A stretch of 35,832 bases of DNA from a virus. The position numbers and the translations under genes are program-made. This document shows, in pieces, positions 1 through 35,832 of the stretch; the first letter of the stretch is position 1, and each line of letters begins with the position of its first letter. The DNA is taken from positions 1 through 35,832 of the IMG/VR virus record IMGVR_UViG_3300020733_000038; one strand, 5' to 3'. The notes under the pieces were generated by a model. It did no database searches and was not told where the DNA came from. It saw only the letters and a list, made by a program, of their open reading frames with translations.

Positions 1-59
1 GTAGCCTACGACAAAACACGCGTCATTTTTTCAACCCTAACAACCTAAAAGCAACCAAA

Positions 60-473
60 ATGGGAACTAGAGGAACAAAACAGAAGGTTATTACCGAAAT
101 TCAATATGCTGAAGGCGCACCAGATCCGTCGCCTTGGCTCGATGACCTTGCTAAAAAAGAATATCGTCGAGTTGTTGCGATAATGTCTGAGACGACAGGA
201 GCATTGCAGCAAGTGGATATGGCAACGCTTGAAACGTATGCACAAAGCTACGCTGACTTTGCACGCTTGACTGAGGAGATTCGCAAGGAAGGAGAAGTGT
301 TGAAAGCGAACAATACGGTGTACACGCAAGCCAATCCGAAATGTGCGCTACGTCAGGCAGCTATGAAGCAATGCTTATCTGCATCTGCAAAGCTTGGCTT
401 TAATCCTGTTGATCGCAAACGCGCATCTAGCAAGACGATGGGCAAAAAGCATAACCCACTTGATGAATTTTAA
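60..473 (+). CDS. Terminase small subunit, P27-like
   Basis: This 137-residue protein probably recognises phage DNA and starts packaging together with the large terminase encoded at 863. Its N-terminus is short and basic, followed by helical segments (PSPWLDDLAKKEYRRV, then TLETYAQSYADFARL). The C-terminal part ends in a basic tail containing NPVDRKRASSK. This layout and length match the P27 family of small terminases. It is the first gene of the head operon and is followed closely by a small gene and TerL, which supports the call. The start ATG at 60 has no strong Shine-Dalgarno sequence. The HNH gene at the other window end would lie directly upstream if the ends join, which is a common arrangement in HK97-like phages. 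Confidence 0.82.
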   Translation: MGTRGTKQKVITEIQYAEGAPDPSPWLDDLAKKEYRRVVAIMSETTGALQQVDMATLETYAQSYADFARLTEEIRKEGEVLKANNTVYTQANPKCALRQAAMKQCLSASAKLGFNPVDRKRASSKTMGKKHNPLDEF

Positions 474-474
474 G

Positions 475-747
475 ATGAACAATATCGAAACCGCAAAACA
501 ACTTGTGTTAGGTGATCGCAATAATGCTTACGGCGATCCTAAAGATGATTACACGCGCACGGCTAAGATCTGGAGCGGACTGCTTGCTGATAAATTAAAA
601 GACGAGATTACACCAGAGGAAGCTATTTTGATGATGGTAGGATTGAAGCTTTCGCGTGAGATCCACAAGCCAAAGTCTGACAACGTGATAGATGCCTATG
701 GGTATCTGCTTTGTTATGAGTGGGCATCAACTGGAAAAAAGCCATGA
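475..747 (+). CDS. DUF6378-like phage protein
   Basis: A 90-residue protein whose ATG at 475 follows the TerS stop by one base. An in-frame upstream start at 394 would overlap TerS heavily and is unlikely. The pattern GDRNNAYGDPKDDYTRTAKIW, then ITPEEAILMMVGLKLSRE, then DNVIDAYGYLLCYE matches DUF6378. I know this as a small helical phage family whose regularly spaced acidic and Tyr/Gly residues loosely recall MazG-type folds. Function is not established, and a nucleotide-related role would be inference. It overlaps the next small gene by ATGA, suggesting translational coupling within the packaging operon. Confidence 0.75.
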   Translation: MNNIETAKQLVLGDRNNAYGDPKDDYTRTAKIWSGLLADKLKDEITPEEAILMMVGLKLSREIHKPKSDNVIDAYGYLLCYEWASTGKKP

Positions 748-884
748 ACGGTAAAGGATCAGCACCACGCAACTGCTTTAGTGAACAGTTTAGATCCAAT
801 TACGAATCAATAAACTGGAAAAAGAAAAAGAAACCTACGCCTAAGAAAGGCGAAAAGTCTGAATGTCTAATCAAACCACAGTAA
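744..884 (+). CDS. Small basic conserved phage protein (46 aa)
   Basis: This short gene begins with an ATGA overlap on the preceding stop and runs 22 bases into the TerL gene. The product starts MNGKGSAPRNCFSEQFRSNY and has a lysine-rich centre (WKKKKKPTPKK). Small proteins beginning with MNGKG(D/S)xPR and F..N(Y/F) motifs are widespread in phage genomes and have no assigned function. The coupling and the recognisable N-terminus argue that it is real despite its size. Confidence 0.62.
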   Translation: MNGKGSAPRNCFSEQFRSNYESINWKKKKKPTPKKGEKSECLIKPQ

Positions 885-2548
885 ATTTTGTCACAGAATT
901 CGCTCTTGATATTGTCCAGGGACGCAAGACCGCGTGTAAGTGGGTAAAGCTTGCTTGCGAAAGGCATCTGCGCGACTTGAAAGATGCGAGATGGGTGTTT
1001 GATGAGGACGAAGTAAACAAGCGTATTAAGCTTTTTCCGTTACTTAAGCATTACAAAGGCTCGTTTAAAGGTAAGCCGTTCATATTATCCGACTGGCAAA
1101 AGTTTGTAATTGGTTCGATCTTTGGCTGGAAATGGAAAGACAGTGCCAAGCGCCGTTACAGATATGCGTTTATTAAAGTACCGCGTAAGAACGGAAAGAC
1201 ATTTTTAGCTGCTGGTGTAGCAATTCAAATGCTCTTGTATGGTCGCAATCTACAAAAGAACGGAAAGTTGCAGCCAGAGGGTGGTGCGGAAGTATATTTC
1301 GTAGCTACTAAGGAAGATCAGGCAAAGATCGGTTGGAAAGATTGTTGTTCGATTATTAAGCGCTCGCTTGGTTTTTCAGAAAGGCTAACGGTTCGTATTC
1401 ACGAGATTAGATATGACGATCAGGATGCGTTCTGTAAGCCGTTAGGCTCAGACTCAGAGACGTTGGACGGTTTGAATCCTGTTTGTGCAATCAAGGACGA
1501 ATTTCACGCATGGCCTGACAGAAACTTGCACGATGTTATTGAAGATGCTTACGGCGCTCGAGATCAGCCACTTGATTTTATTATTACGACTGAAGGAACG
1601 CTAAGAAATTCTATTCACGACGAAATTGACACGCATTGTAAAAACATTTTGTCGAGCGATGGAAGTTATTTGGATGATTCTTTTTTTGCGATGATTTATG
1701 AGCCAGACGAAGGCGATGATCCGTTTGATGAAAAGACATGGGAAAAGAGTAATCCTAACTTAGGAATATCTAAGTCGATGGATTATATGCGCGATCAGGC
1801 ATCGAAAGCGCGTTTGATGCCGAACAAATACAGTACGTTTTTAACAAAACAACTTAATCGGCGCACGGATATTAGTGAAAGATGGCTTTCAATGGATCAG
1901 TGGGACGCTTGCAAACGCGTAGTTGAGGAAGAAAACTTAGTTGGAATCGCTGGCACTGCTGGCTTAGACCTTGCTCGCTCTCGAGATATGTCATCGTTTC
2001 AAGCGGTATTTCCTGATGGCAATGGCGGTTTCTCAATTGTTTCTAGGTATTGGATACCAGAGGCAGAGATTGAAGAACGTAAACGCAGGGATCGTGTGCC
2101 TTACGACGTATGGGAGAGGCAAGGATTTCTGACAGTAACTGAAGGCAACGTGACTGATTTTCGTTTAATTGAAAACGAAGTGGCAGAACTATGTCACAAG
2201 TTTCAGATCAACGAGCTTGCTTACGATCCAATGTTTGCAACTGATCTTGCTTTGAGGCTTAGGGACGATCACGGCCTAAACGTAACTGAGTTTTCACAGA
2301 CCTTTAAAAACTTTGCAATGCCTTGTAAGGAACTCGAGCGACTCTTGATTTCCGGTCAACTGCACCACAACGGTAATCCAATCTTGCGTTGGAACGCTGG
2401 CAATGTGGTCTCTCGTGTTGGTCCTAGTGGCAATCAGATGCCAGACAAGGCTAAGTCTAGCGCACGAATAGACGGAATCGTAGCGTTACTAATGGCTTTA
2501 GGGAGACAACTTAACACCGAAACCGGCTTGATGCCTATGATTCAATGA
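863..2548 (+). CDS. terL: Terminase large subunit (TerL)
   Basis: The packaging motor ATPase and nuclease, 561 residues, a usual length for HK97-type TerL. The ATPase domain shows a Walker A-like RKNGKT at about 108-113 and a Walker B plus catalytic glutamate in AIKDEFHAW (Asp212, Glu213). A coupling motif TTEGT lies near 242-246. The C-terminal nuclease domain has the expected acidic residues in GLDLARSRD (Asp369), AYDPMF (Asp455) and the late ARIDGIVALLMAL segment (about 538-550). It pumps DNA into the prohead through the portal encoded at 2836 and cuts at the genome ends. The start overlaps the small upstream gene and the end overlaps the next gene by ATGA. Confidence 0.95.
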   Translation: MSNQTTVNFVTEFALDIVQGRKTACKWVKLACERHLRDLKDARWVFDEDEVNKRIKLFPLLKHYKGSFKGKPFILSDWQKFVIGSIFGWKWKDSAKRRYRYAFIKVPRKNGKTFLAAGVAIQMLLYGRNLQKNGKLQPEGGAEVYFVATKEDQAKIGWKDCCSIIKRSLGFSERLTVRIHEIRYDDQDAFCKPLGSDSETLDGLNPVCAIKDEFHAWPDRNLHDVIEDAYGARDQPLDFIITTEGTLRNSIHDEIDTHCKNILSSDGSYLDDSFFAMIYEPDEGDDPFDEKTWEKSNPNLGISKSMDYMRDQASKARLMPNKYSTFLTKQLNRRTDISERWLSMDQWDACKRVVEEENLVGIAGTAGLDLARSRDMSSFQAVFPDGNGGFSIVSRYWIPEAEIEERKRRDRVPYDVWERQGFLTVTEGNVTDFRLIENEVAELCHKFQINELAYDPMFATDLALRLRDDHGLNVTEFSQTFKNFAMPCKELERLLISGQLHHNGNPILRWNAGNVVSRVGPSGNQMPDKAKSSARIDGIVALLMALGRQLNTETGLMPMIQ

Positions 2549-2790
2549 ACTCAGAAGATATATATCTAACTACAAAGGAACTAAGAGCTAGATTTGAAGA
2601 TGCAGGAATAACACGCAGCACGAAATTCTTTCGTTGGCTGATTCGTTCTTGTCCAAAGAACATCGCAAATCGTTATTTGAAATTTAGTGATGGCATGGAA
2701 TATTGGCGTGCCAATCCAGATTTACGTCCACCTGTGTTGCCAAAAAGGAGACGAATCGTACTAAAAAGGCAACAAATGAAAACTTTGTGA
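2545..2790 (+). CDS. Small basic protein, possible winged-helix
   Basis: An 81-residue protein coupled to TerL by an ATGA overlap. The N-terminal half (YLTTKELRARFEDAGITRST) looks like the helix-turn-helix start of excisionase/MerR-like domains, and the C-terminus is strongly basic (PKRRRIVLKRQQ). Proteins of this type between terL and portal are common but unassigned. A DNA-binding role in packaging or regulation would be inference. It resembles in layout the 60-residue protein encoded at 29606. Confidence 0.55.
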   Translation: MNSEDIYLTTKELRARFEDAGITRSTKFFRWLIRSCPKNIANRYLKFSDGMEYWRANPDLRPPVLPKRRRIVLKRQQMKTL

Positions 2791-2808
2791 CCTTTTAAGC
2801 AACCTTTA

Positions 2809-2827
2809 GCAGTTATAGTTTAACTGC
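2809..2827. repeat. 7-bp inverted repeat before portal gene
   Basis: GCAGTTA and TAACTGC are exact complements separated by five bases, ending nine bases before the TTG that opens the portal frame. It lies in the only sizeable gap (about 45 bases) among the head genes. It could form a small RNA hairpin influencing portal translation, or be an operator-like site. No T-run follows, so a terminator is unlikely. Confidence 0.4.
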
Positions 2828-2835
2828 AATATAAC

Positions 2836-4179
2836 TTGTTTAGTTGTGTGCCGAGCGCCACAACCGAAACAAGGATTGTACCGCAGACCTTTTGGTCGAA
2901 GGTACGAAACGCGACAAGACTTCTGCCTAAAAAGCAGGAGACACGCGGTGCGTTGGATAATTTAGCCGGCGTTTCAGATTTTGGTCAGCCACAAAGCTGG
3001 TTGCTTAATTTCTTAGGCTTACCAAGCAAGTCAGGTGCTGCCGTATCGCATACAACTGCGATGAACATTCCGACCGTTTACGCGTGCGTAAACATTTTGT
3101 CGGAGGCAATGGCTACGATTCCGCTTCGCTTATACAGAAAGACCGCAAATGGTCGCGAGGAAGCAACTGACCTTGATCTTTATGATTTGATGGTAACGTC
3201 GCCGGACGGTTTTCGCACGGCGTTTGAGTGGAGACGTTTCATGCAAGCCTGCCTTTCATGGCGTGGCAATGCGTACTCTCGCATTTACCGCAATACTTAT
3301 GGCGAACCTGAAAGAATCATTCCACTCAATCCTGAGTTTGTGTCGATATGGCCTCAAGCGGACGGCACGGCTTTGTACCGATATAAGTCGGAAAACATCC
3401 CATTTACAGACATTGTCCACCTTAAAGGACTGTCAACAAACGGCTGGATCGGACACAGTCCAATCACGCTCATGCGTGAAGCGCTCGGTCTCGCGCTCAC
3501 GACGGAAGAACACGCGTCGAGGCACTTCGCAAACGGCGCGACTCCTGGGGGACTGCTAGTTGTACCTAAGAATTTAACATCTCAGCAGCTCGAGGAACTC
3601 GAAGCACAGTGGGATACTAAGCACCGTGGCGTTGGATCGGTAAACCGTCCAATGATTGCAAGCGGTGGTCTTGATTGGAAACAGATCGGACTAAGCAACG
3701 AAGATTCGCAATTTTTAGCTTCTCGAGAATTCCAAGTTGATGAAATTGCAATGGGTTTCCGCGTTCCTGTTGTTTTAATTCGCAACACAAGCAAAGCATC
3801 ATCTTGGGGAACTGGCATTGAGACAATTACGCAAGGCTTTGTTAAATTTACTTTAGCTCCACTAGCTCGTTCATGGGAGCAGTCGCTTGATTTATCGCTT
3901 CTAACTTACGCGCAACGTAAAGCTGGTTATTATTTTAGTTTTGATTTCCGCAGCTTAATGCGCGGAGACGCAAAGACACGCGCAGCGTTTTATCAGACCA
4001 TGCGCAACATTGGTGCGATGAGTGTAAATGAGATTCGCGCTGAAGAACATTTTAACGATCTACCCGACAACATAGGCGATGATTATCGCTTGCCATTTAA
4101 TGGCACTGGAGGAGCGGTCGCAGCACAACCAGCCATTGCCAAAGGCGATGAAGTAGAAGCAGGAGATGACGAATCATGA
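2836..4179 (+). CDS. Portal protein, HK97 family
   Basis: The portal forms the dodecameric DNA gateway and connects the head with packaging and tail proteins. The 447-residue length is usual for the HK97 family. Family signatures visible include TTAMNIPTVYACVNILSEAM (about 76-95), the MQACLSWRGNAYSRI segment, FTDIVHLKGLSTNGWIGHSP, and the later FRVPVVLIRN and LAPLARSWEQSL segments. The start is uncertain: the frame opens with TTG at 2836, and a GTG at 2848 is possible. Neither has a clear Shine-Dalgarno sequence and no ATG exists early in the frame. The gene ends in an ATGA overlap with the protease gene. Confidence 0.92.
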   Translation: MFSCVPSATTETRIVPQTFWSKVRNATRLLPKKQETRGALDNLAGVSDFGQPQSWLLNFLGLPSKSGAAVSHTTAMNIPTVYACVNILSEAMATIPLRLYRKTANGREEATDLDLYDLMVTSPDGFRTAFEWRRFMQACLSWRGNAYSRIYRNTYGEPERIIPLNPEFVSIWPQADGTALYRYKSENIPFTDIVHLKGLSTNGWIGHSPITLMREALGLALTTEEHASRHFANGATPGGLLVVPKNLTSQQLEELEAQWDTKHRGVGSVNRPMIASGGLDWKQIGLSNEDSQFLASREFQVDEIAMGFRVPVVLIRNTSKASSWGTGIETITQGFVKFTLAPLARSWEQSLDLSLLTYAQRKAGYYFSFDFRSLMRGDAKTRAAFYQTMRNIGAMSVNEIRAEEHFNDLPDNIGDDYRLPFNGTGGAVAAQPAIAKGDEVEAGDDES

Positions 4180-4841
4180 ACAAACACATTGAACATCGCG
4201 CAATTAAAGGAATCGAATTTCGCGCAGCAAAAGAAGGATCAGGATCAATCGGAACACTCATTGGATATGCAGCAGTGTTTAATTCCGATAGCGTTGACAT
4301 GGGCGGTTGGGTAGAGCGCATTGCCCCCGGTGCTTTTAAACGCACGCTTACTGAAAATCCTGATGTTTACGCTTTCTGGTCGCACAATTCAGAGCATCCA
4401 ATTGCACGCACACCTAATACGTTGCGCCTTTCTGAAGATGACCACGGCCTTCGTTGCGAAATCGATTTAATCGATACACGCGCTAACAATGATCTTCTGG
4501 CAAAAATTCGTGCAGGGATTGTTGATTCAATGTCTTTTGGATTTAGGCCGGTTTCTCAGCAATGGGATTCGAACGTAGATCCAAGCGTCGGCGATGGCGA
4601 TGATTCTGTTAGAACGCTTTTAGACGTTGATCTTTTTGAAGTCAGTCCATGCGTATGGCCTGCTTATCCAGATACTTCGATTGCAGAACGTTCATTTAAG
4701 AAGTTCCGCGAAGTATGCGAAGCAACACCTGCGGTTCGCTCGCTCTCGTTTAAGAACGAGGAGCCAGTAGTTCCTGCAACGACTTTGTCAGATAATATAA
4801 ACGCCAAGAGCTTGTGGGAGGCTCGTGCGCGTTTCCTTTAA
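4176..4841 (+). CDS. Prohead protease, HK97 family (S78)
   Basis: A serine protease of 221 residues that cleaves the scaffolding-like arm of the capsid protein during head maturation. Visible signatures are GTLIGYAAVFNSDS near the N-terminus, the catalytic His context FWSHNSEHPIAR, and the catalytic Ser context IVDSMSFGFRP. The C-terminal part (after about residue 165) is variable, as in the family. It sits between portal and major capsid genes in the standard HK97 order and is coupled to portal by ATGA. Confidence 0.92.
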   Translation: MNKHIEHRAIKGIEFRAAKEGSGSIGTLIGYAAVFNSDSVDMGGWVERIAPGAFKRTLTENPDVYAFWSHNSEHPIARTPNTLRLSEDDHGLRCEIDLIDTRANNDLLAKIRAGIVDSMSFGFRPVSQQWDSNVDPSVGDGDDSVRTLLDVDLFEVSPCVWPAYPDTSIAERSFKKFREVCEATPAVRSLSFKNEEPVVPATTLSDNINAKSLWEARARFL

Positions 4842-4862
4842 ACCGAACTCCCGTATCATAAT

Positions 4863-6206
4863 ATGAGCCAACTAAAAATCAGAAAATTGCAGGAGGAAAT
4901 TGGCGCGGTGAAAAAGGAAATCCGCACCTACCTCGATGCTAATCAGAACATCAAGTCCGATGACGCAAAGTTGAAAGAACTCGAAGCTCGCTTCGATTCC
5001 GTAAATAGCCAAATCGAAATTGAAACTCGCCAGCTTGCACGCGAAAGCGCAGCACCTCGTGAGCTTTCAATCAGCGAACAACGTGATTCACAACGTTTCC
5101 ATCTTGGAAAAGCACTTCAAGGTACTCTAACAGGTAAACTTGATGGCGTTGAAAAAGAATTAAACGATGAAGGTATTCGCGAAGCTCGCGATGCTGGAAT
5201 TAAGAACAACGGTGGCTTAATGCTTCCTTCATTCTTCGTTCGTCGTCAAAACCGTTTAGAACAACGTGCTATGACTGCAACTGGCACAACTTCAACTTCT
5301 CTGGACCAAGGTGGTCAAACGATCGCTACAACTCCAGAAGGTCTTGTTGATTCTTTCTACGAAGCAATGGTGCTTGAGAAAGCCGGTTTTACAATCATCG
5401 AAGGCTTAGTTGGTAACGTTCCATTCCCTCGTTATGTAAAGGATTCAAATCCTCCAACGAAGGCAGAAAATGCAACTTCAACCGCACTTGCACCAACAAC
5501 TGCAACAATCACTCTAACTCCTCACCGTCTGCCTGCATATACAGACATTTCCGAGCAATTACTCATGCAGTCATCTGCTGCAATTGAGACAGTTGTTCGC
5601 CGTAACATTGCGGAACAAATGGCTGCACAAATGCAGAACTTGGTCATCAACGGTACAGGTTCAAGCAATCAACCAACTGGTATCTTGAACACTTCTGGCA
5701 TCGGCGCTCTATACGCTGGTGGTGCTAACACAACTAGCTCAACCTATGCAAACGGTTCCGCTCAAGTATGGTCTGACTGGGTAAATCTTGAAACATACGT
5801 TGCAAGCCAGAACGTAAGTGGTGGTCGCCTTGGTTATTTAACGAACGCAAAAGTTCGTGGTCAAGCAAAGCAAACCTTAAAGGGTCTAAAGACCATTGGT
5901 TCCACAACTGCAACTGACTCACGCATGATCTGGGATGATGGTGATGAAGTTAATGCTTATCCAGCATTCGTCACTAACTCAGTATATTCGACTGGTACAA
6001 AAGGAACAGGCACAGGTCTTTCCTCACTCATCCACGGTCGTTTCGACGATGGTTATGTCGGTATGTGGGCAGGATTAAGTTTAGAACTCTTACGCGATGG
6101 AACACTCGCTACTCAGGGCTTCTACCGCTTAGTCGGCGCTCTCTACTTCGACTTTGGCATTGTTCGCCCAGTGTCATTCGCAGCTATTCAGGACATCAGC
6201 GCCTAA
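4863..6206 (+). CDS. Major capsid protein, HK97 gp5-like
   Basis: The main head shell subunit, 447 residues. Residues 1 to about 75 form a charged coiled coil (KIRKLQEEIGAVKKEIRTYL) typical of the delta domain that serves as internal scaffold and is removed by the protease encoded at 4176. The HK97 fold follows, with signatures such as SLDQGGQTIATTPEGLVDSF, NGTGSSNQPTGIL and the late GRFDDGYVGMWAGLSLELLRD. A T-tailed hairpin lies just after the stop, and the gap around it is the only substantial one in this part of the operon. That is consistent with separate control of this highly expressed gene. Confidence 0.93.
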   Translation: MSQLKIRKLQEEIGAVKKEIRTYLDANQNIKSDDAKLKELEARFDSVNSQIEIETRQLARESAAPRELSISEQRDSQRFHLGKALQGTLTGKLDGVEKELNDEGIREARDAGIKNNGGLMLPSFFVRRQNRLEQRAMTATGTTSTSLDQGGQTIATTPEGLVDSFYEAMVLEKAGFTIIEGLVGNVPFPRYVKDSNPPTKAENATSTALAPTTATITLTPHRLPAYTDISEQLLMQSSAAIETVVRRNIAEQMAAQMQNLVINGTGSSNQPTGILNTSGIGALYAGGANTTSSTYANGSAQVWSDWVNLETYVASQNVSGGRLGYLTNAKVRGQAKQTLKGLKTIGSTTATDSRMIWDDGDEVNAYPAFVTNSVYSTGTKGTGTGLSSLIHGRFDDGYVGMWAGLSLELLRDGTLATQGFYRLVGALYFDFGIVRPVSFAAIQDISA

Positions 6207-6227
6207 TAGTTAGCAACTAAATACAAT

Positions 6228-6270
6228 CCCACTCTTGGTAGGGTATGCCAAGGGTGGGAACACTTTTCTT
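6228..6270 (+). terminator. Hairpin with T-rich tail after capsid gene
   Basis: CCCACTCTTGG (6228-6238) pairs with CCAAGGGTGGG (6248-6258), 11 positions with one T:G wobble and a nine-base loop. CTTTTCTT follows five bases later. It lies 22 bases after the capsid stop and just before the next gene. It fits an intrinsic terminator or partial attenuator that raises capsid mRNA over the downstream genes. The T-tract is imperfect, so readthrough is likely. Confidence 0.6.
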
Positions 6271-6273
6271 CCC

Positions 6274-6489
6274 ATGATTATTAAAATTACACGATCTTGT
6301 CGGGGACGCTCTCGCTCATTTGATGAAAATCAAATCGTTGATCTGCCAGAAAACGAAGCGGTCGAGCTTATTATGGCTGAGGCAGCTTATGCCACAGACC
6401 TTCCTGTTGAAACAACTACCGCAGCACCAGCAATGGTAAACACGGAGTCTCCAATTGCTAAAGCGCTAAAGATTAGCCGTCGCAAGTAA
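6274..6489 (+). CDS. Small hypothetical head-region protein (71 aa)
   Basis: Starts at ATG 6274 just after the capsid hairpin. A longer reading from 6235 would translate through the hairpin stem and is unlikely. The product begins MIIKITRSCRGRSRSFDENQ, continues with QIVDLPENEAVELIMAEAAY and ends in a Thr/Ala-rich linker and a basic tip (ALKISRRK). This pattern (short beta N-terminus, then D(V/L)PE.EA..LI..G.A) is common in small phage proteins that follow capsid genes. A head-tail connector or decoration role is possible but unproven. It overlaps the next gene by TAATG. Confidence 0.65.
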   Translation: MIIKITRSCRGRSRSFDENQIVDLPENEAVELIMAEAAYATDLPVETTTAAPAMVNTESPIAKALKISRRK

Positions 6490-7223
6490 TGCCATACGTC
6501 GTTACAACACCTCCTAGTTCTGAGCCGGTATCGTTAGCCGATGCTCGCGACTATATGCGCATCGAGAACTCTGATGAAGATACAGTAATCAGTGGACTCG
6601 TTACGGCTGCTAGGGTGTTTGTGGAAAATTACACAGGACGTAATTTGGTAAACACGCAATGGACGCTGGTAATGCCACAGTTCATACCAGATGACATTCC
6701 GAATTTGCCTAATCTTCAGAATCTTTACTCGATTTACCTGCCTGCTGCTTACAACAACGTTGTTTTCCTCAATTATCAGGACTTAAAAAAGTATTCTAAA
6801 TCGGTACGCGAGGTGTTGATTGCTAAAAATCCACTCGTTTCTGTCGATTCAATTACTTACTACGATACAAATAACACGTTTCAAACGTGGTCGGTAGGAT
6901 CTCCAGCGCAGTATTATTTGGATACCGCAAGCACGATTGCTCGCATTGTCTTAGATCCTAACGCTAGTTTTCCTGATACTTATCAGCGTCCAGATGCAAT
7001 TAGCATCAAATTTACGGCAGGATATGGCTCTGCGCTTCCTGCTCCATTACTTTTAGCGATTAAGCAACTTGCTGCGTTCTTCTACGAATCAGATCAGGCA
7101 CGTTCTGCCTCTGAAATTCGCGGATCAAGTAGCGATGAACTGCTTAATCATCTTCCTGCGGTCAAAGCGATCTTAGATCAGTACCGCACTACATTCTTGG
7201 CTTACCCCGGAACGATGGCGTAA
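6489..7223 (+). CDS. Head-tail adaptor, gp6-like (phiE125 gp8 type)
   Basis: A 244-residue connector protein that docks beneath the portal ring. The N-terminal pattern PPSSEPVSLADARDYMRIENSDEDTVI continues with helices carrying AARVFVENYTGRNLVNTQW, the signature of the gp6-like head-tail connector family. The late ALPAPLLLAIKQLAAFFYE segment is the conserved C-terminal helix. It is longer than HK97 gp6 because of a beta insertion around residues 65-165, as in the phiE125 gp8 subgroup. In ordinary phages the next gene is the head-tail joining protein, but here that gene is about 8.9 kb away at 16152. Confidence 0.85.
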   Translation: MPYVVTTPPSSEPVSLADARDYMRIENSDEDTVISGLVTAARVFVENYTGRNLVNTQWTLVMPQFIPDDIPNLPNLQNLYSIYLPAAYNNVVFLNYQDLKKYSKSVREVLIAKNPLVSVDSITYYDTNNTFQTWSVGSPAQYYLDTASTIARIVLDPNASFPDTYQRPDAISIKFTAGYGSALPAPLLLAIKQLAAFFYESDQARSASEIRGSSSDELLNHLPAVKAILDQYRTTFLAYPGTMA

Positions 7224-7231
7224 CCGTAACG

Positions 7232-7687
7232 ATGTATAAAACTTTATACATAGATACTTCTAGCGGTAACGTCGCAACAACTGCAACGGCACTGGATTAT
7301 TATCCACCGATTGAGATGTATTTGCGCGATGTAAGTCAGGTTGGGATCTCATTTACTTACAATGCAGCACCAATCACCTCGAGTGTTTTGGCTAACGGCA
7401 GTAAATTGAATGTTGGAATTAAGACCGCATCAATTACTTCGTCCGTTTTAACTTACGCAAATACCTACACGTTAAGCGGTGATGGCAAAACGGCATTGGT
7501 AAATCTTAATTTAGATACTCCTGCGCTCGTAACTTACTTTAAAAATAACGTTCCACCATCACAACAGAAAGAAACATTCTGGTTTGAAGTGGAAGTGTCT
7601 GCTTCTGACAACTCGTTTCGCAAAACGTATTGTCAGTCAGAAGTTGTAATTCACAAAGACGTAAATTCAACAGGAGCATCGGTGTAA
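7232..7687 (+). CDS. Fibre/baseplate-like beta protein, tandem copy 1
   Basis: A 151-residue protein clearly homologous to the first ~150 residues of the next gene product. Shared blocks include LYIDxxxGxxAsT, M(Y)LRDV, VLANxSxLxxGIKTAS, FWFEVEVSASD and TYCQ. The alternation of polar and hydrophobic residues suggests a beta-sandwich. The layout reminds me of N-terminal domains of receptor-binding upper baseplate proteins (BppU-like), but this is only a fold-level impression. It begins the fibre cassette that interrupts the head-completion genes. Confidence 0.6.
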   Translation: MYKTLYIDTSSGNVATTATALDYYPPIEMYLRDVSQVGISFTYNAAPITSSVLANGSKLNVGIKTASITSSVLTYANTYTLSGDGKTALVNLNLDTPALVTYFKNNVPPSQQKETFWFEVEVSASDNSFRKTYCQSEVVIHKDVNSTGASV

Positions 7688-7688
7688 A

Positions 7689-8459
7689 ATGTACAATTCA
7701 CTTTACATCGACATTGCAACAGGCGACATAGCATCAACCGCAGGAGATGCTGATGTTTATCAACCACTTCAAATGTACTTGCGCGATGTCTTACCGATTT
7801 CGCTGCAATTCCTTTCAAATGGATCTCCTGTAACTTCAACAGTTTTAGCTAATAATAGCATTTTGCGGTTAGGAATTAAAACCGCATCGATGACATCAAC
7901 GCTACTAGCTGCGTCATCGACCTATACTTTAAGCACCGATGGAACGGCTGCTTTAGTTATACTAAACCTTAACACCACGGATTTAGTTAATTACTTTACA
8001 TCTAACGTTTCACCTACCGCAAGACAGGCATCGTTCTGGTTTGAGGTTGAGGTAAGCGCTTCAGATGAATCAACGCGTCAGACATATTGCCAAACGAAGG
8101 TCACGATCATCAAGGACATCAATGCTCCTACGGATCTGCCTCCAACTCCTGCAACAACTGACACGCACGTTTTAAAAGGAGCTTTGTTTGATTCAAACGG
8201 CAATGCGTTTTGTCCTAACTTTCTTAACTTTCGTCCAGATATTACAGGACCATCAGGCGGTGGCTCAAATTTGGATGCAGTACCTACTGCAAGCGCTACT
8301 AAGCCAATGGTTTTTATTACTTTTTACGGCAATCAGTTACGGCCTTGGATACTGACTGCTTCAAGTGGAACTCCAGTCACAGGAACAGGAATAGTTGTTC
8401 CGCTCGATTGGAATTCCTTAACGAACAACGTCCAGTGGACCGAACTCGCTTTCTCCTGA
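7689..8459 (+). CDS. Fibre/baseplate-like beta protein, tandem copy 2
   Basis: A 256-residue paralogue of the upstream gene, extended by about 100 residues. The first part repeats LYIDxxxGxxAST, MYLRDV, VLANNSxLRLGIKTASMTST and FWFEVEVSASDEST. After a Pro-rich linker (DLPPTPATTDTHV), the C-terminal part is a separate small domain ending in WNSLTNNVQWTELAFS. It probably works with the giant fibre whose gene starts within its stop codon (TGATG). The extension may be the junction to that fibre. Function is inferred from position. Confidence 0.6.
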   Translation: MYNSLYIDIATGDIASTAGDADVYQPLQMYLRDVLPISLQFLSNGSPVTSTVLANNSILRLGIKTASMTSTLLAASSTYTLSTDGTAALVILNLNTTDLVNYFTSNVSPTARQASFWFEVEVSASDESTRQTYCQTKVTIIKDINAPTDLPPTPATTDTHVLKGALFDSNGNAFCPNFLNFRPDITGPSGGGSNLDAVPTASATKPMVFITFYGNQLRPWILTASSGTPVTGTGIVVPLDWNSLTNNVQWTELAFS

Positions 8460-11400
8460 TGAAAAACCTTTTCGGATCAATTATTGCATTTTTAGGTTTG
8501 GTTACTTTAGCGGTAGCTCAACCAACGCCTAGCTTTAGCGTTACGGCTAACTCAAGCGGAACTGTAGTTGCTCCAAGCAACTTTATTGCTGCTAACAATA
8601 TCGTTGTTACGACAAACAATTATGCCAATCCATCCTGGTTGACTTCATTATCTTGGTCGAAAGTTACATCAACTCCGACAAATCTAGCCGGTTACGGCAT
8701 TACAGATCCGGTGGTTCTTACTACCGGATCTTATGTCAACCCTTCTTGGATTGCATCGCTTTCATGGAGTAAGATTTATGGCACTCCAACCACCGCATCT
8801 GCTTACGGAATTACAAACGGTGCAGTATTGGATAGCATTGGCGCTGCGCCACAAACAGGTTCTGGTAGCTTGGTATTTAGCAACTCGCCAGCTTTAGTAA
8901 CGCCTAACATCGGATCAGCTACTGCAACGAGCGTAAATGGTCTAAAGATTACTAGCACAACTGGCACAATTACTTTGGCTGGTGGTAAAACTTTAACCAC
9001 AAACAACACACTTACTTTATCCGCAACAGATAATGCTTTGCTAAACATTGGAAACGGTGGAACGCTTGGATCTGCTGCTTATACGGCTGCATCTGCTTAC
9101 GATGTATCTGGTGCTGCCTCAGCAGTATCAGCCAACTCTCTGCAAAAGGCATCAAATCTTTCTGACTTAACATCAGCATCAACTGCTAGAACCAATTTAG
9201 GCGTTACTGCTACTGGATCTGACACCACATACGCTTATAGAGCAAATAACTTGTCGGATTTGACTTCAGCAGCAACTGCTAGGTCAAATCTTGGCCTTGG
9301 AACGGCAGCAACGACTAACTCAACGGCATACGATGCTGCTGGTGCAGCTTCAACCGCTCAGGCTTACGCAATTCAACGTGCAAATCACACAGGAACGCAG
9401 CCAGCCTCAACAATAACTGGTTTAGCTACATCAGCCACAACAGATACAACCAATGCGTCAAATATTACATCAGGAACGTTGCCTAATGCTCGTTTGTCGA
9501 GCGTTCCTAATAGCGCACTAGCTAATTCCTCAGTAACCGTAACGGCTGGATCTGGTTTGTCTGGCGGTGGAATAGTTAGCCTTGGTGGAACAGTTAGCAT
9601 TTCGGCAAATGTAACGTCTGTTGCTGGCAGAACTGGATCTGTGACGCTAAGTTCTGGCGATATTAGCGGATTAGCTGCATCGGCTACAACAGACACGACC
9701 AACGCAAGCAACATTACCAGTGGCACATTGCCAAACGCACGCCTTTCAAGCGTTCCAAATTCTGCTTTAGCCAACTCCACAATAACGATTGCTGGCAATT
9801 CTACGGCCTTGGGAGGCTCTGTTTCTCAAGATAGTATTACTGGCTTATCTAGCACTGGAATCGTCAAAAGAACGGCAGCAAATACGCTTACAACGGCAAC
9901 GGCTGACACGGATTACACAACTCCAAGTGGTACTGAAACGCTTACAAACAAAACCATTTCTGGTGCTTCAAACACGCTTTCTAACATCGGCAATTTATCG
10001 CTTACCAATTCATCGGTTAGCGTAGTAGCTGGATCTGGATTAAGCGGTGGTGGTAGCGTTTCACTTGGTGGATCTACTACCTTAACCGCTAACGTTACAT
10101 CTGTTGCTGGTCGCACAGGCGCAGTAACTATTTCATCAAGCGATGTTTCTGGTTTGGCTGCTAGTGCAACCACAGATACCACAAACGCATCGAACATTAC
10201 AAGCGGTACGCTTCCTAATACTCGCTTATCGTCAGTTCCTAATACGGCACTTGCAAATAGCTCAATTAACGTAATTGCAGGTAGCGGATTAAGTGGCGGT
10301 GGTAATACAAGTTTAGGTTCATCAGTTACATTAGCTGCAAACGTCACAAGCGTTGCAGGAAGAACTGGAACGGTTACGATTTCATCAAGCGATGTAAGTG
10401 GTTTAGCTGCGTCTGCTACTACTGACACAACTAATGCTACAAATATTACTAGCGGTACATTACCAAATGCTAGATTAGCCAACAACTCCATCACAGTCTC
10501 TGCTGGCACAGGTTTATCTGGTGGCGGTACAGTAGCACTTGGCGGTACGACAACTTTAAGTAATGCTGGTGTTACAAGCGTAATCGCTGGTACAGGTGTT
10601 ACTGTTAATAGCTCTACTGGTTCAGTTACAATTAATGCTACTGGCACAGGTGGTACAGTAACTAATTTATCTGTAACAGGTAACTCAGGTGTGCTGGCAG
10701 GAGTAACAACCCCTACTACTACTCCAAGTATAAGCATAGGACTAGGCAACATAACGCCTACGAGTGTCACCACCACAGGTAATGTAAGTGGTAATGTTAT
10801 AACTGGTCTCTATGGAATTTTTACTGCAAATAATAACTCTTCTAATTACACTAATGGTACTGTGGTTGTAACTGGTGGCGTAGGTATTAGTGGACTTTTA
10901 AATTTAGGTGGTTATGAACAAATAATTACAGGTTCTACTGGTAATTCAGGTTCAAATATAGGCTTATTATTAAACAATAATACGCCTGCTGCTGGTTATT
11001 TACCTTCAGTAGATTGGGCTACTAATACTGGTTTAATATGGGCTGCTATTAATGGCTATCGTAATGGCGGTGGATATGGTGGTAGTTTATTTTTCCAAAC
11101 CATGAACTCAGGTGGTAGCACCAATGAAGTAATGAGATTGGATCAGGCTGGTAATTTAGATTTAGGCACTACATCAGCCGTAGCAACAGGACTTACTGTA
11201 GGCCAAACAACCGCCTCCACTAGCACCACCACTGGTTCTATTGTAACGGCTGGTGGTATTGGTGTGGGCGGGAATGCTTATGTGGGCGGAGCAGGTAACT
11301 TTGGTGGAGCTGTTTATAGTCCAGTATTATCTGTTATTGCTGGTAGTTATAGCAAAGGCATTACACTTTCTGGAGACGGAACATCCTTTCAATTTAATGG

Positions 11401-14206
11401 CAAACTTATTGCATTTTCTGACAATACTTACGATATAGGTTATAGTAGCAATTCATATCGTTTTCGTAATCTTTTTCTTGGGGGCACAATAGTCGACACC
11501 AACACTGGCTTAGGACTCAATCTTTCTCCTTCAGCATTCTCTCAATCAGCATGGGGCACTGCTGGAGCTTTAAGCCAAGAAAACGGCACAACCGTGACAG
11601 ATAGTAGTACGGCAGCAAGTGGTACTGCAACTAGTGAAGTGTTCCATAGCTTTGCTACGCCAACCTTAGCAGCCACAAATACTAGCGTAACAACAACAGA
11701 CGCAGCTAATGTCTATATAGCTGGGGGTGTTACGGCTGGTACTAATCAGACGATTACTAACAACTACGGCTTATGGAACGGTGGTAATACCAGAATAGAT
11801 GGTAACTTATATTTAGGTAATCCTGCTGGTAGTAATTCGTTTTATTTTAATTATTTATCCACATACTATTTAGATTTATACGCAACCAATTCTACTAACA
11901 GTTATTTAAGAATTAGGCCAGCAGGAAGTAGTGGAAACTTTGGATTTTCAATTAGTGATTATGGTACTGAATCTAAGTTTTATATGCCTTCGGCTTCTGC
12001 TGGTTCAGCAAGAATTAGCAATTACATTTATGATACTATTCAATTTGGTAATATTCAAACTACATTAAATCCTAATGGTTCAAATTTTACTACTCCTTAT
12101 TTAAGTTCTGGGGTTGGAATTTTATTAGATAGTAAGATATTTACATTAACAGATAGCGGAACTGCTGCTAGCGGTACATTGGCTAGTCAAACAACTTATT
12201 ATTTTGCTCCAATTACTTTAGCAGCAACTAACACAGGAGTTACTACAACAGATGCTGCGACAGTTAGAATAAGTGGTAATCCAACGGCAGGCACAAACGA
12301 AACCATAACCAACTCATGGGGACTCCTTAACCAAGGCAATACAAGGTTGGATGGTAATGTTAAGATAAACTCCTCTACGGCTTCTAGCTCTACCACATCA
12401 GGCGCTCTGCAAGTGGCTGGGGGCGTGGGCATTGGGGGTTCCGCCTTCGTGGGCGGTAATGTCAATGCAGGTGGTAGCCTTGTTTATTCTGGTGGTACAT
12501 TAGGTGGTACGTCAGACATATATTCTGGTTTAGGAGTGTTTGGGGATAGCAGTTCTCCTTACAGTACACATTTTAATGCTTATTCATTACAATTTGGTAC
12601 AGGTTCTAATGGTGCTAGAAGTACCAGAATGTACATTGATAATGGGGGTAATGTTGGTGTCGGTATTACTTCCCCTGATGCTGTATTATCAGTAAGAAAC
12701 CCTTCAGCTACAGGTAATCAAACTGTTTTTGATATTGTAGGTGCTGGTTCTGCTGTTGATTTGTTTGGTATTCAAGCAAACCAAACTACTGATGTTGTTT
12801 CTTTAGGAACTATATACTCTGGGCAATTAGCATTTATACAAAATAATACAGAAAGAATGCGTATCAATGGCTCTGGTAACGTAGGCATCGGCACCACCTC
12901 GCCTAGCTCCTTGTTGGATGTTCATGGAGATGTAAGAGCTTATGCTTTTGGAGATAATAATGGCTTCTTAGGCTACTCTGGTAGTACGCACATTATGTCT
13001 TTTACACGTTTAGTTAATAGCGGAAGATTATCTGCTTTTGATAGCTTAATGTTTTATACTAATGCTACAAGTGGCGTTTCTAGCGGATCTGAACGTATGA
13101 GAATAGATAGCTCAGGCAATGTCGGCATAGGAACTAGCTCGCCTACAACTAGCTTACAAATAAATAATAATGGCACTTATGCAACAAGCGGTAATATGAA
13201 TACTGGTACTATTGTAGGCAATGGTTCTGGTGGTGTTGCTCTCAATTCTGGTGCTTATGATACAAGTACCACTGCTACTTCTTATGCGTGGTTTAATTCT
13301 GGTTACGATAATAACGCTGGAGTTGGTGTGCCCATGGTTTTTGCTACAGGCGGTATAGAAAGATTTCGTGCTGGAACTAACTCCACGTCGTCCTCGACGA
13401 CATCAGGCGCTCTGCAAGTGGCGGGTGGGGTCGGGATCCAAGGATCCCTGTGGGTTGGCCCAAGCTCTGGAAATGGTTATGTGAATACTTATAGATCTTC
13501 TAGCAGTACAGGACAGGTTGGATACACTTGGAATACAGGAGCTACAACTAATTGGGTTAATTATTTAGCAGCTACTAGTAATGATTTAGCTTGGTACAGT
13601 TCAGTACCAGTTGGTGGAGCAACTGTTATGTATTTAAGCTCTTATGGAGCTTTTTCTGTATATAATTACGATTCAAGTAGTCCTGTTATAAAAACAGTAC
13701 AGGAACAAGCAGGTAATTACGCTCAAGCGGTATATGCATATAACAATGGTGGCAGTTATTACTTTGCTGGTTTCTATAATCCAAGCGGTACACCTTTGGG
13801 ATCTATTATCAGCAATGGTACTATAACGTCTTACAACACCACCTCTGATAAACGTCTCAAGAGTCCATTACGCTCTTGGTCTCTTGGCGATAAGTTTGAT
13901 GATTTACCAATAGGTGAGTTTACATGGAAAGAATCTGGCGTAATAGGTCACGGAACCTTAGCTCAGGAATTATACAAAGTTTACCCAGATGCGGTTAGCA
14001 AAGGTGATGATGGTGCTATGCCTGATCCTAAGAAGGTAGAATCCTTATGGCAGGTTGATTATGGTAAATTAACAGTACCAGTAATTGCCGAAGTCAAAGC
14101 CTTGCGTGCTAGGGTTAAAACTCTTGAACAAGAACAAGCTGATACGCAGAAACAACTTAATGATTTAACTGATAAGTTTAACCAATACATCTCAACTCAT
14201 CCATGA
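8459..14206 (+). CDS. Giant fibre with S74 chaperone domain and signal-peptide-like N-terminus
   Basis: A 1915-residue repetitive Ser/Thr/Gly/Asn-rich protein. The start is ATG 8459, overlapping the previous stop; the frame is open 114 bases upstream but only inside that gene. Residues 1-20 (MKNLFGSIIAFLGLVTLAVA) look like a Sec signal peptide, unusual for a virion fibre. Then come WSKVTSTPTNLAGYGIT-type repeats, about four TTDTTNASNITSGTLPN repeats (about 320-680), TAGGIGVGGNAYVGG modules, two ~75-residue duplicates (about 1040-1120 and 1228-1305), and three GNVGIG(T)xSP modules. The C-terminus (about 1793-1900) is an S74 intramolecular chaperone: SDKRLK with candidate catalytic Ser1796, GHGTLAQELYKVYPDAV, and a coiled coil. 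S74 domains trimerise the fibre and then cut themselves off. Receptor binding or surface display are both possible. Confidence 0.88.
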   Translation: MKNLFGSIIAFLGLVTLAVAQPTPSFSVTANSSGTVVAPSNFIAANNIVVTTNNYANPSWLTSLSWSKVTSTPTNLAGYGITDPVVLTTGSYVNPSWIASLSWSKIYGTPTTASAYGITNGAVLDSIGAAPQTGSGSLVFSNSPALVTPNIGSATATSVNGLKITSTTGTITLAGGKTLTTNNTLTLSATDNALLNIGNGGTLGSAAYTAASAYDVSGAASAVSANSLQKASNLSDLTSASTARTNLGVTATGSDTTYAYRANNLSDLTSAATARSNLGLGTAATTNSTAYDAAGAASTAQAYAIQRANHTGTQPASTITGLATSATTDTTNASNITSGTLPNARLSSVPNSALANSSVTVTAGSGLSGGGIVSLGGTVSISANVTSVAGRTGSVTLSSGDISGLAASATTDTTNASNITSGTLPNARLSSVPNSALANSTITIAGNSTALGGSVSQDSITGLSSTGIVKRTAANTLTTATADTDYTTPSGTETLTNKTISGASNTLSNIGNLSLTNSSVSVVAGSGLSGGGSVSLGGSTTLTANVTSVAGRTGAVTISSSDVSGLAASATTDTTNASNITSGTLPNTRLSSVPNTALANSSINVIAGSGLSGGGNTSLGSSVTLAANVTSVAGRTGTVTISSSDVSGLAASATTDTTNATNITSGTLPNARLANNSITVSAGTGLSGGGTVALGGTTTLSNAGVTSVIAGTGVTVNSSTGSVTINATGTGGTVTNLSVTGNSGVLAGVTTPTTTPSISIGLGNITPTSVTTTGNVSGNVITGLYGIFTANNNSSNYTNGTVVVTGGVGISGLLNLGGYEQIITGSTGNSGSNIGLLLNNNTPAAGYLPSVDWATNTGLIWAAINGYRNGGGYGGSLFFQTMNSGGSTNEVMRLDQAGNLDLGTTSAVATGLTVGQTTASTSTTTGSIVTAGGIGVGGNAYVGGAGNFGGAVYSPVLSVIAGSYSKGITLSGDGTSFQFNGKLIAFSDNTYDIGYSSNSYRFRNLFLGGTIVDTNTGLGLNLSPSAFSQSAWGTAGALSQENGTTVTDSSTAASGTATSEVFHSFATPTLAATNTSVTTTDAANVYIAGGVTAGTNQTITNNYGLWNGGNTRIDGNLYLGNPAGSNSFYFNYLSTYYLDLYATNSTNSYLRIRPAGSSGNFGFSISDYGTESKFYMPSASAGSARISNYIYDTIQFGNIQTTLNPNGSNFTTPYLSSGVGILLDSKIFTLTDSGTAASGTLASQTTYYFAPITLAATNTGVTTTDAATVRISGNPTAGTNETITNSWGLLNQGNTRLDGNVKINSSTASSSTTSGALQVAGGVGIGGSAFVGGNVNAGGSLVYSGGTLGGTSDIYSGLGVFGDSSSPYSTHFNAYSLQFGTGSNGARSTRMYIDNGGNVGVGITSPDAVLSVRNPSATGNQTVFDIVGAGSAVDLFGIQANQTTDVVSLGTIYSGQLAFIQNNTERMRINGSGNVGIGTTSPSSLLDVHGDVRAYAFGDNNGFLGYSGSTHIMSFTRLVNSGRLSAFDSLMFYTNATSGVSSGSERMRIDSSGNVGIGTSSPTTSLQINNNGTYATSGNMNTGTIVGNGSGGVALNSGAYDTSTTATSYAWFNSGYDNNAGVGVPMVFATGGIERFRAGTNSTSSSTTSGALQVAGGVGIQGSLWVGPSSGNGYVNTYRSSSSTGQVGYTWNTGATTNWVNYLAATSNDLAWYSSVPVGGATVMYLSSYGAFSVYNYDSSSPVIKTVQEQAGNYAQAVYAYNNGGSYYFAGFYNPSGTPLGSIISNGTITSYNTTSDKRLKSPLRSWSLGDKFDDLPIGEFTWKESGVIGHGTLAQELYKVYPDAVSKGDDGAMPDPKKVESLWQVDYGKLTVPVIAEVKALRARVKTLEQEQADTQKQLNDLTDKFNQYISTHP
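9421..10490 (+). repeat. Fibre-encoded repeat block (four ~250-bp units)
   Basis: Inside the fibre gene, four copies of a unit encode TTDTTNA(S/T)NITSGTLPN. They start near 9424, 9670, 10160 and 10410. Each is followed, in whole or part, by a SGLSGGGxVSLGG and SVAGRTGxVT(I/L)SSxD segment. Protein similarity is high while synonymous positions differ a lot. The repeats are therefore old, or kept different to avoid recombination. Confidence 0.75.
11581..12375 (+). repeat. Duplicated ~75-residue fibre module
   Basis: The segments near 11590-11820 and 12140-12370 encode related modules. Both run DS(S/G)TAASGT, then LAATNTxVTTTDAAxVxI, then TAGTN(Q/E)TITN, GL(W/L)N and NTR(I/L)DGN. This module is common in phage fibres. 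The copies flank a unique section encoding SGNFGFSISDYG and neighbours. Confidence 0.65.
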
Positions 14207-14646
14207 AAAAGCTCCTCATCCTTGCGCTCCTTGCGCTTCCCCTCATCAGCAAAGCACAGCTTGTACAAAGCCCAGAATACTCGTGGCGTGTACAAATCTG
14301 TGACCTAACCTACAACAATTCTGGCAGTTTAACGGCTTGTCCAGTTACTGTATTTTATCAATCAAGCGTTACAAACAATGGTGCTTTTGTAGCTAATGTA
14401 CAAAGCAATCCACAAACGCTTACGGTTGATTTAGTAGCTAAGAAAGATAGCACAGTTGAATTTGGTGGTACAACTTATACTTATGGTCAGGCATTTGGCA
14501 TTATTAACGCCATATTTACGCAAGAACGTGCTGCTCAATTAGCAGATGCTGCTAAACAAGCTGCTGCTCAAGCTGCTGCTCAAGCTGCCGTAACAACTAA
14601 TAATGCTGCGGTCACTACAAACAACGCTGCGCCTGCTACAAAATAA
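14203..14646 (+). CDS. Secreted protein with signal peptide, Ala-rich tail
   Basis: A 147-residue protein with a textbook Sec signal peptide: MKK, a leucine-rich core, then ISKAQ with likely cleavage near residue 18-19. The mature part is short and probably beta (VFYQSSVTNNG, TLTVDLVAKKD). It ends in an Ala/Gln helix and an Asn/Thr/Ala repeat (AAVTTNNAAVTTNNAAP). It is coupled to the fibre gene by an ATGA overlap and to the next gene by TAATG. The pairing with an exported-looking fibre suggests that both act outside the cytoplasm, perhaps as a fibre partner or surface protein. I do not recognise a family. Confidence 0.65.
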   Translation: MKKLLILALLALPLISKAQLVQSPEYSWRVQICDLTYNNSGSLTACPVTVFYQSSVTNNGAFVANVQSNPQTLTVDLVAKKDSTVEFGGTTYTYGQAFGIINAIFTQERAAQLADAAKQAAAQAAAQAAVTTNNAAVTTNNAAPATK

Positions 14647-14921
14647 TGAACTGGAAAACTTACGCATTGCATTACATCAGTGGGCTGGGTGCATCCTGCT
14701 TTAATGCCGGTGTAAGCAGTTTATACGCTACATTTGGTCAAGCAGCAGGCGCTGCCGTGATTAAAGATATTTCTCAGCCAACTGTGCATGAGATTGGCGC
14801 AATCTTCTTAGGCGCTGCTGCTTTAGAAGCTCTAGCGTTTTTTAAACAGAATCCCCTTCCTGTAGATACAACCATCAATACCAATGAAAAAACTAATCCT
14901 GCCACTGTTCCTAGCGCTTAG
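14646..14921 (+). CDS. Small membrane protein, holin-like
   Basis: A 91-residue protein with weak hydrophobic segments near 8-30 and 50-66, ending EALAFFKQNPLPVDT. Small phage proteins with two hydrophobic helices and a (Y/F)(L/F)K(Q/K)(N/S)PLP ending are common next to lysis genes, and I recognise this ending. A holin or holin-accessory role is inferred from that and from the nearby lipoprotein genes. The gene overlaps the following lipoprotein gene by 38 bases. Confidence 0.5.
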   Translation: MNWKTYALHYISGLGASCFNAGVSSLYATFGQAAGAAVIKDISQPTVHEIGAIFLGAAALEALAFFKQNPLPVDTTINTNEKTNPATVPSA

Positions 14922-15354
14922 TTTGTCTGGGTGCGTCAGCACTCCTGCTGGTTTGCCAGCACCTACCGCCAGTGCAAATGTAAAAAACATTGCGCCATTT
15001 GTAACGTCATTAGCTCAGACGGCAGTTCCATTGGTACTAAACAAAAATCCAAAATATGCACCAATTGTATCTGATGTCGCTGCTGCTATTCCTGCTGCTT
15101 TTGCTGCCGGAAATCTGGACGCTACATCTATATCGGATGCACTTTCACTCATCGGAGGAAAGGCAGGACTTAATGCAGAGGCTCAAGCAGCTATTTCAAC
15201 GGTTCTTTTAGATGCCGTTACTTGGTATCAAGCCAACTATGGCGTGCAAGTCGCATCTGCAACCGATCCAAACGTTCAAGTGCTACTTAATGCGTTCGCT
15301 TCTGGTCTGCAAAACGGCGTGACGCTTTGGAAAAACTCACAACCTAAAGCCTAA
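14884..15354 (+). CDS. Lipoprotein (156 aa)
   Basis: The N-terminus MKKLILPLFLALSLSGC has a classic lipobox (LSGC, Cys17), so the protein should be lipidated and anchored in the envelope. The mature part is Ala/Val-rich and probably helical, with no catalytic motif seen. The lipobox strongly supports the start at 14884 despite overlap with the upstream gene. It could be a lysis accessory (outer-spanin-like, although large for one) or a superinfection-exclusion lipoprotein. Both are inference. Confidence 0.65.
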   Translation: MKKLILPLFLALSLSGCVSTPAGLPAPTASANVKNIAPFVTSLAQTAVPLVLNKNPKYAPIVSDVAAAIPAAFAAGNLDATSISDALSLIGGKAGLNAEAQAAISTVLLDAVTWYQANYGVQVASATDPNVQVLLNAFASGLQNGVTLWKNSQPKA

Positions 15355-15551
15355 TGTTTGATTTCATTGCCAGTTTATTCAGCGCAATTGCAGGTTTCTT
15401 TGATTTTTCCAAACAAAGACAATCGCTGAACAATACATTTGAAATGCAAGCAAATGCACAGGCAAAGCAAATACAAGCTGACAAGGCTCGTGCTGCTTCT
15501 GACTTAAACAATCCTGATCTAACAAATCTTAGAAACGATGTCTCAGAATGA
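15354..15551 (+). CDS. Small protein with N-terminal hydrophobic segment
   Basis: A 65-residue protein that starts MFDFIASLFSAIAGFFDFSK, a short hydrophobic or amphipathic segment, followed by a charged helix rich in Gln, Ala and Lys (NTFEMQANAQAKQIQADKAR). It is placed directly before, and overlaps by ATGA, a lipoprotein gene. An N-terminal anchor plus a helical rod beside a lipoprotein is the general arrangement of an inner/outer spanin pair, but this protein is very short. Treat the spanin idea as a hypothesis. Confidence 0.5.
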   Translation: MFDFIASLFSAIAGFFDFSKQRQSLNNTFEMQANAQAKQIQADKARAASDLNNPDLTNLRNDVSE

Positions 15552-15901
15552 AACCGTTAATTATATTTTTGTTTTTAGGACTTGCAGGATGCGCAACTGT
15601 AGCGCAGTCGCCAGTTCAGTCGCATCAAGCGAGCTTCGATGGGAATCAGCAGAACTCAGGAATACTCGAAGCTAACATGGACGGATTCAAAGTAACTTCA
15701 AAGTTCCGTGATCGCTACAATTCACTTGTGGCGATTTACGGAGATGCACGCCTTGCCGATAATAGTCCGATATTCACGCCAGCGTTAAGTAAAGACAGTG
15801 GAATTACTTCAAACAACGATGGCACATACGAGATTACCAAAGAAGCAATGGCACACATGGTTGAAATGTCAGCCATGCAGAAACGTGGATTTAAACCTTA
15901 A
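15548..15901 (+). CDS. Lipoprotein (117 aa), possible outer spanin
   Basis: MKPLIIFLFLGLAGC is a lipoprotein signal with lipobox LAGC (Cys15). The mature ~100 residues begin with a Gln/Ser-rich stretch, followed by FKVTSKFRDRYNSLVAIYG, and end EMSAMQKRGFKP. The lipidated N-terminus and the overlap with the upstream anchored helical protein make an outer-spanin role possible. No motif proves it. A surface or exclusion role is an alternative. Confidence 0.6.
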   Translation: MKPLIIFLFLGLAGCATVAQSPVQSHQASFDGNQQNSGILEANMDGFKVTSKFRDRYNSLVAIYGDARLADNSPIFTPALSKDSGITSNNDGTYEITKEAMAHMVEMSAMQKRGFKP

Positions 15902-15906
15902 ACATT

Positions 15907-16155
15907 ATGGACGTAAACCTCAATTCAAGTGATGCATGGTTTGCTAGGCTGGATCAAAGAATGACTCAGCAAGACGCAATTTTAGCGCGCATCGAATCAC
16001 AAGTTGAAAAGACAAATGGTCGCGTAAACAAACACGATGCGATCATAAATAATTATAAAGGAAAGATTACGATGTTTGTCTTAACGATCTCAGCAGCAGC
16101 AAGCGTTGTATTCTATGCAATTGAGGCAGGCATACGTCTAACACTAGCAAAATGA
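15907..16155 (+). CDS. XhlA/holin-accessory-like membrane protein
   Basis: An 82-residue protein with a charged helical N-terminal half (LDQRMTQQDAILARIESQ, then KTNGRVNKHDAIINNYKG) and one C-terminal transmembrane helix (about 53-74, MFVLTISAAASVVFYAI). This cytoplasmic-helix-then-anchor plan, with the (V)NKHD(A)x(I) pattern, is that of XhlA-like holin-associated proteins. It ends in an ATGA overlap with the head-tail joining gene, so the cassette is transcriptionally continuous with the tail operon. Confidence 0.6.
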   Translation: MDVNLNSSDAWFARLDQRMTQQDAILARIESQVEKTNGRVNKHDAIINNYKGKITMFVLTISAAASVVFYAIEAGIRLTLAK

Positions 16156-16487
16156 CCGACATTCCTCCATTTCGTCCTGACCGCAGGCTTACATTTCTGG
16201 TTAAGAATCCCGATTCTAACAAGGTCGGTGCTACTGTGAACCAGTTTGTCGAGCTTACTACGGTATGGGCAATGAAGGCAGATGTTAGAGATTCTAAACG
16301 TGGTGAGTATTTGGCTGCTGGTGAGTTTATCGACATTGCGTTTACAACATTCACGGTACGTTACAATGCTGACTTAATACGAGCAGAACGCTGCGAGTGC
16401 GAAGGTGTAAGATACCAGATTGTTGGTATGCCTTCTGAAGTTGGTCGTCGTCAATTCCTAGAATTCTTAGCGGAGAAAAAGCAATGA
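16152..16487 (+). CDS. Head-tail joining protein (SPP1 gp16-like)
   Basis: A 111-residue head completion or stopper protein that seals the connector below the adaptor ring. Visible features are RPDRRLTFLV, the VELTTVWAMKADVRDS segment and FTVRYNADLIRAERCECEG(V)RYQIVGM. This matches the beta-barrel head-tail joining family (W-A-x(n)-T-F-x-(V/I)RY...I). It is normally adjacent to the gp6-like gene. Here the 7232-16155 cassette separates them. Confidence 0.85.
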   Translation: MTDIPPFRPDRRLTFLVKNPDSNKVGATVNQFVELTTVWAMKADVRDSKRGEYLAAGEFIDIAFTTFTVRYNADLIRAERCECEGVRYQIVGMPSEVGRRQFLEFLAEKKQ

Positions 16488-16972
16488 TCGAATTCAACCT
16501 TAAAGGCATGGATGATCTAACTCTCGCGCTTAAGGGAGTTCCTAAAAAGATCAGCAAAGAAGTTGCATCGGATTCAATGACAATTGCCGTGCGTCCGCTT
16601 GTAATGGCAATAGCTTCCTATGCTCCAGTTGACAGTGGCGATTTAAAACGGTCTATCGGGTGGGTAATACGCCAATATAAGACTGGTGTAACGCTGGCGG
16701 TAATTGGACCAGTTCGCGGTAAAGGCACGTTTAGAACTAAAAAAGGCAATCTAAATGAGCCAGCCAACTACGCTCATCTTGTGGAATTTGGTCACAATAC
16801 TCCACGCAGTACAAAAGGACGTAAAAACACAATTGGACCATTAGCCGTGCCTGCGCATCCATTTATGCGTCCAGCATGGGAAGCAACCAAAGAGCAGGTG
16901 CTTAATACTTTTAACGATACATTTGGAACGCGCATTGAAGCAGCAGTAAAATCTAGAAAGGCAGCACGATGA
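16484..16972 (+). CDS. HK97 gp10-like neck/tail completion protein
   Basis: A 162-residue protein with the gp10 family pattern: an N-terminal GMDDLTLALKGVPKKISKEV helix, APVDSGDLKRSIGW in the middle, then YAHLVEFGHNTPR and VPAHPFMRPAWEATKEQVL. These proteins sit at the neck between head and tail. It is coupled on both sides by ATGA overlaps with the joining and terminator genes. The residues after YAHLVEFGH are the most diagnostic. Confidence 0.9.
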   Translation: MIEFNLKGMDDLTLALKGVPKKISKEVASDSMTIAVRPLVMAIASYAPVDSGDLKRSIGWVIRQYKTGVTLAVIGPVRGKGTFRTKKGNLNEPANYAHLVEFGHNTPRSTKGRKNTIGPLAVPAHPFMRPAWEATKEQVLNTFNDTFGTRIEAAVKSRKAAR

Positions 16973-17370
16973 TTGAAGATGGCCTAGCAGCATACATACA
17001 AGCTATTTCAACCGTTGCTGAATACTCACAAGGTATCTATTGGAATATTGCGCCACAACGCGTTACTGCTCCTTTCATTATCCTTACTCAAGTTGCAGGG
17101 AATGAAACCTACGCGCACGATGGTCCAGATGGCCTTGGAACGATGCGCATACAAGTTGATGTGTATGCTTCAACGGCAGCTTTAGCTAAAAAAATACGTT
17201 TAAGCATAATTAGAGCGCTTAACGGACAATCATTTATGCTTTCAACAGGCGACAAAATCGCGGTTTGCGAACACATAAGCACAATTGACCGCGTGGAAAC
17301 CGAAATCTTTACGACTGATGCACGTTTTCGCGCCATGACCGATTTCACTTTGCAGTACATAATCCAATAA
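16969..17370 (+). CDS. Tail terminator (DUF3168/gpU-like)
   Basis: A 133-residue protein with the pattern L..YIQAI...., GIYWNIAPQRVTAPFIILTQVAG, then MRIQVDVYASTAALAKKIRLSIIRAL and a C-terminal DARFRAMTDFTLQY. This is the layout of DUF3168 tail completion proteins, which cap the tail tube at its head-proximal end. It stands directly before the tail tube gene, as expected. Confidence 0.87.
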   Translation: MIEDGLAAYIQAISTVAEYSQGIYWNIAPQRVTAPFIILTQVAGNETYAHDGPDGLGTMRIQVDVYASTAALAKKIRLSIIRALNGQSFMLSTGDKIAVCEHISTIDRVETEIFTTDARFRAMTDFTLQYIIQ

Positions 17371-17390
17371 CAATCAAAACCTAATATATC

Positions 17391-17819
17391 ATGTCAGCTA
17401 CAAAACAAACATTCGGAGTAAGCCTTTCGGTTTGGAATACCAGCCTTGGAACTCCTGCTTATTCAACAATTTCAGGATTGGTGGACATCACTCCTCCTGA
17501 TCTAGTCGCAGAAAAACCTGTTGACGTTACATCACACGATTCCGCAAACGGTATTCGTGAAATGATTCCTTCTGGAGTCAAGATGTGGACAGAATGCACA
17601 GGTGAATTCAACGAAGTATCAGCAGACGTTGGTCAATTATTTTTAATCGGAAACACAAATTCGATTCAGAAGTTTAAGATCGTTAAAACTGCTGATCCAA
17701 CCGCACCAATTTACTTTAATGCCGTAGTCACTGAAGTGACCAACATGGCACAACAACTTATCGGCAAAACAAGCTGGAAGTTCAAACTAACACCAACTGG
17801 TGCTGCTCCTGTATCGTAA
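17391..17819 (+). CDS. Major tail tube protein
   Basis: A 142-residue protein of the compact tail tube family. It contains YSTISGLVDITPPDLVAEKPVDVT, where the ITPP and D-VTSHDSANG residues recall tube proteins with a loop crossing between neighbours. MIPSGVKMWTECTGEFNE and a final FKLTPTGAAPV follow. Its position between the terminator and the chaperone genes is the standard one for siphoviruses. It polymerises around the tape measure protein. Confidence 0.86.
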   Translation: MSATKQTFGVSLSVWNTSLGTPAYSTISGLVDITPPDLVAEKPVDVTSHDSANGIREMIPSGVKMWTECTGEFNEVSADVGQLFLIGNTNSIQKFKIVKTADPTAPIYFNAVVTEVTNMAQQLIGKTSWKFKLTPTGAAPVS

Positions 17820-17830
17820 TATAAACCGCC

Positions 17831-18142
17831 ATGATCTCCTCAATCACCGAACCCGTGACGGTGACAGTAGGTAAAACCAAGCTTGCCCTTCGTTTTGATG
17901 GGCGAGCAAGGTATCGCTTACAGTGCATCGGATCTAACATAGACCTTTCCGAATTTGGGAAGCCAAACAAAAGCTTTGTGACGCTCGTAAACTGGGCGTG
18001 GGCTTGCTCAATTAAATGTCCATTTGAAAATCCAGAGGACTTAGCGAACGCGGTTGAGTCGGGTGAAGCTGGTACGCTATTGGAAGCGGTACTGCAATGC
18101 GTCAAGGAGGCGCTTCAGCCCGACGTAGAAAAAAAAGCATAA
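17831..18142 (+). CDS. Tail assembly chaperone, G-like
   Basis: A 103-residue small helical protein lying between tail tube and tape measure genes, the position of lambda gpG. Its frame ends right after a run of eight A residues, where a -1 slip leads into a longer frame. By analogy with gpG/gpGT, the short form is made in excess and coats the tape measure during tail assembly. The C-terminal VEKKA is encoded by the slippery region itself. Confidence 0.82.
   Translation: MISSITEPVTVTVGKTKLALRFDGRARYRLQCIGSNIDLSEFGKPNKSFVTLVNWAWACSIKCPFENPEDLANAVESGEAGTLLEAVLQCVKEALQPDVEKKA
18129..18137 (+). promoter_or_regulatory. -1 ribosomal frameshift site (A-run)
   Basis: Eight A residues and a G near the end of the G-like gene contain a slippery heptamer A AAA AAA in the zero frame (18130-18136). 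A one-base backward slip places ribosomes in the frame that continues SIIEDWAFFRV to 18471. Position, direction and neighbours all match the known -1 frameshift of tail chaperone genes. No downstream pseudoknot was worked out. Confidence 0.75.
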
Positions 18143-18471
18143 TTGAGGACTGGGCTTTCTTCCGTGTTCAACTTGATGTTGGCGCGGAAGAATACCTCAG
18201 CCTTACACAAAGCGAAAAAACTGCACTTATCGATCAATGGAAACTCAAAGAAGATCGTCGATTGAACGACATTTGCTCGCTTTTCGCCTTTTTAGAGAAC
18301 GCATTCTTTCGCCGTGGGAAGGACAGGTATGGTCGGGATATTCCGAAAGTATCTGCAAACGATTTCAAACCAAACCCACCACCAAAGTTTCAAAGCGAGG
18401 AAGATCGAATCGATCACATCTGGCAAAAATTTAACCAAGCATTTCCTAAAGAACTTCAAGCAACACCATGA
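18136..18471 (+). CDS. Tail assembly chaperone, T-like frameshift extension
   Basis: The T-like domain, best read as the C-terminal part of a fusion of about 213 residues made by the -1 slip at 18130-18136. The domain includes AFFRVQLDVGAEEYLSLTQSEKTAL and a helical RLNDICSLFAFLENAFFRRG, ending KFNQAFPKELQATP. An ATG at 18097 opens the same frame, but its first 13 residues (MRQGGASARRRKK) are just the out-of-frame reading of the G-like gene. Independent initiation there is therefore unlikely. It overlaps the tape measure start by ATGA. Confidence 0.72.
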   Translation, partial: SIIEDWAFFRVQLDVGAEEYLSLTQSEKTALIDQWKLKEDRRLNDICSLFAFLENAFFRRGKDRYGRDIPKVSANDFKPNPPPKFQSEEDRIDHIWQKFNQAFPKELQATP

Positions 18472-20375
18472 GCGCAACAGTCGGAGAACTAAACATCGAG
18501 GTACAATTGCAACTTGGAAAAATCCAAGCGCAATTTGACCAGCTATCGTCCACCGTTCAGCGCCATACTAAAACAATGGAAGGTTATTTTAAAGACCTTC
18601 AAAAATCTGCCACTAAGTTTTTTGAAGGACTTGTTTCTGTTGAAGCGATAAAGGGATTAGCAGATTATACTAAATCGATTATTGAAAATGCAGCAGAGCT
18701 TAAACATTCAGCAGATGCTGCTCGAGTTAGTTCAGAATCGTTTCAAGTTCTTAACAACTTAGCAAAATCAACTGGTGTTGATATAAATCTTCTTACTCGT
18801 GGATTAGATACGATGGAAAAGAAGATTGCTGATGCAGCAGCAGGCGTTAAGTCAGCACAAGAACCATTTGAAAAACTTGGTTTAAATGTTAAAGACCTTC
18901 AAACGCTTGCTCCAGAAAAGCAATTTGAGGCGTTAGCCAGAGCAGTAAATAACGCTAATGATCCAACCGTTGCGTTTCGTTCTGCGGTAGAAATATTAGG
19001 AGCTAAAAGTGCGCCTAGATTGCTTGAAGCATTAAAGCAACTTGGTGAACAAGGTTTTGATGAGTTAGCAAAAAAGGAAAAGGCTGCGGGCTTAATAATG
19101 AGCGATGCGGTCATTACCAGGCTTGATGAAATTGAAAAGCACTTGGGAATGAGTGCTACTCAATCAAAAAATTACTTTGGTACTTTAATAGCTCAAATTT
19201 TTTCATTCGGCAATTCAGTTACTGCCGTAAACGTCAGAATAGATATGCTTAAAAGTTCTTTAAACTCATTAAAGAAGTTAAATGAGGAAAGTGGATATAA
19301 TAAATATCAAAAAGACATAGAAGCTACTACTAAAGCATTACAGGATGAAGAAAATGAATTATCAAAATTACAAGCTAAACAAAATGTAATTGATGAGCGT
19401 CACGCTCAACGCGAAGCGAGTAAAATGCAGCAATCTGAAAATACTGCACGTTTTGTAAAAGCGCAGGCACAAGCTGAAACTGATTTTGCCAATAAGATGA
19501 CAGAAGGCAGAATACAAATGGAAGCACAGGGTTACGGAATGTTGAACGTAGCTTTGGAACAACATAGAGAGGAAATTGATAAAACATGGCAGTCTAAAAA
19601 CGCTTTATGGGCTTTGACTGAAAATCCTATATTTAGAACTCCTGACTTTAAGGAGCCAATTTCAAATAAAGATAAACAGGAAGCTTTAAGGTTATTTGAA
19701 GAAACGCGCACATCTGCCGAAAAATATGCAGAACAAATAACTGAAATTAATCGATTAGAAAAAGAAGGCGCGATTGATGCTCAAACTGCACAACGTGCAA
19801 AGAAAATGGCTTACGATGATTACAGTGGTATGTTAAAAGAGCAGCAAGACTTGCACAAAGAAGCTATGAAAATGGCAAATGAGCTTTCAAAGTCTTTAGC
19901 CAATACATTTGTAAATGGAATCGAAAAAGGTGATCGTTTTAGTCAAATTCTTAAAGGTATTGCGATGGATCTTGAGAAAGCTATTGCTCAAGCGCTTTTA
20001 TTTAAACCGCTAGAAAGCGGAATTGAATCAATGCTTACTGGTGGATTGGGTGGTGGTAGTGGTGGTTTGTTTACCAGCTTGTTTTCAGCGCTTGGCTTTA
20101 GAGCAAGCGGTGGTCCAGTAAGCATGAATCAACCTTACGTTGTGGGTGAAAATGGTCCAGAAGTCATTGTTCCTTCACAAAGTGGAACGGTAATTCCTAA
20201 CAGTGCGCTTGGTGGTAGTAATACAAATTTCAATCAATCGTTCAACTTTGCTTCGGGTGTAACTAAGAGCGACTTGGCTTCAATGCTTCCGCACTTAGTA
20301 AATCAAGTACAAGCAGCAGTTGCTGAATCTGTACGTCGCGGTGGTCCTTATAGTCAAGTATTTGGAGGAGCTTAA
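18468..20375 (+). CDS. Tail tape measure protein
   Basis: The tape measure, 635 residues, sets tail length and is later ejected into the host. It is mostly helical with coiled-coil segments (about 270-330 and 400-470). It shows an EALKQLGEQGFDELAKKEKAAG region near 190-210 that is typical of lambda-type tape measures. The C-terminus has a Gly-rich hydrophobic section and the common ending ASGGPVSMNQPYVVGENGPE. At about 1.5 Angstrom per residue, the length suggests a tail near 95 nm, so a fairly short siphovirus tail. The start overlaps the T-like stop by ATGA. Confidence 0.9.
   Translation: MSATVGELNIEVQLQLGKIQAQFDQLSSTVQRHTKTMEGYFKDLQKSATKFFEGLVSVEAIKGLADYTKSIIENAAELKHSADAARVSSESFQVLNNLAKSTGVDINLLTRGLDTMEKKIADAAAGVKSAQEPFEKLGLNVKDLQTLAPEKQFEALARAVNNANDPTVAFRSAVEILGAKSAPRLLEALKQLGEQGFDELAKKEKAAGLIMSDAVITRLDEIEKHLGMSATQSKNYFGTLIAQIFSFGNSVTAVNVRIDMLKSSLNSLKKLNEESGYNKYQKDIEATTKALQDEENELSKLQAKQNVIDERHAQREASKMQQSENTARFVKAQAQAETDFANKMTEGRIQMEAQGYGMLNVALEQHREEIDKTWQSKNALWALTENPIFRTPDFKEPISNKDKQEALRLFEETRTSAEKYAEQITEINRLEKEGAIDAQTAQRAKKMAYDDYSGMLKEQQDLHKEAMKMANELSKSLANTFVNGIEKGDRFSQILKGIAMDLEKAIAQALLFKPLESGIESMLTGGLGGGSGGLFTSLFSALGFRASGGPVSMNQPYVVGENGPEVIVPSQSGTVIPNSALGGSNTNFNQSFNFASGVTKSDLASMLPHLVNQVQAAVAESVRRGGPYSQVFGGA
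20364..20370 (+). promoter_or_regulatory. Strong ribosome binding site for distal tail gene
   Basis: GGAGGAG, nine bases before the ATG at 20380, is one of few strong Shine-Dalgarno matches in this genome. It fixes the start of the following gene at 20380 rather than at an upstream in-frame TTG-like start (20320) inside the tape measure gene. Confidence 0.7.
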
Positions 20376-20379
20376 TCTT

Positions 20380-21012
20380 ATGCCTATTACTTATCCACTT
20401 TCGTTACCAACTCAGTTTAAAAGCGCTGAGATTACGTTTAACACAACCAACTTGGTTGCGGTTTGGGAAGGACCATACGACATGAGTGAACAAACGTATG
20501 AATTCCCCGGAAAACGTATTACTGCAACGATTAAATTTCCTAAAATGAATCAAGCCAACGGCGAGGAGCTTATTGGCTGGCTTATGTCGTTACACGGTAG
20601 AGCAGGAACGTTTTATCTTAACGATACATCAAAACGTTATGCTCGAGGAATTGCATCAGGAACTCCTGTGGTAAATGGAACGCAAACCGCATTGACCACC
20701 GATCTTTACACGCGTGGATGGACTGCAAGCGTTACAGGAATCTTGCTTGCAGGAGATTGGATTCAAGTAGGCACAGGATCGTCTGTTCGTCTGCACAAAG
20801 TGCTTTCTGATGTAAACTCAGACAGTTCTGGTCATGCAACGCTTTCAGTATGGCCTAATCTTCGCACTGCATACGCAGATGGCACAACGTTAGTAACAAC
20901 TAACGCGTCAGGTATTTTTAGGCTTAAAGAAGATACTTCGTGGACAATCGACAACTCGAGAATCTATACGGTCAATCCAATTACCGCAGTCGAATCAGTT
21001 AGCCTCGTTTAA
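20380..21012 (+). CDS. Distal tail protein-like (Dit/GTA gp12 position)
   Basis: A 210-residue protein beginning MPITYPLSLPTQFKSAEITF, followed by YEFPGKRITATIKFPKMNQANGEELIGWL, GTFYLNDTSKRYARG and a repeat-poor beta C-terminal part. The N-terminal beta domain and the FPGKR(W/I)xAxx(L/I)P pattern are typical of proteins directly downstream of the tape measure in phages with GTA-like tail tips. It should form the ring between tail tube and hub. The start is set by GGAGGAG at 20364. Confidence 0.75.
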   Translation: MPITYPLSLPTQFKSAEITFNTTNLVAVWEGPYDMSEQTYEFPGKRITATIKFPKMNQANGEELIGWLMSLHGRAGTFYLNDTSKRYARGIASGTPVVNGTQTALTTDLYTRGWTASVTGILLAGDWIQVGTGSSVRLHKVLSDVNSDSSGHATLSVWPNLRTAYADGTTLVTTNASGIFRLKEDTSWTIDNSRIYTVNPITAVESVSLV

Positions 21013-21014
21013 CT

Positions 21015-21641
21015 ATGGCAAGACCTCTATCATCAACAATGACGGCAGCGATCCTCGCACGAGATGTGAGGCTTGCGATTTTGTGCGATTTGATGTTTCC
21101 AAGCGCTCCGTCTTACGTTTGGGGTGGTACTGGTACATTATCGGCAAATGGCAACACTTACCTTGGCCTTGGTCCAGTTGGTGCAATTGGAAAGGTAGAA
21201 GAAAAGAGCGATGGAAAAGCCACAGGATTAAGTCTTTCGCTTTCTGGTGTTCCGCTTTCTCAAATTTCTGAAGCGGTAAACACGAATTATCAAGGTTCGC
21301 CTGTAAATCTTTGGATGGCTTGTTTTGATTCAAGCTGGAATCTGCTTAATTATCCTTATCAATTATTTGGTGGATCGATGGATGTAATGTCGATTCAAGA
21401 TGGAACATCGACTGCAACAATTACAATGGCAGTTGAAAGTCGTTTAATTGAAACGCAACGACCACGCACAAGGCGTTACACTCAGGACGATCAGCAACTT
21501 GATTATCCTTCAGACACAGGGTTTCAGTTCGTCAATAATTTACAGTTAATGCAGATTTATTGGGGCAATCCTAATGGACCATCAATCAATCTTCCTGGAT
21601 CAACAGGAGTAACTCAAAACGTTATTGGATCTGCGCCATGA
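21015..21641 (+). CDS. Tail hub-associated protein (DUF2163-like)
   Basis: A 208-residue protein with LARDVRLAILCDLMFPSAPSYVWGG near its start, a central YLGLGPVGAIGKVEEKSDGKA, then LSGVPLSQIS and TMAVESRLIETQRPRTRRYTQDDQQL. The late RxRxY(T)xxDQ(Q/R) segment is characteristic of tail proteins that follow the distal tail gene in GTA-like modules. It is followed by an NlpC-like gene and a large J-like gene, exactly as in that module. It is probably part of the tail-tip hub. Confidence 0.72.
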   Translation: MARPLSSTMTAAILARDVRLAILCDLMFPSAPSYVWGGTGTLSANGNTYLGLGPVGAIGKVEEKSDGKATGLSLSLSGVPLSQISEAVNTNYQGSPVNLWMACFDSSWNLLNYPYQLFGGSMDVMSIQDGTSTATITMAVESRLIETQRPRTRRYTQDDQQLDYPSDTGFQFVNNLQLMQIYWGNPNGPSINLPGSTGVTQNVIGSAP

Positions 21642-22060
21642 TTGTACGCTTTCCATACTGGGAATCCAAGCTTAACGCTTTTATTGAAGAAAGGCGCAAC
21701 GCTCCATTTCAATGGGGTGTTAATGATTGCTGCCTATTTGCGTGTGATGCAGTTAAATCAATTTGCGGTTATGATTTTGCTGAAAGCTTACGCGGTACAT
21801 ATTCAACGGCTTATGGAGCAGGAAAAGTTTATTTAAAACTTAAAGTAAGAGATGTTTCAGAGCTTGGTTGGAAGTATGTTGATGAAGGTAAACTTTCAAT
21901 AGTTGATATTCGTAAAGCAAACCGTGGCGATTTTTTGGTTTATGCAAATTGCAAAAATAGGTCGCTAGGAATTTCAATAGGAGAATGTGGTGCATTTGTT
22001 TCGGAAAAAGGATTGGCTTTTATTCCTAGAATCGAGTGCGTCACGGCTTTCACTTACTAA
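21638..22060 (+). CDS. NlpC/P60-like tail protein (DUF6950-like)
   Basis: A 140-residue protein with PFQWGVNDCCLFACDAVKSI near residue 23-42. The W(G)xxDCxxF pattern holds the candidate nucleophilic Cys and is typical of DUF6950 and NlpC/P60-like phage proteins. RGDFLVYAN and GECGAFVSEKGLAFI follow. In GTA-like tail tips this gene encodes a cell-wall peptidase or a degenerate relative used during DNA entry. A clear catalytic His in the usual spacing is not evident, so activity is uncertain. ATGA overlap with the upstream gene. Confidence 0.75.
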   Translation: MIVRFPYWESKLNAFIEERRNAPFQWGVNDCCLFACDAVKSICGYDFAESLRGTYSTAYGAGKVYLKLKVRDVSELGWKYVDEGKLSIVDIRKANRGDFLVYANCKNRSLGISIGECGAFVSEKGLAFIPRIECVTAFTY

Positions 22061-22062
22061 TT

Positions 22063-25000
22063 ATGCCACAAGTAATCGCACCAGTTTTTTGGGCAGTTGA
22101 GGGTTTCCTCGAGGTTGACGTTGGCCTTAGCATGGCGACGGCAGTCACAATCGCTGAAATCGGAACAATTATAGTTCCGGGGATTGCAGCAGCGTATGGC
22201 GCTTCAAAACTTTTATCGCCTAAGAAAACGCCTTTTCAAATGGTTCCGAATAACTCGCTTATTCGTAACTCAGCAGCAAATCGTTTTCTTGCATATGGAA
22301 GATCATCTGCTGGTGGTGTTGTTGTTTACATCAATCAAAGTGGTTCAAGCAATCAATACCTTGATCTTGTTTTCACTTTAGCAACGCACGAAATTGATGC
22401 GATTGAAAGCTTGGTGCTTGATAATTGGGCTTTAACATTTGACGGCACAGGCACGAATGGTGGTGGTGTTTGCACAAGCGAAACAGATATGCGAACAGGC
22501 GTTACTTCTACGCGCTATGCTGGCAAGGTATTTGCAAACTTTCATCTTGGATTACAGGGAGATGCTGCTGATTCAACATTGATTACGAATAGTGGCGGTC
22601 AATGGACATCAACTTGTACATTATCTGGCGTTGCTTATGTTTATTTACGCCTTACTTGGGATCAAAACACATTTAGCGCTGGAATACCTAACATTTATGC
22701 AATCGTTCGTGGTAAAAAGGTCTTAGATCCTAGAACTGCAACGTTTGTTACTGGATCAACAACCAGTGGATCAGCGACTGTTAGCGTTTCAAGTACTTCT
22801 GGATTATCAACTGGAATGGCTTTTAGGGGTGCAGGAATTTCTCCACTAGCAAAGATTTTATCAATAGGTACTGGTACAGTTACGCTTAATGCTAATGCAA
22901 CTTTAAGTTACAGTAATCAAACGTACATTGCTGGAAATCCAGCATGGTCACAAAACGCAGCAATGTGTGTTGCTGATTTTATGATGGATCAAAATTACGG
23001 CTTTAGAGTAAACGCTGGTGATTTTGATTTAACGTATTGGACAACGGCTTGTAATGATTGCGATGTTTCAATTGGCATTTCTGGTGGTGTATCTGAAGCT
23101 CGTTACACGGTAAACGGCACAATCGACACAGGTCGCGCACCTGGGGAAACGTTAGACAATATGCTTGGTGCTATGGCTGGTTTATGTCCGTGGGTAGGTG
23201 GTAAATGGTACATGAGAGCAGGAACATACCAAACGCCAACTATTACCTTAACAGATTCAGATCTTCGTGGTGCGCCAACGCTTTCAACGAAAGTATCAAG
23301 GCGTGACACAATAAATACTGTTAAAGGAACATACTGCGAGCCAACTGCTCAATATAACGCAACTGATTTCACTCCTGTTGCCGATGCTACTTATTTAGCA
23401 GCAGATTTAAATACGCGTTACATAAACGATGTAACTTTTCCTTTTACGACAAGCAACGCAACCGCACAAAGAATTGCTAAGTCAATCTTAAGGCGCTCGA
23501 GGTATGGACAAACTGTCTTAACAATGCCTTGCAAACTTACTGCAATGCAGGCTCAAGTTGGTGACAACGTAAACATTACGCTTTCACGTTTCGGATATGT
23601 AAATCAGCCATTTGAAGTAGTTGGATTTACATTTGCGCATTATGCAGATTCCAACAATTCGCCAGCGTTAGGAATTGATCTAGTTTTAAAAGGCACAAAC
23701 TCTGCGGTGTTTGATTGGGCAAATGGTGAAGATGTGGCAAACGCCAGCACAATATTAAGCAATTTACCATCACCTTATAACGTACCAACGCCAACAGGTC
23801 TTACTCTTTTAAGCGATGTTAGCACAGTAGCGGTTCAAGCAGACGGTACAATCGTACCACGTTTAAAAGTTAGCTGGACTGCTCCATCTAGCCAATACGT
23901 TACAAGCGGTGGATCTGTTGTAATTCAATACAAACGCCATGTTGATTCAAACTGGCTTGATTGGGATAAGGTTTTAGGCGCGCAAACAACAGAGTACATT
24001 ACTAACATTGTTAGTGGCACGGCTTACGATGTTAGAATTAGCTTTATAAATTCCGCTAATTATCAAAGCGCATGGCAAGAATCTGACAATTACACCGTAA
24101 GTGGTATTGCAAACGCTTTATCTGCTCCATCGTCAATCACTGCAACCGCCGGAGTTGGTCAACAAATATACGTTAAATGGACCGCATGGACAGATCCGAC
24201 AGTGTCATTCTACAAGGTTTACCGTTCTACAAGCTCCAGCGATCCCTCGCCGACTTATCTAGGCTCGACACTGACCAACCTGTTCCTAGATCCCTCACCA
24301 ACATACGGTATAGCGTATTATTATTACGTCTCGACAGTAAACACGAGCCTAGTGGAAGGGTCAAAGGGAGTAAGCGGAAGCGCAACGGCAACAAAATCAA
24401 CGCTAGTAAACACAAGTGGACCTAGCACGCCAAGCGCACCAACGTTTGCAAGCAATTTTACCTATACCGCAACAGATGGAACTTCGCTTGCATCAATTAC
24501 GTTAAACGTAGGTGCATTGCCTTCTGGTGCTATTATTCAAAGCGTAATGTATCGCACAAGCGGTACATCTCAATGGATTAGTGGACCAGAAGATAATAAC
24601 ACATCTGGCGTAACGATGACGGTTTCTGACCTTACAACTGGTCAATCATACGACTTTGAGGTTCGTGCTTACAATGAAAGTGGCGTTTATACCGAAAGCA
24701 GTTCACTCACACTAACTGCACCAACTAAATCCACTGCTCCATCGGGACCAGCATTAGTTGCGCTTTATACGCCATCAAGCACTTATACAGTTCCCCCAGC
24801 TTACACTGCTACACAAACGCAGCTATATGGAGCTTATTTGACATGGTCTGCTGACAGTGCAACCGATGTTATATCTTACGAAATTGGTAATTCCAGCAAT
24901 ACATCAACCAGTCCTTCATATGTTGCTTATACGACAAGCAATTTAGCTATTCCTGTATATACGCTTAGTTTATTCCCACTGTTCTATTGGGTTAGGTCAG

Positions 25001-25434
25001 TAAATCGAAGTGGTGTGCGTAGTTCATGGATTGTATGTAGTACGAACATGAACGGCGTGTGTTCGCTAACCGCAGGATCACTCAGCACTCAATCTCAATC
25101 ATCGCCTTCAATGACAGGCGTTCAAATTGGTTCATTAGGAGCTAGTTCAATTAAACCAATCTATGCTTCATATTCAGATGTTGTAGCTTACACCACGACA
25201 AACGGCACAAATTATGAAGCGTTTACAGTAAATATATCAGGACGCGGATTTACATCAGCACCGACAAGTGCGGTGTTTAACATCAACGCACCAAACGTTA
25301 CTTGTTTCTATAATCCTTATGTGACTGGTTCTTGGAATACATCAACCAGCGTTCACTTCGAATTGCAGGGTGTTAATGGCGCAGCAATTCCAGTCGGCAC
25401 AGGTTTAATTATCAATTTTACACTTACTCAATAA
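22063..25434 (+). CDS. Tail tip/host specificity protein, J-like with fibronectin domains
   Basis: The central tail tip protein, 1123 residues from ATG 22063 (three bases after the previous stop). After a hydrophobic segment (about 20-45) comes the J-like signature AANRFLAYGRSSAGGVVVYI with THEIDAIESLVLDN. A hub region follows to about residue 560, including GETLDNMLGAMAGLCPWVGGKWYMR. From about 580 on there are at least three fibronectin type III domains (about 580-685, 690-785, 795-890), then a beta C-terminus. It likely binds the host and triggers ejection. The second fibronectin domain (24120-24420) uses more G/C-ending and CTA/TCG codons than its neighbours, suggesting separate origin. 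Confidence 0.88.
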   Translation: MPQVIAPVFWAVEGFLEVDVGLSMATAVTIAEIGTIIVPGIAAAYGASKLLSPKKTPFQMVPNNSLIRNSAANRFLAYGRSSAGGVVVYINQSGSSNQYLDLVFTLATHEIDAIESLVLDNWALTFDGTGTNGGGVCTSETDMRTGVTSTRYAGKVFANFHLGLQGDAADSTLITNSGGQWTSTCTLSGVAYVYLRLTWDQNTFSAGIPNIYAIVRGKKVLDPRTATFVTGSTTSGSATVSVSSTSGLSTGMAFRGAGISPLAKILSIGTGTVTLNANATLSYSNQTYIAGNPAWSQNAAMCVADFMMDQNYGFRVNAGDFDLTYWTTACNDCDVSIGISGGVSEARYTVNGTIDTGRAPGETLDNMLGAMAGLCPWVGGKWYMRAGTYQTPTITLTDSDLRGAPTLSTKVSRRDTINTVKGTYCEPTAQYNATDFTPVADATYLAADLNTRYINDVTFPFTTSNATAQRIAKSILRRSRYGQTVLTMPCKLTAMQAQVGDNVNITLSRFGYVNQPFEVVGFTFAHYADSNNSPALGIDLVLKGTNSAVFDWANGEDVANASTILSNLPSPYNVPTPTGLTLLSDVSTVAVQADGTIVPRLKVSWTAPSSQYVTSGGSVVIQYKRHVDSNWLDWDKVLGAQTTEYITNIVSGTAYDVRISFINSANYQSAWQESDNYTVSGIANALSAPSSITATAGVGQQIYVKWTAWTDPTVSFYKVYRSTSSSDPSPTYLGSTLTNLFLDPSPTYGIAYYYYVSTVNTSLVEGSKGVSGSATATKSTLVNTSGPSTPSAPTFASNFTYTATDGTSLASITLNVGALPSGAIIQSVMYRTSGTSQWISGPEDNNTSGVTMTVSDLTTGQSYDFEVRAYNESGVYTESSSLTLTAPTKSTAPSGPALVALYTPSSTYTVPPAYTATQTQLYGAYLTWSADSATDVISYEIGNSSNTSTSPSYVAYTTSNLAIPVYTLSLFPLFYWVRSVNRSGVRSSWIVCSTNMNGVCSLTAGSLSTQSQSSPSMTGVQIGSLGASSIKPIYASYSDVVAYTTTNGTNYEAFTVNISGRGFTSAPTSAVFNINAPNVTCFYNPYVTGSWNTSTSVHFELQGVNGAAIPVGTGLIINFTLTQ

Positions 25435-25435
25435 C

Positions 25436-25819
25436 ATGGCTTTACAAAAATCATTCACGATTCCGGGGACTTCATACCCGATTACATATATACGAATAGA
25501 TCGCGTTGACATTAGCCAACAGGCACAAGATGCGACTTTACGTCTTGGTATTTATCCAGATAAAGCAACGGCTGATTCAACTTCTGCAAATCCAATATCA
25601 TTTGGAATAGCACGGTTTACTGGATCAAACTTTGATAAATACTTTAGCCGTTCAAATTTAGTTACGGCAGCAGCATCAGGAAAGACTGTTCACAGTATTG
25701 GATACGGAGCAATTAAAGATGCTTTAGCTGCTTACAAGGCAACTCCCTCAACGTTCATCGCTTTAATTCAAAACGATTTTGGAGGAATTGAGGCTTTCGA
25801 TGGAGCTACGGATTGCTAA
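25436..25819 (+). CDS. Tail-associated hypothetical protein (127 aa)
   Basis: Begins one base after the stop of the J-like gene and overlaps the next gene by TAATG. The product starts MALQKSFTIPGTSYPITYIRI and contains ATLRLGIYPDKATADS, a beta-rich small protein without motifs I recognise. Proteins beginning with L.K.F....G....Y..I are common directly after tail tip genes and may decorate or extend the tip. Function unassigned. Confidence 0.6.
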   Translation: MALQKSFTIPGTSYPITYIRIDRVDISQQAQDATLRLGIYPDKATADSTSANPISFGIARFTGSNFDKYFSRSNLVTAAASGKTVHSIGYGAIKDALAAYKATPSTFIALIQNDFGGIEAFDGATDC

Positions 25820-26562
25820 TGGTCAGGCCAAAACGATTCGTTGTCGTATCAGACAACCACGGAGATATGGTGGATGAAGTTTCCGCTAATGCCTTATGGC
25901 AGTTCCTGAAAGACTGGAAACCGGAAATTAGAGTCCACGCAGGCGATGCTTTTGACTTTCGCAATCTACGCAAAAACAATTCGGAAGATGAACGTCAAGC
26001 ATCGCTTGAAGATGACTGGATGATGGGAATTGATTTTCTTCGAAAGTTCTTTGATGGCGGTAAATCAAATCATTTTCTTAGGGGTAATCACGACGAACGC
26101 ATTTACGACTATTCACGCAATGCTAATGGTTTGATGCGCGACTACGCAAATGATGGCATAAGGCGTTTAGAATCAGTTGTAAAACGCTGCAATGCTAAGA
26201 TGCTTCCATATGATGCGCGTGAGGGGGTGCTAGAGCTTGGAAAGCTTAGAGTAATACATGGGTATCATGCAGGCGCAGGAGCTTGTCGCTCACACGCAAA
26301 CATATACTCCAATTGCCTATTTGGTCATGTTCACTCAATTGAATCGGCATCGATTGCATCACGCGAACCAGCAGAAGCTCGTTCAATTGGTTGTTTATGC
26401 CGTCTTGATATGGAGTATGCACGCAAGCACACAGGCGTTTTAAAATGGTCAAATGGTTGGGCTTACGGACTGCTATTTGCAGATGGTACTTATCAGCTAT
26501 TTCAAACTAGAAAAATCGAAGGTCGCTTTTACTATGCAAAAGAAGTTGCAACTTTCGGATAA
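25819..26562 (+). CDS. Calcineurin-like metallophosphoesterase
   Basis: A 247-residue phosphoesterase from ATG 25819; a TTG two codons upstream is less likely. All core metal-binding motifs are visible in order: DNHGD (Asp12, His14), HAGDAFDF (Asp43), RGNHDE (near 92-97), HGYHA (near 150) and GHVHS (near 170). It therefore looks catalytically complete. Substrate is unknown; relatives cut phosphodiesters in nucleic acids or nucleotides. It sits at the end of the tail operon, outside the early DNA-metabolism region, so a late role is possible. Confidence 0.85.
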   Translation: MVRPKRFVVVSDNHGDMVDEVSANALWQFLKDWKPEIRVHAGDAFDFRNLRKNNSEDERQASLEDDWMMGIDFLRKFFDGGKSNHFLRGNHDERIYDYSRNANGLMRDYANDGIRRLESVVKRCNAKMLPYDAREGVLELGKLRVIHGYHAGAGACRSHANIYSNCLFGHVHSIESASIASREPAEARSIGCLCRLDMEYARKHTGVLKWSNGWAYGLLFADGTYQLFQTRKIEGRFYYAKEVATFG

Positions 26563-26797
26563 GATCTGGGCAAAGCAATTCAGCGATATGCTGAACAAGC
26601 AAACGGTAGAGCCAGAAGGCGAAGGCTGGCTGATGTTTGATGAATTGTTTAAGAAATCACCACTTACAAAAAACCAATTGCAATTGTGGTTAGCTAAAAA
26701 AGTTAAGAGTGGAGAAATCGATAAGTTTAGAGGAAGTAAGAAAATTGAAGGTCAGCCAAAGCTAACAAGCTGCTTTTGGTATAGACCAAAAATTTAA
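26534..26797 (+). CDS. Small winged-helix-like protein (87 aa)
   Basis: The last gene of the rightward late operon, starting at ATG 26534 inside the phosphoesterase gene. A longer frame from 26453 would overlap much more. The sequence WLMFDELFKKSPLTKNQLQLWLAKKVKSGEI followed by basic residues and a C-terminal SCFWYRPKI reads like a small winged helix. It may be a regulator of late transcription, but no family is recognised. Confidence 0.5.
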   Translation: MQKKLQLSDKIWAKQFSDMLNKQTVEPEGEGWLMFDELFKKSPLTKNQLQLWLAKKVKSGEIDKFRGSKKIEGQPKLTSCFWYRPKI

Positions 26798-26803
26798 CAC
26801 TTT

Positions 26804-26860
26804 CCCCTCGTGGCTTCATGGGGACGCTTCTGGCGGAGCGTGCTGCGAGGGGATTTAATT
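26804..26860 (+). terminator. GC-rich nested hairpin at end of late operon
   Basis: CCCCTCG (26804-26810) pairs with CGAGGGG (26846-26852), enclosing a second stem ACGCT (26824-26828) with AGCGT (26837-26841). ATTTAATTTG follows. It starts six bases after the last late gene and faces the convergent integrase, so a terminator or stable 3' end is likely. The loop is long and the T-tract weak, so a structured RNA is an alternative. Confidence 0.5.
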
Positions 26861-26861
26861 T

Positions 26862-26973
26862 GCTGCCATTCGTACAAGGGACAGTATCTCAGGGATATTT
26901 AATAGTATCACATCAGCGCAATAGCTCTGCATGATGTCTGAAGATGAGAGTTCGAGCCTCTCATGGCAGCGCC
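26862..26973 (+). ncRNA. tRNA-like element with 8+5 bp acceptor/T helix
   Basis: GCTGCCAT (26862-26869) is the exact complement of ATGGCAGC (26963-26970). Directly before the latter lies a perfect T-arm: GAGAG, loop TTCGAGC, CTCTC (26946-26962). The 3' end continues GCC, like a discriminator G and two of three CCA bases. The 8+5 pairing equals the 13-bp helix of bacterial tRNA-Sec. The middle (76 bases) has hairpins AGTATC/GATATT and ACATCA/TGATGT but no acceptable anticodon arm. It may be a degenerate or unusual tRNA, or an attP copy of a host tRNA 3' end. Confidence 0.35.
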
Positions 26974-26997
26974 TTTAAACACCTTTAAAATACCCTG

Positions 26998-27066
26998 ATT
27001 GAGCCTTACCCTTGACCCTTGCTGGTATATATATACCAGCAAGGGTATAAGGGTAAGGGAGTCAAT
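26998..27066. repeat. Three-tier palindrome with perfect 30-bp core
   Basis: The core 27016-27045 is a perfect palindrome: CCCTTGCTGGTATAT followed by its exact complement, centred on alternating TA. Outside it, CCTTACCCTT (27004-27013) pairs with AAGGGTAAGG (27049-27058). Further out, ATTGA (26998-27002) pairs with TCAAT (27062-27066). Small unmatched gaps separate the tiers. No T-tract follows on either strand, so a simple terminator is doubtful. A recombination, replication or protein-binding site is more likely. Confidence 0.85.
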
Positions 27067-27124
27067 ATAACGCAATATATGGGTGCTTAAGAGAGATTAA
27101 GCCTTAATACATTGAAGTTTACAA

Positions 27125-27230
27125 AGTTCAGTGCCAATGCCACTCCCTAAAGGGAGGTGGCACTTGGCACAAACTGCAACGTGCCACGCTCGTGCCAGTG
27201 TCATGCCATGGCATAAACTTGGCACAAACT
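27125..27230. repeat. GTGCCA repeats and second palindrome
   Basis: 27131-27170 is a near-perfect palindrome: GTGCCAA/TTGGCAC, TGCCAC/GTGGCA and TCCCT/AGGGA, with single-base bulges. GTGCCA occurs at 27131, 27181 and 27192, and its complement TGGCAC at 27158, 27165 and 27220. CTTGGCACAAACT is repeated directly at 27163-27175 and 27218-27230. ATGCCATGGCAT (27203-27214) is a perfect 12-bp palindrome. These look like arrayed protein-binding sites, for example integrase arm sites or iterons. Confidence 0.75.
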
Positions 27231-27397
27231 TTCATAACTGTTTGTCACCCAAGGTATAACAACCCCTAGGAGGTACACGTGTTAAATACGCCTGATCTAC
27301 ACCACAACTTAATCTTGAATGTATCGTTCGTTTACTTGATCCAACCAGTTTAATTTTCAAATGTACTAAATTTGTACGCATACCATGCGTCCGTAAA

Positions 27398-28546
27398 TTA
27401 TACTTGACCTGATGTAATAGGCTTAATTTGGAAGTACGCCTTACCGTCCTGCTCAGTTGCTCTGCCTTTGTAATGACTCCAAAGCATCTTAGGGCTGGAA
27501 TGGCACAGGATTACGGCAGTCTTAGAAACGTCGCGATTTGCTGCAACGTGGTACGATGCAAATGAATGTCTTAAGCAATTGCGTGGATGTGGTACATCTG
27601 CACGAACAAACGCCTTAGATTTAGCATCAAGATACTGCCTTTCAGTCATTGTCCAAGCGCTAGGGTTTGAACGCTCAATCCAAAGCCACAGGTTTTCTGG
27701 CAAACCATCGATGTACTGCCGTCTGCGAGTCTTGATTTTTAAAGCAGGCAAGGAAACGCCACGCTCCTCTAGGCTAATGTCTGATGGCTCAATTTTGGCT
27801 GCACTCGAGTAACGCAAACCAGCAAATGCCTCTAAAGCCATTCTGCCTAACAATTCTGGTGGCTCGTTTGCGTTCTTTTCAAAGAGCTTTTTAGCGTCAT
27901 CAACGCTTAAAACCTTAACTTCCTCCTCAATGACTTTGACTGGCTTTAAGCCTTCGCATGGGGAGTCAGCAATCAGTTGGTTCTTTTTAAGCCAATTAAA
28001 TAGGCTACGAACGCGCACGGTGTGCGTCCTAATCGTCCAGCCTGCTCCATCAATGCTTGAAAGGTACTGATTGATCTCGTTCCTCGATATGGCATCAATT
28101 GGCCTGTCGCCAAAGTTTTGAATAAGCTTACCGTAAGGCGATTGATAATGAAGCAAAGTAGATGCAGCGATTCCTTCCGCTTTTTTAGCTGCCATGTACT
28201 GCTCCACGGCCTTATCTAAGGGCAACCGTTCTCTTTTAACGCCATATTTTCGCCAACAGGCTAAGACATCGCTTATGGCGACATCTGCCCCTAATTCGGC
28301 CTTAAAAGCTCTCCATTGACGGCTTTCCTCAACGTCCAAACGTAGCGCATCTGTGCCTATTTCCTTAACGTTTGTGGCAAGCGATTTGGCAAAATTGATT
28401 TGGTCAGCAATCGTTTTAAAAGCTTTAAAACGCCTCTTATTTTCAAGAATCCACTGCACAAGGTAAGGGCTTGGCCTGTTTTCAACCGTAATCAGACGAA
28501 TTCCTCGTGGTGGGTTATAACTCTGTTTGCGCTTTTGATTGCTCAT
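27398..28546 (-). CDS. int: Tyrosine recombinase/integrase
   Basis: A 382-residue integrase on the minus strand. The SAM-like core-binding domain spans about 105-195 and the catalytic domain about 210-375. Catalytic residues visible: Arg245 in AGLRYSS, a Lys around 270-272, Arg326 in PRNCLRHSF (with Asn323 where HxxR usually has His), His349 in CHSS and nucleophile Tyr359 in SHYKG. The NCLRHSFASYH block recalls integrases from Verrucomicrobiota prophages, in my memory. It inserts the phage DNA at the host attB site. The start codon context ATGAGCAATCAAA nearly repeats an upstream ATGAACAATCAAA. Confidence 0.92.
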   Translation of the reverse strand: MSNQKRKQSYNPPRGIRLITVENRPSPYLVQWILENKRRFKAFKTIADQINFAKSLATNVKEIGTDALRLDVEESRQWRAFKAELGADVAISDVLACWRKYGVKRERLPLDKAVEQYMAAKKAEGIAASTLLHYQSPYGKLIQNFGDRPIDAISRNEINQYLSSIDGAGWTIRTHTVRVRSLFNWLKKNQLIADSPCEGLKPVKVIEEEVKVLSVDDAKKLFEKNANEPPELLGRMALEAFAGLRYSSAAKIEPSDISLEERGVSLPALKIKTRRRQYIDGLPENLWLWIERSNPSAWTMTERQYLDAKSKAFVRADVPHPRNCLRHSFASYHVAANRDVSKTAVILCHSSPKMLWSHYKGRATEQDGKAYFQIKPITSGQV

Positions 28547-28710
28547 CTTGATTGCGTTTGATTGTTCATTTCACCACTTTTCGACAAACACTCAACACTT
28601 ATCAAATCGTGTTTCTCAGAGTGAAAACCTCTTTTCTTGAGGAAGGTGGTGGACCCTACTGGGGACGCACCTGTCATAGGGAGAAGGGTGCTTGATTGCG
28701 TGTTTGATTG
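28535..28710. repeat. Five TTGATTG repeats around the integrase start
   Basis: TTGATTG occurs at 28535, 28548, 28558, 28692 and 28704, with four of the five followed by C. The two clusters flank about 130 bases and cover the integrase start codon and upstream region. Spacing inside clusters is 10-13 bases, close to one helical turn. They may be sites for Xis, integrase or a regulator. Part of the first cluster is coding (duplicated MNNQ/MSNQ codons). Confidence 0.5.
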
Positions 28711-28855
28711 CGCATTAAAAAGTGTTTTTGAAGGTTTTTTGCAGGCTGAAATCATGCTTGGTATGACTTAATTAGTTCAAATATGTAAAAATACCTAGAT
28801 GATAAAATTATTAGAGTTGTGCTAAAATTGCCGTTTCAACCAGCAATTTTACCCT
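28547..28855. other. Intergenic region between int and rightward small gene
   Basis: About 300 bases between the integrase start and a divergent small gene. It must hold the leftward integrase promoter. It contains TTGATTG repeats, a tRNA-3'-end-like segment (28647-28674, minus strand) and a T-rich and then A/T-rich stretch (28710-28855). A 70-codon minus-strand frame covers it but is not accepted as a gene. No convincing -35/-10 pair was found. Confidence 0.5.
28647..28674 (-). other. tRNA 3'-end-like segment, alternative attP core
   Basis: Read on the minus strand, the segment is ACAGG, TGCGTCC, CCAGT, AGGGTCC, A, CCA. That resembles a T-stem (four of five pairs), a T-loop with two deviations, a 3' acceptor strand, discriminator and CCA end. 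No matching 5' acceptor GGACCCT lies upstream. Integrases often use tRNA 3' ends, and attP carries only that part. It therefore competes with the tRNA-like element at 26862. Confidence 0.3.
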
Positions 28856-29068
28856 TTGAAAATAATCCAGTTTAAACCAACTGAATGGTATTTTCGTAAT
28901 GCGCTTCGCAAAACTCAAACCTTGGATCAAGCCAAGGAAATAGGGCTGATTTTGGTTAGGGAGTTGGAAATTCAAAGGCAGAATCTTAGAGATTTAGGAG
29001 TTAAGCCTAAAAAGACCTATATCCTAGAAGCTGAAGCTTTGGATAAAGGCATAGAATACGAGGCTTAA
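28856..29068 (+). CDS. Small hypothetical protein (70 aa)
   Basis: The frame opens with TTG at 28856, and no ATG or GTG is available before it and after the last in-frame stop at 28823. There is no Shine-Dalgarno sequence. The product is helical and charged (WYFRNALRKTQTLDQAKEIGLILVRELEIQ). Its stop overlaps the stop of the convergent RHH gene by three bases. The coding feel is reasonable but the weak start keeps confidence low; function unknown. Confidence 0.42.
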   Translation: MKIIQFKPTEWYFRNALRKTQTLDQAKEIGLILVRELEIQRQNLRDLGVKPKKTYILEAEALDKGIEYEA

Positions 29069-29265
29069 GCAATTCCCTTGTCGTTAATTTCAGAGTCTAG
29101 TTGAGGCATTGCTTTAACCACTTTGATTTCTGGCGAACGGCCTAGGTCTGCGATCAGCAATTTGGTTATTAAGCCAGACAAACTGGTCCCATGAGCCGTG
29201 ATTGCGTGCTGCTTTGCACGCTCCCACAGATCTTTTTCTAAGCTAATTGTGATGGGAACTTTCAT
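29065..29265 (-). CDS. Ribbon-helix-helix regulator (leftward)
   Basis: A 66-residue protein of the ribbon-helix-helix (Arc/CopG/MetJ-like) class. A short beta strand VPITISL is followed by helix A (EKDLWERAKQHAITAHG) and helix B (SLSGLITKLLIADL). These form dimers that read DNA with the paired strands. The second RHH protein, encoded divergently at 29401, aligns along this whole domain (TI.(I/L)E.(D/E)L, then LL(I/V)ADL.R). It is the best candidate for the lysogeny repressor or a partner of it, since no Cro/CI-type gene is visible. Start ATG lies close to a candidate -10. Confidence 0.78.
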   Translation of the reverse strand: MKVPITISLEKDLWERAKQHAITAHGTSLSGLITKLLIADLGRSPEIKVVKAMPQLDSEINDKGIA

Positions 29266-29280
29266 GGGTATTTACGAGGT

Positions 29281-29366
29281 ATAAACTACGTAGTTTATCC
29301 ATTTAAGCAAGCAGTATTGCGTTTTTTTACTTGCTTTATACGTAAAGCCTACGTAGTTTATACGTA
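29281..29366. promoter_or_regulatory. Divergent promoter/operator region with repeated CTACGTAG
   Basis: A perfect 18-bp palindrome (29281-29298) contains CTACGTAGTTTAT. The same 13 bases recur at 29349-29361, 63 bp away. TTTATACGTA is also repeated 22 bp apart (29335, 29357). Candidate promoters diverge from the inverted repeat AAGCAAG/CTTGCTT (29305-29311, 29330-29336). TTGCTT with a 17-base spacer and TAGTTT (29354-29359) point right; TTGCTT with a 16-base spacer and TAGTTT point left. Both TAGTTT elements fall inside an operator copy, so a bound regulator should block both. Confidence 0.65.
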
Positions 29367-29400
29367 CGCTCTAATTATTATTTACTTACCTTTTTTAAAA

Positions 29401-29604
29401 ATGGCTAGAAAACGCATTCTTAAAGACGCAAAACCTAAAACAATTTGGATTGAATCTGAACTTGAAGCAGCAGCCGTCGAAAGAGCTTTTGAGGCAGGCT
29501 ACAATTTTTCCGAATACCTAGCTAGATTGCTGGTAGCTGATTTGAACCGAAAGGTGGGCATAGCTCACCGAAACCCTCGTCGGTTGATAGGAATGAAAGG
29601 CTAG
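29401..29604 (+). CDS. Ribbon-helix-helix regulator (rightward)
   Basis: A 67-residue protein from ATG 29401; an in-frame start at 29317 would read through the operator and is rejected. After a basic N-terminus (MARKRILKDAKPK), the RHH domain reads strand KTIWIE, helix ELEAAAVERAFEAG, helix NFSEYLARLLVADLNRK, with a basic tail (HRNPRR). It is similar to the leftward RHH protein. As the first gene of the rightward early operon, it is placed like a Cro-type antirepressor or early regulator. Confidence 0.75.
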   Translation: MARKRILKDAKPKTIWIESELEAAAVERAFEAGYNFSEYLARLLVADLNRKVGIAHRNPRRLIGMKG

Positions 29605-29605
29605 C

Positions 29606-29788
29606 ATGAACGAAACCAGCCTTCGTCCTGTTTATACTACGGAGCAATTTTTGACCGAGATACTCGGCAATAACCGTTCGCCTGACTGGATTCGCATGCA
29701 ATGCCGTACAAAGCGAATCAAGACCGTAGCTAAAAGACCTTTCTTAATCCCTCAATCAGAAGCCAAGCGCTTCATTTCTCCAGAATGA
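29606..29788 (+). CDS. Excisionase-like small DNA-binding protein
   Basis: A 60-residue protein starting one base after the RHH stop, with AAAGG upstream at suitable spacing. VYTTEQFLTEILGNNRSPDWIRMQCRTKRI, then PFLIPQSEAKRFI, resembles a winged helix of the HTH_17/Xis type. It could direct excision with the integrase or regulate early genes. It overlaps the following membrane gene by ATGA. Confidence 0.6.
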   Translation: MNETSLRPVYTTEQFLTEILGNNRSPDWIRMQCRTKRIKTVAKRPFLIPQSEAKRFISPE

Positions 29789-29940
29789 AAGAATTTATGA
29801 AAACAATAATCGCAATCATCATGGTTGGACTCGTCGGTGCTTTATTATCAGCAGCGATATTTTGGATGTTTTTAAAGGCCGTCTTTAAAGGCGAAAAGCT
29901 TCAGACAATCTGCGATCAGCTTAACGACGTTCACGATTAA
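29785..29940 (+). CDS. Small single-pass membrane protein (51 aa)
   Basis: An ATGA-coupled gene directly before the endolysin. After MKEFMKT comes a long hydrophobic stretch (IIAIIMVGLVGALLSAAIFW, about residues 8-27), then a short charged tail ending VHD. A second ATG at 29797 could give a form four residues shorter, the kind of dual start seen in holin/antiholin pairs. The position beside a lysozyme-like gene makes a pinholin, antiholin or signal-release role possible. This is inference. Confidence 0.6.
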   Translation: MKEFMKTIIAIIMVGLVGALLSAAIFWMFLKAVFKGEKLQTICDQLNDVHD

Positions 29941-29946
29941 TTAGCG

Positions 29947-30459
29947 ATGCAGCCAGTAATCGAACATCATTCGCAGCACATCGTGATTCCAAACGCTCTT
30001 ATTGAAGCGCTTATAATCGTGGAATCTCACGGTGACGATCTTGCTTACGGATTGGATGGAGAGGTTGGCTGCCTGCAAATATCTCAAAAGGTGCTTGATG
30101 ATGTTAATCGGTTTTATCCGATACATTGGACATGGCACGATTGCTTAATACGCGAACGGTCTAAAAAGATTTGTCGCGTTTATTTAGAACACTACGCAAC
30201 AGAAAAGCGTATTGGTAGAAAACCAACGTTAGAGGATATGGCACGCATTTGGAATGCTGGTCCTAAAGGTTGGAAATACGACATCACTAAAGAATATGCG
30301 CAAAATGTATTGCGCGTAATGCAGCAATTAAATTTTGGCGGTTCGCCGTCCACTCAATCCGAGACAAGTAATGCGAAGAACGGGGAGACTGACGCAACAG
30401 TCGCCGTCAATAACTCCTGTGAAGGTTTACGACTTTCACAGGAACAATTTCAGAACTAA
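29947..30459 (+). CDS. Endolysin, lytic transglycosylase-like
   Basis: A 170-residue lysozyme-fold protein. LIEALIIVESHGDDLAYG carries the candidate catalytic Glu26. EVGCLQIS (about 39-46) matches the G(L/C)(M/L)QI motif of SLT-type transglycosylases, and DMARIWNAGPKGW matches the (R/W)xxWNGGPxG motif. The last ~45 residues are Ser/Thr/Asn-rich and look disordered. It should cut peptidoglycan at host lysis. It lies in the early operon, away from the tail genes, and no signal peptide is seen, so it needs a holin. Confidence 0.78.
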   Translation: MQPVIEHHSQHIVIPNALIEALIIVESHGDDLAYGLDGEVGCLQISQKVLDDVNRFYPIHWTWHDCLIRERSKKICRVYLEHYATEKRIGRKPTLEDMARIWNAGPKGWKYDITKEYAQNVLRVMQQLNFGGSPSTQSETSNAKNGETDATVAVNNSCEGLRLSQEQFQN

Positions 30460-30638
30460 TGAGCGATATAACAGACATCGAGCGAGACATGGGAGACGGC
30501 GATAATACTAAGGAATGCCGTTATTGTAGAAATGGCAGAATCTCGGTCGATGGCGGTTCGCTAATTTACAGATGTCCTGATTGTGAGGGTAAAGGATACA
30601 TCAATTTACCTAAGCTCGAGGACGACGATCCAGAATAA
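30459..30638 (+). CDS. Small zinc-finger protein (59 aa)
   Basis: Starts inside the endolysin stop (TAATG). The product has two CxxC pairs: Cys20/Cys23 and Cys39/Cys42, the latter in YRCPDCEGKGYINL, like the DnaJ-type zinc motif. Both termini are acidic (SDITDIERDMGDGD and LEDDDPE). It is probably a single zinc knuckle mediating protein contacts in early functions; exact role unknown. Confidence 0.6.
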   Translation: MSDITDIERDMGDGDNTKECRYCRNGRISVDGGSLIYRCPDCEGKGYINLPKLEDDDPE

Positions 30639-30669
30639 TTTTTGTTCAATAAAAAAATAAATACCCACA

Positions 30670-31548
30670 ATGGCTACAAAACTAAAAGCAAAAGCACCAG
30701 AGCTAGTTAAGGCTGGTAAAATCAAGGCCGTACTTTACGGACCTTCTGGCGTTGGCAAAACCACGTTAGCACTCAGCTTTCCTACACCTTACTATTTTGA
30801 CGTAGAAGGTGGAGCGAAAGGTCCACAATACCGTGAACTGCTTAAATCAGCAGGCGGTGCTTATATGGGTCCAGAAGATGGAACACTTAGCTTTGATACT
30901 TTGATTGAGCAGATGTCGGCTTTGGCTACTGAAAAGCACGGCTTTAAAACGCTGATTGTTGATTCGCTAACTAAGCTTTACCAGACCGCAATTGCAACTG
31001 AAGCAGAACGCTTAGGAGACAAGGACGCATTTGGTGCATCTAAGCGTCCAGCAATAGCTCAAATGCGCAGACTCGTGATGTGGTCATCACGCCTAGACAT
31101 GAACATTTGGTTTGTATGTCACGAAGCTAAAGAATGGGGATTGGTAAACGGTCAACGCTCAGAAGTTGGAACTGTTCCTGATGTATGGGAAAAGTTGATC
31201 TATGAACTAGATTTATCGGTGCAGGCAATTAAGCGTGGTCCGCAACGCATGGCTCTTGTTAAGAAATCACGCCTACTTGCTTTTCCTGACGGTGATTCAT
31301 TTCCGCTAGAATATAAAGAATTTGCTGCACGCCACGGTAAGGAAACCGTCGAAGGCGAATCGGAAACAATCACCCTGGCATTACCTGAGCAAATTGCAGA
31401 AGTCCGCAAGCTTTTAGACATCGTTAAAGTCGATGAAGCAACGATTCAAAAGGGATTCGACAAAGCTGGCGTATCTTCGTGGGAGGAAATGACGCAAGAG
31501 CAAATCGCAGCATGGCAAACATTTTTAAAAAAGAAAATCGCATCCTAA
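30670..31548 (+). CDS. Sak4-like RecA-fold ATPase (recombination)
   Basis: A 292-residue phage nucleotide-binding protein. It has Walker A GPSGVGKT (24-31), an early FDVEGG segment, a Walker B TLIVDSL (Asp98) and MNIWFVCHEAKEW (sensor region). This is the Sak4 type of single-strand annealing ATPase in phages. The gene after it encodes an SSB-like protein, the usual Sak4 partner. The C-terminal ~60 residues are helical (LLDIVKVDEATIQKGFDKAG). It probably acts in phage DNA recombination and repair. Confidence 0.85.
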   Translation: MATKLKAKAPELVKAGKIKAVLYGPSGVGKTTLALSFPTPYYFDVEGGAKGPQYRELLKSAGGAYMGPEDGTLSFDTLIEQMSALATEKHGFKTLIVDSLTKLYQTAIATEAERLGDKDAFGASKRPAIAQMRRLVMWSSRLDMNIWFVCHEAKEWGLVNGQRSEVGTVPDVWEKLIYELDLSVQAIKRGPQRMALVKKSRLLAFPDGDSFPLEYKEFAARHGKETVEGESETITLALPEQIAEVRKLLDIVKVDEATIQKGFDKAGVSSWEEMTQEQIAAWQTFLKKKIAS

Positions 31549-31551
31549 TAT

Positions 31552-32004
31552 ATGAAATTCACACCTAAATCAGATCAAGAGCTTGCAGCAGGAACATTGA
31601 TTCCAGAAGGCGTTTATCCTTTTGAGGTAAGCGAAGCAGTTTCTAAGACAAGCAAAAGTGGTAATGAAATGATTGAGCTAAACCTTCGAATTTATATGCC
31701 TGATGGTCGCGTTCGTATGCAGCGTGATTGGTTGCTTGAAAAGCTGGCTTACAAACTAAGTCATTTTTGCAAGTACACTGGTTTAACTGCTAGATATGAA
31801 GCAGGCACTTTAACTGACACGGACTGCCAAAATAAAAGCGGTTACATTAAAATCGTAATACAGGAGCAAAAAGATCAGCAGACAAAATACCGCAATGCGG
31901 TAGCTGATTATGTAAAAGCTCCTGCAAACGGTTCATCTAAGCCTCAGCCAACTGAGGCACAATTAGCGAATCAAACGGAAAGAAACGACGACGTACCATT
32001 TTAG
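31552..32004 (+). CDS. SSB-like protein, DUF669-type
   Basis: A 150-residue protein with an N-terminal beta domain (PEGVYPFEVSEAVSKTSKSGNEM, then ELNLRIYMPDG) typical of the DUF669 phage family. It ends TERNDDVPF, which mimics the acidic, Phe-terminated tip of bacterial SSB that recruits partner proteins. It lies three bases after the Sak4-like gene. It is likely to coat single-stranded DNA and to stimulate the annealing ATPase. Confidence 0.78.
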   Translation: MKFTPKSDQELAAGTLIPEGVYPFEVSEAVSKTSKSGNEMIELNLRIYMPDGRVRMQRDWLLEKLAYKLSHFCKYTGLTARYEAGTLTDTDCQNKSGYIKIVIQEQKDQQTKYRNAVADYVKAPANGSSKPQPTEAQLANQTERNDDVPF

Positions 32005-32006
32005 TT

Positions 32007-32297
32007 ATGATTCACTCAAACACTCTCGAGGCATACCATTTTGGTCAGGTTGTTTTCGGGTTAAAACAAAAACAAGTATTACAGATTATTGACCGACTAG
32101 GTCAGGCAACTGACAGAGAAATAGCTGCTGAGTTTGGCAAAGATACTCCTTATGGTATTCAGCCAAGAATCAGCGATCTGATTAGGCTTGGTGTTTTAGA
32201 GGAATGTGGATCACGCAAGGATCCTGTTTCTGGCAAAAGAGTTCGCGTTACTAGGCGTGTAATACCGCAAGGAACGCAACTTTGCTTTTTGACTTAA
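32007..32297 (+). CDS. Winged-helix DNA-binding protein (96 aa)
   Basis: A small protein with KQKQVLQIIDRLGQATDREIAAEFGKD followed by PRISDLIRLGVLEECGSRKDPVSG, the classic helix-turn-helix plus wing plan. The GQATDREIA segment is like MarR/ArsR-type regulators in phage early regions. It overlaps the nuclease gene by TAATG. It may regulate early genes or take part in replication. Confidence 0.68.
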   Translation: MIHSNTLEAYHFGQVVFGLKQKQVLQIIDRLGQATDREIAAEFGKDTPYGIQPRISDLIRLGVLEECGSRKDPVSGKRVRVTRRVIPQGTQLCFLT

Positions 32298-32659
32298 TGA
32301 GTGAATCGCAAATACAACGTGCCGTGATGAATTGGTGGGCTTTGGCTCATCGAGGATTAGGCATTCCAGACGAAAGGCTCCTTATGGCATTTCCGCTACA
32401 AGGAGCGCGTACGCCACGCAATGGTGCGCGTATGAAAGCAGAAGGATTAAGGAAAGGCACGCCAGATATGTTTCTGGCGGTTGCACGCAAAGGAAAGCAT
32501 GGGCTTTGGATCGAGTTAAAGGCAGAGAAAGGCCGTTTATCCGATTCTCAGTTTGAGATGCTAAACATTTTAACTGCGCAAAATTTCAAAGCCGTTCAAA
32601 CGACCGGATTTGATGATACATTAAACATTTTAACTAACTATTTAAGTGAACAATTTTAA
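32297..32659 (+). CDS. VRR-NUC domain nuclease
   Basis: A 120-residue PD-(D/E)xK-type nuclease from ATG 32297; the upstream in-frame start at 32282 is not needed. SESQIQRAVMNWW contains the N-terminal Glu helix, KGTPDMFLAV holds the catalytic Asp, and LWIELKAEKGRLSDSQ holds the ExK motif. It is a single-domain VRR-NUC like many phage and virus proteins that process branched DNA. It is flanked by recombination and methylation genes. Confidence 0.86.
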   Translation: MSESQIQRAVMNWWALAHRGLGIPDERLLMAFPLQGARTPRNGARMKAEGLRKGTPDMFLAVARKGKHGLWIELKAEKGRLSDSQFEMLNILTAQNFKAVQTTGFDDTLNILTNYLSEQF

Positions 32660-32966
32660 CATCCGACAAGCAGACAGTGAACGCTTGGGATCAAAGGGCG
32701 CACTTTTCGATATGATTGCGAGAAAAGCGCCACTATTGATGAAAACTGGTGGAGGCAACTTATCTCGAATCAGCCAAGTATGGGCTAAGAGAACCACAAT
32801 TCAAGATCGTGAGCTTTTTGTAAGGCGCTTACAGGAGCTTAGAGCTTTAGGATATACAGATTTCAAAGCTCGCGAAAAAATATCCGCAGAGACCGGATTT
32901 TCTGCACAAACGGTATGGAATTATACCGGAGGCAAAAAACCTAAAACAAATCTTACAAAAAGATGA
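32646..32966 (+). CDS. Hypothetical protein with possible HTH (106 aa)
   Basis: Opens with GTG at 32646, overlapping the nuclease gene by 14 bases. No Shine-Dalgarno sequence is seen, and an ATG at 32712 would give a shorter form. LFVRRLQELRALGYTDFKAREKISAETGFSAQTVWNYTGG reads like a helix-turn-helix near the C-terminus (TGFSAQTVWNY as recognition helix), followed by a Lys-rich end. It overlaps the methyltransferase gene by ATGA. Confidence 0.55.
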   Translation: MNNFNIRQADSERLGSKGALFDMIARKAPLLMKTGGGNLSRISQVWAKRTTIQDRELFVRRLQELRALGYTDFKAREKISAETGFSAQTVWNYTGGKKPKTNLTKR

Positions 32967-33616
32967 GTTTACCGCCTCCATATTATCAAGACGAATATGT
33001 TACGATATACCATGCTAATTGTCGTGATGTAGCTCCGAATTTAGGAAAATTTGATCTTTTATTAACTGATTCACCTTACGGTATTAAAGCTGATGAGGCA
33101 GCTAGTAAGAATAAAGGAAAGTGGGGATGGAAAGATTATGGATCATCAAATTGGGATCGTGAACGTCCAACAAAAGAAGATTTTGATATTATTTTGTCTT
33201 TAGCAGATTACGCAATTATTTGGGGCGGTAATTATTTTGCAGATTTACTTCCACCAAGTATGGGATGGCTCGCTTGGGATAAAGAACAACGAAACTTTTC
33301 ATTAGCTGATTTTGAGATGGCGTGGACAAGTTTCTGGGTAGCTGCACGTTGCTTTGATTATTCGCGAGCTAAGGCGATGCAGGATGGAAAACAACATCCT
33401 ACACAAAAGCCAATTAGTTTGATGAATTTTTGCATCAATCACGCGGACGAAAGAGCTAAAACTCCAATGAATACGATTATTGATCCATTTATGGGAAGCG
33501 GAACGACTTTAAGATCTGCCAAAGATTTAGGCAGAAAAGCAGTAGGTATAGAAATTAATGAGGCTTACTGCGAAATCGCAGCAAATCGAATGGCACAGGA
33601 AGTTTTTGCATTATGA
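32963..33616 (+). CDS. DNA methyltransferase (N6-adenine/N4-cytosine type)
   Basis: A 217-residue amino-methyltransferase. Motif IV appears first as TDSPYG (Asp36-Ser-Pro-Tyr), with Ser in the second position of the usual DPPY/SPPY. The SAM-binding motif I DPFMGSGTT comes last (about 174-182), followed by GRKAVGIEI. This beta-class order and small size are usual for orphan phage enzymes. KQHPTQKP before motif I is also a family hallmark. No restriction partner is seen, so it probably protects phage DNA or regulates. Confidence 0.87.
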   Translation: MSLPPPYYQDEYVTIYHANCRDVAPNLGKFDLLLTDSPYGIKADEAASKNKGKWGWKDYGSSNWDRERPTKEDFDIILSLADYAIIWGGNYFADLLPPSMGWLAWDKEQRNFSLADFEMAWTSFWVAARCFDYSRAKAMQDGKQHPTQKPISLMNFCINHADERAKTPMNTIIDPFMGSGTTLRSAKDLGRKAVGIEINEAYCEIAANRMAQEVFAL

Positions 33617-33909
33617 AATTACTCAAAATTGAAATCATCAAAAAAATAGTTTCTGAGCATTTTGGTTATGCTTCAGAAGTCGTATTTTCAAGAGACAGAA
33701 AGTCTGGATTAGTTAAAGCACGACATTCTGCTATTTATATTACATCTGTTTTAACGTGGTACGGAAGAATGGAGATTGCTGAAGCTTATAAAATGAATGT
33801 CAGCAACATTTCATATATTTTAAGCACTGTTGAAGATTTTAAGTCTGTAGATCCACGGTTCGCTAAAGAACTCGAGGAGCTTAAACAAAAATGCGAACAA
33901 GCAATTTAA
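33613..33909 (+). CDS. DnaA domain IV-like DNA-binding protein
   Basis: A 98-residue protein that looks like a free-standing DnaA domain IV. IKKIVSEHFGYASEVVFSRDRKSGLVKARHSAIYI corresponds to the V..(Y/H)FG....(L/F).S..R...(V/I).AR..A.Y. signature. TSVLTWYGRMEIAEAYKMNVSNISYIL corresponds to the T..S..EI...F....S.V helix. It lacks an ATPase domain. It could bind the phage origin in the initiator gene at 34495 or compete with host DnaA. Overlaps the methyltransferase by ATGA. Confidence 0.68.
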   Translation: MKLLKIEIIKKIVSEHFGYASEVVFSRDRKSGLVKARHSAIYITSVLTWYGRMEIAEAYKMNVSNISYILSTVEDFKSVDPRFAKELEELKQKCEQAI

Positions 33910-33920
33910 CAAAAATACTT

Positions 33921-34283
33921 ATGTCTGATCCTAAAGAAAACATTGAAAAGCTAGTTAAAGATACACAAGAAATAATGGAAGCTGCGACTTCGCAAATCGC
34001 TAAGGTTTGCGTGATTCGTAATCGATTGCAGAAAACGCCAATCAATAAAGTACTGTCTGAAATCCTTCGTGATATACGCAACGTTAGTCGCGAAAAGACT
34101 AAGTATGTCGGCAAAACGTGGGATGAGAAGGTTGCTTTAGCTAAAAAACAACCAGGAGAACAACCAGCAGAACAACCACCAAAACAACCAGCAGATTTCA
34201 TTCGAGAAAGTCAGTTTTGCAACCAGCAGAACAACCAGCAGAACAACCAGCAAAAAAATACATTAATGGAGGTCATAAAATGA
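33921..34283 (+). CDS. Hypothetical protein with QPAE/NQQ repeat tail
   Basis: From ATG 33921 (120 residues); an in-frame start at 33891 would overlap the previous gene. The N-terminal ~75 residues are helical and charged (SDPKENIEKLVKDTQEIME, then LSEILRDIRNVSREKTK). The tail is repetitive and changes character: first KQPGEQPAEQPPKQPA, then NQQNNQQNNQQ, because the same DNA repeat is read in two frames. It overlaps the next gene by ATGA. No family recognised. Confidence 0.58.
   Translation: MSDPKENIEKLVKDTQEIMEAATSQIAKVCVIRNRLQKTPINKVLSEILRDIRNVSREKTKYVGKTWDEKVALAKKQPGEQPAEQPPKQPADFIRESQFCNQQNNQQNNQQKNTLMEVIK
34147..34253 (+). repeat. AACAACCAGCAG 12-bp repeats in two phases
   Basis: Four units (34147-34194: two exact, two variants) are followed by 26 unique bases and then about 2.7 units (34221-34253). 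The second cluster is shifted by two bases modulo three, so the first encodes QPAE and the second NNQQ in the gene frame. In the frame of the next gene the second cluster encodes QPAEQPAEQPA. Confidence 0.8.
34268..34273 (+). promoter_or_regulatory. Strong ribosome binding site GGAGGT
   Basis: GGAGGT six bases before the ATG at 34280 fixes that start. It rules out the repeat-containing upstream frame (from a TTG at 34217) as the main product. Confidence 0.75.
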
Positions 34284-34495
34284 AGGCTGACATTCCATTA
34301 TACAAAGAGGGCGAAATTGTTTACCATAAGACCGAGGACGTTCCGGGGGTCATTATTGGCTTACTTTACCAAGATGGAAACGTTAAGTATCAAGTCACTT
34401 GGCAAGGTCGAGCAACCGACATTCACTATTCAAGCGAGCTAACCAAGGAACGGCCTTATTTTATTTCACGTTCTGATGAAACGGAGGAAGTGTAA
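34280..34495 (+). CDS. Small hypothetical protein, SH3/tudor-like (71 aa)
   Basis: A beta-rich protein, MKADIPLYKEGEIVYHKTED, followed by GVIIGLLYQDGNVKYQVTWQGR and YSSELTKERPYF. The pattern F.(E/K)G..V.H......G.V.G.......YxVxW resembles small SH3/tudor-like domains found in phage early regions. Strong Shine-Dalgarno sequence GGAGGT at 34268. It overlaps the initiator gene by TAATG. Role unknown. Confidence 0.62.
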   Translation: MKADIPLYKEGEIVYHKTEDVPGVIIGLLYQDGNVKYQVTWQGRATDIHYSSELTKERPYFISRSDETEEV

Positions 34496-35379
34496 TGCGT
34501 ATCAGAACTGTAAAGCCAGAGTTTTGGGGACATCCAATTTTAGCAAAGCTAACTGATGAATCGCGTTTGCTGGCGATTGGTTTGCTTAACATTGCCGATG
34601 ACGAAGGTTATTTTTTAGCTGATCCTTTACTTATCAGATCATCAATTTGGCCATTCGACGATGATTCGACGAAGGCTCGACGATCCATCGACGATCTTTC
34701 GCGCATAGGTTATATTTTTGTTTCAAAACACGAAACTCACGGATTGATTGGTTATGTTGTAAATTTTACAAAGCATCAAAGAGTTGATCGCCCAAATGCC
34801 TCTAAATTAGCATCTTATTTTGATTCGACGAACGTTCGACGATTAATCGACGATGATTCGACGATTGATCGACGACGGATCAGGGATCAGGGAAAGGATC
34901 AGGGAAAGGAACAGGGAAAGGAACAGGTAGCAGGGAGTGCAGAGGGATGTGCGGATGTTTCCGCACCAACGTCTAATTTGAAAAAAGAGAAGATTGTTGA
35001 AACCGATGAGCAATGGCTTGAAGGCTTAAAAGCAAATCAGGCTTATCAAGGAATCAACATCGTTGCCGAATACGGCAAAATGGTTGCTTGGTGTGGCGTA
35101 AACAAGAAGCAGGCAACGAAAAGACGCTTTATCAATTGGCTCAATAGGGCTGAGAAGCCGTTTTCTTTTACTCAGGTGGGGCAAACTGCAAGCAGTCAAT
35201 ACCAACGTAGCCATAAGGTACACGAACCGGCTAATTGGCGCGAAGTCTTACGAATCAATTATCCAGACAACGTATTCTCAAACGATACAAGAGACTTTCA
35301 ATCAATGTCTGTATCTCAGCAGCAATCAATCGTTGATGCGTTTAATCGCGTACCACCAAATGAACGGAGATCTGCGTAA
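34495..35379 (+). CDS. Replication initiator/DnaD-like protein
   Basis: A 294-residue protein with the very common phage initiator N-terminus RTVKPEFWGHPILAKLTDESRLLAIGLLNIADDEGYF, a winged helix (about 1-105). A charged linker (about 108-150) includes DQGKDQGKEQGKEQ. The C-terminal part (about 165-225) contains EYGKMVAWCGVNKKQATKRRFINWLNR, a helicase-loader-like helical region. It likely binds the iterons located inside its own gene and loads the replicative helicase, comparable in layout to lambda O. ATGxGTAATG overlaps join it to both neighbours. Confidence 0.82.
   Translation: MRIRTVKPEFWGHPILAKLTDESRLLAIGLLNIADDEGYFLADPLLIRSSIWPFDDDSTKARRSIDDLSRIGYIFVSKHETHGLIGYVVNFTKHQRVDRPNASKLASYFDSTNVRRLIDDDSTIDRRRIRDQGKDQGKEQGKEQVAGSAEGCADVSAPTSNLKKEKIVETDEQWLEGLKANQAYQGINIVAEYGKMVAWCGVNKKQATKRRFINWLNRAEKPFSFTQVGQTASSQYQRSHKVHEPANWREVLRINYPDNVFSNDTRDFQSMSVSQQQSIVDAFNRVPPNERRSA
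34655..34875 (+). other. Candidate replication origin: two arrays of 11-bp TCGACGA iterons
   Basis: TCGACGA occurs at 34655, 34666, 34677 and 34688, and again at 34825, 34836, 34847, 34858 and 34869. Spacing is exactly 11 bp within both arrays, with consensus (A/T)TCGACGAT plus variable bases. Because 11 is not a multiple of three, the units fall in all three reading frames and encode changing residues, so selection acts on the DNA. Direct iterons inside an initiator gene are typical of phage origins such as lambda ori in O. Confidence 0.82.
34877..34931 (+). repeat. Purine-rich 12-bp repeats after iterons
   Basis: GGATCAGGGAAA is present twice (34884, 34896), with variants GGAACAGGGAAA (34908) and GGAACAGGTAGC (34920) and a partial copy at 34877. 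The plus strand is almost all purine here. It encodes the DQGK/EQGK linker of the initiator protein and directly follows the second iteron array. It may be part of the origin, or simply a coding repeat. Confidence 0.7.
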
Positions 35380-35816
35380 TGCCAAGCAAGACACAAACCA
35401 TTTGCCGTCAAGCTGGTTGCAACAGTATCGCATCAAGTAATGGCTTTTGCAATACGCATCAAGGCGCTGCTGACCGCCAACGTTCAAGCAATACCAATCA
35501 GGCACAGATTGATATATTTCGCGGTGGAAGGGCTTGGAAACGCTTCAGATCGTGGTTCATAGCTGAATATCCGCTTTGCAGCGATCCGTTTGGAGATCAT
35601 AAACACAATGCAATTGCAGCCGACCAAGTGCATCACGTTGTACCATTATCTGTACGGCTTGATCTTGGCCTCGAGGAAACCAATTGCAGAAGCGTTTGTA
35701 CCGCTTGCCACGCTCGTTTAAGCGCGATGGAACGCAGTCACAACCCCTTGAAAGCCTTTAAGATATGGCCTTTGCGTCCAAGACTCGAAAGGGCGGTGGG
35801 TGGGTCAAAAGTTTAG
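35379..35816 (+). CDS. HNH endonuclease, packaging-associated
   Basis: A 145-residue HNH nuclease. The first part has a CxxxxC cluster (CRQAGCNSI, then GFCNTHQG) likely binding zinc. A central WKRFRSWFIAEYPLCSDP precedes the HNH core: ADQVHHVVPLSVRLDLGLEE, then NCRSVCTACHARLSAME. It belongs to the group found next to terminase genes in HK97-like phages, where HNH proteins aid cos cleavage and packaging. If the window ends join, it would lie about 75 bases upstream of TerS. Confidence 0.87.
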   Translation: MPSKTQTICRQAGCNSIASSNGFCNTHQGAADRQRSSNTNQAQIDIFRGGRAWKRFRSWFIAEYPLCSDPFGDHKHNAIAADQVHHVVPLSVRLDLGLEETNCRSVCTACHARLSAMERSHNPLKAFKIWPLRPRLERAVGGSKV

Positions 35817-35832
35817 GAGGGCCAGCGTCCAC

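Follow-up and report, generated by a model that had tools for sequence, protein, structure and literature searches.

How might an apparently temperate phage keep its lytic genes silent when its genome encodes no recognizable helix-turn-helix (HTH) repressor of the CI/Cro type? The question arises from an IMG/VR virus record of 35,832 bases (analyzed at full length and referred to here as the window), in which two short genes for ribbon-helix-helix (RHH)-like proteins are transcribed away from each other. The structural genes run in the order terminase small subunit, terminase large subunit, portal, major head protein, tape measure, and tail proteins; these are followed by a tyrosine integrase, the RHH pair, and then an early operon encoding a Sak4/RecA-like ATPase, a DNA methylase, a replication initiation protein, and an HNH endonuclease. 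We also noted a tandem pair of duplicated genes (7232-7687 and 7689-8459; 56% identity over 146 aa) and, in the early operon, a 98-aa protein (33613-33909) that is scarcely more than the C-terminal DNA-binding domain of DnaA (domain IV-like; Pfam Bac_DnaA_C, 4e-8). A related contig, L038, joins the end of the record to its start: it begins with the final 18 bases of a variant contig, L008 (AAGAGTGCCAGCGTCCAC), followed by six further bases and then the first bases of the window. The record is essentially complete, i.e., a whole genome minus approximately 6 nt, and because L038 bridges its ends across so small a gap, the absence of a gene is meaningful.

The integrase gene (27398-28546, minus strand) matches the PHROG integrase family at 5e-28 and XerA/XerD-type recombinases in the 1e-10 range, suggesting a temperate lifestyle; it and the leftward RHH gene are the only convincing leftward genes in the record. 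Past its 3' end lies a candidate attP read from the sequence (26938-26973, plus strand), which resembles a tRNA 3' end with the T-arm GAGAG-TTCGAGC-CTCTC (GAGAGTTCGAGCCTCTC). The T-arm hairpin is present in the computed fold (z -0.15 for the whole region), and neither ARAGORN nor Rfam called a tRNA at these positions; from this attP-like stretch, a tRNA gene is likely to be the attachment site. A second tRNA-end-like stretch (28646-28665; reverse complement CCCAGTAGGGTCCACCA) is located between the start of the integrase gene and a possible 70-aa gene (28856-29068, plus strand) that has a TTG start and no family match, is convergent with the leftward RHH gene, and may have its own promoter (28799-28828, promoter-like with a TG in the consensus scan).

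The leftward gene of the pair, RHH- (29065-29265, minus strand), encodes 66 aa, and the rightward gene, RHH+ (29401-29604, plus strand), encodes 67 aa from an ATG at 29401 and heads the rightward early operon. Two claims of an earlier note on this DNA, that two short reading frames diverge from a 135-bp gap (29266-29400) and that their products align with one another, were both confirmed: by BLASTP the proteins are 40% identical over 40 aa (E 8e-7), they form the second-best pair in an all-against-all comparison of approximately 50 phage proteins, and their alignment scored 26.6 bits, above the maximum of 21.2 bits in 2000 shuffles. RHH- matched Pfam DUF6364, which we take to be an RHH-type family, at 29.1 bits (cut-off 27.3), and is placed among the RHH families by that match; RHH+ had no Pfam match and is placed there by its similarity to RHH- alone. 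Profile comparison with CopG and Arc gave nothing significant, and a PDB sequence search yielded no match to any RHH protein. AF2 monomer models made without an alignment were of low confidence (pLDDT 62 and 67 for the two), with a strand (4-9) and helices (11-25 and 29-41) in RHH- and helices (20-31 and 36-51) in RHH+. Foldseek found no match for the weak RHH- model and low-significance matches alone for that of RHH+, the best being a ParD RHH domain; we set the monomer models aside as too weak to prove the fold. Both proteins are thus probably, rather than provenly, RHH proteins, and the fold proposed for RHH+ derives mainly from its similarity to RHH-.

Beyond RHH+, a basic protein of 60 aa is encoded 1 bp downstream (29606-29788, plus strand); it matched nothing in Pfam or PHROG and nothing meaningful in NCBIfam, and by eye it appears to resemble an excisionase or MerR-type HTH protein. 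The beginning of the rightward early operon (29785-31548, plus strand) encodes a small membrane protein, an SLT-like protein of 170 aa, a zinc-ribbon-like protein, and the Sak4/RecA-like ATPase (30670-31548, plus strand). The product of 29947-30459, three genes past RHH+, is lytic-transglycosylase-like, with weak SLT and PHROG matches.

The interval between the two start codons contains a cluster of TACGTA hexamers that the earlier note had missed. Site 1 (29281-29298) is a perfect 18-bp palindrome (ATAAACTACGTAGTTTAT), located 15 bp ahead of the RHH- start codon and holding one TACGTA (29287-29292). Site 2 (29339-29366), 34 bp ahead of the RHH+ start, has the form TACGTA-N5-TACGTA-N5-TACGTA, with an exact period of 11 bp, or about one helical turn. 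The hexamers, which start at 29287, 29339, 29350, and 29361, are every copy in the 35.8-kb record: some 6.5 would be expected across it, and all four fall within 80 bp of the gap. Among the 64 palindromic hexamers, TACGTA alone has four copies that fall within 135 bp of one another, any palindromic hexamer reached four copies in 2 of 2000 shuffles of the gap, and the triple site was absent from shuffled windows even with three mismatches allowed. The palindrome described earlier and its partial copy (29344-29361) are both present, with none expected in shuffles; the two copies of CTACGTAG are 63 bp apart from center to center, a distance of six helical turns if each is taken as 10.5 bp. The 13-bp sequence CTACGTAGTTTAT, previously put forward as the operator unit, does occur twice (29286-29298 and 29349-29361), but its role as an operator is not supported, as it is broken in a natural variant (discussed later). 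We regard as supported a divergent pair of RHH-like paralogs around a shared putative operator region, with the integrase on one side and the early operon on the other; the locus is a genuine and coherent regulatory module.

We considered whether the TACGTA cluster might serve something else, such as integrase arm sites, a host regulator, a replication initiator, or an RNA hairpin. Consistent with such a role, the exact 18-bp palindrome occurs at 46 other virus loci (L065-L110), often beside a T4-late-promoter-like ATAAATA; another phage, represented by L031 and L035, has a TACGTA triple between an integrase gene and an opposing operon; and RNA from around site 1 gives a more stable computed fold than shuffled versions of it (z -2.7). 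Conversely, the phage has these sites only in the interval between two divergent regulator genes, the att-like sequence is 2.3 kb distant and is not flanked by them, and the palindrome is followed by no T-run on either strand. We regard this alternative as highly improbable. The settings of the 46 loci are unrelated, and the palindrome was rejected as a diagnostic mark on that ground; many of its copies have common flanks, and therefore represent an element conserved in a different group of phages. The L031/L035 triple (231-258 and 892-919, respectively) also has an 11-bp period, falls within a long perfect inverted repeat, and has an RHH-like gene nearby (L035 1412-1690). The TACGTA-N5 triple pattern was found elsewhere in phages at five loci, plus two from the records of the variant; none of the five has a comparable divergent RHH pair.

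Contigs L003 and L008 share one variant of the locus, 98-99% identical to the window. Its four changes in the gap (29330C>G, 29348C>A, 29359T>A, and 29386T>A) leave every one of the four hexamers intact, as well as the 18-bp palindrome, while each of the two 5-bp spacers of site 2 carries one change. One of these spacer changes converts the right-hand TAGTTT to TAGTTA and disrupts the 13-bp unit. Because the hexamers are kept while the 13-bp unit is disrupted, the variant favors TACGTA as the recognized unit and disfavors the right-hand promoter that had been proposed; coming from one lineage and four changes, this evidence is suggestive rather than statistically conclusive, and TACGTA appears to be the better candidate for the repeated unit. 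In the coding regions of the variant, RHH- is altered at its penultimate residue and otherwise shows three synonymous substitutions, RHH+ carries R3K and a single synonymous substitution, and the adjacent 60-aa gene has two changes, both synonymous. Separately, the variant phage (L007 and L008; L008 4159-4176) is without 400 bp of the window (32980-33379), a loss that disrupts the DNA methylase gene (32963-33616) intact in the window.

More distant relatives of the locus were sought in several collections. No distant homologs of either RHH protein were found in IMG/VR or INPHARED, nor any of RHH- among plasmids. Relatives of the Sak4 protein (57-76%) are preceded by different genes, and the records searched contain no RHH- match. 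Two terminase relatives, G003 and G004, were tried as sources of a comparable locus and rejected, as their records gave no integrase or RHH- match; the genes flanking G004, by eye bacterial and including a glycoside-hydrolase-like one, suggest, but do not prove, a Verrucomicrobiota host.

The two outward-facing TTGCTT/TAGTTT promoters described in the earlier note did not withstand analysis. Neither was listed in a sigma-70 consensus scan. A sigma-70 matrix scan ranked the left one first and the right one tenth on their respective strands, with scores of 4.4 and 2.0, both lower than the median of the best scores that shuffled sequence gives (6.2), although the host consensus may differ; the -10 element of the right one, moreover, is lost in the variant. 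By either scan, the gap (29266-29400) contains no convincing sigma-70 promoter.

The DUF6364 match of RHH-, together with its weak similarity to CcdA (0.062, not significant), raises a different explanation, namely that RHH- is an antitoxin-like or maintenance regulator, belonging either to a toxin-antitoxin system or to a partition system in which the TACGTA repeats serve as the centromere. RHH partition proteins do bind arrays of short repeats (PMC9499535). Against this, no toxin partner was recognized in the operon of either RHH gene and PADLOC returned no match, no ParA-type ATPase was found adjoining RHH-, the two paralogous genes point apart rather than forming an operon of RHH gene and partner, and the tyrosine integrase already provides maintenance through integration. 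We consider such a role improbable.

The earlier observation that no HTH-type CI/Cro gene is seen was borne out, as none exceeded the curated cut-offs among the early proteins, small proteins, and leftward reading frames scanned. The nearest HTH candidate, encoded at 32646-32966 inside the rightward early operon, has a weak match to a transcriptional-regulator PHROG (E 0.0032). This candidate bears on a further alternative, in which the RHH pair exerts local, secondary control (in the style of the immI region of phage P22, or over excision by way of the Xis-like gene past RHH+) and an unrecognized repressor of the phage or host keeps lysogeny. The weak match at 32646-32966 and the many early proteins that have no family match are in its favor, as is the precedent of P22, in which an identical mnt/arc layout (X01916) is secondary to the c2/cro switch (PMC2629481). 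However, the weak HTH candidate lies within an operon that a prophage should silence, no antirepressor match was found among the genes downstream of RHH+, and the pair occupies the usual place of a primary switch, between integrase and early operon. Secondary control is, in our judgment, rather unlikely.

We compared the locus with P22 immI using the P22 record itself (X01916), where mnt (28-279, minus strand) and arc (370-531, plus strand) are separated by a 90-bp gap with overlapping promoters. In both phages, two short genes for RHH repressors (putative here) diverge from one intergenic control region, and the rightward gene leads an operon. The earlier proposal of P22 Arc/Mnt as the nearest analog is therefore apt but understated, since the topology is the same; the difference consequently lies in genomic position and downstream genes, not in the layout of the circuit. 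The gap here is 135 bp, compared with 90 bp in P22, and its putative operators are TACGTA hexamers; unlike P22, in which ant follows arc, no antirepressor is located downstream of RHH+, and no c2/cro-type HTH switch was found. No significant sequence similarity to Arc or Mnt was found (phrog_3180, E 0.24; profile comparison not significant). Thus, while the locus may work like immI, we do not class it as a member, because an antirepressor and Arc/Mnt homology were both sought and neither was found. By analogy and position, RHH- is a candidate prophage repressor in a CI/Mnt-like place, and RHH+ would sit in that of Cro or Arc.

An RHH protein as principal lysogeny regulator, the role proposed here, has a precedent in F55 of SSV1, a lysogeny repressor that binds 11-nt sites repeated both in its own promoter and in early ones (PMC9608457). 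F55 differs in being the single regulator of an archaeal fusellovirus, with the site ATAGATAGAGT and no divergent RHH partner described (PMC9608457). The arrangement also resembles the immunity region of lambda, in having two divergent repressors, common operators (putative here), and one repressor gene directed toward the early operon; CI and Cro are HTH proteins, whereas those here are RHH-like and the search for an HTH repressor found none. In SPbeta, the Arc-type RHH protein YosL belongs to the lysis-lysogeny circuit and acts toward lytic growth, while the master repressor, MrpR, is another protein and, in the portion of the account used here, no divergent RHH pair is seen (PMC10516654). 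Our search of the open-access literature, which was incomplete, found no tailed phage described with a divergent RHH pair as its main switch.

We propose, as the best and somewhat probable reading, that an immI-like divergent pair of paralogous RHH proteins, binding TACGTA subsites in a common promoter region, is the main lysogeny switch; judged jointly with it, and at the same strength, the phage would be temperate and siphovirus-like, with the RHH locus as its immunity region. RHH- would be the prophage repressor, its dimers binding cooperatively, next to each other along a single face of the DNA at the phased triple site, and so turning off RHH+ and the early operon. RHH dimers of RelB lie side by side on hexad repeats in this manner, on one face of the DNA (PMC2812701). 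At higher levels, RHH- would also fill the lone palindrome next to the start of its gene, limiting its own synthesis. RHH+ might bind the same subsites with a different preference, or pair with RHH-; it would block RHH- synthesis during lytic growth and antagonize RHH- after induction.

This main-switch reading is supported by (i) the paralogy of the two proteins and the DUF6364 match, (ii) the exclusive clustering of TACGTA, its 11-bp phasing, and the retention of the hexamers in the variant, (iii) the mostly synonymous changes in the RHH genes, (iv) the integrase and a near-complete genome in which the integrase and RHH- are the only convincing leftward genes and no HTH repressor exceeded a cut-off, and (v) the topology of P22 immI and the precedents of RelB hexads (PMC2812701) and SSV1 F55 (PMC9608457). 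It is weakened by the weak structural models, the lack of a convincing promoter, the single variant lineage, the lack of distant homologs, and the weak HTH-regulator match of 32646-32966.

A stronger version, which we advance tentatively and hold at slightly short of an even chance, is that this tailed bacterial phage has a paralogous RHH pair as its sole switch, an immI-type module either promoted to the CI/Cro position or ancestral to it, with possible heterodimers as the decision device. Should the RHH pair prove to be the main switch, the logic of CI and Cro, two divergent repressors with shared operators, would have emerged in a tailed phage from an unrelated DNA-binding fold, and as its primary switch. 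Such phages would then escape prophage searches that depend on HTH repressors, and the small operator, with its equal 11-bp subsites, would offer a compact system in which to study competition between paralogs.
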